49,410 nt of DNA from Myxococcota bacterium (GTDB lineage Bacteria; Myxococcota_A; UBA796; UBA9615; JAKLKC01): assembly GCA_023150875.1 (NCBI GenBank), contig JAKLKC010000051.1, positions 1 to 49,410 of the forward strand, in the 5' to 3' direction. The translations under genes were made by a program, and so were the position numbers. Shown here in pieces: positions 1 through 49,410 of the stretch. The stretch's first letter is position 1, and each line of letters starts with the position of its first letter. The notes beneath the pieces are model-generated. The model had not been told where the DNA came from. It saw only the letters and a program-made list of their open reading frames with translations, and made no database searches.

Positions 1-72
1 CAAGAAATCCGGCACCGCGACGCCGCCGCGGCCGGCCAGGACGGACCGCAGCAGGCCAGGAAGGCGAAACAC
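1..72 (-). CDS. Possible start of a gene running off the left edge (partial)
   Basis: A GTG codon at 72-70 lies 3 bases after the TGA of the pilin gene and opens a frame with no stop to the window edge (24 codons, beginning V-F-R-L-P-G-L-L-R-S-V-L). The tight spacing suggests the next gene of a pilus operon, but too little is visible to recognise a family and there is no clear Shine-Dalgarno. It could equally be chance. Confidence 0.3.
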   Translation of the reverse strand, partial: MFRLPGLLRSVLAGRGGVAVPDFL

Positions 73-75
73 GAG

Positions 76-684
76 TCAAAGACCGTAGATGCCCTGCTGC
101 ACCTTCGCCGTCCCCCCGAGGTCGATGCACACCTTCCGGTCGTTGCGGGGACTCACCGCCCACTTGTTCACGAACCAGACGACCTGGTGGCAGCCCGACT
201 CGACGGTGGTCAGGGGATCGACGTGCCCGCGGGGGAGGAACTCGATGGAGGTGGCCCCGTCCGCCACCAGGGAGACCCCGAAGTGGGAGTGCACCCCGGA
301 GCGCAGATCGTAGACCCCGTCCTCCTCCGCCACGTTGTTCAAGTCGTCCAGAGGGAGCGTGTCCCACGCGGGCGCGGCGAGGTTGTCGTTCCAGCCCTGG
401 ACCAGCCAGCGCCCCGCGTGGTTGTCGACGTCGCCGTCGGTGGGGGATCCGTCGACCGCGTCGAAGACCAGCCGGTAGGCCCGCTGCTCCCCCACCGCCA
501 GGGCCCGGGCCATGCCGCACGCCATGGCGAACTCGCTGGCGGCCGCGCCGACGGCGTAGTTGTACTTCCACTTCGACAGGCTCGGCCCAGCGAGGGTGGC
601 GAGGATCCCCATGATCGCCACCACGATCATGAGCTCGATGAGCGTGACGCCGCGCTGGTCTCTGCGGGGGGAAGACAGACCCAT
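76..684 (-). CDS. Type IV pilin-like protein (FimT/GspH family)
   Basis: A minor pilin or pseudopilin of a type IV pilus or type II secretion system, inserted in the inner membrane and processed by a prepilin peptidase. The N-terminus has a short basic leader ending RDQRG, followed by VTLIELMIVVAIMGILATL, the canonical G/F-T-L-x-E cleavage/methylation motif and hydrophobic stem with Glu5 present. The remaining ~170 residues form a globular C-terminal part with an early Ala-rich helix (AAASEFAMACGMARALAV), as in GspH/FimT. The chosen ATG at 684 has GGAGGG eight bases upstream. A longer frame to 744 would put 20 Pro/Gly/Ala residues ahead of the leader and is less likely. The product is 202 residues, a normal size. 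The PilT-like ATPase at 43361 could serve the same machine, but the link is only inferred. Confidence 0.88.
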   Translation of the reverse strand: MGLSSPRRDQRGVTLIELMIVVAIMGILATLAGPSLSKWKYNYAVGAAASEFAMACGMARALAVGEQRAYRLVFDAVDGSPTDGDVDNHAGRWLVQGWNDNLAAPAWDTLPLDDLNNVAEEDGVYDLRSGVHSHFGVSLVADGATSIEFLPRGHVDPLTTVESGCHQVVWFVNKWAVSPRNDRKVCIDLGGTAKVQQGIYGL

Positions 685-784
685 CCCAGGACCCTCCAGG
701 GGAGCCTGTCCCGGAGCATAGCCCCGCGCCGCGGGCCTCCGCAAGCGCGGGCTGCGGCGGGCTCGACCGAGGGCCTCCCGGCTC

Positions 785-2125
785 TCAGATCGCCAGCCAG
801 CCGAAGTGCCGCATCACCAGGATGATGATGAAGGCCGCGGTCATCCCGAGGGTGAGGGCGGCGATGCCGATGTAGAGCGTCGTGGATCGCTTCTTGGGAC
901 GGACCGCCTGGATGGTGAGGGTCTCCTCCCAGTGGCCACTCTCCAGGGCCTTCGCCGGAGGCGCGGGGTGGGGAGTGGGAGCGGGTTCGGCGATGGGGGG
1001 CGAGGGCACGGGCCTCCTTCCGGGAGCGGGGGCGGGCGGTGGCCCCACCTCGGGCTCCAGCTTGCGGACCATGTCGGCGATGTTCACCGGCCGGCCCGGC
1101 CGACCGGCGGCCTCCTCCTTGCGGGGCGGGGGAGCATCCCCCCGCAACGCCTGGACCGCGTCCATGGTCGACATCCCATCTTCTCGGATCGCGGAGATGG
1201 CATCGAAAGTCGGAAGATCGGAGGCCCGGTCCGAAGGCGGGGCAGCGGGGGCGGCGCCACCCCCCACAGTCGGCCTGGAGCCCGTGCTGGACCCGCTCCT
1301 GCCCCGGGGGGCGGGCGCGGCCGGGGATCCGCCGTCGGAGCGCAGAACGCGGACCGCGTCGACCGTCCGCATCCCCTCGTCCTCCTTGAACGCCTGGATG
1401 GCGTCGAAGGTGGGGAGATCGGCGCCGAGGATGTCCTCCGACGCCACCACCGCCGCCTTGGGCGCGGATCCCGGAGCGATCTTCAGGCTGGGGGACACGC
1501 CGATCTGCGTCGAGGAGTCCTCGATGGCGCCCTGGGGACCTCCGGGGCGCGCGAACTGGGTCCAGGTCCCGCAGCCGTCGCAGACGGTGATGGCGCCTCC
1601 GGCGATCAGGGCCAGGGGCTGCTGCCGCCCGCAGGACGGGCACTTCGCCACCTCGCCTCCGACCTTCGCCTGGCGGGTCGCGGTCCCGGTGCCCGGCTCC
1701 ACCCGCAGCATCAGCTTGTGGCTGCCCAGGCGGACCACGGCCTTGCCGCCCTCGGGGAGGGCCAGGGCGTACCCCTCGCCGGAGGGCCGCGCGAGCCCCC
1801 GGGAGATCAGCACGTCGGTCCCGAGGATCTGGCCGGGCCCGTGGAGCACCTCCACCCGGATGTCCGGGGTGAAGCGCAGGATCACCCCGTCCTCGGTCAG
1901 GCGGAGCAGCTCGTGGAAGTCGGGGACGTCGTCACCCCTCAGGGTGATCGTCGTCATCGGGTTGCTGCCGACGGTGAGGATGGTGGACGGACGGAAGCGC
2001 GCCCGGTGGAGGTAGGTGTCCCCGCGGGCGACCGCGAGATCGATCTCGAGGCTGGGCTGAGGCGCGGGCAAGGTCTTGACCTCGTGGAACGGGGGGATGC
2101 ACCCCTGGCTGGGCCGGCCCTCCAC
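785..2125 (-). CDS. Zinc-ribbon, FHA-like membrane protein with two internal repeats
   Basis: 446 residues, not assignable to a named protein. Residues ~25-143 are a beta-rich region (STILTVGS, ILRFTPDIRVEVLHG, VLISRGLA) that looks FHA-like or jelly-roll-like. A zinc ribbon follows with C162-x2-C165 and C182-x2-C185. Two copies of a ~27-residue motif sit at 237-264 and 304-329, sharing LPTFDAI..(F/I)(K/R)ED..(M)..DAV..LR. A proline-rich linker (~365-395) leads to one transmembrane helix at ~417-438 next to the C-terminus, so the bulk is probably cytoplasmic and tail-anchored. The start (GTG at 2125) has no clear ribosome site and may be too far upstream; the frame is sound from about residue 20. 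It is probably a signalling or scaffold protein, but the function is not known. Confidence 0.7.
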   Translation of the reverse strand: MEGRPSQGCIPPFHEVKTLPAPQPSLEIDLAVARGDTYLHRARFRPSTILTVGSNPMTTITLRGDDVPDFHELLRLTEDGVILRFTPDIRVEVLHGPGQILGTDVLISRGLARPSGEGYALALPEGGKAVVRLGSHKLMLRVEPGTGTATRQAKVGGEVAKCPSCGRQQPLALIAGGAITVCDGCGTWTQFARPGGPQGAIEDSSTQIGVSPSLKIAPGSAPKAAVVASEDILGADLPTFDAIQAFKEDEGMRTVDAVRVLRSDGGSPAAPAPRGRSGSSTGSRPTVGGGAAPAAPPSDRASDLPTFDAISAIREDGMSTMDAVQALRGDAPPPRKEEAAGRPGRPVNIADMVRKLEPEVGPPPAPAPGRRPVPSPPIAEPAPTPHPAPPAKALESGHWEETLTIQAVRPKKRSTTLYIGIAALTLGMTAAFIIILVMRHFGWLAI

Positions 2126-2179
2126 TGTACCAGAGGTGAGGCCGGGTCTGAAGCGGGGAGCCGGGGCCGGATCGCCGGA

Positions 2180-3601
2180 CTATCGCTTCCCGGCCTTCGA
2201 GTCGCCGCCGGCCGCCGCCGCGACCGCGCCCCTGCCGAGCTGCGCCTGGACGTCCAGGGCCCGCACCGCGTGGCAGGAGTCCCCCACCAGGTCGAGGTAG
2301 AACTGCTCGTTGCCGGCCCGGATCCCCGCGAGCTGGGCGTACACGCCGGTCTCCTCCAGGCGCAGCGCCGCCCGCAGCAGGCGCCGCCTCGCCCCCGCCA
2401 GCACCTCCGCCTCCTCCGCCGTGGGGCTCCACACCCCTTCCCTCTCGGCGTTGCCCAGGCCCTCCAGCATGTGCCCCAGGAACTTGACCTCCTGGTTGAT
2501 CAGCAGCGGGGCGAGCTTCGGGGCCTTGGCGATGCTCTCGGCGTACAGGGGGACCTCCACACCGGCCCGCCACAGGTAGAGGGACGCCTGCTCCGCCACC
2601 CGGGCCCTGGCCTCGGGGCCGGGGTACCCCGCCGCGGCGCAGGCCGCCACCCCCTGGAACAGGTGGGCCCCGCCGCAGGTGAAGCCGAAGATCCCCTGCC
2701 GGCGCTTCTGGATCCGGTCCTCGCCGCGCCCCCGGGCCTCGGCGAGGAAGCGGGTGGAGTCCTCCAGCATCTGCAGCATCGCCGCGGCGACCTCGCCCAG
2801 GCGCACGGCCCGCCCATCGGGCCCCGTCCACCGGTCCCCCGCCCGCTCCGCTTCCTGGCAGTAGGCCTGGACGGACCAGGCGACGTCGTCGGGACGGGGG
2901 AAGGCCACGCCCCCCCCGCCCCCTCGGAACGCGAAGGTCGCCTGGGAGTCCCGGACCAGCTCCACCCGCGAGGGTGCGCCGGGCACCGCGCCGAAGGGTC
3001 CCTCCGGGAACGCGTCCCGCTCGATGGCGTTCTTCAGCACCAGGTCGGCGTGGGGCTCGACCCGGACCTCGCCCCGCCGGGCGGGGAAGCCGTGGACGAC
3101 CCGCACCCCCGAGTCGGCGCCGGGATCGGGGACCGTGCGCTCCTCCAGCCAGGTGGAGACGATCCTCCCCACCGCGCGCTCGCCCCCGCGGGCGCGGAAG
3201 TCGCCGCCCCAGGCCAGGATCCCGTGGGCCATCGCCCACGGGTTGTCCGGATCCGAGGCTCCCTCGCGCGCCACCCGGCGCAGCGCCTCGGCGGCCCTCG
3301 CCTCGTCCGCAGGCCCGAGCTCCGGGGTGTCGGCCAGGCCGGCGGGATCGACAGCCCCGGGGGCCGGCGGGCCCCCGGCGACACCGGGCGCTGCGGCGGG
3401 GGAGGGCGTCTCCGGCGGAGTTGCCGCGCCCGCCCGGGGCGGGGACGATGCCCGCGAGGCCTCCTCCCGCTCCGCCGCGCCCTCGCCACCCCCTCCGCAG
3501 GCGGCGAAGAGGCAGAGCGCCCCCGCCAGGACCCCCACGGACAGCCGTGGACGGGCCCGAACCCGCCCCGGAGCCCCGCCGGCGGCGGGCCGGTGGATCA
3601 C
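2180..3601 (-). CDS. Lipoprotein of unknown function, coupled to the upstream discoidin/NHL gene
   Basis: 473 residues. The GTG at 3601 overlaps the TGA of the preceding gene in a GTGA junction, pointing to translational coupling. The N-terminus has basic residues, then LSVGVLAGALCLFAAC, a lipobox with Cys at ~34, so the mature protein should be lipid-anchored in the cell envelope. A Gly/Pro/Ala/Glu-rich spacer of ~60 residues precedes a mostly helical domain with phrases such as HGILAWGGDFRARG, HLFQGVAACAAAGYPG and LLINQEVKFLGHMLEGLG. I see no enzyme motif. With the secreted partner it may form an envelope complex (inference). An internal GTG at 3538 would remove the basic n-region and is less likely. 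Confidence 0.75.
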   Translation of the reverse strand: MIHRPAAGGAPGRVRARPRLSVGVLAGALCLFAACGGGGEGAAEREEASRASSPPRAGAATPPETPSPAAAPGVAGGPPAPGAVDPAGLADTPELGPADEARAAEALRRVAREGASDPDNPWAMAHGILAWGGDFRARGGERAVGRIVSTWLEERTVPDPGADSGVRVVHGFPARRGEVRVEPHADLVLKNAIERDAFPEGPFGAVPGAPSRVELVRDSQATFAFRGGGGGVAFPRPDDVAWSVQAYCQEAERAGDRWTGPDGRAVRLGEVAAAMLQMLEDSTRFLAEARGRGEDRIQKRRQGIFGFTCGGAHLFQGVAACAAAGYPGPEARARVAEQASLYLWRAGVEVPLYAESIAKAPKLAPLLINQEVKFLGHMLEGLGNAEREGVWSPTAEEAEVLAGARRRLLRAALRLEETGVYAQLAGIRAGNEQFYLDLVGDSCHAVRALDVQAQLGRGAVAAAAGGDSKAGKR

Positions 3602-5385
3602 TTCGAGACCGGGTTGGGCAGGCGCCCGATCTTCTCCCCGGAGAGGACGTAGATCACGTCGCCCGAGACCGCCATCCGCGGGTGGACCAGCCCCGCCTCC
3701 GACACCTGCCCCTGGTGGAGCAGCTTGCCCTTCTTGTTCCACACGTAGAGGGATCCGGTGTCGGTGAGAAGGTAGACGTTGTCCGCGGCGTCGGTGGCCA
3801 GGTCCCAGTCCTCGGAGCCGTCCTCCTCGATGGGCTTCTTGTTGAACCGACCCTGCCGGAAGCCGTCCTGGATGGCGTACTCGACGATGTCGCGATTGGC
3901 AGCGGTGCGGACCAGGAGCTTCCCGTCGGCGATCACCCCCGCCAGGATGTCGTCCTCCACCGTGAAGCGGACCTTCTGCTCGCCCCTCTGCGTGAAGCCC
4001 CACACCTCGTTTCCGAGCAGGAAGTAGAAGTCGTCGCCCCACCAGGTCGCGATGGGGGTCGCCGTCCCGTGCCCGGGGAGCACCAGGTACTCGCTGGGCA
4101 CCTGGTAGTCCGCCAGCGTCTTCCCCTCGGGGTCCAGCACCTGCACCCTCTTGTCCCAGTCGATCACCGCGGCGAAGTCGTAGTTGCCCACGGCGACGTC
4201 GCTGGGCTGGGTGAACTCCCCGGCGGCCTTGCCCGCAGCGCTCCCCGCGGCGTAGGGGTCAACGATCTGGCCGAACCAGCGGTCGGTGATGGCGGCCTCC
4301 GCCGCTCCCCAGACCGTGTCGGCCCTTCCGTCGGGCGTGAACCGCTGCACCCGGTTGTTGCCCACGTCGGCCACCACGATGTCGCCCCGGGAAGTCACGT
4401 CGATCCCCAGGGACTCGCCCCGGGACTGGAAGGCGCCCGGGGCGATCCCCTTCATCCCCCAGTTGGGCACGGAGGCGTTCTTGGCCTTCTCGAGCTGGTC
4501 CCACGCCTGGAGCTCCTTCACCACGTTCCGGAGGGCGACCGCCTGGCGGTTGCTCGCCCGGACCGCCGCCATCTCCAGCCAGGGAACGGCGCGCACGTCC
4601 CGGAGCTTCCCGAAGGCCTCCACCACGGCCTCCTCCACGGGCAGGTGCTGGAGCACGAAGCCCGGCGGGCAGACCTCGGCGACCTTCTGGACGACGAAGG
4701 GGGCCCCCCGGGAGACCACCTCCCCGAGCCACGCGAGGTTCTTCTCGTAGTCCTGCCCGGCCCGCAGGGCGGCGAGGGCCGCGTCCCGCGCGGCGGTGTA
4801 GGCGGCCTCGGCCTCGGGGTACTTCTTGTCGGTCTTCCAGGCATCGAGAGCCGCGACCACCTCGGGGCGGGTGTCGGGGAAGTCGAAGGCCACCTCGGCG
4901 ATGTGGGTGTCGTCGTAGATCTGCCCGGAGTGGAAGTCCGTCAGGGTGATCCGAAGCTTCTTCACGCCCGCGGAGCCGTCGATCTTCACGTCCTTGCGGG
5001 CGAAGCGGTCTCCGAGCTCGACGTCCCGCACCTCCTCGCCCGCGGCGGTCGTGTAGGCCAGCTTGAGCTTGGCGACGCGGTTCCGCTGCTCCCACTCCTC
5101 CGTTCCCCGGAAGTCCCCGCCCCAGATGCTCACCGAGCGGATGGGCTGGGGCTTGTCCCAGGCGATCTCGATCCACTCCCCCTTGCCGGCGCTGGCCTTG
5201 CCCTCGGCCCAGGACGTCCCCAGGCTCCCGTCGAAGGCCGCCGCCGCGGGGTGCTTCGCCTCCCCCTCGTAGGTCGAGGAGGCGGTGATGGTGGCCTTGA
5301 CCTTCGGGGGGGGCGCGGCCGACGCCATCGCCGGCAGGAGGGAGGCGGTGGCGACCACCGGCCACAAACCCTTGACATTTCGCAC
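3598..5385 (-). CDS. Secreted discoidin-like (F5/8 type C) plus NHL-repeat protein
   Basis: 595 residues, exported by a clear signal peptide (VKGLWPVVATASLLPAMASA). Residues ~30-170 form a discoidin/carbohydrate-binding-like beta domain (ITASSTYEGEAKHPAAAAFDG, then IRSVSIWGGDF). A helical middle follows, then a beta-propeller with NHL-type repeats (GIDVTSRGDIVVADVGNNRV; FTQPSDVAVGNYDFAAVIDW). The expected role is binding of glycan or protein outside the inner membrane; no catalytic site is visible. The GTG start at 5385 has GGAGG at the right distance, and a TTGACA promoter lies just upstream. It overlaps the following lipoprotein gene by four bases, so the two are probably made together. Confidence 0.8.
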   Translation of the reverse strand: MRNVKGLWPVVATASLLPAMASAAPPPKVKATITASSTYEGEAKHPAAAAFDGSLGTSWAEGKASAGKGEWIEIAWDKPQPIRSVSIWGGDFRGTEEWEQRNRVAKLKLAYTTAAGEEVRDVELGDRFARKDVKIDGSAGVKKLRITLTDFHSGQIYDDTHIAEVAFDFPDTRPEVVAALDAWKTDKKYPEAEAAYTAARDAALAALRAGQDYEKNLAWLGEVVSRGAPFVVQKVAEVCPPGFVLQHLPVEEAVVEAFGKLRDVRAVPWLEMAAVRASNRQAVALRNVVKELQAWDQLEKAKNASVPNWGMKGIAPGAFQSRGESLGIDVTSRGDIVVADVGNNRVQRFTPDGRADTVWGAAEAAITDRWFGQIVDPYAAGSAAGKAAGEFTQPSDVAVGNYDFAAVIDWDKRVQVLDPEGKTLADYQVPSEYLVLPGHGTATPIATWWGDDFYFLLGNEVWGFTQRGEQKVRFTVEDDILAGVIADGKLLVRTAANRDIVEYAIQDGFRQGRFNKKPIEEDGSEDWDLATDAADNVYLLTDTGSLYVWNKKGKLLHQGQVSEAGLVHPRMAVSGDVIYVLSGEKIGRLPNPVSK

Positions 5386-5432
5386 GCTTAAGCCTCCGTC
5401 GCCCAGCTTGCCCGCCGGCGGGGGAAGCTGTG

Positions 5433-5462
5433 AGACTATGGGGGAGGAGTGTCGGGTGTCAA
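5433..5462 (-). promoter_or_regulatory. Sigma70-like promoter for the discoidin/NHL gene
   Basis: On the minus strand a perfect -35 TTGACA (5462-5457) is followed after 18 bases by TAGTCT (5438-5433). The predicted transcript would begin near 5426, about 40 bases ahead of the GTG start at 5385. The -10 is only a moderate match. Confidence 0.55.
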
Positions 5463-5532
5463 CGACGGCCCGGCGCCGGCCCGCGCCCCCGCGGGGGCGC
5501 CCGGACTCGACCTTCAACTTCCCGGACGCGCC

Positions 5533-6684
5533 ATGCCCCTCCCCCACCGCCGCTCCCGCGCCCGCCGCCTCGTCCTCGCCGCCGCCGGGACCCTGCTCGC
5601 GGCCGCGTGTGGTGGCGACCTCGCCTCCCGCGCGGCGGACGAGCCGCCCCGGGACCGGCACGCCGCCGCGCTCCTCCACGCCGAGCCCACCCCCGCGCCC
5701 CTCCCCGTCGTGGCCGATCTCCACGTGGACACCCCCACCCAGGCCCTGCTGCGGGGGATCTCCATCGCCGACGGCCCGGGCCTGGAGGCCTCCTTCGCCG
5801 CCGCGGAGCGGGGCGGCGTGACCCTGCTGGTGGAGTCCCTGTGGATCCCCCGGGCGGCCGAGGCCGACCCCGCGGCGCGCCTCGCGGCCCTGCTGGACGT
5901 GCTGGACCGGGGCCTGGCGTCGGCGCCGGGCTGGGCCCTCGCGCTGTCCCCCTCCCAGGCCCGGTCCCTGCTCGCCCGGGGCACCCGCGTCGCCGTGGCC
6001 GCCATCGAGGGGGCGACCTGCCTCTCCGCGGGTCCCCGGGACCTGGAGTCGGCCTTCCGACGGGGCGTCCGGATGCTGGGCCCCACCTGGACGGCCTCGA
6101 ACGCCTACGCCGACTCCTCGGCCGAGCCCCGGGAGCCCGGCGGCCTGACCGACGCCGGCCGGAACCTGGTCCGCCTCGCCAACGACCTGGGGGTGATGAT
6201 CGACGTCTCCCACATGAGCGACGCCGCCCTGGACGACACCCTCGCCACCAGCCGGGCTCCGGTCCTGGCCTCCCACAGCAACTCCCGGGCCCTGTGCCCG
6301 CACCCCCGGAACCTCACCGACGCGCAGGTCCGCAGGATCGCCGAGGCGGGCGGCCTGGTGGCGGTGATGTTCCACGCCCCGTTCGTGTGCGGCGGCGCCC
6401 CCCCGGACGTCGACGACGTTGCCGCCCACGTCGCCCACCTCCTGGAAGTCGCCGGCCCCGGCCACGTCGCGTTCGGGAGCGACCTGGACGGGCGCATCCA
6501 GCCGGCCCGGGGCCTGGAACGCCTGGACGGCCTCCCCTCCCTGCGGGACGCGCTGCGGCGCCGCGGCATCGACGGCGCCACCCTGGCCGGGGTGATGGGC
6601 GAGTCCTTCCTGCGGTACTGGGACAGGGTCCAGGCGGCGAGGGCCCCTACCCCCCGAACATCCGGGTCTGCACCGGCTCCATGA
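5533..6684 (+). CDS. Membrane dipeptidase (peptidase family M19), lipoprotein
   Basis: A zinc-dependent dipeptidase of the renal dipeptidase family, which cleaves dipeptides including L-D and D-containing ones. All expected ligands are visible: the HxD pair in DLHVDT (H64, D66), bridging Glu in AAIEG (E159), His in DVSHMS (H227), His in ASHSNSRAL (H248) and Asp in FGSDLDG (D317). The N-terminus reads MPLPHRRSRARRLVLAAAG then LLAAAC, a lipobox with Cys26, so it is probably anchored in the envelope and may act in peptidoglycan peptide recycling (inference). The ATG at 5533 was chosen because it gives a proper signal peptide; an in-frame ATG at 5449 adds a non-signal extension. The length of 383 residues is normal. 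The 3' end overlaps the convergent thymidine kinase gene by 38 bases. Confidence 0.9.
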   Translation: MPLPHRRSRARRLVLAAAGTLLAAACGGDLASRAADEPPRDRHAAALLHAEPTPAPLPVVADLHVDTPTQALLRGISIADGPGLEASFAAAERGGVTLLVESLWIPRAAEADPAARLAALLDVLDRGLASAPGWALALSPSQARSLLARGTRVAVAAIEGATCLSAGPRDLESAFRRGVRMLGPTWTASNAYADSSAEPREPGGLTDAGRNLVRLANDLGVMIDVSHMSDAALDDTLATSRAPVLASHSNSRALCPHPRNLTDAQVRRIAEAGGLVAVMFHAPFVCGGAPPDVDDVAAHVAHLLEVAGPGHVAFGSDLDGRIQPARGLERLDGLPSLRDALRRRGIDGATLAGVMGESFLRYWDRVQAARAPTPRTSGSAPAP

Positions 6685-7237
6685 GCTCGGGGACGAAGCA
6701 CTTCCGGCACCGGGCTTCGTAGGACTCCGTCGCCCCCACCAGCACCCTGGCCCCCCGGTCGACGATGCGCTGGCTGCGGTCGGCGGGGTTCCCGCACTTC
6801 ATGCAGATGGCGAGGTTCTTGGTGACGTACTCGGCCACCGCCATCAGGGTGGGCATGGGCTCGAAGGGCTGCCCGCGATAGTCCTGGTCGAGCCCGGCGA
6901 CGATCACCCTTCGCCCCCCGTTGGCGAGGTCCTCGCACACCGCCACCAGATCGGGGCCGAAGAACTGGGCCTCGTCCACCCCCACCACCACCGCCTCTCC
7001 GACGTTCCGGGGGATCTCGGCGGCCTGCTCCACCACGTAGGCCCTCAGCTTCTGGTCGCTGTGGCTGACGATCTCGGCCTGGGAGTAGCGATCGTCGATG
7101 CGGGGCTTGAAGATCGCCACCTGCTGGCGGGCGAAGGTGGCGCGGCGGAGGCGGCGGATCAGCTCCTCGGTCTTGCCGCTGAACATGCAGCCGGTGATGA
7201 CCTCGATCCAGCCGACGTCCCGGGGCGCGATCTGCAT
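6647..7237 (-). CDS. tdk: Thymidine kinase (type II)
   Basis: Phosphorylates thymidine with ATP to dTMP in pyrimidine salvage, in the cytoplasm. The 196-residue product has the P-loop TGCMFSGKTE (residues ~15-24), the catalytic/Mg region VVGVDEAQFF, the lasso region GLDQDYRGQPFEPM and two zinc Cys pairs (MKCGNPA has one Cys plus the preceding IC; CRKC near the C-terminus). The ATG at 7237 follows the stop of the upstream gene by about 20 bases, and the ribosome site is weak. Length and motifs match bacterial TK1-type enzymes well. Confidence 0.95.
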   Translation of the reverse strand: MQIAPRDVGWIEVITGCMFSGKTEELIRRLRRATFARQQVAIFKPRIDDRYSQAEIVSHSDQKLRAYVVEQAAEIPRNVGEAVVVGVDEAQFFGPDLVAVCEDLANGGRRVIVAGLDQDYRGQPFEPMPTLMAVAEYVTKNLAICMKCGNPADRSQRIVDRGARVLVGATESYEARCRKCFVPELMEPVQTRMFGG

Positions 7238-7256
7238 CCGTCGAGGCGTCCCGAGG

Positions 7257-8381
7257 TCAGCCGAGGTCGACGCGGGAGCCGTCGCACACGTCGGACCCCA
7301 GGAAGACCACCTCGTCCCCCTCCGCCAGGGGCCGGAACTGGGTGAACCCCTCGAACGCCTCGGGCTTGAGGGGGGCCCGAGCCCACGGGTTGTGGAGGAG
7401 CCGCATCGTGAACACCACTCGGTCCCGCTCCCACTCCTTGTCACAGAAGAGCACCGCCGAGAGCGCCGCCAGGTCGGGGTCGCAGAACACCGCTCCCTTG
7501 GACTTGCGCCGGAAGCTCTTCACCCGCTCCGGCCGCCCGCCGAGGGTGGTCCAGTTGAAGTTGCCCGCGCACTTCCCATACATGAAGTCGTGCAGGTAGT
7601 TCTCGGGGAGCCCCCACGACTCGTTCCCGAACAGAACCAGCACCAGGGGCATGGAGGGATCGCGGTCCTGCAGGGTCCCCATCCTCGCCCGCATCAGCGC
7701 GTGGAGCTCCTGGAGCAGCGCCGGCGCCCGCAGGGGCGGGATCCGGAACCGCACCAGGCCCTTGCGGTCCGACGGCACCCTCTCGAGGATGCTGAACTCC
7801 AGGTGGATGTGCTCGTCGCGGTACTCGGCGTACTTGCCCTCCCACAGCCCCTCGTCGAGGCTGTTCAGCCAGACCTCCAGGGCCTTGCGGATGGGGCGGG
7901 GATCGAAGTTGTAGGGCAGCCAGCGCTTCAGGTACACCGAGAAGAAGAAGTGGTGCTCGATCTCCCCCAGCTCCCTGAGCAGGTGGCGGAAGGCGCTCAT
8001 GCCGCCCCGCACCTGCACCTCGGGGATGTAGGACTGCACCACCAGCGAGAAGGCCTCCCCGGTGTCCCCGACGGTCACCGTCAGGGGCTCTCCGCCGTCC
8101 ACGGGCCAGACGGGTACCTGGTGGCCGCCCCGGCGCAGCGCCTCGTGGACCACCATCTCGGCGAAGCCCTGGAAGAAGCGGTCGTTGTCCAGGGTGGTCA
8201 GACGTTCGCGCAGCGCGTCCCGGGCGTCGTCGGGGAGCTTGCCGAACCAGGACTCTATCTGGCCCCGAAAGGTCTGGATCGCCGCCTCCTCCCGCGTGCA
8301 CAGCGAGACGAGGAACGACGGGTGCGGCGTGGGGAGCCGCGCGAGCTCGGCGCGGAACTCGTCGGGATAGAGCAAGGACAT
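7257..8381 (-). CDS. Conserved-looking protein of unknown function, 374 residues
   Basis: No signal peptide or membrane helix. Residues ~25-100 read like the alpha/beta front of a nuclease-type fold (RERLTTLDNDRFFQGFAEM, then HEALRRGGHQVPV), a layout used by some PD-(D/E)xK families, but the expected acidic pair is not convincing. The rest is rich in aromatic and charged residues (EIEHHFFFSVYLKRWLPYNF; GKCAGNFNWTTLGGRPERV). Composition and codon use match the neighbours. It lies 19 bases upstream of tdk and is probably co-transcribed with it. The ATG at 8381 has only a weak GGAAA upstream. I cannot name a function. Confidence 0.75.
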   Translation of the reverse strand: MSLLYPDEFRAELARLPTPHPSFLVSLCTREEAAIQTFRGQIESWFGKLPDDARDALRERLTTLDNDRFFQGFAEMVVHEALRRGGHQVPVWPVDGGEPLTVTVGDTGEAFSLVVQSYIPEVQVRGGMSAFRHLLRELGEIEHHFFFSVYLKRWLPYNFDPRPIRKALEVWLNSLDEGLWEGKYAEYRDEHIHLEFSILERVPSDRKGLVRFRIPPLRAPALLQELHALMRARMGTLQDRDPSMPLVLVLFGNESWGLPENYLHDFMYGKCAGNFNWTTLGGRPERVKSFRRKSKGAVFCDPDLAALSAVLFCDKEWERDRVVFTMRLLHNPWARAPLKPEAFEGFTQFRPLAEGDEVVFLGSDVCDGSRVDLG

Positions 8382-8446
8382 CGGGCGCGGGTTTCCAGCG
8401 GCCCCGGCCCTGGGGGGGAGCCCCCCCACCGGGTGCACGGATCCGG

Positions 8447-8476
8447 ATGATAGCACGCGAGGATCCGGCGGGTGAA
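8447..8476 (-). promoter_or_regulatory. Possible promoter of the unknown-protein/tdk pair
   Basis: On the minus strand TTCACC (8476-8471) and TATCAT (8452-8447) are separated by 18 bases, 66 bases ahead of the ATG at 8381. Each box matches the sigma70 consensus at about four or five of six positions. Confidence 0.4.
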
Positions 8477-8491
8477 CGGTGGGGGCCACGT

Positions 8492-9226
8492 TCAATCTCC
8501 CACGATCTCCGCCTCGGTCGCCCGGGAGAGGTCGAGGCAGGCCAGATCGTGGGCCGACCGGAAGTGCTCCCGCATCTTCGCGCCGGCCGTCCCGACCTTC
8601 CGCCAGCCCAGGACCACGGACGCGCCTCCCCCCACCAGGGGCACCAGCCGGGCGACGTTCGAGGGCGCAGCCTCCAGCAGGCGCGTCGCCACCGCCTGGG
8701 CCATGCGGACCGCCAGGGGGTTCGCGCCCGGGGCGCCCCGGACCACCACCGACGGCAGCCGCGAGCCCAGGTCCGCGCGGGTGCCCTCGAACCCCTCGAC
8801 GTCCCCGGCGACGCCCAGCCCCCGGGACAGCGCCTTCCACAGGTCGATCTGGCCCCGCTGGGTGCGGTGGTCGAAGCCGTAGACCAGCGACAGGGTCTGG
8901 GAGAGGCGGAGCAGGACCACGGCGAGGTGTGCCAGGACCGGGACCAGCCCCAGGGCGCCCCCCGCGCCCGCGGTGGCACCCACCACCGCGGCGGTCCGCC
9001 GGGAGCGCCGGATCGCCCGCTCCGCGAAGGGGTCCAGGTCGGTCGAGGGGCGGCGGACGACGTCGGCCAGGTCGGAGACCGGCACGCCCCCCTCCCGGAG
9101 CTCGGCCAGGACGTCGTCCGGGGACACCGACACCGCGTCGTAGGCCCGGCGGAGCACCTCGCGCTCCAGGGCCCGGCGCAGGTCGTCCAGCCGCGCCCTC
9201 CACTCCAGTTCGTCCATCGTGCTCAT
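8492..9226 (-). CDS. EcsC-family protein
   Basis: 244 residues. The ATG at 9226 is preceded by a strong AGGAGG. After a helical N-terminal region (MSTMDELEWRARLDDLRRAL), residues ~80-120 contain the hydrophobic helical hairpin characteristic of EcsC-like proteins (GATAGAGGALGLVPVLAHLA, then RLSQTLSLVYGFD). An amphipathic C-terminal half follows (LLEAAPSNVARLVPLVGGG). The molecular role of EcsC proteins is unsettled; it is membrane-associated or membrane-proximal. It is transcribed away from the tol operon, sharing a 286-base divergent region. Confidence 0.75.
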   Translation of the reverse strand: MSTMDELEWRARLDDLRRALEREVLRRAYDAVSVSPDDVLAELREGGVPVSDLADVVRRPSTDLDPFAERAIRRSRRTAAVVGATAGAGGALGLVPVLAHLAVVLLRLSQTLSLVYGFDHRTQRGQIDLWKALSRGLGVAGDVEGFEGTRADLGSRLPSVVVRGAPGANPLAVRMAQAVATRLLEAAPSNVARLVPLVGGGASVVLGWRKVGTAGAKMREHFRSAHDLACLDLSRATEAEIVGD

Positions 9227-9337
9227 GGCGAGGTCCTCCTCGGCCGCCGGCCCGGGGCGCGCCCGCTCCCCGGCCCTCCGTCCCGGGGAGGGTCCCTCCG
9301 CCGGGCTGGATCGCGGCCGGGAGGCCGCGGCGAATCG

Positions 9338-9366
9338 TTGCCCACCCGGGAATATTCCACTACGCT
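9338..9366 (+). promoter_or_regulatory. Possible tol operon promoter with a palindrome in the spacer
   Basis: TTGCCC (9338-9343) and TACGCT (9361-9366) are 17 bases apart, and the spacer contains the perfect 10-base palindrome GGAATATTCC (9349-9358). It lies in the divergent region between the EcsC gene and tolQ. A small inverted repeat (CCTCCT...AGGAGG, 9383-9400) follows. The -10 is weak, so this is tentative. Confidence 0.4.
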
Positions 9367-9512
9367 CCGGGCCTCTTATCATGCCTCCTCGGGAGAGGAG
9401 GTCTCCTCACGCCCACCCGATCGAGTCCCCAGGTCACGCCGCCGTCCGACCGCGTCCGCGGTGGGGCTCGGCCGTCCGGGCGGACCCACCGAATCCCGAG
9501 GCCCATCGTACC

Positions 9513-10283
9513 GTGCTTCGAAGCCTCCTCTCGCTGATCCTCGTCGGGCAGGCCGATCCGGCCGCGCCCGCCTCCCCCCCGCCTCCCGCCGTCGTCGAGG
9601 CCGCCCCGACCCACGGGCTGTGGCAGATCGTCGCCGAGGCCGATCCGCTGGTGAAGCTGGTGATGCTCCTCCTGTTCGCCATCTCGGTGACGAGCTGGGC
9701 GGTGATCATCCACAAGGCGGTCGCCCTCGGCCGGGCCCAGCGCGCCTCGGCGAAGTTCCTGGAGCTGTTCTGGCACAGCAAGCACCTGGACGACGTGTAC
9801 AACGCCCTGCCCCAGTTCTCGGGGGCGCCGCTGGCCCAGGTCTTCAAGGCGGCCTACAACGAGCTCGGGAAGGTGTCGGAGCGGCAGAAGACCTCCCAGG
9901 CCAACCCGTACCAGCTCCGGGGCGCCGAGACCGTGGCCCGCTCCCTCAGGCGCTCCATCAACGTCGAGATGACGGAGATGGAGCGGCTGACCCCCTTCCT
10001 GGCCACGGCGAGCAACGCCTCCCCCTTCATCGGGCTGTTCGGGACCGTGTGGGGCATCATGCGCGCCTTCCAGGAGATCGGCATCAGCCAGTCCACCTCC
10101 ATCGCCACCGTCGGGCCGTACATCTCCGAGGCCCTCATCGCCACCGCGGTCGGCCTGTTCGCGGCCATCCCCGCGGGCATCTTCTACAACTACTTCGTCA
10201 CCCGCACCCGGGTGCTCGGGTCGGAGATGGAGAACTTCTCCCACGACCTGCTCAACATCGTCGAGCGCCACCTGACGCTGTGA
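9513..10283 (+). CDS. tolQ: TolQ/ExbB-type proton channel subunit
   Basis: Inner-membrane subunit that, with TolR, uses the proton gradient to energise the Tol system for outer-membrane constriction and stability. The first membrane helix (~residues 45-65: VKLVMLLLFAISVTSWAVII) is followed by a cytoplasmic loop (FLELFWHSKHLDDVYNALPQ). Then comes the conserved TolQ/ExbB region with ATASNASPFIGLFGTVWGIM and the last helix ISEALIATAVGLFAAIPAG. The 256-residue length from GTG 9513 fits. An in-frame ATG at 9381 would add 44 low-complexity residues; neither start has a good ribosome site. First gene of tolQ-R-A-B. Confidence 0.92.
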   Translation: MLRSLLSLILVGQADPAAPASPPPPAVVEAAPTHGLWQIVAEADPLVKLVMLLLFAISVTSWAVIIHKAVALGRAQRASAKFLELFWHSKHLDDVYNALPQFSGAPLAQVFKAAYNELGKVSERQKTSQANPYQLRGAETVARSLRRSINVEMTEMERLTPFLATASNASPFIGLFGTVWGIMRAFQEIGISQSTSIATVGPYISEALIATAVGLFAAIPAGIFYNYFVTRTRVLGSEMENFSHDLLNIVERHLTL

Positions 10284-10334
10284 CCTGATCCCGCCGCCCC
10301 TACCGAGGGTGGGCGCGGCGCGAGGGAGGCCGAG

Positions 10335-10798
<464 letters not shown>

Positions 10799-10802
<4 letters not shown>

Positions 10803-11623
10803 TCGACGCGGCGAGAGGCACCGCCCGGGACCGCCGGGGGGAGCGGCTGGCTCCCTCCTTAGCGGCGTCCGTCGGCCTGCACGTCGGCCTCGTCGCGGTG
10901 TCGCTGATCCTGGGGCGCCTCGGGGGCGGCGAGCGCCCCCCGCCGATGCCGCCCACGATGATCGTCGAGCCCCTCTATGCCCTGCCCCGGGACCCCGGGC
11001 AGCTCCCCGACCGCCCCCAGTCGGCGCCCCCACCCGAGGCGGGGCAGCAGGGGGAGGAGGAGCCGCCCGACCCCCGGGACGCCATGGTCCTGCCGGACCC
11101 GGCGACGCCGAAGGAGCGTGGGACCGACGTGAAGCGCGAGGAGCGGGAGGAGCTGGAGCGCAAGAAGCGCGAGGCCCTGGAGCGCATGGCGAAGCTCGAG
11201 CCCGGCACCCGGGACGTCGCGCCCACCTCCGACGAGGGGCTGACGGAGGAAGACTGGGTGTGGAACCCCAGCGGCAAGGGTTCGTCCGACCCCGTGCTCG
11301 GCCGCTACGTGGCCCAGGTCAGGAACGCGATCATCCCCCACTTCCACGTCGTGAACCGGGGGGTCCTGAAGGACTCGCCGGACTTCTACGTCGGCGTGAC
11401 CGTCCGCATCGACCGCAAGGGGACGGTCCTGGAGTACCGGATCACCCGGGGCTCGGGATCGGCCCCCTTCGACAGCTACGCCCGGTCGGCGATGCGAAAA
11501 ACCCAGCAAGGCGGCGGACTTCCGGCCCCCGACGACGCCCAGTGGCAGAGACTCTCGGGCGGTCGCCAGGACGAGGTGCTCGTCGACGTCCAGTTCGCCG
11601 CGAGGGACATGAGCCTCCAGTGA
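10799..11623 (+). CDS. tolA: TolA/TonB-like energy-transducing protein
   Basis: Links the TolQR motor to the outer envelope. The GTG start at 10799 overlaps the tolR stop (GTGA). An N-terminal membrane helix (residues ~18-38: LAASVGLHVGLVAVSLILG) is followed by a proline-rich then charged Lys/Glu helix region (EREELERKKREALERMAKLE). The C-terminal TolA/TonB-like domain contains VLGRYVAQVRNAIIPHFHV and GVTVRIDRKGTVLEYRITRG. 274 residues, short for TolA but common outside enterobacteria. The helical stalk is much reduced. It is distinguished from TonB only by its place in the tol operon. Confidence 0.85.
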
Positions 11624-12957
11624 CCAAGACCACCGCCCTCCCCCGCCTCGCCCTGATCCTCGCCGGTCTCGCACTCGCCGGCGGCCCGGTGCGGCCGGCG
11701 TCCGCCCAGGAGCGGGTCCTGGTCGTCATCGACCAGACCTCCGATCAGGGCTTCCCCATCGCCGTGCCCCAACTCCTGGGCCTGGACGGCAGCCCCGATC
11801 CCCAGCTCGCCGCCGAGGTGCACCGGGTCGTCTTGGGCGACCTCCGGATCGTGCCCGCCTTCCAGGTCATGGACCCCGAGTCGTTCCTGGAGGACCCCAA
11901 GAAGGCGGGGCTCCGGGAGGGCGAGTTCAACATGGAGGACTGGCGGGTCGTGGGGGCCCTCGGGCTCGCCAAGTGCGGCTACCGCAAGACCTCCTCGGGG
12001 GAGGTCCAGGTGGAGGTGCGGGTCTACGACGTCGAGGCCGGCGCCCTGGTGGCGGGGAAGGTGGTCTCGGGGACTGGCTCGCCCCGGGCCGTCGGCCACC
12101 GGGTCGCCGACGTGATCTACGAGGCCTTCACCGGCCAGAAGGGGATGTTCTCCACCCGGATCGCCGCCGTGGGCAACGCGGGCGGCAACAAGGAGGTGTA
12201 CCTGCTGGACGTCGACGGCCAGAACGTCACCCCCATCAGCCGCAACGGCTCCATCAACCTGTCCCCGTCGGTCTCCCGGGATGGCACCCGGATCGCCTAC
12301 ACCTCCTACAAGGACGGGAACCCCGATCTCTTCGTCGCCGACCTCGCCACGGGCCGGAGCGAGAAGGTCTCGGGCCGGTCGGGCATCAACACCGGCGGCG
12401 CCTTCAGCCCCGACGGCGGGTCCATCGCCCTCACCCTCAGCAAGGACGGCGACTCCGAGATCTACCTGCTGGACCGCCGCGGCGAGATCCTCGACCGGCT
12501 GACCCGGGCCTGGGGGATCGACGTGAGCCCCACCTGGTCCCCCGACGGCCAGCAACTCGCCTTCGTCTCCTCCCGGGAGGGCACGCCCCAGGTCTTCGTG
12601 ATGGACCGCAGCGGGGGGAACCTCCGGCGCCTCACCTTCGCCGGCACCCACAACGTGTCGCCGGCGTGGTCCCCCGACGGCAAGCAGATCGCCTTCGCGG
12701 GCCGCGACGAGGGCCGGTTCGACATCTTCGCCATCAACGCCGACGGGACCCACCTGCGCCGCCTCACCCAGTCCGCGGGCGACGACGAGGACCCCTCCTG
12801 GTCCCCCGACGGGGGGTTCATCGTCTTCTCGTCGGACCGGGACGGCCGGGCGAAGCAGCTCTACATCATGGGCGCCGACGGGCGGAACCCCGTGCGGGTG
12901 ACCGACGGCAAGGGCTCCTGGACCAACCCCGACTGGGGTCCCCTCGCCGGACGCTGA
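11620..12957 (+). CDS. tolB: TolB periplasmic beta-propeller protein
   Basis: Periplasmic Tol component that interacts with Pal and outer-membrane partners. A signal peptide (residues 1-~28, LALILAGLALAGGPVRPASA) leads to the TolB N-terminal domain (DLRIVPAFQVMDPESFLEDP). Six propeller-type repeats follow, with typical phrases: LSPSVSRDGTRIAYTSYKDG, GAFSPDGGSIALTLSKDGD, VSPTWSPDGQQLAFVSSREG, VSPAWSPDGKQIAF, PSWSPDGGFIVFSSDRDG. The GTG start at 11620 overlaps the tolA stop (GTGA). 445 residues, normal length. No pal gene follows, which is unusual for this operon. Confidence 0.95.
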   Translation: MTKTTALPRLALILAGLALAGGPVRPASAQERVLVVIDQTSDQGFPIAVPQLLGLDGSPDPQLAAEVHRVVLGDLRIVPAFQVMDPESFLEDPKKAGLREGEFNMEDWRVVGALGLAKCGYRKTSSGEVQVEVRVYDVEAGALVAGKVVSGTGSPRAVGHRVADVIYEAFTGQKGMFSTRIAAVGNAGGNKEVYLLDVDGQNVTPISRNGSINLSPSVSRDGTRIAYTSYKDGNPDLFVADLATGRSEKVSGRSGINTGGAFSPDGGSIALTLSKDGDSEIYLLDRRGEILDRLTRAWGIDVSPTWSPDGQQLAFVSSREGTPQVFVMDRSGGNLRRLTFAGTHNVSPAWSPDGKQIAFAGRDEGRFDIFAINADGTHLRRLTQSAGDDEDPSWSPDGGFIVFSSDRDGRAKQLYIMGADGRNPVRVTDGKGSWTNPDWGPLAGR

Positions 12958-13011
12958 TCCCCCCCGGGGGGGGGTGTCCCCCTCCCTGCCCTGCCCTCCC
13001 CGGACGCCCCC

Positions 13012-13980
13012 ATGAGCTTCTCCCGCGGCTTCCCCGATCCCGGCCCGCCCCGGACCGTCGCCACCATCGACATCGGAAGCGGCTCCGTCCTGCTCCACGT
13101 CTTCGAGGCCGACGCCCCGGGGTCCCGCCGCTACCGCGTCGTCGAGTCCCTGTGCATGGTCACCGGGCTCGGCCGCGGGAAGGGCGCCGACGGTCGCCTC
13201 CACCCCGCGTCGGTGGAGCGCACCTTCGAGGCCCTGGCCCACTACCGGCGGCGCATGGACCAGGCCGCCGTGGGGGACGTGGTGTGCGTCGGCACCTCCG
13301 CCCTCCGGGACGCCCCCGACCGCGGGGGGCTCGTCGACCGGGCCAAGGCCGAGCTGGACCTCGACATCGAGGTGATCCCGGGCCGTGAGGAGGCGAGGCT
13401 CACCTGGCTGGCCGCCCACCGGGAGTTCGGCGACCTCGGCCCCCTGCTGGTGGTGGACATCGGAGCGGGCTCGACGGAGTACGTGCACGGCGAAGGGGGG
13501 CGGATCGCCTGGTCCCGGAGCCTCGACCTGGGATCGGTACGCCACGCCGAGGCGTACCTGGCGGGGGAGGACCCCCCGGACCCCCGCTCCCTGGCCCGCC
13601 TGCGGGCCGCCCTGGACGAGGCCCTCGCCGCCCTCCCCGACACCGCCCCCGGGGTGAACGTCGTGGGGGTCGCCGGGACCGTCACCACCCTGCTGGCGGT
13701 CCGGGACGGCGTCGAACCGTGGGATCCCGACCAGGTCCACGGCCGGCACATGTCCCGCGAGGAGCTGGACCAGGTGCTCGCCCGCATCGACGCCGTCCCC
13801 CTAACCGAGAGGCGCCGGATCCCGGGGATGCACGCCGCCCGGGCCGACGTCATGCCCTCGGGCGGGGAGATCCTGCGCGCCTCCCTGGCCCGCTTCGGCG
13901 CGACCGGGCTCGTCGTCAGCGACCGGGGGATCGGGTTCGGGGCCCTGTACGACCGCTGGCCGACGATCCGGCTCCGCTGA
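13012..13980 (+). CDS. Ppx/GppA-family phosphatase
   Basis: Sugar-kinase/HSP70-fold enzyme that hydrolyses inorganic polyphosphate or pppGpp. The phosphate-1 motif VATIDIGSGSVLLHVFE is near the start, then VVCVGTSALRDAPD, the second motif LLVVDIGAGSTEYVHGEG, and the C-terminal VVGVAGTVTTLLAV. The 322 residues match the short, single-module Ppx form. It starts 54 bases after tolB with no strong ribosome site. Co-occurrence with a rel/spoT gene in the window fits stringent-response metabolism, but whether polyP or pppGpp is the substrate cannot be told from sequence. Confidence 0.88.
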   Translation: MSFSRGFPDPGPPRTVATIDIGSGSVLLHVFEADAPGSRRYRVVESLCMVTGLGRGKGADGRLHPASVERTFEALAHYRRRMDQAAVGDVVCVGTSALRDAPDRGGLVDRAKAELDLDIEVIPGREEARLTWLAAHREFGDLGPLLVVDIGAGSTEYVHGEGGRIAWSRSLDLGSVRHAEAYLAGEDPPDPRSLARLRAALDEALAALPDTAPGVNVVGVAGTVTTLLAVRDGVEPWDPDQVHGRHMSREELDQVLARIDAVPLTERRRIPGMHAARADVMPSGGEILRASLARFGATGLVVSDRGIGFGALYDRWPTIRLR

Positions 13981-14019
13981 CGGCGGAACCTGCTCGGACG
14001 CGGGGATGCCCGGCGGGAT

Positions 14020-14238
14020 CGCGTGGCCTGCGGTGCTGGGCTCCCCCGCGAGCTGCCCGGGCCCGTGCCGGAGGTCCTCCGTGAGCAGGTCGTCGGCCTC
14101 GGAGCTCAGGTCCTCCCCATCGCAGGGGGCACGTCGGTGCGCTCGCCTCCCTCCCGCCCCTGCATCGCGATCCGTTCGACCGGATGCTCGCGGCGCAAGC
14201 CAGGGCGGAAGGCGTTCCCCTCGTCAGCGCCGACTCTA
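14020..14238 (+). pseudogene. VapC-like PIN toxin remnant, 5'-truncated and frameshifted
   Basis: Two adjacent frames together read like the C-terminal half of a PIN-domain toxin. The frame of 14023 gives GLPRELPGPVPEVLREQVVG then AQVLPIAG. The frame from 14130 continues HVGALASLPPLHRDPFDRML, then AAQARAEGVPLVSADS, a textbook VapC C-terminal motif (H-R-D-P-F-D-R-x-L-x-A-Q-A). The shift falls in a run of five G (14125-14129); six would restore a continuous A-G-G-H reading. The N-terminal DTxxLLW part is absent and the end merges into the stop region of the DUF4143 gene. No antitoxin is visible. Confidence 0.7.
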
Positions 14239-15432
14239 GCTCCCCGCCCCGCCACCCTCCCGCTGGGCGAGCCAGTCCCAGCCCGCGAGGGTCCAGGGGT
14301 GGGCAACGATGCCGGCGCCGAGGGGCAGGGGCCTCGGGATCGGCGCGAGCAGCGCGCAGTTGTCGGCGGGGATGCCGCCCAGCTCCCGCCACTTCTTCAG
14401 CGCCCCACCGTCCCCCGGCGTGAGCGTCTCGCCCGCCTTGATCTCGAAGCCGTGCAACTCGCCCTGGTATTCGACGACGACGTCGACCTCGATCGGGTCG
14501 CTCGACCGCCAGAAGTAGAGGCTCGGCAGCTCGCCGCGGGCGCGGAAGCCCTTCAGCCACTCGCCGACGATCAGGGTCTCGAAGAACGCACCCCAGAATG
14601 GGCTGCGACGGAGCACCTGGGCGTCGTGGATCCCGAGCAGGTAGGAGGCGAGGCCGGTGTCGACGAAGTACAGCTTGGGGCTCTTGACGAGGCGCTTGCC
14701 GAAGCTGGCGTGGTAAGGCGGCAGCAGGAAGATCGTGTAACTCGCTTCGAGGGCGGAGAGCCACCGCCGGACGGTCGTCTGCGAGATGGCGGCATCGCGG
14801 GCAAGGTCCGCGACGTTGAGGAGCTGGCCGGTCCGCGCGGCGGCGAGGCGCAGGAACCGTTCGAAGTCACCCAGATCCTGCACCTGGAGGATCTGCCGGA
14901 TGTCGCGCTCGAGGTAGGACTGGATGTAGCTGGCGCACCAGATCTGGCGGTCCACGGCGTCGTTCTCCGAGATCTCGGGGAACAGGCATCGCACGATGAC
15001 GTCGGCTTCGGGCCGGGACGGGCGGCGCTCGTGCCACGAGTAAGGGAGCAGCGTGAGGATCGCCGCGCGCCCGGCCAGCGACTGCCCGACCTGTTCCATG
15101 AGGAGGAAGTTCTGCGAGCCGGTCAGCAGCCACTGCCCCGGACGCCGATCGGCATCTACGAGGGTCTTGATGTACGAGGGAAGCTCGGGCGCATACTGGA
15201 TCTCGTCGAGGATGACGGGCGGTGGGTTCAGGCGGAGGAAGCCACGCGGATCCGCGCGGGCGAGAGCGCGGATGTCCGGGTCCTCCAGCGACAGGTAGGC
15301 GTGGGTGTCCCCGTACATGTCGCGCAGCAGGGTCGTCTTTCCGGACTGGCGGGGGCCGGTGACCACGGCGACCGGAAAAGTCCGCGCGGACCGCCGCAGA
15401 GCGTCCTTCAAGTCCCTCGACCTCATGGGCAC
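14236..15432 (-). CDS. AAA ATPase with DUF4143 C-terminal domain
   Basis: 398 residues. The AAA_14-type ATPase domain has Walker A GPRQSGKTTLL (~residues 27-37), Walker B PPVILDEIQYAPEL (~71-84) and a sensor-like LLTGSQNFLLME. The C-terminal DUF4143 region has SYIQSYLERDIRQILQVQDL and a winged-helix-like stretch (ISQTTVRRWLSALEASYTIF). It then has the nuclease-like YFWRSSDPIEVDVVVEYQG and GFEIKAG, resembling the DxD/ExK layout of a PD-(D/E)xK fold. The family is common in bacteria and archaea, often in accessory DNA; its role is unknown. GTG 15432 has AAGGAG upstream; an ATG at 15426 is the alternative. It directly abuts the VapC remnant. Confidence 0.88.
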   Translation of the reverse strand: MPMRSRDLKDALRRSARTFPVAVVTGPRQSGKTTLLRDMYGDTHAYLSLEDPDIRALARADPRGFLRLNPPPVILDEIQYAPELPSYIKTLVDADRRPGQWLLTGSQNFLLMEQVGQSLAGRAAILTLLPYSWHERRPSRPEADVIVRCLFPEISENDAVDRQIWCASYIQSYLERDIRQILQVQDLGDFERFLRLAAARTGQLLNVADLARDAAISQTTVRRWLSALEASYTIFLLPPYHASFGKRLVKSPKLYFVDTGLASYLLGIHDAQVLRRSPFWGAFFETLIVGEWLKGFRARGELPSLYFWRSSDPIEVDVVVEYQGELHGFEIKAGETLTPGDGGALKKWRELGGIPADNCALLAPIPRPLPLGAGIVAHPWTLAGWDWLAQREGGGAGS

Positions 15433-15663
15433 ACTCTACTCCTTGCAGATCGGCTTTTCAAAAGTGCATTTCAAACCACTCGGCGAGTGGCGGGGTCCAA
15501 TCCCGCAGGGGACCGGCATGGGGCAGGGCCCCCCGGGGATCGCCAGGACGGGGGCTTCCCGCGGGGGCGGGGGATGAGTGTCCCCGTCTGAACGGTCGCC
15601 GGGTATCATCCTGGAGCGCGCGGACGCTGGGCGGCCTCATCGCCCCCGCGGGGGAGGTGGGAC

Positions 15664-16320
15664 GTGGACACGCTGGCGCTGCTGGGGACCCTCCTGGGGC
15701 TGGGCTTCACCTCGGGGATCAACCTGTACGCGACGGTGTTCGCCACCGGGCTGGCCCTCCGGATGGGCTGGCTGACCCTTCCGCCGTGGCTGGGATCCCT
15801 CCAGGTGCTGGGGGAGGAGTGGATCGTGATCGTCGCCGGCGCGCTCTACGCGGTGGAGTTCCTGGCCGACAAGGTCCCCGCCGTGGACCACGCCTGGGAC
15901 GCCGTCCACTCCTTCATCCGGCCGGTGGGCGCCGGGCTGCTGGCCTGGACGGCGGTGCGGGGGGCGGGCCTGGACCCCGTCGTGGAGATCCCCCTGATCC
16001 TCGCCGTCGGTGGGGTCGCCCTGTCCAGCCACGCCGTCAAGGCGGGAACCCGCGTCGTCGCCGCCTCCGCGGGGGGGCACTTCCTCGGCGTCGGGGTGGG
16101 GCTGAGCCTGCTGGAGGACCTGGTGGCCCTGGCGGTGGCCTTCCTCTCCTTCCTGGCCCCGGTGCTGGTGCTGGGCGGCCTCGTGGTGTTCGGCGTGCTG
16201 CTCTGGTGGCTCGCTCCCCGCCTCCTCCGTGCCGCCGGGGGCGCCTTGGGAAGGGTCAGGGGGCTGCTGGGGCCCCGTCCCGGTGCGCCCCCCGCCAGTC
16301 CGGGGGGCGGCGCCGGCTGA
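15664..16320 (+). CDS. DUF4126 membrane protein
   Basis: 218 residues with about five hydrophobic segments. The start (MDTLALLGTLLGLGFTSGIN then LYATVFATGLALR) and the loop VEFLADKVPAVDHAWDAVHS are hallmark DUF4126 phrases. The tail is basic and Pro/Gly-rich. It is an inner-membrane protein of unknown function. GTG 15664 has GGGGGAGGTGG directly upstream, a strong ribosome site. A TATCAT sequence at 15604-15609 could be a -10 box but has no convincing -35. Confidence 0.82.
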   Translation: MDTLALLGTLLGLGFTSGINLYATVFATGLALRMGWLTLPPWLGSLQVLGEEWIVIVAGALYAVEFLADKVPAVDHAWDAVHSFIRPVGAGLLAWTAVRGAGLDPVVEIPLILAVGGVALSSHAVKAGTRVVAASAGGHFLGVGVGLSLLEDLVALAVAFLSFLAPVLVLGGLVVFGVLLWWLAPRLLRAAGGALGRVRGLLGPRPGAPPASPGGGAG

Positions 16321-16325
16321 CCTCA

Positions 16326-17006
16326 TCAGTCGCCGGTCCCCACCCCCTCCACAGGGCGCGCCAGGAGCGCGAAGTCCATCTCGAGGGCGTTGGCCACCTT
16401 CACGGTGCCCAGGGCGACCGAGACCCGCTCCATGCCGAACTGGTCGTGGGTGATCTCCAGGGTCCCCCGGGCGGTGAGGTGGTCGCGGTCCACCTCCACC
16501 GAGACGGGGACCTCCACCCGCCGGGTGCGGCCGTGGAGGGTCAGGTCGCCGACGATCCGCAGGTCCCACCCCCGGGACGTCCGTTGGGCGGCGTCGATGG
16601 ACACGGTGCGGAATCGGATCTCGGGGTACTCCCGCACCTCCAGGACCTTCTCCTCCATGTCCCGTTGGACCTCTGCCCGGCTCTCGGGGTCGCGGTCGGG
16701 ATCGACGACGCGGATCCCGCGGGTGGGCACGGTGAAGGAGACCGTCGACGACTCGATGTCGTCGGGTACGTACCGCACCTGCCCCGTGAGCCCCGTCACC
16801 CTCACCAGGTGATCGTGCCCGAGTCCGGCGAGCATCCCCGCCGTGCCCACCTGGACGTCGACCCGGCTGGCCTCGGGGTCGATGGAGAACATGCGGGCCT
16901 CCTCCGCCGCCCGGGCCGTGAAGGGCAGGGCGGCGAGCAGGAGGGCCAGCAGGGGTCCGCCGACGAGGGCCCTCGCGCGGGAGCGGGGCGCGGTGTCCGC
17001 GGGCAT
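16326..17006 (-). CDS. YceI-family periplasmic protein
   Basis: Lipocalin-like polyisoprenoid-binding fold, secreted. The ATG at 17006 is preceded by GGAGG. A signal peptide (ALVGGPLLALLLAALPFTARA) is followed by the YceI beta-barrel: MFSIDPEASRVDVQVGTAGM, LGHDHLVRVTGLTGQVRYVP, YPEIRFRTVSID, VVGDLTLHG-like IVGDLTLHGRTRRVEVPVSV. 226 residues, normal for the family. The ligand is presumably a long-chain isoprenoid or amphiphile. Transcribed divergently from the next gene. Confidence 0.9.
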   Translation of the reverse strand: MPADTAPRSRARALVGGPLLALLLAALPFTARAAEEARMFSIDPEASRVDVQVGTAGMLAGLGHDHLVRVTGLTGQVRYVPDDIESSTVSFTVPTRGIRVVDPDRDPESRAEVQRDMEEKVLEVREYPEIRFRTVSIDAAQRTSRGWDLRIVGDLTLHGRTRRVEVPVSVEVDRDHLTARGTLEITHDQFGMERVSVALGTVKVANALEMDFALLARPVEGVGTGD

Positions 17007-17150
17007 GGTGTCCTCCCATGTCGATGCCCAGGGATCCCGTGCAGGCGGCGCGCCACGATGCCGCGACCTGAAACCCCGGGGGCCCGGGGCGCGTACCTCC
17101 TGGCGCCGCCCTCGGCCGGGGCCGGCGCCCGGGGAGCGAGGAGCGGACGG

Positions 17151-17744
17151 ATGGCGGGGTTCGAGCTGACCTGGATCGACAAGGACGCCGAGGTGGGGCC
17201 GGTCTTCCGGATCCACCGGCCCGGGTGGGACGACGTCTACACGCGGGAGATCCCCGGCCGGCGCGTCCTGAGGCTCAACACGGTGAACGCGCCTCCCATC
17301 GAGTACGTGGAGCCGGCGGTGGAGGCGTTCCGCGTCCTCGCCGAGCGGTGGGGAGCGCCCATCGTCTACCTCATCGACCCCGACGTCCGGCGCCCGCCCG
17401 CGGCGCGCTTCCTCTACGAGTGGAGCCGGCGGGCGTACCAGGAGGGATCCGTCGACCAGTCCTACATGGTGATGACCAACCGGGTGACCCGGGCCCTGGG
17501 CGGCCTGGTGTGCCGTATGTTCGTGGCCGGCGGCATGCCCATCGAGGCCGTGGTGCCCGGGGAGCTCCAGGAGAGGCTGGCGCGCCTGGACCTCTCCTGC
17601 GGTCGCCCCGGCTTCGCGTGCGCCTCCGGCTCGACGGCGCTGGCGCTCCGCCGCGGCTTGGCGGACGACGCCTACGGCCAGATCCTCCTGCGGGTGATCC
17701 GGCGCCTCTCGGGGGGGAGCCGGGACGAGCAGCCCCGCCCCTGA
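17151..17744 (+). CDS. Unknown protein, 197 residues, possibly STAS-like
   Basis: The ATG at 17151 has GAGGAG upstream. The protein is cytoplasmic by appearance. The first 130 residues alternate beta strands and helices (MAGFELTWIDKDAEVGPVF, RRVLRLNTVNAPPIEYV, GAPIVYLIDPDV, YMVMTNRVTRALGGLVCRMF), which recalls STAS or SpoIIAA-like single-domain proteins found in this sort of genome. The C-terminus has two Cys (LSCGRPGFACASG). No catalytic motif. It sits 49 bases upstream of the radical SAM gene and may be co-transcribed. Confidence 0.7.
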   Translation: MAGFELTWIDKDAEVGPVFRIHRPGWDDVYTREIPGRRVLRLNTVNAPPIEYVEPAVEAFRVLAERWGAPIVYLIDPDVRRPPAARFLYEWSRRAYQEGSVDQSYMVMTNRVTRALGGLVCRMFVAGGMPIEAVVPGELQERLARLDLSCGRPGFACASGSTALALRRGLADDAYGQILLRVIRRLSGGSRDEQPRP

Positions 17745-17793
17745 CCGCCGCCCCCGCTCCAGGCCGCCCCGCATCCCACGACGAGGGATCCCG

Positions 17794-19431
17794 ATGCCGC
17801 CCCGTCCCGCCCTCCCCGCCGCTCCTCCCCTCCCCCACTCCCCCGCCCGGGGCGCGATGCGCCGCCTGGCGGGGAAGGAGCGGGTGAAGGTCCTGTTCGT
17901 CCGCCCTCCCCACGCCTACTGGCCCATCATCAACCAGTCGGACAACTTCTTGATACCGCTGGGTTATCCGGTGCTGGCGGCGTGGCTGCGGGAGAAGCTC
18001 GACTTCGTGGACGTCGAGATCCTGGACTGCTGCGTCGAGAACGTGGGCTTCCGCTCGCTGAAGCGCGAGATCCGCCGCCGTGCCCCGGACGTGGTCGCCA
18101 TCGGCGAGAAGGTGGTCTACGCCGACGACGCGCTCCGGGCGTTCCGCACCGCCAAGGAGGCGGATCCGGAAGTCGTCACCGTGGCGGGCGGCCACATCTT
18201 CACCCACGCCCCCGAGTGGGCGCTGAGGGAGTGCGGGGCCCTGGACTACGTGATCCGCTACGAGGGCGAGCTGGCGATGCAGCGCTTCCTCGAGGTCGCC
18301 CGGGAGGGCCGCCCCGAGGAGGACGCCCCCAGCCTGTGCTGGCTGGAGGGGGGCGGGATGCGGACCACGCCGCTGGCCCCCGCCGTCCGGGACCTGGACG
18401 AGCTGCCCCCCGCGGCCTTCGACCTGATGCCGGTGCAGAAGTACTCCCCCTTCGGGATGCTCTGGCCCCGGGCGGCCACGATCCAGCGGGGGCGCGGCTG
18501 CGTGGACACCTGCCGATTCTGCTCGTGGATCGCCATGGAGAACCGCCACGAGGACGACGGCCAGGGGGGGATCGCCCACCGGCCGTGGTTCCGGTCCAAG
18601 TCGGTGGAGCACGTGATCGAGGAGATCGACGTCCTCTACAACCGGTACGGGATCCGCTACCTGTTCTGGGTGGACGCCACCTGGAACGTGGACGACCGCT
18701 GGTTGAACGCGTTCTGCGACGAGGTGCTGCGGCGGGACTGGAAGCTGGGCTGGTGGGCCTTCACGCGCTACGACCTCCTGCCCCGGCAGCACGAGAACGG
18801 CACGCTGCGCAAGATGGTCGACGCGGGGCTGCGCCACGTCCTGGTGGGGGTGGAGCGCCCCGGCGCGGAGGCGCTGGACTGGCTGAGCAAGCACCGCTAC
18901 GGCGAGAACGAGGCGGTGCGCGCCTTCCACCTGCTCCGGGACCACTACCCCGAGGTCTTCCGCCAGGGTACGTTCATCACCGGGATCCGCTCCGACACCG
19001 CCGAGTCCATCCGCGAGCTGCTCACCTTCGCCCACGCCTGCGACCTGGACTTCGCCGCCTTCCACCCCTGCACCCCCTTCCCGGGCACGGCCCTGTACGA
19101 GGAGGCGAAGCGGAACGGCTGGCTGGAGGTCACCGACTTCTCGCGCTACGACATGTTCGACCCGGTGATGCCGACGGAGCACCTCACCCGCGCCGAGGTC
19201 GCCCGCTGGACCACCTGGTGCCAGCAGAACTTCGTCCTCAAGAAGCCCGGCCGCTACTTCAGCCGGATGCTGAGCCCCCACACGGTCCGCCGCCGCCTGC
19301 ACTGGTGGTTCTTCCTGGCCATCAACCGCGTGATGATGGTCCAGGCGTGGAACCACCTGCGCGGCCGGGAGGAGTTCCAGGGCTTCGCGGGGGTGAACAA
19401 GCTGTGGAAGCCGACGTGGTACGAGGCGTGA
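17794..19431 (+). CDS. B12-binding-type radical SAM enzyme
   Basis: 545 residues. The N-terminal half is a cobalamin-binding-like Rossmann domain (VKVLFVRPPHAYWPI, VVAIGEKVVYADDAL, VVTVAGGHIFTHAP) without the DxHxxG motif. A radical SAM domain follows, with the [4Fe-4S] motif C236-x3-C240-x2-C243 in GRGCVDTCRFCSW. The SAM-binding/GGE-like region and LRHVLVGVERPGAEALDWLS follow. The C-terminal part is rich in Trp, Arg and hydrophobics and may sit on the membrane. The family includes BchE-like cyclases, methyltransferases and lipid-modifying enzymes, so substrate assignment is not possible. GAGGGATCCCG precedes ATG 17794; an ATG at 17857 is the alternative. Confidence 0.88.
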   Translation: MPPRPALPAAPPLPHSPARGAMRRLAGKERVKVLFVRPPHAYWPIINQSDNFLIPLGYPVLAAWLREKLDFVDVEILDCCVENVGFRSLKREIRRRAPDVVAIGEKVVYADDALRAFRTAKEADPEVVTVAGGHIFTHAPEWALRECGALDYVIRYEGELAMQRFLEVAREGRPEEDAPSLCWLEGGGMRTTPLAPAVRDLDELPPAAFDLMPVQKYSPFGMLWPRAATIQRGRGCVDTCRFCSWIAMENRHEDDGQGGIAHRPWFRSKSVEHVIEEIDVLYNRYGIRYLFWVDATWNVDDRWLNAFCDEVLRRDWKLGWWAFTRYDLLPRQHENGTLRKMVDAGLRHVLVGVERPGAEALDWLSKHRYGENEAVRAFHLLRDHYPEVFRQGTFITGIRSDTAESIRELLTFAHACDLDFAAFHPCTPFPGTALYEEAKRNGWLEVTDFSRYDMFDPVMPTEHLTRAEVARWTTWCQQNFVLKKPGRYFSRMLSPHTVRRRLHWWFFLAINRVMMVQAWNHLRGREEFQGFAGVNKLWKPTWYEA

Positions 19432-19453
19432 CCCGCCGGACTGGGGGGCGCGC

Positions 19454-19906
19454 ATGAAGATCTGGGTCGACGCCGACGGGTGCCCGAACCCGGTGAAGGA
19501 GATCCTCTACCGCGCCGCCGAGCGGCTCGCGATCCCCCTGATCCTGGTGGCGAATCGCCCCATGCGGGTGCCCCGCTCGGCCCACATCCGCACCGTCCAG
19601 GTGCCCGGAGGCTTCGACGCCGCCGACGAGCACATCGCCCAGCAGGTGGAGGCCGGGGACCTGGTGATCACCGGCGACATCCCCCTGGCCGCCCAGGTGC
19701 TCGCCCGCGGCGCCCACGCCATGGACACCCGGGGCGGGCTCTTCTCCGAGGACACCATCCAGGAGCGCCTGACCATGCGGAGCGTCCTGGAGCAGCTCCG
19801 GGGCGGCGGCGTGGTCACCGGCGGCCCCTCGTCCTACGGCCCGTCGGACCGGCTGGCCTTCGCCAACCAGCTCGACCGCTTCCTTTCCCGCCGCTCCCGC
19901 CCGTAG
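19454..19906 (+). CDS. UPF0178 (YaiI/YqxD) family protein
   Basis: 150 residues starting MKIWVDADGCPNPVKEILYR, which is the family signature, with LVANRPMRVPRS, VQVPGGFDAADEHIAQQV and VITGDIPLAAQVLARGAHAM. It is a PIN-like fold of unknown biochemical role, and the Asp residues are conserved. Its last 24 codons overlap, antisense, the 3' end of what was once a convergent membrane-protein gene; a diverged second copy of this 3' end occurs at 24689-24779. It closes the conserved block on the left side of the accessory island. Confidence 0.92.
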   Translation: MKIWVDADGCPNPVKEILYRAAERLAIPLILVANRPMRVPRSAHIRTVQVPGGFDAADEHIAQQVEAGDLVITGDIPLAAQVLARGAHAMDTRGGLFSEDTIQERLTMRSVLEQLRGGGVVTGGPSSYGPSDRLAFANQLDRFLSRRSRP

Positions 19907-19950
19907 GCGAGGCGCCCCGACCCGATCCCCTCCAGGGCGTGCTCCAGCGG
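19822..19950. repeat. Left copy of the 129 bp direct repeat flanking the island
   Basis: Aligns without gaps to 24689-24817 (offset 4867). The stretch from 19851 is about 90% identical, including the 27-base block from CCCGCCCGTAGGCGAGGCGC onward; the first ~30 bases are more diverged. On the plus strand it carries the UPF0178 3' end; on the minus strand it carries a remnant of the membrane-protein C-terminus (EHALEGIGSGRLAYGRERRE), including its TAG at 19834-19836. A GCGGGC-GGA-GCCCGC hairpin (19947-19961) sits exactly at its right border. Confidence 0.85.
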
Positions 19951-20069
19951 GCGGAGCCCGCGCCCTCGGGAGCGCAGCGCCCTCGCCCGCGTGGAGTGGG
20001 ACAGCGGAGACGGCCGCACACGATCCGCGCCCGACCGAAGTCCCCTGGGAACCGCACCTCGACGTCCGC

Positions 20070-20098
20070 TTGCATGAAACTAAAGCCTCACTTAATGT
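20070..20098 (+). promoter_or_regulatory. Promoter of abiEi, predicting a leaderless mRNA
   Basis: TTGCAT (20070-20075) and TAATGT (20093-20098) are separated by 17 bases in an AT-rich patch. The expected start site, about seven bases downstream, falls on the GTG start codon at 20105, and no Shine-Dalgarno precedes that codon. Confidence 0.5.
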
Positions 20099-20104
20099 TC
20101 TTGC

Positions 20105-20689
20105 GTGGGCAGAGCGACCACCCCATCACCCGACTGGGACCGCCTCTTCGAGGTCGCGGCGGCCCAGGAAGGGCTCTTCACGACGCGGCAGGCGGCCGAG
20201 GCCGGTTACTCGCCGCAGTTGCTCGCGCATCACCTGAGGGCGGGGCGAATGCTCCGGGTGCGACGCGGCGTGTACCGCCTCGTGCACTTCCCAGCGGGCG
20301 ACCACGAGGACCTGGCGGCGATCTGGCTCTGGTCGGAGCGGCAGGGGGTGTTCTCTCACCAGACCGCGCTCGCTCTGCACGACCTCTCGGACGTCCTGCC
20401 GGCACAGGTCCACGTCACGCTTCCGGCGGCGTGGCACAAGCGGCGGCTACGCGAACCGGAGGGGGTGGTCCTGCACTACGGCGACATGGCCGAGAGCGAC
20501 TGGCAATGGTTTGGGCCCGTGCCGGCGACGGCGCCGCAGCGCACGCTGGAGGACTGCGCGGCGGGGCACCTCCCGCCCGAGCTGCTGCGGGGGGCCGTCC
20601 TGGACGCACTGGACCGCGGTCTGGTCGCGCGCATCGACCTCGCCGCCGTCGAGGCCGCGCTCTCGCCCTTCGGAGGGCTCGCGCCATGA
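20105..20689 (+). CDS. abiEi: AbiEi-type antitoxin/transcriptional regulator
   Basis: 194 residues. The N-terminal winged-helix domain (AAAQEGLFTTRQAAEAGYSP, then LAHHLRAGRMLRVRRGVYRL) is typical of type IV antitoxins that repress their own promoter. A C-terminal domain follows (GVFSHQTALALHDLSDVLPA, VHVTLPAAWHKRR, GLVARIDLAAVEAAL) that counteracts the nucleotidyltransferase toxin in the family. It appears intact. Its TGA overlaps the ATG of the toxin gene (ATGA, 20686-20689), the usual arrangement, but that toxin is truncated. Confidence 0.87.
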   Translation: MGRATTPSPDWDRLFEVAAAQEGLFTTRQAAEAGYSPQLLAHHLRAGRMLRVRRGVYRLVHFPAGDHEDLAAIWLWSERQGVFSHQTALALHDLSDVLPAQVHVTLPAAWHKRRLREPEGVVLHYGDMAESDWQWFGPVPATAPQRTLEDCAAGHLPPELLRGAVLDALDRGLVARIDLAAVEAALSPFGGLAP

Positions 20690-21309
20690 CGCAGGAGTAC
20701 CGCACCGCCGCCGCGTTCAAGCAGGCGCTCGATCACCGGATCCGTACGGCGTCTACCTCGGGCACCGACTTCGCTCGACGGCGCCAGCTCGTGGTGTTCG
20801 ATCGCTTCCTCACGCGCGTCGCCTTCGAGCTCGGACGCGCGAACGAGCACGCGGTCCTTGCGCCGATGGGGGGCGTACGTCTCCCAGTACCGCCGGTTGG
20901 TCTCCTGGCGGCGCTGCTTCTGGCAGGGCTCCGCCGAGCAGGCCCGTTGGCGACCGGCAACCCGCGGATCGGGACGGAACACGGAGTGGCAGAACGGACA
21001 GCGCTGACGACGGGCCACCGCCGGGCGACCTCCACGGGGGAGGTGGCTGCCCACGCTCCGGCGCTACCCGACGGGCAGCACGAACGGCAGGAGGGCGTTG
21101 GTCCTAATCTCCGTGAGCGGGGGCGGTACACTTCTCGTGAGCGGTCAGGAGTCCGGGCGGTTACGAACGAGAGGGCGTGCCTGCGGCGTTACGGGGTCAC
21201 CGCTTCGCCTACGAAATACCCCCCGACACGCCTCCGTGCGCACCGCATTCCTTGCGCTCGGCACGGCTGCGTTCGTCAGGCGACGCCCATCCGCTGGCAA
21301 ACGAGCTAG
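20686..21309 (+). pseudogene. abiEii: Truncated AbiEii-type toxin gene fused to unrelated sequence
   Basis: Only the first ~58 residues resemble AbiEii nucleotidyltransferase toxins: MTQEYRTAAAFKQALDHRIR, then RRQLVVFDRFLTRVAFELGR and a trailing AVL. Homology stops near 20859, before the GSx10DxD-type nucleotidyltransferase core. The frame continues by chance for another 150 Arg/Pro-rich residues, across a minus-strand IS remnant, to a stop at 21307-21309. The product cannot be an active toxin. The break coincides with the edge of the zinc-finger remnant, so insertion of that element probably destroyed the gene. Confidence 0.75.
20854..21054 (-). pseudogene. Remnant of a zinc-finger ORF of the kind found beside transposases
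   Basis: Residues ~18-67 of the minus-strand frame read RCPFCHSVFRPDPRVAGRQR, then a Cys pair spaced A-C-S-A-E-P-C, then KQRRQETNRRYWETY. This C-x2-C...C-x4-C pattern with the PDPRV-x3-R-Q motif is familiar from small proteins carried next to IS transposases. It runs straight into the antisense of abiEii at ~20855, so the C-terminal part is lost. No transposase gene survives beside it. Confidence 0.55.
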
Positions 21310-21376
21310 GAGTCGGTAGCGGACGGACTTGGCTTGGCGTAGGCTCCAACTTGGTCCAGGAGCACCGGCACAACCC
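21055..21376. other. 322 bases without a recognisable gene
   Basis: Probable leftover IS or junction DNA. The only visible structure is a pair of CGTGAGCGG direct repeats at 21112-21120 and 21136-21144. A possible AGGAG ribosome site for the next gene lies at 21357-21361. No recognisable protein remnant on either strand. Confidence 0.5.
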
Positions 21377-22732
21377 ATGTCCCCGACTCCCCCCCGCAGC
21401 GGTCCTGCCATTGCGGACACGCTTGTCGCCGAGGCCGCGCAGGAGTTGCCCGAGCCCATCGTCCTGAACCACTGTACAGTGGTGGGGCAGGTGGTCAATT
21501 TCGACCGGCGGTTCGTCCAGGAGTTCACCCTTCGCCTCAAACCCTCCCACCTATCAGCGAAGGCCAGGAGGTCCCTTCTTCCCCGGGATGGCGACATCGG
21601 TCCCGCCAAAGCGCGGCTCCTTCATGCTCTATGGCGGGCATCTGAGCCAGACTCCGGTAATCGTGCGGGCAAGGGGTCTTGGCTTAGCCACGAGGACCTT
21701 CGCAGCGCTGGCATCGTCACCGCAAGAGACTTGGCACCGGTCCTCAGTGACTTACGGAGGCGCCTGTGCATTAGCGAGAAGCACCTAGAACTGGCCTCCG
21801 ACCTGATTCCAGACTATGTGCGAACAAAGAGCGATTCGCTGCGGGGGTTGTGCGCACAGTTCGACCGGACAGCACAGCCCAAGCTGACGACGGACCAAGC
21901 CCAAGCCGGGCACCCTCACGTCGTTGGCGGCAAGCCGATCCGGTTCGATAGCCTCTTGGACCTGCTGTTCTCGCTTCCCCCGTCCCCTATCTCCAGAGAG
22001 GCGGATGGGATTCGTGTTCTCACGCCGCGCCTGGACCTCGTCTTCGTGTTCGGTAGCAGCACTCACGCATTGGCGACAAACCACGCTGCCTTCGCCTGCG
22101 ATGCCCTGTGGACGCACGAGATTGCCACGGTGCTGCAACATCGAGCCCCGCCCGATACCAAAGTGTACACCCACTGCCGCCACGACTGCGACTTCCTGCA
22201 CGAAATCAAGGACCCTACCAGCCTGATGTCCCGGCTGCAACCGCACGTGGTGTCAATGGGCATGGGCGATGTGAACTCAGTGACTGCCGAGATCTTCAGG
22301 TGCCACGCGCATGTTGACCCGGACATGGAGGGTGACTGGGTGTCTCCGCTTCAGCCGCGGGTGTACGCGCCCAAGTCGTCCGTCATCATCGTTTCTCCCA
22401 CTGAGCGCCTCGAACCGACCGATGATCGGTCGTTCGGCTGGCTGTGTGGGGTGCGAAGCCCGTTCTTCGACAATAGAGTCTCCGTCATCTGTGCGGGGAC
22501 GAACGGCACGGGTACCACTGCGGCCGCCTGGGCACTACTGCAGAGCCTGGACCTGGACGCCGCAGATCATGGGTGGGCCTCACTTCCGGTGGGCAATGCG
22601 GTCGTCATCGCCAGGGAGGTAGCAAAGTCGATTTCACGCGGAGATCTAGTCAAGATTGGGGGCATCCGGTATATGTCTGTGAGCGGGCGTCCCGAATGCG
22701 TCGAATGGTACGAAGCCCATCGCAGCTCTTGA
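21377..22732 (+). CDS. Unrecognised 451-residue protein with winged-helix and Rossmann-like parts
   Basis: Lower GC and looser codon use than all neighbours, suggesting transfer. The N-terminal ~70 residues are beta-rich (NHCTVVGQVVNFDRRFVQEF). Residues ~75-135 look like a winged helix (AKARLLHALWRASEPDSGN, SHEDLRSAGIVTARDLAPVL). The C-terminal half has a loop MGMGDVNSVTAEIFR (~294-308), then FGWLCGVRSPFF (~354-364), then ICAGTNGTGTTAAAWALL (~371-388). This G-x-x-N-x-x-T ... G-x3-G-T-x3-A order resembles a nucleotide-handling Rossmann-like module seen with regulatory or conflict-system partners. No transmembrane segment. ATG 21377 is preferred over an upstream TTG (21329). I do not recognise the family; sensor or effector roles are both possible. 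Confidence 0.7.
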   Translation: MSPTPPRSGPAIADTLVAEAAQELPEPIVLNHCTVVGQVVNFDRRFVQEFTLRLKPSHLSAKARRSLLPRDGDIGPAKARLLHALWRASEPDSGNRAGKGSWLSHEDLRSAGIVTARDLAPVLSDLRRRLCISEKHLELASDLIPDYVRTKSDSLRGLCAQFDRTAQPKLTTDQAQAGHPHVVGGKPIRFDSLLDLLFSLPPSPISREADGIRVLTPRLDLVFVFGSSTHALATNHAAFACDALWTHEIATVLQHRAPPDTKVYTHCRHDCDFLHEIKDPTSLMSRLQPHVVSMGMGDVNSVTAEIFRCHAHVDPDMEGDWVSPLQPRVYAPKSSVIIVSPTERLEPTDDRSFGWLCGVRSPFFDNRVSVICAGTNGTGTTAAAWALLQSLDLDAADHGWASLPVGNAVVIAREVAKSISRGDLVKIGGIRYMSVSGRPECVEWYEAHRSS

Positions 22733-22892
22733 GAAGCAACCGGATAACACATCACCTCCAAGTTGGACACAACTCAATATTCGACGCCGCTCTTCTCCTT
22801 TCCGGAGGACGCGCTTCTACTCTGACCCGTTCGAGCCCACTCCATGGTGGGGTGACCCATCGACCGAACCGGTCGGAGAAAAGGAGAGCGAG
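22733..22892. other. Leader region of the C39-like lipoprotein gene
   Basis: 160 bases, comparatively AT-rich at the start. A short hairpin CGACCG-AAC-CGGTCG lies at 22861-22875, just ahead of the AAGGAG ribosome site. No convincing promoter pair was found. Confidence 0.4.
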
Positions 22893-23951
22893 ATGCGCAC
22901 CTCGACTGAAAGGCGCAGGCAGACGATGAAGAGCATCCTGAACGCAAGTGACGCGGCGCTGGGCTGGGTTCGCGCCGGCCTCGTCCGCACCACGCACCAT
23001 AGGCTGGCGCTCGCCTTCGCGTCGGTGCTGGCCGTTCTGTCGGTGTTCGCCGTGGGATGTACTCCTCCCAGCGGAACGGCTGCCGATACGGGCCTCGGTG
23101 ACGACGACAGCGCGGCCGAGACCGGCCAGTTCAGGAGCGACGACTTGTCGAACCTGGACGTGCCGGTCGTCGGTGAGGCGGAGGCGATGCAGATCGCGAT
23201 GACCGGCCTCAGCAAGAAGCAGTACCGGGCCACCTCGACCATCATCGGACCGATGGTGGACGCCACCGGTGCCGACATCGAGGCGTACGAAGTGACGGTC
23301 AACGGAGGCGACCACGTGCTGCTGCGCTACGTCAACGCCGACACCGGTGAGCTGATGACGGACAAGGACGCCCGCCACGACATCGTCGCCGAGCCCAACC
23401 TCGGCGATCTGCCGGACGGCGCGCACGCCGCCTACTACACCTCGTGCCCGGGCGGCTGGCCGCTGTGCATCTACGACCCGGACTCGATCACCTTCTACAG
23501 CCAGCGGGACCCCAGCTGGTCCGGCAAGCCGCTCGGCTTCGGTCCGTCCACCATCGGTTCGGCCGGCTGCGTCCTCAGCTCCTACGCCATGATGCTGCGC
23601 AAGAACGGACGCGGCACCCGGAACCCGGATGAGCTGAACTCGCTGGGCAAGGAGCACCGGGAGGACGCCTACGGCTACTGCTTCAGCGGCGACCTGATCA
23701 AGCACAAGTGCATCGCAGAACGCTCCGGTGCCAGCCTGTCAACGCTCAGCGTCGACCAGGTGTGGAGCACGCTGGCAAGCGGAAAGGCGGTGGTGGCCTA
23801 CGGCTACTCCACCTGCCTGGGCAGCAATCATGCTCAGATGCTGTGGGGCCACGACGGCTCCCGGTACTGGACCAAGGACCCGTGGTACGACTGGACCACT
23901 CAGGACCAGGCGATGTGCCTCAACTCGCCGACCTACCGGCTCATGAAGTGA
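22893..23951 (+). CDS. Lipoprotein with C39-like papain-fold peptidase domain
   Basis: 352 residues. The ATG has AAGGAG five bases upstream. A long basic n-region precedes a hydrophobic stretch and lipobox (LAVLSVFAVGC, Cys56). A DDDSA-containing spacer (~residues 70-73) follows, then a small alpha/beta domain (~95-160). The papain-like C39_2-type domain (~200-350) has FYSQRDPSWSGKPLGF, with predicted nucleophile C226 in IGSAGCVLSSYAMML, H313 in GSNHAQMLWG and D329 in WTKDPWY. Several extra Cys suggest disulfides. It is probably an outer-membrane or surface peptidase; the substrate is unknown. A terminator follows. Confidence 0.82.
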   Translation: MRTSTERRRQTMKSILNASDAALGWVRAGLVRTTHHRLALAFASVLAVLSVFAVGCTPPSGTAADTGLGDDDSAAETGQFRSDDLSNLDVPVVGEAEAMQIAMTGLSKKQYRATSTIIGPMVDATGADIEAYEVTVNGGDHVLLRYVNADTGELMTDKDARHDIVAEPNLGDLPDGAHAAYYTSCPGGWPLCIYDPDSITFYSQRDPSWSGKPLGFGPSTIGSAGCVLSSYAMMLRKNGRGTRNPDELNSLGKEHREDAYGYCFSGDLIKHKCIAERSGASLSTLSVDQVWSTLASGKAVVAYGYSTCLGSNHAQMLWGHDGSRYWTKDPWYDWTTQDQAMCLNSPTYRLMK

Positions 23952-23962
23952 TGGGAAGGTGG

Positions 23963-24004
23963 GCAGGGGGAGCGATCAACAACCGATCCCCCTGCTCTTC
24001 CTTT
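23963..24004 (+). terminator. Rho-independent terminator after the C39-like gene
   Basis: Stem GCAGGGGGA (23963-23971) and TCCCCCTGC (23987-23995) with a 15-base loop, followed by TCTTCCTTT. It starts 12 bases after the stop codon. Confidence 0.6.
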
Positions 24005-24264
24005 CGGCGTCGGCGGCATGCACCATCGGGGAGCTGGCGACGGTGGCCGGCTTGGTCGCCTCCCGCGGAGGGTGAGCGCGGAATGCCGCAGGTCTAGGGT
24101 AACCGCCCGAACTCCCCCCCTTCCCCCCACGGCCCGTACGCACCCGGCGACTTGCCCCCCCCCCCGCGCAGGACGAGGAGGAGCGCTTCCTGCCGGGGGT
24201 GGATGCGCTGAGACCGCGGTGGCCGCTGGGGGTCAGCCCTGCGGGGTTCCGCGCCGGTGGCCGT
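24005..24264. other. Gene-free GC-rich stretch
   Basis: No credible coding signal on either strand; short frames are Pro/Arg-rich. A poly-C tract lies near 24150-24163. Probably decayed mobile-element DNA leading into the IS66 remnant. Confidence 0.4.
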
Positions 24265-24459
24265 CGCATCGGTGGCCCTGGGGAGCAGGCCGCGCGACTC
24301 CGCCCAGGCTCGGGGGGTCAGCTCCCCGACTCAATAGGCCGGCCAGCGTGGGAGCTTGCCGAGCACGGCGGTCATGTAGTCGTGCGGATTGAGTCCAAGC
24401 ACTCGACAAGACGCCATGACCGAGTACAGCGTCGCCGTCCTCTCGGCGCCGACGTCGGA
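24265..24459 (-). pseudogene. IS66-family transposase C-terminal remnant
   Basis: The minus-strand frame reads SDVGAERTATLYSVMASC, then LGLNPHDYMTAVLGKLPRWP, then PAY, a stop (TGA at 24333-24331) and VGELTPRAWAESRGLL. This is the end of an IS66 TnpC-type transposase (A-x-L-Y-S-x-x-x-S-C-x-x-x-G-x-x-P; L-x-x-x-P; E-L-x-P-x-x-W). The stop most simply reflects CGA to TGA. Everything N-terminal is missing, so it is inactive. Confidence 0.65.
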
Positions 24460-24688
24460 CACTCCGGGCGATCCACTGAGGCCGGCCGGGGGGCCCCCTC
24501 CGAACCACCGACCGCCCTCCTCAGCACGCTCCGGACTCCCTATCCCCTCGCCGCACCGCCGAGCCGCGCAGGCATCCCCCCTCCCGGCCCCCAGCACCCA
24601 CCCCGCCCGAATGCGGCCGACCTCCGCCTCCTCGGCGTTGCCCGCCTCAAGAACGGGGTTCCTTCACCCGAATCAAGTGTTGGTGCCT
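24460..24688. other. Gene-free stretch between the IS66 remnant and the right repeat
   Basis: About 230 bases rich in C runs. I see no coding or regulatory signal in it. Confidence 0.4.
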
Positions 24689-24817
24689 GCCCCCCCTCTC
24701 CTACAGCCCTTCCCCCCGGCTGGCCTTCGCCAGCCCGCTCGACCGCTTCCTGTCCCGCCGATCCCGCCCGTAGGCGAGGCGCCCCGACCCGACCTCCTCA
24801 AGGGCGTGCTCCAGCAG
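24689..24817. repeat. Right copy of the 129 bp direct repeat flanking the island
   Basis: Partner of 19822-19950. On the plus strand it is a degenerate UPF0178 3' end reading RLAFASPLDRFLSRRSRP then TAG (24771-24773). On the minus strand it encodes the true C-terminus of the membrane protein (EHALEEVGSGRLAYGRDRRD), ending at TAG 24703-24701. Confidence 0.85.
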
Positions 24818-25291
24818 GGCCCGGAGCGTGGCGCCGAGGCCGACGACGGCGGCGTAGCTCAGGACCACCCATCCGAAGAGGGGGACGAAGCCGGTGAGGG
24901 CCAGGAGCGGGGCGCCCACCAGCACCGCCGCCAGGTCCGAGAAAGGCTCCCCCGAGGCCCGCATCGCCCCCACCCGGCGTCCCGCGCGGATCGCCAGGGC
25001 GGAGAGGCCCACCAGGACGAGGCCCAGGGTGGCGGCCCCCAACACGCCGATGGCCGCCAGGCCGAAGCGCCCCCAGGGGGCCAGCAGCAGGGCGCCCACC
25101 GCCCCGTGGGCCAGGGCGGCCAGGCCGGCGACCAGGGAGATCCCCCCCTCCTGCCCCAGGTAGCGGTCGATCCGGGCGCGGAACTCCCCCGTCGCCGCGG
25201 CCAGCAGCACGATGGCCGCGGTCAGGGACACCACCGAGGCCACCGCGGCGACCACGGCGTAGAGGAGGGGTGCGAGCTGGAGTCCGTCCAC
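24701..25291 (-). CDS. Polytopic membrane protein of the ECF sigma operon
   Basis: 196 residues with about four hydrophobic segments (LLYAVVAAVASVVSLTAAIV; LVAGLAALAHGAVGALLLAP; IGVLGAATLGLVLVGLSALA; VLVGAPLLALTGFVPLFGWV). A basic C-terminal tail is encoded by the right direct repeat. The GTG at 25291 follows the anti-sigma TAG with no gap, so it is the third gene of the sigma/anti-sigma unit. A similar hydrophobic module with the P-x-x-G-W-x-x-x motif is often found in ECF-linked operons, but its function is unknown. Confidence 0.75.
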   Translation of the reverse strand: MDGLQLAPLLYAVVAAVASVVSLTAAIVLLAAATGEFRARIDRYLGQEGGISLVAGLAALAHGAVGALLLAPWGRFGLAAIGVLGAATLGLVLVGLSALAIRAGRRVGAMRASGEPFSDLAAVLVGAPLLALTGFVPLFGWVVLSYAAVVGLGATLRALLEHALEEVGSGRLAYGRDRRDRKRSSGLAKASRGEGL

Positions 25292-25858
25292 CTACGGGAC
25301 CTCCCCGAGGCGGGCCGCCCCGTCCAGGGCGCCTCGGCCCCGGCGCCGGGCAGCCAGGAGTCGGGCCGCCAGAAGGGCGTCGAGGACCAGGGCCAGGCTC
25401 CCCGCCCCCACCAGCGCGTCCCTCCGGGTCGCCTCCCCGGCCGCGTCGGTGGCGCCGATCCAGTCGGACAGGCCCTTCAGCGTCCTCGCCTGGAAGGACC
25501 AGCTCGTGGTGGGCGCCTGGGTCGCCGCGGTCGGGGCCACCGCGACGAGGACCGCCAGGGCGGCGGCGAGTCCGGCGGCGCCGATCCACTGCCACGGCCG
25601 AGGCACGGGGGCCTCGGGAGGATCCTCCACGTCGGCCAGCAGTCGGACCGCCAGCCCGTCGGGGACGGGGGGAGGCTCAGGGCCCGCCAGGGCCGCGAAG
25701 AGGGACTCGCGCCCCGCCGCCTCGGTCCGACAGGGAGCGCACCCCGCGAGGTGGCGGCGGCAGGCGGCGTGCTCGGCCTCGCTGCGGGGATCGGGCCCGC
25801 CGTCGAGGCGCGCGTCGAGGGCCTCCTCGATCAGCTCCTGGATCCTTCGGCAGTCCAT
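25292..25858 (-). CDS. Zinc-finger anti-sigma factor
   Basis: 188 residues. The N-terminal domain (MDCRRIQELIEEALDARLDG) leads to H36-x3-C40-x2-C43 in RRHLAGCAPC, the zf-HC2 motif that binds and holds an ECF sigma factor. Transmembrane helices are predicted at ~91-110 (IGAAGLAAALAVLVAVAPT) and ~147-168. The 35-residue intervening loop is probably periplasmic. The ATG at 25858 lies inside the sigma gene (28-base overlap), consistent with coupled synthesis. The releasing signal is unknown. Confidence 0.88.
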   Translation of the reverse strand: MDCRRIQELIEEALDARLDGGPDPRSEAEHAACRRHLAGCAPCRTEAAGRESLFAALAGPEPPPVPDGLAVRLLADVEDPPEAPVPRPWQWIGAAGLAAALAVLVAVAPTAATQAPTTSWSFQARTLKGLSDWIGATDAAGEATRRDALVGAGSLALVLDALLAARLLAARRRGRGALDGAARLGEVP

Positions 25859-26409
25859 TCGTCCTCGAACGCCTCCCCCGACAGGGCGGCCCGCAGCCGG
25901 GCCCTCCCTCGGTGGATCAGGGTCTTGACCGTCCCCAGGGGCCGGCCCGTGGCCAGGGCGATCTCGTCGTAGGAGAGGTCGGCGAAGTGGCGCAGCACCA
26001 GCGCCTCCCGCTGGTCCTCGGGCAGGAGGGCGAGGGCGGCACGGACCTCCCGGGCCCTCTGGAGCCCGGCCAGGGCCGCCTCGGGATCGGGGCCGGCGGC
26101 GGCGAGGTGCAGGGGGATCAGGTCCCCTTGGGGGCGCGCGGCCCGGCGGCGCACGTGGTCGCAAGCGGCGTTGGCGGCGATGCGGTGGACGAAGGGGCCC
26201 AGGGGCTCGTCCTCCCGCCACGACGGCAGGGCCCGCAGCACCTTCATCCAGGCGTCCTGGACGAGGTCCTCCGCCGACGCGCGGTCCCCAGCCGCCCGGA
26301 AGGCCAGCCGCCACAGGCGCCCCTGCCAGCGGGCCAGCAGCGCCCGGTGGGCGGACGAGTCCCCGGCCAGGGCGCGGCGGACGAGCTGCCTCTCGACGGG
26401 ATCCGACAT
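25831..26409 (-). CDS. ECF sigma-70-family sigma factor
   Basis: 192 residues. Region 2 (LWRLAFRAAGDRASAEDLVQ, then DAWMKVLRALPSW) recognises -10 DNA and core RNA polymerase. Region 4 (ALALLPEDQREALVLRHFAD, then LSYDEIALATGRPLGTVKTL) is a helix-turn-helix for the -35. GGGGAGACG precedes the ATG. It is followed by its overlapping anti-sigma gene. No clear autoregulated promoter could be read in the 104 bases between it and treT. Confidence 0.93.
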   Translation of the reverse strand: MSDPVERQLVRRALAGDSSAHRALLARWQGRLWRLAFRAAGDRASAEDLVQDAWMKVLRALPSWREDEPLGPFVHRIAANAACDHVRRRAARPQGDLIPLHLAAAGPDPEAALAGLQRAREVRAALALLPEDQREALVLRHFADLSYDEIALATGRPLGTVKTLIHRGRARLRAALSGEAFEDEWTAEGSRS

Positions 26410-26513
26410 CGTCTCCCCGGGGGGGCCGGCGGAAAGGGCCGGCGCGCGCCGAGCCTACCACCGGATACGCGGGCGGAGGACGATGGGTTTCGCCGCAGGG
26501 ATCACGTCGCTGC

Positions 26514-27770
26514 CTACAGGTGGTTCACCGGCACCGGGCCCCGGTCCATGGCCAGCAGGACCAGGATCCAGTTGCGGATGTAGGAGGGCAGGAGGTAGCG
26601 CTCCCGCACGCTCTCCTGGGCCCGCTGGCCCATGATCCGGGCGCGCTCCGGGTCCGCAAGGAGCTGGCGGACCCGGAAGGCGCAGCCCTCGGGGGAGTGC
26701 ACCAGGAAGCCGGTGACGTCGTGGACGAGCTGGTAGCGGATCCCGCCCACGGAGCCCCCCACCACCGGCTTGCCCTTCCACATCCCCTCGGTGACCACGA
26801 GGCCGAAGCCCTCCCGGACGGACTTCTGGACGATCACCGTCGCCGCCCTCTGGAGGGCGTTGATCGTCCGGTGGGCGTCGGGGGGCAGCGAGAGGATGTG
26901 CACGTCCGGGACCCCTTCGGCGCGCCGGAGCACGGCGGCGAGCACCTCGGCCCCCTCGGGGTCGTCGGACGCGGAGCCGCCGGCGAGCACGAGCTGGCAC
27001 TCCATCCACCGCCTCACGATCCCGAACGCCTCCACCACCCCCAGGGGGTCCTTCAGCCAGTCGAACCGGGAGACCTGGAGGACCATGGGCTTCTCGGGGT
27101 CGATGCCGTGGGAGGCGACGATGCTCTTGACCTCGTGGTCGGGCAGGTCGCAGTTCTTCTCCGACAGGGGGTCGATGGCGGGGGGCAGCAGGACCTGGGG
27201 GATGTGCAGGCCCTTGGTGTACTGGGGCAGGTGGAAGATCGAGGCGTCGAAGCGCTCGATCCGCCGCCGCAGGAAGGCCCACAGGCGCGCCTCGGCCTCG
27301 CTGACGTCGATGTGGCAGCGCCACACGAACTTCGACCTCACGTCGCGCCGGTACTCGATGAGGCCCGCGGGCTGGGGATCGTGCAGGGCGACGTAGTCGC
27401 AGTCCTGGAGCAGGCCCCGGTTCCGCTCCGTCGCGCGCTCGTAGGCGTCGAACATCGAGTCGTCCAGGGGGACGAGCATGCCGTGGAGGGCGTTGTGGAA
27501 CGCCTTGGTGGCCTTGAAGAACTCCGCGTCCCCCTCCATCACGCTCCACCGCGCGTCCACGCCGAGGTCCCGCATCATCGGCACCAGCCGCGCCAGGATC
27601 TCGGCGACGCCCCCCCCCACCGCCGTGGAGTTGACGTGTTGGAAGGTGCGGCCCTCGACGTACCGGGCGAGGTTGCGGATCTCGGCGAGCTGGGGCCTGC
27701 CGATCACGTCGGCGTAGTCGTCCAGCGGCCGGGCCTCCGGGACGACCCCCGCGGGCATGAAGTCAGCCAT
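26514..27770 (-). CDS. treT: Trehalose synthase, TreT-type GT4 glycosyltransferase
   Basis: Makes trehalose reversibly from an NDP-glucose and glucose, in the cytoplasm. 418 residues, usual length. TreT-like N-terminal features: FQHVNSTAVGGGVAEILARL, HDPQPAGLI, KFVWRCHIDVS. The GT4 donor-binding half has MVLQVSRFDWLKDPLGVVEA, VIVQKSVREGFGLVVTEGMW (E-x7-E) and KPVVGGSVGGIRYQL. Its ATG overlaps the DUF5752 stop by eight bases (ATGGCTGA). Trehalose would serve as compatible solute or reserve, fitting a stress-related neighbourhood. Confidence 0.92.
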   Translation of the reverse strand: MADFMPAGVVPEARPLDDYADVIGRPQLAEIRNLARYVEGRTFQHVNSTAVGGGVAEILARLVPMMRDLGVDARWSVMEGDAEFFKATKAFHNALHGMLVPLDDSMFDAYERATERNRGLLQDCDYVALHDPQPAGLIEYRRDVRSKFVWRCHIDVSEAEARLWAFLRRRIERFDASIFHLPQYTKGLHIPQVLLPPAIDPLSEKNCDLPDHEVKSIVASHGIDPEKPMVLQVSRFDWLKDPLGVVEAFGIVRRWMECQLVLAGGSASDDPEGAEVLAAVLRRAEGVPDVHILSLPPDAHRTINALQRAATVIVQKSVREGFGLVVTEGMWKGKPVVGGSVGGIRYQLVHDVTGFLVHSPEGCAFRVRQLLADPERARIMGQRAQESVRERYLLPSYIRNWILVLLAMDRGPVPVNHL

Positions 27771-28410
27771 GGGACAGGTGCTCCTCGATCATCGCAGCCA
27801 CCCGGTCGCGGAGCTCCCAGAGGGTGTAGCGGAAGGGACTCAGCTTCCGGATCCGGTCGGCGAGGTCCCTCTCCCCCAGGGCCTCGATCCAGGCCGAGAA
27901 GTCGTTGTCCGGGAGCCCCACCCGATGCCGGGCGGCGATGAAGTGGTGGAAGATCGTCCCCGATCCCGCCCCCCGGATCCCCCGGAGGAACCCCTCGAGG
28001 TCCTCGGCGACGTGCCCGGTGGGGAAGACGAAGGTCTGGGCCTCGCAGAAGTGGAACTCGTGCTCCCGGGGCACCCGCGCCAGGAACCTCACCCTCCCCG
28101 CGTAGGACTCCACGATCCCGATGAGGTGGTCCCTGGCCTCGGGGATGGAGCGGAACTGGAGGGGGTCCACCGCCGCCAGGCGCTCGGCCAGGGGCTCCTC
28201 CCGCAGGGTGATCCACGCCCACCGCGCGAAGTCGTTGCTCATCTCGCTCGCCGCGAAGTGGCGACGGAAGAGGGCGTGGTGGACGTGGTAGAAGATCGAC
28301 GAGTCCGACGCCCTCCGCAGGCCCGCCAGCAGGCTGGAGAGGTCGTCCGCCGCCAGCGACGCCGCCTTGATCAGAGCCACCTCGTCGTTGAACCGGAACG
28401 GGCCCGTCAT
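27763..28410 (-). CDS. DUF5752-family protein
   Basis: 215 residues. GGGAGGGTGGCG precedes the ATG. Internal duplication is visible: ASDSSIFYHVHHALFRRHF followed by SNDFARWAW in the first half and GSGTIFHHFIAARHRVGLPD followed by NDFSAWIE in the second. His-rich helices of this kind mark DUF5752, a family recurrently encoded beside treT. It overlaps treT by eight bases. A helper or regulator of trehalose synthesis is inferred from context; no catalytic site can be named. Confidence 0.82.
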   Translation of the reverse strand: MTGPFRFNDEVALIKAASLAADDLSSLLAGLRRASDSSIFYHVHHALFRRHFAASEMSNDFARWAWITLREEPLAERLAAVDPLQFRSIPEARDHLIGIVESYAGRVRFLARVPREHEFHFCEAQTFVFPTGHVAEDLEGFLRGIRGAGSGTIFHHFIAARHRVGLPDNDFSAWIEALGERDLADRIRKLSPFRYTLWELRDRVAAMIEEHLSHG

Positions 28411-28566
28411 CGCCACCCTCCCCCACCCCGTCGCCCCCCCGGGTCGCGGACTCGGGGGCGCGGCGGCCTTCACTAGCCGGCGGCGCCCCCCGGGCAAGGG
28501 GCCGTCCGCGACGCGGGGCCTTCGCCTTCGGCCGGGTCGGGGGTCGGATCCCCGGGCGGGGGAGGG

Positions 28567-28572
28567 TACAAT
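28567..28572 (+). promoter_or_regulatory. Possible -10 box ahead of the barrel-like protein gene
   Basis: TACAAT lies 40 bases ahead of GTG 28612 in otherwise GC-saturated DNA. No convincing -35 sits 16-18 bases upstream, so this is tentative. Confidence 0.35.
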
Positions 28573-28611
28573 CGGGGGGAACCCTGGTCCGCCGCAGGAG
28601 GCCATTCCCCC

Positions 28612-30109
28612 GTGCCAGACCGCGCTCGCCCCCCGTCGACGCGCCGTCGGCTCGCGCCGTTGACGCTGGCCCTGGCCCTCCTCCCCGCCGCCGCCCGGGG
28701 CGGGGAGCCCCCCCGGGAGCCGGTGATGCTCCACGTGGGCGCGGGGAAGGACGCGATCCGGGACGCGATCCGCTCGGTGCGCTCCCAACTCGGCCTCCAG
28801 GTCGCCCCGGATCGGGTGCTCGCCGTGGAGGCGAAGACCGCTGGCGAGCCCGGGGATATGCTCCTGCACGGCCTCGCCGTGGAGTCGACCTGCGCGCTGG
28901 AGCCCGACGAGGCCGGCCTGCGGACGAAGGCCGAGGGGCTGGTGCGGGCGGCGGCGACCCGGCAGGCGGGGCTCGCGGGGGCGCTGCTGGCCGAGGGGGA
29001 GGCCCTGCTGGCGGCCCTCCCCTGCGCCGATCCCGCGGCGGCCTCGGCCCGGGCCCGGGACGCGCTGATGGCCATGGGCACCCTCGCGACCCTGCGCGGC
29101 GCGCCCGGCGACGCCGAGGCGGCCCAGGGGGCGTTCGCCCGGGCGCTGGTCATGGACCCGTCCCCCCGCCGGGTGGACGCGGGGGAGGCGGCGATCTCGG
29201 GCCACCTCCACGCCGCCCGGCTGGAGCTGGCGGAACCCCGCGCCCTCGAGACGGCAGCGCTGGCCCCGGGATCGTCGGTGTGGCTCGACGGCGAGCTGCT
29301 GGCCCCCGGCCAGCCCCGGGAGCTGACCCCCGGCCTCCACGTCCTCCAGCTCCGGCCCGCCGACGGACAGGCGGTCCGGGGGGCGTGGGTCAGGGTGGAG
29401 CGCTCCCGGGAGCCCGCCTGGCTGGGCGATCCCCGGGCGGTGCTGGAGGGCCTCCCCCTCCAGGCCCTCCCCTCCCCGCCGCGCTGGGACGTCGTCTCCG
29501 GCGCGCTGCGCACGCTGGCCCCCTCCATGCCGGACTCGGACCGCGTGCTGGTGCTCCGGGGGGACGGCACCGTGCTGTCCATCGACCTGGCGCAGCGGCG
29601 GGCCCAGGTCGTCACCCCCCCGGGCGCCGGTCCCCGGCGCGGATCCGGCGCGGTGTGGCTGTCCGCGTCGGTGAGCTACGGCGGCTACGGGCAGCCCTTC
29701 GGGGGCTCGCTGGTGGCCGAGGGGGGCGGCTGGGCGAACCACTCGGCGGGCGGTTCCCTGGCGGTGGGGAGGCGCGTGTCGGGGCCGCTGGCCCTCGGGA
29801 TCTCCGCCTCCTTCGCGGTCAGCGCGGGCAGCGGTCCGGCGAGGCCGTGGCTCGCGGTGCGCCCCTTCCTGGATCTCTCGCCGGACATCCCCCAGGCCCG
29901 TCCCTTCGCGCAGGTCCTGGGCCTCTTCCAGACCCTGGCGGTGAGCGCCGGGGACTGGGGAGGCGCCCCCGTCGCCCTGGGGGGTGGACTCGCGGGGGGC
30001 CTGGACGTCCCCTTCCCCCGCCACCGGACGACGACCCTGAGGATCCGGGGGGAGGCGGCGATGGTCCGAGAGCTCGCCCGCGGCGAGACGCTCCTGGAGG
30101 TGGGTGCCG

Positions 30110-30135
<26 letters not shown>
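28612..30135 (+). CDS. Secreted protein with barrel-like C-terminus, probably outer membrane
   Basis: 507 residues. AGGAGG lies 12 bases before the GTG start. A signal peptide (LAPLTLALALLPAAARG) is followed by a helical repeat-like region (~60-210). A PEGA-like beta region comes next (SVWLDGELLAPGQPRELTPG then LHVLQLRP). The C-terminal ~160 residues alternate small and aromatic residues (VWLSASVSYGGYGQPFGGSL; LALGISASFAVSAG) and end VGADVGVAFRF, a Phe terminus typical of outer-membrane barrels. The function is unknown. It overlaps the next gene by 26 bases if that gene starts at 30110. Confidence 0.75.
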
Positions 30136-31747
<1,612 letters not shown>

Positions 31748-31757
31748 CCGGCCAGGC

Positions 31758-32276
31758 CTACCGCTTCCCCACCGCCCGGGCGACCTTCACCGAGAGCTGG
31801 ACGAGGCGGCCCGCCCTCTCGGCGAGGCCTCCGCCCAGCACGTCGTCGCCGACGGCGATGGCGTGGCGCAGGGCGGCGAGGGCCTCGGGGGAGCCCGCCC
31901 AGTGGCGCTCCAGGACCTCGGCGGGGACCTCGTTGACGATGCCGTCCAGGGCCCACACCATCACCGCGAGGTCGTCGACGAGGCCGACGGGGCCCAGCAC
32001 CAGCCCGGGCAGCAGGTCCACGGGGCTGATCTTGTAGGCCAGCGCCGCGGCGAGCCGGGCCTTTCGCCGGCCGGGCACCGCGGGATCGGCGACCAGCCGG
32101 CCCACGAGGTGTGCCAGGTCCGGCACCGCCAGGGCGAAGTCGGCGAGCACCGTGAGGGTGCGGCGCGCCCCCGAGTCCCCGTCCCCGGCGATCGCCCCCC
32201 GCACCCTGCCGCGCAGGCGCTGCCAGGGATCGCCCGGCAGGGGCCTGCCGTCCGCGTCTTCGAGCTGGCTGGTCAT
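31758..32276 (-). CDS. DUF1232 (YkvA-like) protein
   Basis: 172 residues. The core KARLAAALAYKISPVDLLPG then GPVGLVDDLAVMVWAL is the DUF1232 signature, a short membrane-associated hairpin. The function is unknown. It follows rel/spoT by 55 bases on the same strand and may be its distal operon member. No clear Shine-Dalgarno. Confidence 0.82.
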   Translation of the reverse strand: MTSQLEDADGRPLPGDPWQRLRGRVRGAIAGDGDSGARRTLTVLADFALAVPDLAHLVGRLVADPAVPGRRKARLAAALAYKISPVDLLPGLVLGPVGLVDDLAVMVWALDGIVNEVPAEVLERHWAGSPEALAALRHAIAVGDDVLGGGLAERAGRLVQLSVKVARAVGKR

Positions 32277-32331
32277 GGCTCGCCGGAGGATAGCCGGCGC
32301 AGGGAGGGCGCGCCAGGGGATCCCCCCACGC

Positions 32332-34521
32332 TCAAGAGCCGCCCCGGACCCGCTGCACCGAGATCACGCCCTTCAGCGCCTCCAGCGAGTTCTGCACGAT
32401 CACGAGCTGGGCGACGTCCTTCACCAGGACCTCGAAGGTGATGATCCCCCGCTGGTCGTGGGTGGTGCGGACGTCGGCCTTGGAGATGTTGATCTTCAGC
32501 TTGCCGATGGCGTGGGTGAGGTTGGCGAGCACGCCGGGCTGGTCCAGGGTCACCACCCGGATCTGCACGGGATGGAGGGTGTCGGTGTTCTTCGCCCACT
32601 CCACGTCCAGGCGCCGCTCGGGATCGGCCTGCAGGGCCTGGGAGCAGTCGCTGGAGTGCACCACGACCCCCCGCCCGCGGCTGATGTACCCCACCACGGG
32701 ATCGCCGGGGAGGGGTCGGCAGCACTTGGCGAACAGCACCAGCATGTTGTCGGTGCCGTCGATCCGGACGGGGCTGCCGGCCCGCTTGCGCTGGAGGCTG
32801 CGGATCAGGGCCTGGAGGCCCCGGGCCTCCTGCTCCTGCGCCTGCTCCTTGGGGACCCTCCGCTCGTCGGGGACCAGGGCCTGGACGACCCTCTCGGGGT
32901 CCAGCCGGCCGTAGCCGACCTTCAGGAACAGGTCGTGGACGGCGCCCACCTTCAGGTCCCCCGCGACCTTCTCCAGGGTGCCGTCCTTGGTCACCCGGCC
33001 GAGGGAGACGTCGTAGCGCTTGAGCTCCCGCTCCAGCACGCCCCGCCCCAGCTCCCGGGCCTTCTCCTTCTCCTCCGCCTGGAGGTACTGGCGGATCTTC
33101 TGCCGGGCACGGCTGGTGACCGCCATCTTCAGCCAGTCGCGGCTCGGCTTCTGGCTGGCGCTGGTCTGGATGTGGACGGTCTCGCCGCTCTCCAGGCTGT
33201 ACGCCAGGTTCACCAACCGCCCGTTGACCTTCGCGCCGACGCAGCGGTGCCCGAGGTCCGTGTGGATGGAGTAGGCGAAGTCCAGGGGCGTGGCACCCTT
33301 GGGGAACCAGCGCACCTCCCCCTTGGGCGTGTACACGTAGACCTCGTCGGCGAAGAGGTCCACCTTGATCGTGTCCAGGAACTCCCGGCTGTCGGGGATC
33401 TGCTCGGCCCACTGGAGGAGCTGCCGCAGCTTCGTGAACTTCTCGATCTCCTCGGGGGTGAGGGCGAGGTGGCCCTCCTTGTAGCGCCAGTGGGCGGCGA
33501 TCCCGTACTCCGCGAAGGCGTGCATCTCGTGGGTGCGGATCTGCACCTCGATGCGGCCTCCCCCCTCGGCGATGACGGTGGTGTGGAGGGATTGATAGCC
33601 CGTCGCCTTGGGCCGGGCGATGTAGTCCTTGAACCGCTCGGAGATGGGCGGCCACAGGGAGTGCACCACCCCCAGGGCGCCGTAGCAGCTCGCCACGTCC
33701 TCCACCAGGATCCGCACCGCCACGAGGTCCGAGACGTCGTCGACCTCCAGCCGTTTCTCCAGCATCTTCCGATAGATGGAGTAGAGGTGCTTCAGGCGGC
33801 CGGAGACGGCGCAGCCCGGGTGGTGGGGGGCGAGGCGCTGGACGAGGAGCTCGCGGGAGTGGCGGATCAGCCGCTCGTGCTCCGCCTGCCGGCTGCCGAG
33901 GGCGGCGGCGATCTTCTCGTACTGCTCGGGGTGCAGGTAGCGGAACGCCAGGTTCTCCAGCTCCACCTTGAGCGACTGGATCCCCAGGCGGTTGGCGATG
34001 GGGGCGTAGATGTCGAGGGTCTCCTGGGCGATGCGGCGCTGCTTGACCTCCCGCATGTGCTCCAGGGTCCGCATGTTGTGCGTGCGGTCGGCGAGCTTGA
34101 CCAGGATCACCCGGATGTCCTTGGCCATCGCGAGGATCATCTTGCGGAAGTTCTCGGCCTGGTGCTCCTCGGCGCTGCGGTAGTCCAGCTTGCTGAGCTT
34201 GGTGACCCCATCGACCATCTCGGCGATGTCGGGGCCGAAGTACCGCCCGATCTCGTCCAGGGTGGCCCCCGTGTCCTCGACGGTGTCGTGCATCAGCGCC
34301 ACGGCGATGCTGTCGATGTCGAGCTGGAGGTCCGCGAGGATGTCGGCCACGGCCATCGGGTGCGTGAAGTAGGGCTCGCCCGAGTGGCGGAGCTGCCCGG
34401 AGTGGGCGCGCTCGCCGAACACGTAGGCCCTCTTGACCAGGTCGAGGTCGGCGTCGGGCGCGTACGCCCGGACCTTGGCCAGGATGTCGTCGAGGCGGAT
34501 GACGCGGGTGGGGGCCGGCAC
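32332..34521 (-). CDS. rel: RelA/SpoT-type (p)ppGpp synthetase/hydrolase
   Basis: Makes and degrades the alarmone (p)ppGpp. 729 residues from GTG 34521 (GTG 34554 also possible). The hydrolase HD domain is intact (VALMHDTVEDT, H78-D79; KLADRTHNMRTL). The synthetase region has GRLKHLYSIYRKMLEKR, VSDLVAVRILV and DYIARPKATGYQSLHTTV. TGS domain: EVYVYTPKGEVRWFPKGATP. A zinc-finger/conserved Cys region is followed by an ACT domain (VVTLDQPGVLANLTHAIGKL). It is therefore most likely bifunctional. It lies downstream of yicC-gmk but has its own promoter with a palindromic spacer. rpoZ, often found between gmk and rel, is absent. Confidence 0.95.
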   Translation of the reverse strand: MPAPTRVIRLDDILAKVRAYAPDADLDLVKRAYVFGERAHSGQLRHSGEPYFTHPMAVADILADLQLDIDSIAVALMHDTVEDTGATLDEIGRYFGPDIAEMVDGVTKLSKLDYRSAEEHQAENFRKMILAMAKDIRVILVKLADRTHNMRTLEHMREVKQRRIAQETLDIYAPIANRLGIQSLKVELENLAFRYLHPEQYEKIAAALGSRQAEHERLIRHSRELLVQRLAPHHPGCAVSGRLKHLYSIYRKMLEKRLEVDDVSDLVAVRILVEDVASCYGALGVVHSLWPPISERFKDYIARPKATGYQSLHTTVIAEGGGRIEVQIRTHEMHAFAEYGIAAHWRYKEGHLALTPEEIEKFTKLRQLLQWAEQIPDSREFLDTIKVDLFADEVYVYTPKGEVRWFPKGATPLDFAYSIHTDLGHRCVGAKVNGRLVNLAYSLESGETVHIQTSASQKPSRDWLKMAVTSRARQKIRQYLQAEEKEKARELGRGVLERELKRYDVSLGRVTKDGTLEKVAGDLKVGAVHDLFLKVGYGRLDPERVVQALVPDERRVPKEQAQEQEARGLQALIRSLQRKRAGSPVRIDGTDNMLVLFAKCCRPLPGDPVVGYISRGRGVVVHSSDCSQALQADPERRLDVEWAKNTDTLHPVQIRVVTLDQPGVLANLTHAIGKLKINISKADVRTTHDQRGIITFEVLVKDVAQLVIVQNSLEALKGVISVQRVRGGS

Positions 34522-34588
34522 GGGACTGCCGGGACCGCCCCCTTCCGGACGCACGCCGGCGGGGTCGATCCCTCGCGAGGGGGGCTCG

Positions 34589-34617
34589 ACTCTAGAGGAC
34601 TGGCCAGTCCTTGGCAA
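34589..34617 (-). promoter_or_regulatory. Promoter of rel with a 16 bp palindrome between -35 and -10
   Basis: On the minus strand TTGCCA (34617-34612) and TAGAGT (34594-34589) are 17 bases apart. All but one base of the spacer is the perfect palindrome AGGACTGGCCAGTCCT (34611-34596). Predicted start ~34582, 60 bases before GTG 34521. The layout suggests an operator for a dimeric regulator. Confidence 0.6.
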
Positions 34618-34758
34618 ACCGAACACGCACCGCCTCCCGGGATCGCCAGGGACCTCGACCCCTGGCCGGTGGGCCGACCGGTCGGGGGGCCATGACCCGG
34701 CGTTTCCCCGGATCACGGTAAGTGCGCGGCCGGAGCGTGTCAAAGCCGGGACGGCGGG

Positions 34759-35412
34759 TCAGGCCCCCCCGTTGGGCAGTCCGTGGGCGGCCAGGATCGC
34801 CGGGCGGGCGCGCTTCAGCACCTCGGCCCGCACGACGGCGTTGAACTCGGCGTCGGCGCGCCGCAGGTCGTCGTTGACGACGACGTAGTCGTAGCGCCAG
34901 GCGTGGCGCATCTCCGCCAGAGCCTTGTCCATGCGGCGCCGCACGGTGGCGTCGTCGTCGGTGGCGCGCTCCCGGAGCCGGCGCTCCAGGTCACCGACCG
35001 ACGGGGGGAGCACGAAGAGGTAGACGGCGTCGGTCCCGCTGCTCCGCACCTGTCCGGCCCCCTGCACGTCGATGTCCAGCAGCACCGACTCGCCCCGGCG
35101 CAGCCTCTCGTCCACCTCGCTCCGCAGCGTCCCGTACTGGCGGTCGTAGACCCGGGCGTGCTCCAGGAACTCCCCCGCGTCCAGTCGCCGCTGGAACTCC
35201 TCGGGGCTCACGAAGTAGTAGTCGACGCCGTGCCTCTCGCCGGCCCGGGGCGGGCGGGTGGTGCAGGACACCGAGAACCGCAGGCTCCGGACTTCGTCCA
35301 TGACGCGGCGGCACAGGGTCGTCTTGCCCACCCCCGAGGGGCCGGACACGACGATCAGGACGCCCGGCCGGTGGACGGGGACCGGCGCGGGGGCCGACGC
35401 TTCACTCGACAT
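34759..35412 (-). CDS. gmk: Guanylate kinase
   Basis: Phosphorylates GMP to GDP with ATP. 217 residues. The P-loop VVSGPSGVGKTTLCRRVM, the GMP-binding SVSCTTRPPRAGERHGVDYY and VLLDIDVQGAGQVR are all present, along with the lid region RLRERATDDDATVRRRMDKA. It overlaps the end of yicC by 11 bases; yicC-gmk is a conserved pair. It precedes rel by 237 bases, linking GTP supply with alarmone metabolism. Confidence 0.96.
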   Translation of the reverse strand: MSSEASAPAPVPVHRPGVLIVVSGPSGVGKTTLCRRVMDEVRSLRFSVSCTTRPPRAGERHGVDYYFVSPEEFQRRLDAGEFLEHARVYDRQYGTLRSEVDERLRRGESVLLDIDVQGAGQVRSSGTDAVYLFVLPPSVGDLERRLRERATDDDATVRRRMDKALAEMRHAWRYDYVVVNDDLRRADAEFNAVVRAEVLKRARPAILAAHGLPNGGA

Positions 35413-36283
35413 TCTGGGCCTGCTCCCGGATCTTCTCGACCTCCCCCTTCATCTCCACGATCAGCCGCCGGGCGGCGAGGTCCGTCGCCTTGCTGCCCAT
35501 GGTGTTCACCTCGCGGTGCAGCTCCTGGGCGAGGAAGTCCAGGCGACGCCCCACCGCGCCGCCCTGGGCCAGCGCCTCGCGCACCTGCTGGACGTGGCTG
35601 CCCAGGCGGGCGATCTCCTCGTGGATGTCGGCGCGGTCCGCGACGAGGGCCGCCTCCTGGACCAGGCGGGCCTCGTCCACCGCCACCCCCTGGAGGAGCT
35701 GGGCGAGGCGCTCCCGGAGCTGCTCCACCGCCTTGGGCACGGCGTCCCGCACCGCCTCGGCCACCTGCCCCGCCAGCTCCGCCAGCCGGTCGCACCTCGC
35801 CCCCAGGTCGGCGGCGAGGCGTTCGCCCTCCACGGTCCGCATGCGGACCACCATGGCCAGGGCGAGGTCCAGCGCCTGCTCGCACCGGGCGAGCTCCTCG
35901 TCGACGTCGGCCTCCTCCTCCACGGCCAGCACCCCCGGCCTCTCGGCCAGGTGGACGGCGTCCACCGCCGCGGTGACGTGGAGGTGGGCGCCGATCTTCT
36001 GGAGCGCGTCCAGGTAGGAGCGGGCCAGGGCGAGGTCGACCCGCACCTGGCTGGCGGCTCCCCCCGCGCCCCGGCGGCGGAAGGTGACCTCCAGCCGCCC
36101 GCGTTCGAAGCGGGAGCGCAGCCGCGCGGCGATCCGGGCCTCCCCCGACAGGAGGGGACCCGGCAGGCGGATCCCCAGGTCCAGGAAGCGGTGGTTGACC
36201 GAGCGGACCTCGCAGGCCACCTCGACGCCGTCCTTCTCGACCATCCCCCGGCCGTAGCCGGTCATGCTGCGGATCCCGCCCAC
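35402..36283 (-). CDS. yicC: YicC-family endoribonuclease
   Basis: 293 residues. The start GGIRSMTGYGRGMVEKDGVE is the family hallmark, followed by CEVRSVNHRFLDLGIRLPGP. The C-terminal DUF1732 region DFLAQELHREVNTMGSKATD ends QNVE. YicC proteins are metal-dependent ribonucleases involved in RNA turnover. GGGGAG lies upstream of the GTG at 36283. Overlap with gmk is the usual arrangement. Confidence 0.93.
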   Translation of the reverse strand: MGGIRSMTGYGRGMVEKDGVEVACEVRSVNHRFLDLGIRLPGPLLSGEARIAARLRSRFERGRLEVTFRRRGAGGAASQVRVDLALARSYLDALQKIGAHLHVTAAVDAVHLAERPGVLAVEEEADVDEELARCEQALDLALAMVVRMRTVEGERLAADLGARCDRLAELAGQVAEAVRDAVPKAVEQLRERLAQLLQGVAVDEARLVQEAALVADRADIHEEIARLGSHVQQVREALAQGGAVGRRLDFLAQELHREVNTMGSKATDLAARRLIVEMKGEVEKIREQAQNVE

Positions 36284-36317
36284 GAGGCTCCCCGTCGCGC
36301 CGCCGGGCGACGCCGGC

Positions 36318-37538
36318 TCAGGAACGCGCGGAATGATAGGCCCCCGCCGGGAGGGAGTCCACGGCGTGGAGCATGGCCCGGACCTGGGTGTCGACGTGGT
36401 GGTAGCGGCGGATCGCCTCCCGGCCCCCGTCGCCGATCCGGGCGGCGAGGCGGGGATCGACGGCGACGTGGCCCAGGGCGTCGGCCAGGGCCGTCGGGTC
36501 GTCGGGGGGAACGACCAGCCCCGTGGCGCCGTTCCAGACCAGCTCGGGGATCCCGCCGACGGCGGCGGTCACCACCGGGATCCCCCGGGCCATGGCCTCC
36601 ATGAGGGCCACGGGGATCCCGTCCCGGTCGCCGTCCGGCGCCACCCGGCAGGCGAGGGCGAGGCAGTGGGGTGGGGCGGCGAGCAGGCGCTCCACGTCCC
36701 GGTCGGCGAGGGCGCCGTGGAAGCGCACGGCGGCGCCGGGGAGGTCCATGAGGCGGGCGCGGGCGCGGAGGGAGCCCTCTTCGGGCCCCCCTCCGACGAC
36801 GTCCAGCTCGGCGTCGGGCACGTCGCGGCGGAGCAGCGCGAAGGCCCGCAGCAGGACGTCGTGCCCCTTCTTGGGGACGACGCGCCCGACGGAGAGCACC
36901 CGGAACGGGGTCCCCGGCGGCGGGGGTGGCACGGCCGCGGCGGGGAAGGGTACGCCGACCTTCACCACCTCCAGGCGCGGGCCGATCTCCGGGGCCAGGG
37001 CCCGGGCGGCGGCGGCGGCGTCGGCGGACGCGGCGAGCACCCGGTCGGCGCCTTCCAGGACGGCGCGGGCGGCGGGCCGGGGCACGTGGACGTCCCGGGC
37101 GTGGACGGTGACCGAGTAGGGGATCCCCCCGAGGCGGTGTACCGCCAGGGCGATCTCGGCGGCCTCGGCGGCGAAGTGGGCGTGCAGGCGCCGGATCCCC
37201 TCCCGGGCGCACAGCTCGGCGATCCACGCGGCCCGGGCCGCGTCCCGCAGCCGCGCCAGGGGCCCCTCGGGGGCGACGAGGGCCCCCAGGGATCCCCCAC
37301 GCCGGGCACCGGCCGCCAGGACCGCCGGCTGGTGCCCCCGGGGCACGAACGCGACCTGGCCCTCGACGCGGCGAGACACGTCGTGGACCGGCCCGTCCGG
37401 CGCGGGATCGAGGGCGATCACTCTGGGCACCGCCCCCAGGACCTCGCCGGCGGCGGCGACCTCGTGGTGGACGAAGGTCTCGGAGACCGCGGGGAAGTAC
37501 CGGACGATCCAGGCGATGGGGGGGCGGGTGCCGCTCAC
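36318..37538 (-). CDS. GT4-family glycosyltransferase
   Basis: 406 residues, cytoplasmic GT-B fold. The N-terminal acceptor domain has IAWIVRYFPAVSETFVHHEV, a phrase common in colanic-acid/exopolysaccharide WcaL-like transferases. The donor domain has FRVLSVGRVVPKKGHDVLLR, VGGGPEEGSL, and the E-x7-E motif in VALMEAMARGIPVVTAAVGG. The GTG start overlaps the upstream gene's TGA (GTGA). It is the last of five glycosyltransferases in the minus-strand LPS/exopolysaccharide cluster; the sugar specificity is unknown. Confidence 0.88.
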   Translation of the reverse strand: MSGTRPPIAWIVRYFPAVSETFVHHEVAAAGEVLGAVPRVIALDPAPDGPVHDVSRRVEGQVAFVPRGHQPAVLAAGARRGGSLGALVAPEGPLARLRDAARAAWIAELCAREGIRRLHAHFAAEAAEIALAVHRLGGIPYSVTVHARDVHVPRPAARAVLEGADRVLAASADAAAAARALAPEIGPRLEVVKVGVPFPAAAVPPPPPGTPFRVLSVGRVVPKKGHDVLLRAFALLRRDVPDAELDVVGGGPEEGSLRARARLMDLPGAAVRFHGALADRDVERLLAAPPHCLALACRVAPDGDRDGIPVALMEAMARGIPVVTAAVGGIPELVWNGATGLVVPPDDPTALADALGHVAVDPRLAARIGDGGREAIRRYHHVDTQVRAMLHAVDSLPAGAYHSARS

Positions 37539-38698
37539 GGCGACGCCCCCGCCCGCGGGGCCTCGGGGACGAGGGCCGCCGGGGCCAGGACCGCCCGCAG
37601 GTCCCGGGCGCGGTGGTCCCAGGTCCGGGAGGCGGCGCGGGCGAGGCCGGCCGCGGCGAGGCGCGCGGCCAGCGCCCGGTCGGCGTGGAGCCGGGCGACG
37701 GCGGCCACCAGGGCCCGGGGATCCCCCGGGGGGACCAGCAGCGCGTCGGCGCCGTCGTCCGCCAGCTCTCGGACCGCGGGGAGGTCCGTGGCGACCAGGG
37801 GCACCCCCGCGGCGTGGGCCTCCAGGACCTTCAGCGGCGAGGCGAAGTCCCGGGCGTTCACCGTGGGAGCGTAGAGCGCGAGGGCGCACAGGGCCCCGTC
37901 GTACAGCGAGGCGACCCGCCCCGGCGGCAGGAACCCCTCGAAGAAGGGCCGCCCGGCATCCCCGAGGTCCCCGAGGAGGGCGGCGGCCCCCTCGTGCTCC
38001 GGATCCCCCGCCAGTCGGAGCTGGAGGGATGGGGGCAGCCCCCGGGCGACGGCCGCCAGGGGGAGCGCGTCCTCGGGCCGGCGCAGGAGGCCCGCCTGCA
38101 CCACGGCGCGGGCGCCGGGGAGGGCGGCGATCCGCCTCCCGGCGGCGGCGGGGTCGAGGCGCGCGCCGTTGGGCACCACGGCGGCGCCAAGGCCCGGGAA
38201 CCGCGCGGCGAGGGCCCGGGCGAGCCCCCGGGAGACGGCGGCGTGGGCGTCGGCGGCGGCGGCGGCCCCGGCCTCCCCCCGGTCGGGCTCCCCGAGGGCG
38301 GAGGGGATGCTGTGCCACTCCATCACCAGGCGCGGCCGCCGGGCGGCGGGCAGGGACCCCCGCAACCGGGCCACGAGGACCGCGTCCCGGACGTCCCGGA
38401 CCAGCACGGCGTCCGCCCCGCCCAGGAGCCCGACGATCCGGGCCCGGCGTTCCAGGGACGCCCCCGGGGCCCAGCCGGACCGGGGCCACCAGAGCCGGAG
38501 CCCGGGCACGGGCCCCTCCCCGTGGGCGGCGAGGACCTCCGGGGGCTCCTCCCCGCCGCCGGGCGCGTCCAGGACGAGCTCGACCGCGCCTCCCGCCCGC
38601 GCCAGCGCCACCGCCGTCGCCACGACCTGCACCGCCTGGGGCCGCGGGGCCAGCGGTTCGACTCGGGCGAGGTGAATGAGGTGGGGGAAGTCCGTCAT
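37535..38698 (-). CDS. GT4-like glycosyltransferase
   Basis: 387 residues. Start MTDFPHLIHLARVEPLAPRP; the acceptor half is Ala/Arg-rich (LVLDAPGGGEEPPEVLAAHG). Donor motifs: VVPNGARLDPAAAG, SPLKVLEAHAAGVPLVATDL, GADALLVPPGDPRALVAAVA. The first Glu of the usual E-x7-E is replaced (SPLKVLEAH keeps only one clear Glu), a common variation. It overlaps the next gene by four bases (GTGA). The upstream vapB-like gene is divergent, 148 bases away. Confidence 0.82.
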   Translation of the reverse strand: MTDFPHLIHLARVEPLAPRPQAVQVVATAVALARAGGAVELVLDAPGGGEEPPEVLAAHGEGPVPGLRLWWPRSGWAPGASLERRARIVGLLGGADAVLVRDVRDAVLVARLRGSLPAARRPRLVMEWHSIPSALGEPDRGEAGAAAAADAHAAVSRGLARALAARFPGLGAAVVPNGARLDPAAAGRRIAALPGARAVVQAGLLRRPEDALPLAAVARGLPPSLQLRLAGDPEHEGAAALLGDLGDAGRPFFEGFLPPGRVASLYDGALCALALYAPTVNARDFASPLKVLEAHAAGVPLVATDLPAVRELADDGADALLVPPGDPRALVAAVARLHADRALAARLAAAGLARAASRTWDHRARDLRAVLAPAALVPEAPRAGASP

Positions 38699-38763
38699 CG
38701 CATGCACGCGGAGTTGCCGGTCCAGGACGTCCAGATCATGTCGCTGAAAGGTCGAAGCTCGGG

Positions 38764-38792
38764 TTGACATCGTTCCGGAAATTCGCAACGAT
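38764..38792 (+). promoter_or_regulatory. vapB promoter with operator-like repeats
   Basis: A perfect TTGACA (38764-38769) and AACGAT (38787-38792) are 17 bases apart. Inverted arms ATCGTT (38769-38774) and AACGAT (38787-38792) border the spacer, which also contains the palindrome TTCCGGAA (38773-38780). CGTTCCG recurs at 38771-38777 and 38805-38811. Short repeats of this kind suit autoregulation by a ribbon-helix-helix antitoxin. Confidence 0.55.
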
Positions 38793-38846
38793 CCATTGAT
38801 GAAACGTTCCGCGCCCGGCCGCGTGGATCCACATCCGAGGTGCCCC

Positions 38847-39563
38847 ATGATCCTCGAACTGGTCGAGAGCCCGGACGAGGTCATCCGGTCCAGTGATGCG
38901 TTCCATAGGGAGATCCCGAGCGATCCCGACCCGGCGCGTCTGCTGGTCCGGAAGTCCTGGTACTTCGTGTACGACCCGGCACGCCGCCGGTTCACGCCCA
39001 GCAAGTGGGCAGGTTTCCGGGGCATGGACTCCGGGCTGTATGGGGCCGGAATCGATGGTGCCACCGATGGCGCTACCTTCAACGGAACCCGTGCTCGCGT
39101 CGCCGTGGAGAGGGCCCTGGGGACCCGCTTCCGCCCCGATCCGGTCCTCGACGCTGCCCTCGCCTCCTGGGCCAGGGAGACGTTCGGCGGAGACGTCCTC
39201 GACGGTGTCGACACGAGGAAGTGGAAGTACGTGAGGCTGCCGGAGCATGCCGACGCGAGCCGTGAGGCCGGGCAGTACTCCCCGGGAGCCGATCCGAGCG
39301 GCATCAGTCATGGTCCGGCTTGGGTGGAGATCAGTGTACCAAGATCGATCATGCACCGTGTGGAGCGGACCGCCAGCGCGACGGGGGACGGCGTTCGCAC
39401 CGTCGTCTCGCGGGCCCTCGCGGACTGGCTCGACCGCTGGGAGGCCGAGAACCGATTCCGACTTCGGGACGTCAGCTTCGGGGGTGACGGGCTGAACCCC
39501 GAGTTCGATGACGGCGACTGGGGCCGGATGCGCGAAGCGGCGTACGAGGGGCAAGGCGGATGA
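38847..39563 (+). CDS. VapB-type antitoxin with an extra N-terminal domain
   Basis: 238 residues, about three times the size of a normal VapB. GAGGTG lies seven bases ahead of the ATG. Residues ~159-196 form a ribbon-helix-helix (WVEISVPRSIMHRVERTASA, VVSRALADWLDRWEAE). Residues ~204-238 (FRLRDVSFGGDGLNPEF then DDGDWGRMREAAYEGQGG) are the toxin-binding tail found in antitoxins of PIN toxins. Residues ~1-155 are something else: KSWYFVYDPARRRFTPSKWA, GFRGMDSGLYGAG, then a helical part ending WARETFGGDVLDGVDTRKWK. The extra domain may be a DNA- or ligand-binding sensor; I cannot name it. The stop overlaps the toxin start (ATGA). Confidence 0.8.
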   Translation: MILELVESPDEVIRSSDAFHREIPSDPDPARLLVRKSWYFVYDPARRRFTPSKWAGFRGMDSGLYGAGIDGATDGATFNGTRARVAVERALGTRFRPDPVLDAALASWARETFGGDVLDGVDTRKWKYVRLPEHADASREAGQYSPGADPSGISHGPAWVEISVPRSIMHRVERTASATGDGVRTVVSRALADWLDRWEAENRFRLRDVSFGGDGLNPEFDDGDWGRMREAAYEGQGG

Positions 39564-40012
39564 TCGCGGTGGACACGCAAGTCCTCGTCTATGCCCATCG
39601 CCGGGACTCGCCCTGGCACAGCGAGGCCCGAAGTCGGTTGGCGGAGCTCGCAGAGGGCGACGCGCCGTGGGCCATCCCCTGGCCGTGCGTCACGGAGTTC
39701 CTGGCTGTGGTCACCCACGCGCGGATCTACCGACCGCCAACGCCACTCGCCGTAGCCCTGGAGCAGGTCGAAGCCTGGCTGGAGTCCCCGAGCGTCTCCC
39801 TCCTCGTGGAGGACGGCGCTCCCTGGCCCGAACTGCGGGACCTGCTGGCGGCGACCGGCACCACCGGTCCGACCGTCCACGGCGCCCGGACCTCGGTACT
39901 CTGCCGCTCTCGCGGAGTGACGACACTCTGGTCGGCCGACCGGGACCACAAGCGATTCCCGGGACTCCACGTCACGAACCCTCTCGCCGCCGTCCATCCC
40001 ACGCTCCGCTGA
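39560..40012 (+). CDS. VapC-type PIN-domain protein with a substituted active-site residue
   Basis: 150 residues. The PIN layout is clear: MIAVDTQVLVYAHRRDSPWH (D5), WPCVTEFLAVVTHARIY (E46), LWSADRDHKRFPGL (D127/D129). The third acidic residue, normally in VHDARI, is Gly108 here (TVHGARTSVLC), and the D-T-N of the first motif is D-T-Q. The protein is otherwise full length, so it may be catalytically impaired and act only in repression with the antitoxin, or use another acid. Its 3' end overlaps the convergent glycosyltransferase by 41 bases. Confidence 0.85.
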   Translation: MIAVDTQVLVYAHRRDSPWHSEARSRLAELAEGDAPWAIPWPCVTEFLAVVTHARIYRPPTPLAVALEQVEAWLESPSVSLLVEDGAPWPELRDLLAATGTTGPTVHGARTSVLCRSRGVTTLWSADRDHKRFPGLHVTNPLAAVHPTLR

Positions 40013-41126
40013 CGCGCCATCGTACTCCTTCGAGGACCGAGTCCGCGAACTTCCCCGGCGAGTGCCGCCCCAGCGCCCGCTCCCGCCCCGCCGCTCCCAG
40101 GGCGCGCGCCCGCTCGGGATCGGTCAGGAGGCCCACCAGCGCCTCCACCAGCGCCCCCTCATCCCCGGGGTCCACCAGCACCCCCGTCACGCCGTCGTCC
40201 ACCGCCTCGGGCACGCCGCCGGTCGTTCCCGCCACCACCGGCAGGCCCCTCGCCCCCGCCTCCAGGAAGGTCAGGCCGTAGCCCTCGGTGTCGCCCCCCC
40301 CCTCCTCCCGGCAGGGCATGGCGTAGATCCGGGCCCGGGCCCAGGCCGCCTCCAGGGCGTCACCCCTCAGGTGGCCGGCGAACTCCACCGCGTCCTCCAC
40401 CCCTGCCTCCCGGGCCCGCGCCCGGAGCCTGGCCCCGTCCGGCCCCCTCCCCACCAGCAGGAGCCTCGCCCCCGGCACCCGCCGCCGCACCTCGGGCCAG
40501 GCGGCGATCAGGCGGTCCTGGCCCTTGCGGGGCACCAGGCGACCCAGGCAGATCGCCGTCGGGGCGGCATCGGGTTCCACGACGGAACGGGGCGGCGGCG
40601 GGAGGATCCCCGGCTGGAAAACCGCGATCCGACTCCCCGGCACTCCCCGCGCCGCCAGCTCCCCCGCCATCCACCGGGACAGGGCCAGCACCCGTTCGGC
40701 GCGCCCCAGGACCCGCGCCCGGAGGCGCTCCCGGCGCGGGGTCAGCGCCGCCGTCACGTCCCGCCCCGAGGCCAGCACCCAGGTGGGGACCCCGAAGAGC
40801 GCCCCCATCCGGCTCGGCACCCGCGCCAGCTCCCAGGTGGCGCAGATCGCCGCCCGGGGCCGGAGCGCCAGCAGCAGCCAGGGGAGCCCCAGCGCCAGCC
40901 ACAGGTCCGACCAGCGGCGCCAGGAGCGGCCCGGCAGCCGGACGAGGCGATAGGGGCGCTCCGTCTCGCCCTCCACCCCGCTCCCCCTGCGCCCCCGGGT
41001 GACCACCACCGCCGGTCGCCCCCGCGCCTCCATTCCCCGTGCGAGGGCGTCCACCAGGGTGCCGATCCCCCCGTCCTGCTCCGGGGGGAGGTCCAGGGTC
41101 AGCAGCAGGAACGGGCGCGCCCTCAC
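39972..41126 (-). CDS. GT4-family glycosyltransferase
   Basis: 384 residues from GTG 41126, four bases after the stop of the upstream heptosyltransferase. N-terminal FLLLTLDLPPEQDGGIGTLV (glycine-rich acceptor loop); donor domain AICLGRLVPRKGQDRLIAAW, LLLVGRGPDGARLRARA, and YGLTFLEAGARGLPVVAGTT then GGVPEAVDDGVTGVLV. It probably extends an LPS core or O-chain. The last ~14 codons are antisense to the end of vapC, so the C-terminus (SGAWDGRRREGS) may have been reshaped by insertion of that module. Confidence 0.88.
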   Translation of the reverse strand: MRARPFLLLTLDLPPEQDGGIGTLVDALARGMEARGRPAVVVTRGRRGSGVEGETERPYRLVRLPGRSWRRWSDLWLALGLPWLLLALRPRAAICATWELARVPSRMGALFGVPTWVLASGRDVTAALTPRRERLRARVLGRAERVLALSRWMAGELAARGVPGSRIAVFQPGILPPPPRSVVEPDAAPTAICLGRLVPRKGQDRLIAAWPEVRRRVPGARLLLVGRGPDGARLRARAREAGVEDAVEFAGHLRGDALEAAWARARIYAMPCREEGGGDTEGYGLTFLEAGARGLPVVAGTTGGVPEAVDDGVTGVLVDPGDEGALVEALVGLLTDPERARALGAAGRERALGRHSPGKFADSVLEGVRWRVSGAWDGRRREGS

Positions 41127-41130
41127 CCCC

Positions 41131-42177
41131 TCAACCCAGCCGCGCCGCCGCGAGGGCCGCGGCGAGGGCCCGCTCGGCGGTGAGGTCGGCCATGCAGCGG
41201 TGGTGCCGCCGCGGGCAACGCCTCCCCCCGTAGAGCGAGCAGGGGCTGCACGCGAGCCCCTCCACCCGCACCGCCTCGCCCCTCCCCTCCCAGGTCCAGT
41301 AGCCCATGTCCACCCCCGTCGGCCCGAAGAGGCCCACCACCGGGGTGCCCACCGCCGCCGCCAGGTGCAGCAGGCCGCTGTCCCCGGCCACCGCCACCGC
41401 GCACCGGGACAGGGCCGCCGCCGTCGCCGGCAGCGAGGGATCGCAGAAGGCCGTCGCCGCACCACCGGCGGAGACCACCACCCGCTCCACCAGGTCCGCC
41501 TCCCCCGCCGCACCGAAGACCGCCGCCCGCCCCCGGGTCCGGTCGGCCCAGCGCCGGGCCAGCTCCGCCCACCGCTCCGGCGGCCAGGTCTTGGTGGGCG
41601 CCGACGCCCCGGGGCACAGCCCCAGGGAAGGCTCCCACGCCGGTGCCCGGGAGGGGGGGAGCATCGACTGGGGCAGCGCCGGCCTCGCGCCGCATCCCTC
41701 CTCCCCGGGCGGGATCCCCACCGCCTCCAGGGCCCGGGAGGTCAGGGTCCGGGGGGGCGGCATCCCCGGGAAGCGCAGCCGCACCCGGCGGTAGACCGAC
41801 TGCTTGCGGATCACCGTGCTGGGGCGGCCCAGGAGGGTGACCAGGGTGCGGCTCCGCACGCTGCCGTGGAGGTCCACCACCTCCCGGGGCTCGCCCGGGC
41901 GGAGCCGGTGGGCCAGGGCCACCAGCTCGGGCCAGCCGCCGCCCTCCGGCCACGAGATCACCTCGCCCACACCCGGAAAGAGGCGCGCCAGCGCCACGTA
42001 GGGCGCCGACGTCACCAGGGTGATGGGCGCGCCGTAGCGCAGGGCGAGGGCCGTCAGCGCCGGCTGGACCAGCACCAGGTCCCCCAGGCGCCCGAAGCGG
42101 ATCGCCACCGGCGCCCCCGCCACCCTCACCCGGGACTCCGCTGCCAGTTCCTGCCGGGTGATGGAGCGCGCCGTCAC
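41131..42177 (-). CDS. GT9 heptosyltransferase-like protein
   Basis: 348 residues. GT9/ADP-heptose:LPS heptosyltransferase features: VAIRFGRLGDLVLVQPALTA near the N-terminus, LGLCPGASAPTKTWPPERWA in the linker, and VAGDSGLLHLAAAVGTPVVG then LFGPTGVDMGYW at the donor site. A late Cys/His cluster (CSPCSLYGGRRCPRRHHRC) is also common in the family. It adds heptose or a related sugar to LPS inner core at the cytoplasmic face. GTGA overlap with the upstream GT9 gene. Confidence 0.9.
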   Translation of the reverse strand: MTARSITRQELAAESRVRVAGAPVAIRFGRLGDLVLVQPALTALALRYGAPITLVTSAPYVALARLFPGVGEVISWPEGGGWPELVALAHRLRPGEPREVVDLHGSVRSRTLVTLLGRPSTVIRKQSVYRRVRLRFPGMPPPRTLTSRALEAVGIPPGEEGCGARPALPQSMLPPSRAPAWEPSLGLCPGASAPTKTWPPERWAELARRWADRTRGRAAVFGAAGEADLVERVVVSAGGAATAFCDPSLPATAAALSRCAVAVAGDSGLLHLAAAVGTPVVGLFGPTGVDMGYWTWEGRGEAVRVEGLACSPCSLYGGRRCPRRHHRCMADLTAERALAAALAAARLG

Positions 42178-43349
42178 GGACCGACCCGCCCGCCACCGCC
42201 GGAGGGGGGCCACCCTCCCGCCTCCACGTCGAGGGATCGGTCGGTCGACGTGGAGTCCAGGGACCGGTCGAAGGACTGCTCGATGGGCCCGACGCCCCGG
42301 TCCTCCTCCAGGATCCCCAGCATCGCCCGGGCCACGTCCCGCGCCTCCACCCCCCGCAGGCACTCCAGGGCGTGGGAGCAGGTCCGCCGATAGCACCCGG
42401 CGCAGGGGAGATCGGACCGGTGGAAGGTCACCGCCCGGCCCCCCAGCGGGCGGTGCAGCTCCGGGAGGCTCATCCCGAACACCGCCAGCACGGTGCCCCC
42501 GCCCGCGGCCCACAAGTGCATCGGCCCGGTGTCGTTGGTCACCAGCATCGCCGCGCGGGGGGCCAGGGAGGCGAGGGCCCGCAGCGGGACGGCCTCGGCC
42601 CCGGCGAAGACGTGGACCGGGGCGGATCCCCCGGAGCGAAGCCGCACCGTCCGGGCGACGCGGCGGGCGATCTCCCCCTCGTCGGGCCCTCCCAGGACCA
42701 CGAGGGCGGCCCCGGCGTCCACCGCCGCCACCCCGACCTCCGCGAAGGAGTCCGGCGGCCAACGCTTGGTCGGCCCGAAGGTGGCGCCGGGGTTCAGGGC
42801 GACGACGGGACGGAGACCACCGTCCGAGACCATGTCCCAGAGCGCCGTCGCCGCCGCGTCGTCCGCCTCGGCGGGCTCGACCTGGGGCAGGGGGTCCTCG
42901 GGGACCGGGATCCCCGCGGCCCGCAGCAGGTCGAGCCAGTCCCGGGCCTGGTGGACCTTGGGCCTGCCCCGGCGCACCTCCGGCGAGAAGGTGAGCAGGC
43001 CCCGCCGGAGATCTCCCCCGTACCCCCACCGCTCGGGGATCCCCGCGCGCCATGCCTGCCACGCCGACCGGAACGAGGGGGCCAGCACCACGGCCAGCCC
43101 GAAACGGCGGGCGCCCAGGGCCCGCACGAACCCGCCGTCGGCCCCGGCGGGGGGCACCGGCAGCAGCTCCGCCACGGCCGGGTGACCGCGGAAGACCTCG
43201 ATGGCCGGCGAGCGGGTGGCCACGGTCACGGCGCGGGAGGGCAGGCGCGCCGCCAGCGCCGCCAGCGCGGGCAGGCTGAGGACGGCGTCGCCGATCCAGT
43301 TTGGCGCCCGGAAGAGCACGGGGCCCGGAGGCACGCGGCGCGGCGGCAC
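42174..43349 (-). CDS. GT9 heptosyltransferase-like protein with a repetitive tail
   Basis: 391 residues from GTG 43349 (alternatives at 43334 and 43319). Motifs: VLFRAPNWIGDAVLSLPALA, VVALNPGATFGPTKRWPPDS, MLVTNDTGPMHLWAAGGGTV and the Cys group CAGCYRRTCSHALECLRG. The family is ADP-heptose:LPS heptosyltransferase II-like (WaaF). The last ~40 residues include two DRSLD units (FDRSLDSTSTDRSLDVEAGG) and a Gly/Pro tail, absent from most relatives. First glycosyltransferase of the cluster, 12 bases after the pilT stop. Confidence 0.9.
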   Translation of the reverse strand: MPPRRVPPGPVLFRAPNWIGDAVLSLPALAALAARLPSRAVTVATRSPAIEVFRGHPAVAELLPVPPAGADGGFVRALGARRFGLAVVLAPSFRSAWQAWRAGIPERWGYGGDLRRGLLTFSPEVRRGRPKVHQARDWLDLLRAAGIPVPEDPLPQVEPAEADDAAATALWDMVSDGGLRPVVALNPGATFGPTKRWPPDSFAEVGVAAVDAGAALVVLGGPDEGEIARRVARTVRLRSGGSAPVHVFAGAEAVPLRALASLAPRAAMLVTNDTGPMHLWAAGGGTVLAVFGMSLPELHRPLGGRAVTFHRSDLPCAGCYRRTCSHALECLRGVEARDVARAMLGILEEDRGVGPIEQSFDRSLDSTSTDRSLDVEAGGWPPSGGGGRVGP

Positions 43350-43360
43350 GGCGGGGGGCC

Positions 43361-44662
43361 TCAACCGCCCCGGCGCCAACCGCTCCCGAAGGGGCGGGCC
43401 GGGGGAGGCGGCGGCGGGGGGGGAGGAGCCGTGGCGGGTGCAGGCTCCGGCGGTGGCGGGGCTGGCCGGGGGGCGGCCGCGGCGGGGGGTGGAGGGGGTG
43501 GAGGATCGTCCACGTCGGCGAGCTCCACCGCCGTGGCCCCCGAGGCCAGGTCCCGCTCCGCCTCGATGAGGCTGGCGTCCCGGCGGAACTCCGCGGGGGA
43601 GGTGGCGGCGGCGAGGGCCACGTCGAAGTCCACCGCGCCCGACCGCCAGAGGTCCAGGACGTGCTGGTCGAAGGTCTGGGTGCCGTAGTGGACGCGGCCC
43701 TCGGCGATGAGCTGCCGGAGCATCGCCGTCTTGCGGGGATCCCGCATCGCCTCGCGGATGGCGCCGGTGGCGAGCATCACCTCCGCCGCCAGCACGCGCC
43801 GCCCCCGGTCGGTCGCCGGGAGGAGGCGCTGGCACACCACCGCCTGGAGCGCGTCCGCCACCCGGTGCCGGACGTCCCCCTGCAGCTCCGGAGGGAAGAA
43901 GCTCAGCACCCGGTTGAAGGTGCGGACGGTGTCGGTGGTGTGCAGGGTCGACAGCACCAGGTGGCCCGTCTCCGCGGCCCGCAGGGCCATGTCCATGGAC
44001 TCGGCGTCCCGCATCTCCCCGACGAGGATCACGTCGGGATCCTGCCTCAGCACCGCCCGGAAGGCCGCGGAGAACGACTCGGTGTCCGAGCCCACCTCCC
44101 TCTGGGAGATCGTCGCCGTGCGGTTCCGGTGCAGGTACTCGATGGGGTCCTCGATGGTGACGACGTGGCAGCGGCGGCTGGAGTTGATGTGGTCGATGAC
44201 CGCCGCGAGGGTGGTGGACTTGCCCGAGCCGGCCGCCCCGGTGACCAGCACCAGGCCCCGCTCCAGGGCCGCCACCCTCCTCACCACGCCCGGGAGTTGG
44301 AGGGACTCCAGGGTGGGCACCTGGTGGGCGATGACCCGGATCACCGCGGCCAGGGAGCCCCGCTGCCGGAAGAGGTTGACCCGGAACCGCCCGAGATCGG
44401 GGACGGAGTAGGCGAAGTCCAGCTCCCGCACCGAATCGGGATCGACCCCGGGTCCGCGCTCCAGCAGGAGGGACGCCACCTTCCGGATGTCGTCGGGTCC
44501 GAGGCGGGGGGCGTCCAGGACGCGGAGCGAGCCCAGGATCCGCAGCGTGGGCGCGTCGGGCACCCTCAGGTGGACGTCCGACGCCGACAGCTCCACCGCC
44601 CGACGGAGGACCGCGTGCAGCCAGTCCCGGGTGATCGCGGCCGCTCCGGCGCCTCCGGCCAT
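43361..44662 (-). CDS. pilT: PilT/PilU-type twitching motility ATPase with a proline-rich tail
   Basis: Hexameric ATPase that drives type IV pilus retraction. 433 residues from ATG 44662, preceded by GGGAGGGG. Motifs: ASDVHLRVPDAPTLRILGSL, Walker A VTGAAGSGKSTTLAAVID, Asp box EDPIEYLHRN, Walker B DPDVILVGEMRDAE, His box HLVLSTLHTTDTVRTFNRVL, and AIREAMRDPRKTAMLRQL in place of the PilT AIRNLIRE motif. The final ~50 residues are almost pure Pro/Ala (runs of 7-9 Pro), an unusual extension. It could pair with the pilin at 76-684. It may be PilU rather than PilT. Confidence 0.9.
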   Translation of the reverse strand: MAGGAGAAAITRDWLHAVLRRAVELSASDVHLRVPDAPTLRILGSLRVLDAPRLGPDDIRKVASLLLERGPGVDPDSVRELDFAYSVPDLGRFRVNLFRQRGSLAAVIRVIAHQVPTLESLQLPGVVRRVAALERGLVLVTGAAGSGKSTTLAAVIDHINSSRRCHVVTIEDPIEYLHRNRTATISQREVGSDTESFSAAFRAVLRQDPDVILVGEMRDAESMDMALRAAETGHLVLSTLHTTDTVRTFNRVLSFFPPELQGDVRHRVADALQAVVCQRLLPATDRGRRVLAAEVMLATGAIREAMRDPRKTAMLRQLIAEGRVHYGTQTFDQHVLDLWRSGAVDFDVALAAATSPAEFRRDASLIEAERDLASGATAVELADVDDPPPPPPPAAAAPRPAPPPPEPAPATAPPPPPPPPPARPFGSGWRRGG

Positions 44663-44696
44663 GGATCGCCCCTCCCGCCCCACCGCGTCGGCGGGG

Positions 44697-46247
44697 CTAC
44701 TTGTTCTTGGCCCGCGCCTTCTTGCGGGCGTCCCTCTCCTGCTTGCGCTTGGCCTTGACCTTCTTGCGGTCCAGCGGCTTCACCTTGCGCTCCCCGCCGT
44801 CCATCCCGGGGATCCCCGCCCCGGACCCCAGGGCCAGGGCCGAGGGATCGATGTCGAGGCCGGATCCCTTGAGCTGGCGGCCCATCTTCGCGAGCTTCCC
44901 CAGGCTCCCCACCCGACTGAGCAGCCCGGACACCTTCCCGATCTCGCCCATCATCTTGCGGGCCATGCGGAACCGGTCATACAGGTCCTTGACCTGCTGC
45001 ACGGTCTGCCCCGAGCCCCGGGCAATACGCCGGAAGCGGCTCTCGTTGAGCACGTCGGGGTTCCGCCTCTCGTCGCTGGTCATGGAGTTGATGGCCGCCT
45101 CGACGCGCACCAGCTCCCGGTCGTCGAGCTGGACCCCCGGGGGCAGCATCTCCCCGGCGAAGGGCAGCTTCTCGAAGACCTCCTGGAGGGTGCCCATCTT
45201 CTGGATGGTGCGGATCTGGTCCAGGAAGTCGTCGAAGTTGAACTGCCCCTTCAGCAGCTTCTGGGCGCTGCGCTCGGCCTTCTCCTCGTCGACGTGCTGC
45301 TGGAAGTCCTGCATGAGGCCGACGATGTCGCCCATGCCCAGGATCCGGGACGCCAGGCCCTCGGGGCGGAACTCCTCGAGCTTGTCGAGCCCCTCCCCCA
45401 TGCCGAGGTACTTGATGGGCTTGCCCGTGACCTGCTTGATCGACAGGGCCGCGCCGCCCCGGGCGTCGCCGTCGAGCTTGGTCAAGATGAAGCCCGTGAA
45501 GTCGAGGCGCCGGTCGAACTCCGCGGCCGTGCGGACCGCGTCCTGGCCGATCATCGCGTCGCAGACGAAGAAGACGTTGCTGGGCTGGGTGAGCCTCTTG
45601 ATCTCCTCCAGCTCCTTCATCAGGGGCTCGTCGATGGCGAGGCGACCCGCGGTGTCGAAGATCACCACGTCCCGCCCGACGGCGTGGGCCTGATCGAGGG
45701 CCTTCCGGCACAGCTCGGGGGGGCTCATGTCCGGCAGGTGGAAGACGGGCACCCCCAGCTTCCGGCCGAGCACCAGGAGCTGCTGCACCGCCGCGGGGCG
45801 ATAGATGTCCGCCGCCACGAGCATCGGCTTCTTGCCGTGCTTGGACTTGACCATCCGGGCGAGCTTCCCGGCCGTGGTCGTCTTGCCCGAGCCCTGGAGG
45901 CCCACCATCATGATGGTGGTCACCCCCTTCCGGGACAGGTCGACGCCCGCGTCCACCGGGCCCATGAGCGAGACCAGCTCGTCGTGGCAGATCCGGACGA
46001 AGTGGTCCGCGGGGGTGGCGGCGAGGAAGCCGTCCTTCTTGCGGACCTTGGTCTTGACGACCTCGCCCACCGCCTTCTCGGTCACCGCGGCGACGAACTG
46101 GTTGACCACGCCGTACTCGACGTCGGCCTCCAGCAGCGAGACGCGGATGTCCCGCACGGCGTCGCGGATCCCGTCCTCGGTGATCTCCGCCGCGTTCTGG
46201 AGCCGCAGCCGCGCGGCGCGAAAGCCCTTGCTGAGCGTCTCGAGCAT
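44697..46247 (-). CDS. ffh: Signal recognition particle protein Ffh
   Basis: GTPase that brings membrane-protein ribosomes to FtsY. 516 residues. N domain (MLETLSKGFRAARLRLQNAA); G domain with P-loop MMVGLQGSGKTTTAGKLARM (~113-132), DIYRPAAVQQL, DVVIFDTAGRLAIDE and TKLDGDARGGAALS. The M domain with VGLMQDFQQHVDEEKAE and RRIARGSGQTVQQVKDLYDR binds 4.5S RNA and signal peptides. The lysine-rich tail (KVKAKRKQERDARKKARAKN) is longer than usual. A near-consensus promoter lies upstream. Confidence 0.97.
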   Translation of the reverse strand: MLETLSKGFRAARLRLQNAAEITEDGIRDAVRDIRVSLLEADVEYGVVNQFVAAVTEKAVGEVVKTKVRKKDGFLAATPADHFVRICHDELVSLMGPVDAGVDLSRKGVTTIMMVGLQGSGKTTTAGKLARMVKSKHGKKPMLVAADIYRPAAVQQLLVLGRKLGVPVFHLPDMSPPELCRKALDQAHAVGRDVVIFDTAGRLAIDEPLMKELEEIKRLTQPSNVFFVCDAMIGQDAVRTAAEFDRRLDFTGFILTKLDGDARGGAALSIKQVTGKPIKYLGMGEGLDKLEEFRPEGLASRILGMGDIVGLMQDFQQHVDEEKAERSAQKLLKGQFNFDDFLDQIRTIQKMGTLQEVFEKLPFAGEMLPPGVQLDDRELVRVEAAINSMTSDERRNPDVLNESRFRRIARGSGQTVQQVKDLYDRFRMARKMMGEIGKVSGLLSRVGSLGKLAKMGRQLKGSGLDIDPSALALGSGAGIPGMDGGERKVKPLDRKKVKAKRKQERDARKKARAKNK

Positions 46248-46378
46248 GTGTGGGGTACCCGGGTTCCAGCCCGCTCCGCTCCGCCATCCGGCGGCGCCTC
46301 GGGGGCGCGCCCCGCGGACCAGGGAACGCGGGGGCCGGCGCCCCGGAGCCGGCCTCGGGGCCAGGGAAAGGCCGGGAG

Positions 46379-46407
46379 ATTATTCGGGCGCCCCCCGGGG
46401 ATGTCAA
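46379..46407 (-). promoter_or_regulatory. Near-consensus sigma70 promoter of ffh
   Basis: Minus strand: perfect TTGACA (46407-46402), 17-base spacer, AATAAT (46384-46379, five of six). Predicted start ~46372, giving a ~125-base leader to ATG 46247. Confidence 0.75.
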
Positions 46408-46493
46408 TGCGTTCCGCGGCCCCCAGGGTCCCGTCATCGCCGTCGCCGCGATGACCCGAGCGGGTTCGACCTCTACGGGGACGTGCCCTCGGG

Positions 46494-46524
46494 TTGCCGC
46501 ACCCATCCCATACTAGTTAGTATG
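46494..46524 (+). promoter_or_regulatory. XRE regulator promoter with palindromic operator
   Basis: TTGCCG (46494-46499) and TAGTAT (46518-46523), 18 bases apart. The 16-base CATACTA-GT-TAGTATG (46509-46524) is an inverted repeat with 7-base arms that overlaps the -10. AT-rich in a GC-rich setting, it is a good candidate site for autorepression by the downstream HTH protein. Confidence 0.5.
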
Positions 46525-46594
46525 TTCAACGTCCGGACCCCGCCTCACGCGGCGCTCCCCCATCGGCGGCCCCGGCCCCACACGGTGCAGGCAC

Positions 46595-47479
46595 ATGACC
46601 CCACCCCGCTCCGGAACGAGTACGCGGCGCCTCTCCACGGTCCTGCGCGAGAGGCGGCACGAGAAGGGCCTCACCCTCAGCGACGTCGGGGCCGAGCTCG
46701 GCCTCGCCAACGGCAACTTCGTCGGCATGGTGGAGCGGGGCGAGCGCGTCCCCTCCGACACGAAGCTCCTGGAGTGGGCGAGGGTGCTGGAGCTGGACGA
46801 CCGCGAGCTGCTGGAGCTCAAGTACCGGGAGCAGCCGGACTCGGCGGTGGTGGCCCTCTTCGGGGCTGCCCGCCCCGACCTCCCCTACGTCCGGGAGTTC
46901 CTCCTCGGCACCTGCCTGAACCGCGACGAGATGCAGCAGGAGTTCGGGCGGGCGGGGCGCACGCCCATCGAGGAGCTGATCTTCCAGCACGTCCTCGAGC
47001 TGTCCCTCCTGGACATCCTCCTCCACGGCCGGCACGGCATGACCCACCTGCGCCACCGCCTCCAGGAGTACATGCGCAGCCGCCGCACCGATCCCCGGGC
47101 GACGGCGGACCTGGAGTGGTTCGAGGACGAGGGGCCGGCCTTCGTGGAGTTCGCCTCGGCCCATGTCGACGGGTGGTCCTTCGACCGCCCCAGCCTGACC
47201 CTCACCGTGCACCGCTCGCGGCACCCCGGAGACCACTTCGTGATCCCCCTCGTGGAGCCGCGGCTCCGGGAGGAGGTGCTCCGCATCGCCGGTGGAGGAC
47301 CGGGGCCCGGCGGGGAGCCCGGCCGCTCCGCCCCTCCCGGCCCGGTCGCCGGCCCGCCCCAGCTCGCGGTGGTGCCGACGCTGCGGGACCTCCTGCGCCG
47401 GGAGGGCCTCGTGGACGAGGACGTCGACGAGATCCTGGACCTGATCCAGTTCAAGAAGGCCCGCCGCGCCCGGACCTGA
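46595..47479 (+). CDS. XRE-family transcriptional regulator with C-terminal sensor-like domain
   Basis: 294 residues. N-terminal helix-turn-helix (~residues 12-68: RLSTVLRERRHEKGLTLSDV, GAELGLANGNFVGMVERGER). The middle is mostly helical (~100-150, ELIFQHVLELSLLDILLHGR) and is followed by a beta-containing part (SFDRPSLTLTVHRSRHPGDH). A Pro/Gly linker leads to a short C-terminal helix (LRDLLRREGLVDEDVDEILD). It is a DNA-binding repressor or activator of unknown targets. The palindrome over its own promoter suggests autoregulation. Confidence 0.85.
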   Translation: MTPPRSGTSTRRLSTVLRERRHEKGLTLSDVGAELGLANGNFVGMVERGERVPSDTKLLEWARVLELDDRELLELKYREQPDSAVVALFGAARPDLPYVREFLLGTCLNRDEMQQEFGRAGRTPIEELIFQHVLELSLLDILLHGRHGMTHLRHRLQEYMRSRRTDPRATADLEWFEDEGPAFVEFASAHVDGWSFDRPSLTLTVHRSRHPGDHFVIPLVEPRLREEVLRIAGGGPGPGGEPGRSAPPGPVAGPPQLAVVPTLRDLLRREGLVDEDVDEILDLIQFKKARRART

Positions 47480-47612
47480 CCCCCACCCTCCCCTGTGCCC
47501 GGGCTCCCCCAGCCGGCGGCGCCTCCCCGGTCGCTGGAACGGCCCGTGCAAGTCCGCCCCCCGGACGCCGCCGGAGCCTGGATGCCGCTTCCGGCGCGCC
47601 GGGAGGACCGCC

Positions 47613-48063
47613 ATGCGTACGCCCTTGGCCCCACAGGTCGCCCTCGCCGCCACCCTGGCCCTCGCCGGTGCCGGCTGCGCGTTCGTGTACAGCGAGCCCG
47701 TCCAGGACGGGGCCCGCGGGAACCATGCGCCGTGGGTGTCCGACGACGCGGACCTGACGTGGTGGCAATGCTCCTACGACGACGAGGCGAAGCGGTGGTA
47801 CTTCGAGTTCCAGACCTGGGTGTACGACCCCGAGACCTACCAGGACGTCGAGACCGTCTACGTGGAGTTCCATGAGCCCGGAGGGGACCTGCTCGACAGC
47901 TACGACCTGAACTACGAGCAGGACGGGACCTGGGGCGGGTGGGTCTGGGGACGAGACCGACGGCCTCTACTGCGGTGACGCCTACGACGTCCGCTTCGTG
48001 GCGGTGGACGACCGGGGCGCCCAGGACGAGTTCTGGATCGAGGGGAAGGAAGGCGAGCGCTGA
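47613..48063 (+). pseudogene. Small lipoprotein gene with a +1 frameshift
   Basis: ATG 47613 has GGAGG upstream. The signal VALAATLALAGAGC is a lipobox (Cys22). Frame 1 runs through WVSDDADLTWWQCSYDDEAK and FEFQTWVYDPETYQDVETVY to DGTWGGWVW at 47948, then meets a stop at 47978. From 47950 the next frame continues sensibly: DETDGLYCGDAYDVRFVAVD, then DRGAQDEFWIEGKEGER, stop 48061-48063. Removing one G from the GGGG at 47947-47950 joins them into ~149 residues. It is either a real mutation or a sequencing error; the function is unknown. Confidence 0.75.
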
Positions 48064-48135
48064 GCGGGGGTGCCGGCCGAGGCGGGAGCGGGTCCCGGGC
48101 CGGCGGGGGGCGCCGACCCGGGGTCCCGAGCGGGA

Positions 48136-49410
48136 TCAGGGAGTGATGGTGATGAGGTCGCCGGTCTCGACGAACTCCTCGCCCGGCAGCCACACCGCGC
48201 CGGGGGCGCCCCAGTTGGGGGAGTCGTAAGTCGCGGTGCTCCACCGCATGCTCAGCTTGTGGTACCGGCCGACCTCGACGCCCGCCGAGGCCGGCACCTC
48301 GATGGAGGTGATGCCGGCGCGCCCGTCGATGAGCGCGCTCCACACCAGCGAGCCGCCCGGACCGATGCTGACGAGGCCCACCAGGATGGTGCCCACCTGC
48401 TCGTCGGGGGAGGGAGCGGCCCAGGTCACCGTCGGCGTGGCTCCGACGCCGGTGGCGAGGTCCGCCGGCGAGGTGATCTCGGGCCGCGCGAGGGGGAAGT
48501 CGAAGTCCACCGCCCCGGGATCGTCGAGGGAGACGCGGTGGCGGAACTCGTCCCCCGCGGTCTTGGCCACCACGAAGGGCAGGGTGCCCTCGGGCGCCGA
48601 CGGCAGCCAGCCGGACCACGCCCCGGAGGGGACCTGGATGCTGTGGCCGGTGGAGCTGATGAAGCCCAGGTTGCAGTCGAAGAAGTCCACGAACAGGGTG
48701 AGGTCCTCGCCCGTCCCGAGGGGATCGAGCACGCTGCCGGAGAGGGCCCAGCGGTCGCCCGGCGAGAGGGGGAGGTTCACGGTGGTGCCCGCCGTGGTGT
48801 CGACCAGCTCGGAGTGGGCCGACGCCAGCAGGTTGCCCGCCCCGTCGACCTCGTTCCCGAACACCCACCCCCACCCCGCCGCCAGGTCGGAGATGGTGCC
48901 GATCCCGGTGGTGGGATCGAGGTCGTCCGCGACGCGGAAGCGGTCGTAGAAGTCGTTCCCCGCCCGCATGACGGCGTCGATCTCGTTCGACGCATCGAAC
49001 CCGGACAGTTCGACCGCGACCTCGCCGGGCAGCGTGGGATCCTCGAGGGGACGCAGGGTGAAGTGGAACTCCTCCGCGTCCCAGACGGTGGTGCCCGTGG
49101 TGTAGCCGGGGTGGCTGAAGGTCATCGCGACCGTACCCGGCGCGGCGACGTTCAGCTCGTAGTTCCCGAAGGCATCGGTGTTGGTCCAGAAGCCGTTGCC
49201 CTCCACGAGCACGCCGCCGACGGGAGCGCCGTCGATCTGGTCGATCACCGTGCCGCTGATCCACCCGGTGGTGTTCGGCGCGGTGTACGGCCCGGACGCC
49301 GGAAGGTCGTCGCAGGGGCTGGGCTCGGGCGTCGTGTCGTCGTCGGCGGTGTCGTCGTCGGCGGTGTCGTCGTCGGCGGTGTCGTCGTCGGCGGTGTCGT
49401 CGTCGGCGGT
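48136..49410 (-). CDS. Surface protein with carboxypeptidase-regulatory-like domain (5' end missing)
   Basis: Runs off the right edge, so the signal sequence and N-terminus are missing. From the edge it reads five TADDD units, a spacer with TTPEPSPCDDLPASGPYTAP, then a CarboxypepD_reg-like beta sandwich (VIDQIDGAPVGGVLVEGNGF, TNTDAFGNYELNVAAPGTVA). Further beta-rich segments follow with IGTISDLAAGWGWVFGNEVD and a fibronectin-III-like end (PEITSPADLATGVGATPTVT then WAAPSPDEQVG). The stop is at 48136. Together with the Asp-rich spacer this suggests a lipid-anchored surface protein. At least 424 residues. Confidence 0.82.
   Translation of the reverse strand, partial: TADDDTADDDTADDDTADDDTADDDTTPEPSPCDDLPASGPYTAPNTTGWISGTVIDQIDGAPVGGVLVEGNGFWTNTDAFGNYELNVAAPGTVAMTFSHPGYTTGTTVWDAEEFHFTLRPLEDPTLPGEVAVELSGFDASNEIDAVMRAGNDFYDRFRVADDLDPTTGIGTISDLAAGWGWVFGNEVDGAGNLLASAHSELVDTTAGTTVNLPLSPGDRWALSGSVLDPLGTGEDLTLFVDFFDCNLGFISSTGHSIQVPSGAWSGWLPSAPEGTLPFVVAKTAGDEFRHRVSLDDPGAVDFDFPLARPEITSPADLATGVGATPTVTWAAPSPDEQVGTILVGLVSIGPGGSLVWSALIDGRAGITSIEVPASAGVEVGRYHKLSMRWSTATYDSPNWGAPGAVWLPGEEFVETGDLITITP
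49336..49410. repeat. 15 bp tandem repeat, five perfect copies to the window edge
   Basis: Unit GTCGTCGTCGGCGGT on the plus strand, five identical copies and truncated by the edge; on the coding (minus) strand it encodes TADDD. The array is in frame with the surface-protein gene and could vary in copy number by slippage. Confidence 0.95.

Follow-up and report, generated by a model that had tools for sequence, protein, structure and literature searches.

The locus considered here raises the question of why an antitoxin of the VapB type should carry a long additional N-terminal part and what this part may do. The locus was analyzed within a window of 49,410 nt, the term denoting the whole stretch of Myxococcota bacterium DNA that was examined.

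The fused antitoxin gene and the adjacent toxin gene

The antitoxin gene (gene position 38847–39563, plus strand) starts with an ATG at position 38847, ends with a stop codon at 39563 and encodes a protein of 238 aa. Residues 1–132 (38847–39242, plus strand) form an N-terminal domain, delimited by an AlphaFold model and by homologues found elsewhere. They are followed by a partly disordered linker (residues 133–158; 39243–39320, plus strand) with pLDDT values below 50 at residues 142–149 and 152–156, and then by the VapB part (residues 159–238; 39321–39560, plus strand), which was delimited by alignment and fold matches and includes a ribbon-helix-helix (RHH) motif and a toxin-binding tail. 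The motifs FVYDPARRRFTPSKWAGF and WARETFG are located at residues 40–57 and 108–114, respectively. The full-length AlphaFold model contains a confident N-terminal body; the linker is modeled with very low confidence at approximately residues 141–158, the two bodies of the protein being floppily joined.

The VapB part aligns without gaps with four short VapB proteins from the same class (L002–L005). In the full-length model, the RHH helices are placed at residues 166–179 and 183–202 and the tail helix at residues 225–233. A Foldseek search with the C-terminal half returned CopG, Arc, CdbA and VapB structures with weak E-values and probabilities of up to 0.96. As shown by the alignment and the predicted structure, the C-terminal part is a complete VapB with a putative DNA-binding RHH and a toxin-binding tail; the first-pass annotation had likewise confined the VapB elements to the last third of the protein.

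The VapC toxin gene (gene position 39560–40012, plus strand) overlaps the antitoxin stop codon by four bases (ATGA). Its product is a PIN domain protein of the Mtu_PIN family (PF01850, E 5.8e-07; TIGR00028, 76.9 bits against a cut-off of 73.6) and matches the VapC43 structure 7vwo (E 1.2e-15). The codon GGC at 39881–39883 (plus strand) encodes Gly108 at the position of a catalytic aspartate in four close relatives, and the protein reads VHGAR vs. VHDAR in these relatives, which are 50–57% identical to it. The other acidic residues (D5, E46 and D127) are kept, leaving the catalytic acid set incomplete. Since the toxin differs from its relatives at this residue and the mutation D98K at the equivalent position of Rv2019 abolished toxicity (PMC5175181), the VapC of the window is probably weak or inactive.

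GC contents at the three codon positions are 65/53/83% for the front domain and 71/53/83% for the VapB part. The front domain is considered to be coding because this is the composition of a coding sequence and because homologues with the same boundaries occur in other proteins; a mis-called frame is ruled out by these two lines of evidence. The first-pass annotation had named a mis-called start as the finding that would undo its proposal; as far as the domain as a coding unit is concerned, this objection does not hold, the boundaries being the same in homologues from other proteins. The cassette has a GC content of 67–71% (GC3 0.83–0.85) and the flanking glycosyltransferase genes one of 79–82% (GC3 0.93–0.96), a difference that fits acquisition of the cassette as a single piece. 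Elsewhere in the window, a protein resembling AbiEi-type antitoxins was noted by eye at 20105–20689; beyond this gene, the GC content is lower at 21–24 kb, a stretch that includes a 467-aa ORF of unassigned kind at 21329–22732.

Start sites and candidate operators were examined on the sequence. A Shine–Dalgarno-like GAGG (38837–38840, plus strand) is located 6 nt upstream of the ATG at 38847, and further in-frame starts occur upstream of it (ATG 38799 and TTG 38796). The first-pass annotation had called for a check on a start near 39320. An in-frame GTG does exist at 39324, at the exact VapB boundary, and would yield an ordinary short VapB, but no Shine–Dalgarno-like sequence was found before it. 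Upstream of the fused ORF, a candidate promoter/operator (38764–38792, plus strand) includes TTGACA (38764–38769) and a weak −10-like AACGAT (38787–38792), together with an imperfect inverted repeat of 9 nt (38769–38777/38784–38792), which is marginal, as 6% of shuffled sequences have one. A promoter consensus scan did not report the TTGACA/AACGAT candidate, and the promoter and operator assignment is suggestive only. In three relatives from the class of the window (L002, L003 and L004), a perfect palindrome, ATGGGTACCCAT, is located directly before or over the start codons of the short vapB genes and is likely their operator; it was searched for in the window and not found. An imperfect 18-nt palindrome, of a kind found in 2% of shuffles, is located 40 nt upstream of the GTG at 39324. 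The lack of a Shine–Dalgarno-like sequence at this GTG, the absence of the relatives' palindrome and the TTGACA and marginal inverted repeat that precede the long ORF favor the long protein without proving it.

Thus, the locus resembles type II VapBC systems (RHH antitoxin, TIGR00028 toxin) in its RHH and tail, in the downstream VapC with an ATGA overlap and in a PIN domain above the cut-off. It differs from them in the extra 132-residue N-terminal domain, in the missing catalytic aspartate of the toxin and in the operator palindrome of the relatives, which was not found.

The front domain family

Single-sequence searches of Pfam, NCBIfam, PHROGs, PADLOC and PDB sequences gave no match to the front domain, which is termed the PSK domain here because of its motif FxPSKxxG. 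AlphaFold modeling of the domain with 44 sequences led to a model of high confidence (pLDDT 94.8, pTM 0.88). Neither Foldseek, at E-values below 3 for the PDB and below 4 for BFVD, nor VIA-align returned a similar fold. Pfam and Foldseek PDB searches revealed no kinship to the known modified-DNA readers (EVE, SRA, DUF3578, NEco and SBD), nor did Pfam find a DUF433 domain in the antitoxin of the window. Judging from the model, the domain appears to have no solved relative at Foldseek sensitivity; a new fold is unproven, and distant kinship to known modified-DNA readers may escape such a search.

Starting from a weak plasmid match (E 0.07), a stand-alone Kosakonia protein was identified, which in turn yielded further plasmid proteins; the chain of homologues was extended to a viral contig and to 45 loci in genomes of bacteria and archaea. 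The family alignments cover the same ~130 residues throughout. The search pattern itself partly ensured the motif F-x-P-S-K-x-x-G-[YF]; PSR and PAK variants also emerged from profile searches, to which this bias does not apply. The domain of the window shares 31% identity over 131 aa with L028 (E 1e-18) and 30% over 131 aa with the N-terminal domain of the McrB-like protein L093 (E 5e-13); in the profile match to the window domain, the window's own sequence was included in the profile. Residues F49, P51, S52, K53, G56 and Y65 are retained. The segment NGTRAR, seemingly foreign to the family, is common to the McrB relative, and the reading of T83A as a sign of decay was rejected because the same residue occurs in that relative. 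The net charge is mildly positive (+1 in the window, with a family mean of +2). The front domain is a real and widespread module of a family that is missing from the libraries searched. Alignments and models show that the N-terminal part is a separately folded domain of this uncatalogued family, joined to a VapB that is paired with a vapC gene, which bears out the earlier view of it as a domain in its own right.

Approximately 28 of the 44 aligned rows are stand-alone proteins. The remaining partners include EVE with NOV_C (L028 and L035; EVE below its cut-off), NOV_C alone (L066), HNH nucleases (L032, L061, L077, L088 and L092, with Pfam scores below the cut-off in L061 and L088) and McrB-like GTPases (L047 and L093). 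The HNH fusion L032 matches type IV mREase models. In the planctomycete locus L093, the McrB-like GTPase (AAA_5, 1.2e-14) is directly followed by McrC (PF10117, 8.7e-32). A fusion to a DUF2089 zinc-ribbon HTH was found in L034, and L030 and L033 were assigned to the same type by sequence similarity; in these three fusions, located on viral contigs, the domain is C-terminal, an order opposite to that of the antitoxin and nuclease fusions. Finally, the domain is N-terminal on a DUF433 antitoxin at nine loci (L050, L060, L063, L067, L068, L071, L078, L084 and L086), each with a DUF5615-type PIN-like toxin gene directly downstream (9/9), where three antitoxins and two toxins were called by Pfam and the others by motif. 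Fusions to other antitoxins and to nucleases, which the first-pass annotation had proposed to look for, thus exist in both forms (DUF433 at nine loci; HNH, NOV_C and McrBC).

Two further arrangements were observed. On an archaeal contig (L046:2759–5531), the domain immediately follows the Walker A motif in an McrB-like frame, and another frame encodes the remainder of the GTPase, an arrangement that recalls the specificity inserts of McrB GTPases (PMC11090510). At L036:1918–3287, the gene of a stand-alone domain protein and the end of another gene overlap; in this partner gene, a PD-(D/E)XK-like motif, DxLIDIKT, was recognized by eye, and Pfam gave no match for it. The arrangement suggests a two-gene nuclease.

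Origin and distribution of the antitoxin fusions

Phylogenetic analysis placed the domain of the window in a clade with the EVE-NOV_C proteins L028 and L035, the stand-alone proteins L036 and L037 and the McrB-like L090 and L093 (support 100/100), on a long branch and with L090 as its likely sister (support 81/88). The DUF433 fusions fall in another clade. A single origin of the RHH and DUF433 fusions was rejected (p-AU 0.0005), although this value is optimistic, since the antitoxin-fusion group was chosen after the first tree and the branches are long. Given the DUF433 fusions, each followed by a DUF5615 toxin, besides the RHH fusion, fusion to an antitoxin appears to have arisen at least twice.

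The distribution of the RHH fusion is narrow: in the samples of the class, the phylum and neighboring groups it was found only in the window's own genome. A first genome scan with a single protein as the query found nothing. No second copy of the front domain was found in this genome, and phage records gave no match to it. Weak matches within the class (L006–L019) were judged by their E-values to be due to chance, and the reading frames of L006 and L014 had no relative. A PF10117 search of the own genome revealed one McrC homologue, located on a different contig (L094 on C114), and a PF13020 search of the genome revealed no NOV_C; thus, these searches yielded no restriction gene in the genome from which the domain might derive. 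In a set of 385 alphaproteobacterial genomes, the profile was positive in five, three of which contain DUF433 fusions (one of the three being the seed genome).

Possible roles of the front domain

The strongest evidence on the function of the front half, by analogy, is the position of its homologue in McrB. The closest relative of the window domain is an McrB-like N-terminal domain encoded beside mcrC, as in McrBC type IV systems and modification-dependent nucleases, and the N-terminal domain of McrB is a specificity module (PMC11090510, PMC7641849). Because the nearest relative sits at this specificity position, the role of the front domain is most likely nucleic-acid recognition, perhaps of modified bases. 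Unlike McrBC, the protein of the window contains no GTPase or nuclease; its homology to McrB is confined to the N-terminal domain. The DUF433/DUF5615 loci are similar in having the front domain N-terminal on an antitoxin with a PIN-like toxin gene next to it, whereas the antitoxin fold, the toxin family and the front-domain clade all differ from those of the window. The joining of a modified-base reader to PIN toxin–antitoxin parts has a precedent in PIN-GNAT-EVE/ASCH proteins (PMC7641849), although their reader domain and architecture differ from those of the protein studied here. The restriction-type position of the domain in other proteins and its repeated attachment to antitoxins of PIN-type toxins suggest, without proving it, that some toxin–antitoxin pairs have borrowed a foreign-DNA reader. 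Several points count against recognition: the charge is only mildly positive, the fold has no known DNA-reader match at Foldseek sensitivity, and the EVE-NOV_C proteins already have an EVE reader, so that the front domain could oligomerize or contact a partner there. In addition, the RHH fusion, being known from one genome, may not be maintained, and the substitution D108G in VapC makes it doubtful that the toxin of this copy works.

We give roughly even chances to a two-part antitoxin in which a complete VapB is combined with a nucleic-acid recognition domain that gives the complex a second address. As established for VapB proteins in general, the tail would cap VapC and the RHH dimer would repress the operon. 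The front domain would most likely recognize nucleic acids, as do the modules that direct McrB and other type IV restriction enzymes to their targets, and the second address of the antitoxin–toxin complex would plausibly be foreign or modified DNA. During invasion, such binding might, more speculatively, pull the antitoxin off its operator or off the toxin and so trigger the toxin. Since the toxin lacks one catalytic aspartate, this triggering step may already be dead in the present copy, perhaps leaving the protein with no role other than that of a DNA-binding regulator.

Autoregulation alone, with the front domain as a second DNA-binding unit for the protein's own operator and no sensing of invaders, is considered unlikely. 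It would have a precedent in the wHTH-DUF433 fusions, such as Rv2018, which place an extra DNA-binding domain on a PIN antitoxin (PMC2701414), and Rv2018 works as an antitoxin (PMC5175181); the candidate TTGACA with its inverted repeat and the joining of the front domain to an HTH in DUF2089 proteins also agree with it. However, most other partners are nucleases or McrB-like GTPases, for which recognition of a target, not binding to an operator, is required, and the operator evidence is marginal.

It is also improbable that the fusion is inert, that is, that a restriction-gene fragment encoding an N-terminal piece was joined in frame upstream of vapB, the toxin was inactivated and the locus has no function at present. 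The aspartate lost from VapC but conserved in four relatives, the non-toxic Rv2019 D98K (PMC5175181), the occurrence of the fusion in one genome and the long branch of its domain are in line with decay. Against this, both ORFs are intact with a coding-type codon-position GC content, the six motif residues are kept in a model of high confidence, NGTRAR is common to the McrB relative, and the DUF433 fusions indicate that antitoxin fusions of this kind recur and spread. Very unlikely is the production of a short VapB from the GTG at 39324 next to a separate or vestigial upstream protein: this codon lies at the exact VapB boundary, where related VapB proteins of the class start without the domain, and has the 18-nt palindrome upstream, but it lacks the Shine–Dalgarno-like sequence that is good at the ATG at 38847, no stop codon separates the two starts and the relatives' operator is absent nearby.

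The first-pass annotation had spoken of a distinct type of module, which was too strong in view of the Rv2018 precedent (PMC2701414), the RHH version in a single genome and the incomplete VapC. Beyond the two-part antitoxin, it can be tentatively proposed, as a somewhat doubtful generalization, that a recognition domain of McrBC and type IV-like nucleases, with no detected fold relative, has been repeatedly captured by antitoxins of PIN toxins and switches these modules through foreign or modified nucleic acid. This single copy is of less general interest than the domain family and its recurrent acquisition by antitoxins. A restriction-type domain on two unrelated antitoxin folds is a concrete and testable candidate for the trigger that activates chromosomal PIN toxin–antitoxin pairs. 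The domain family would also serve as a new module in the annotation of type IV restriction and defense genes.
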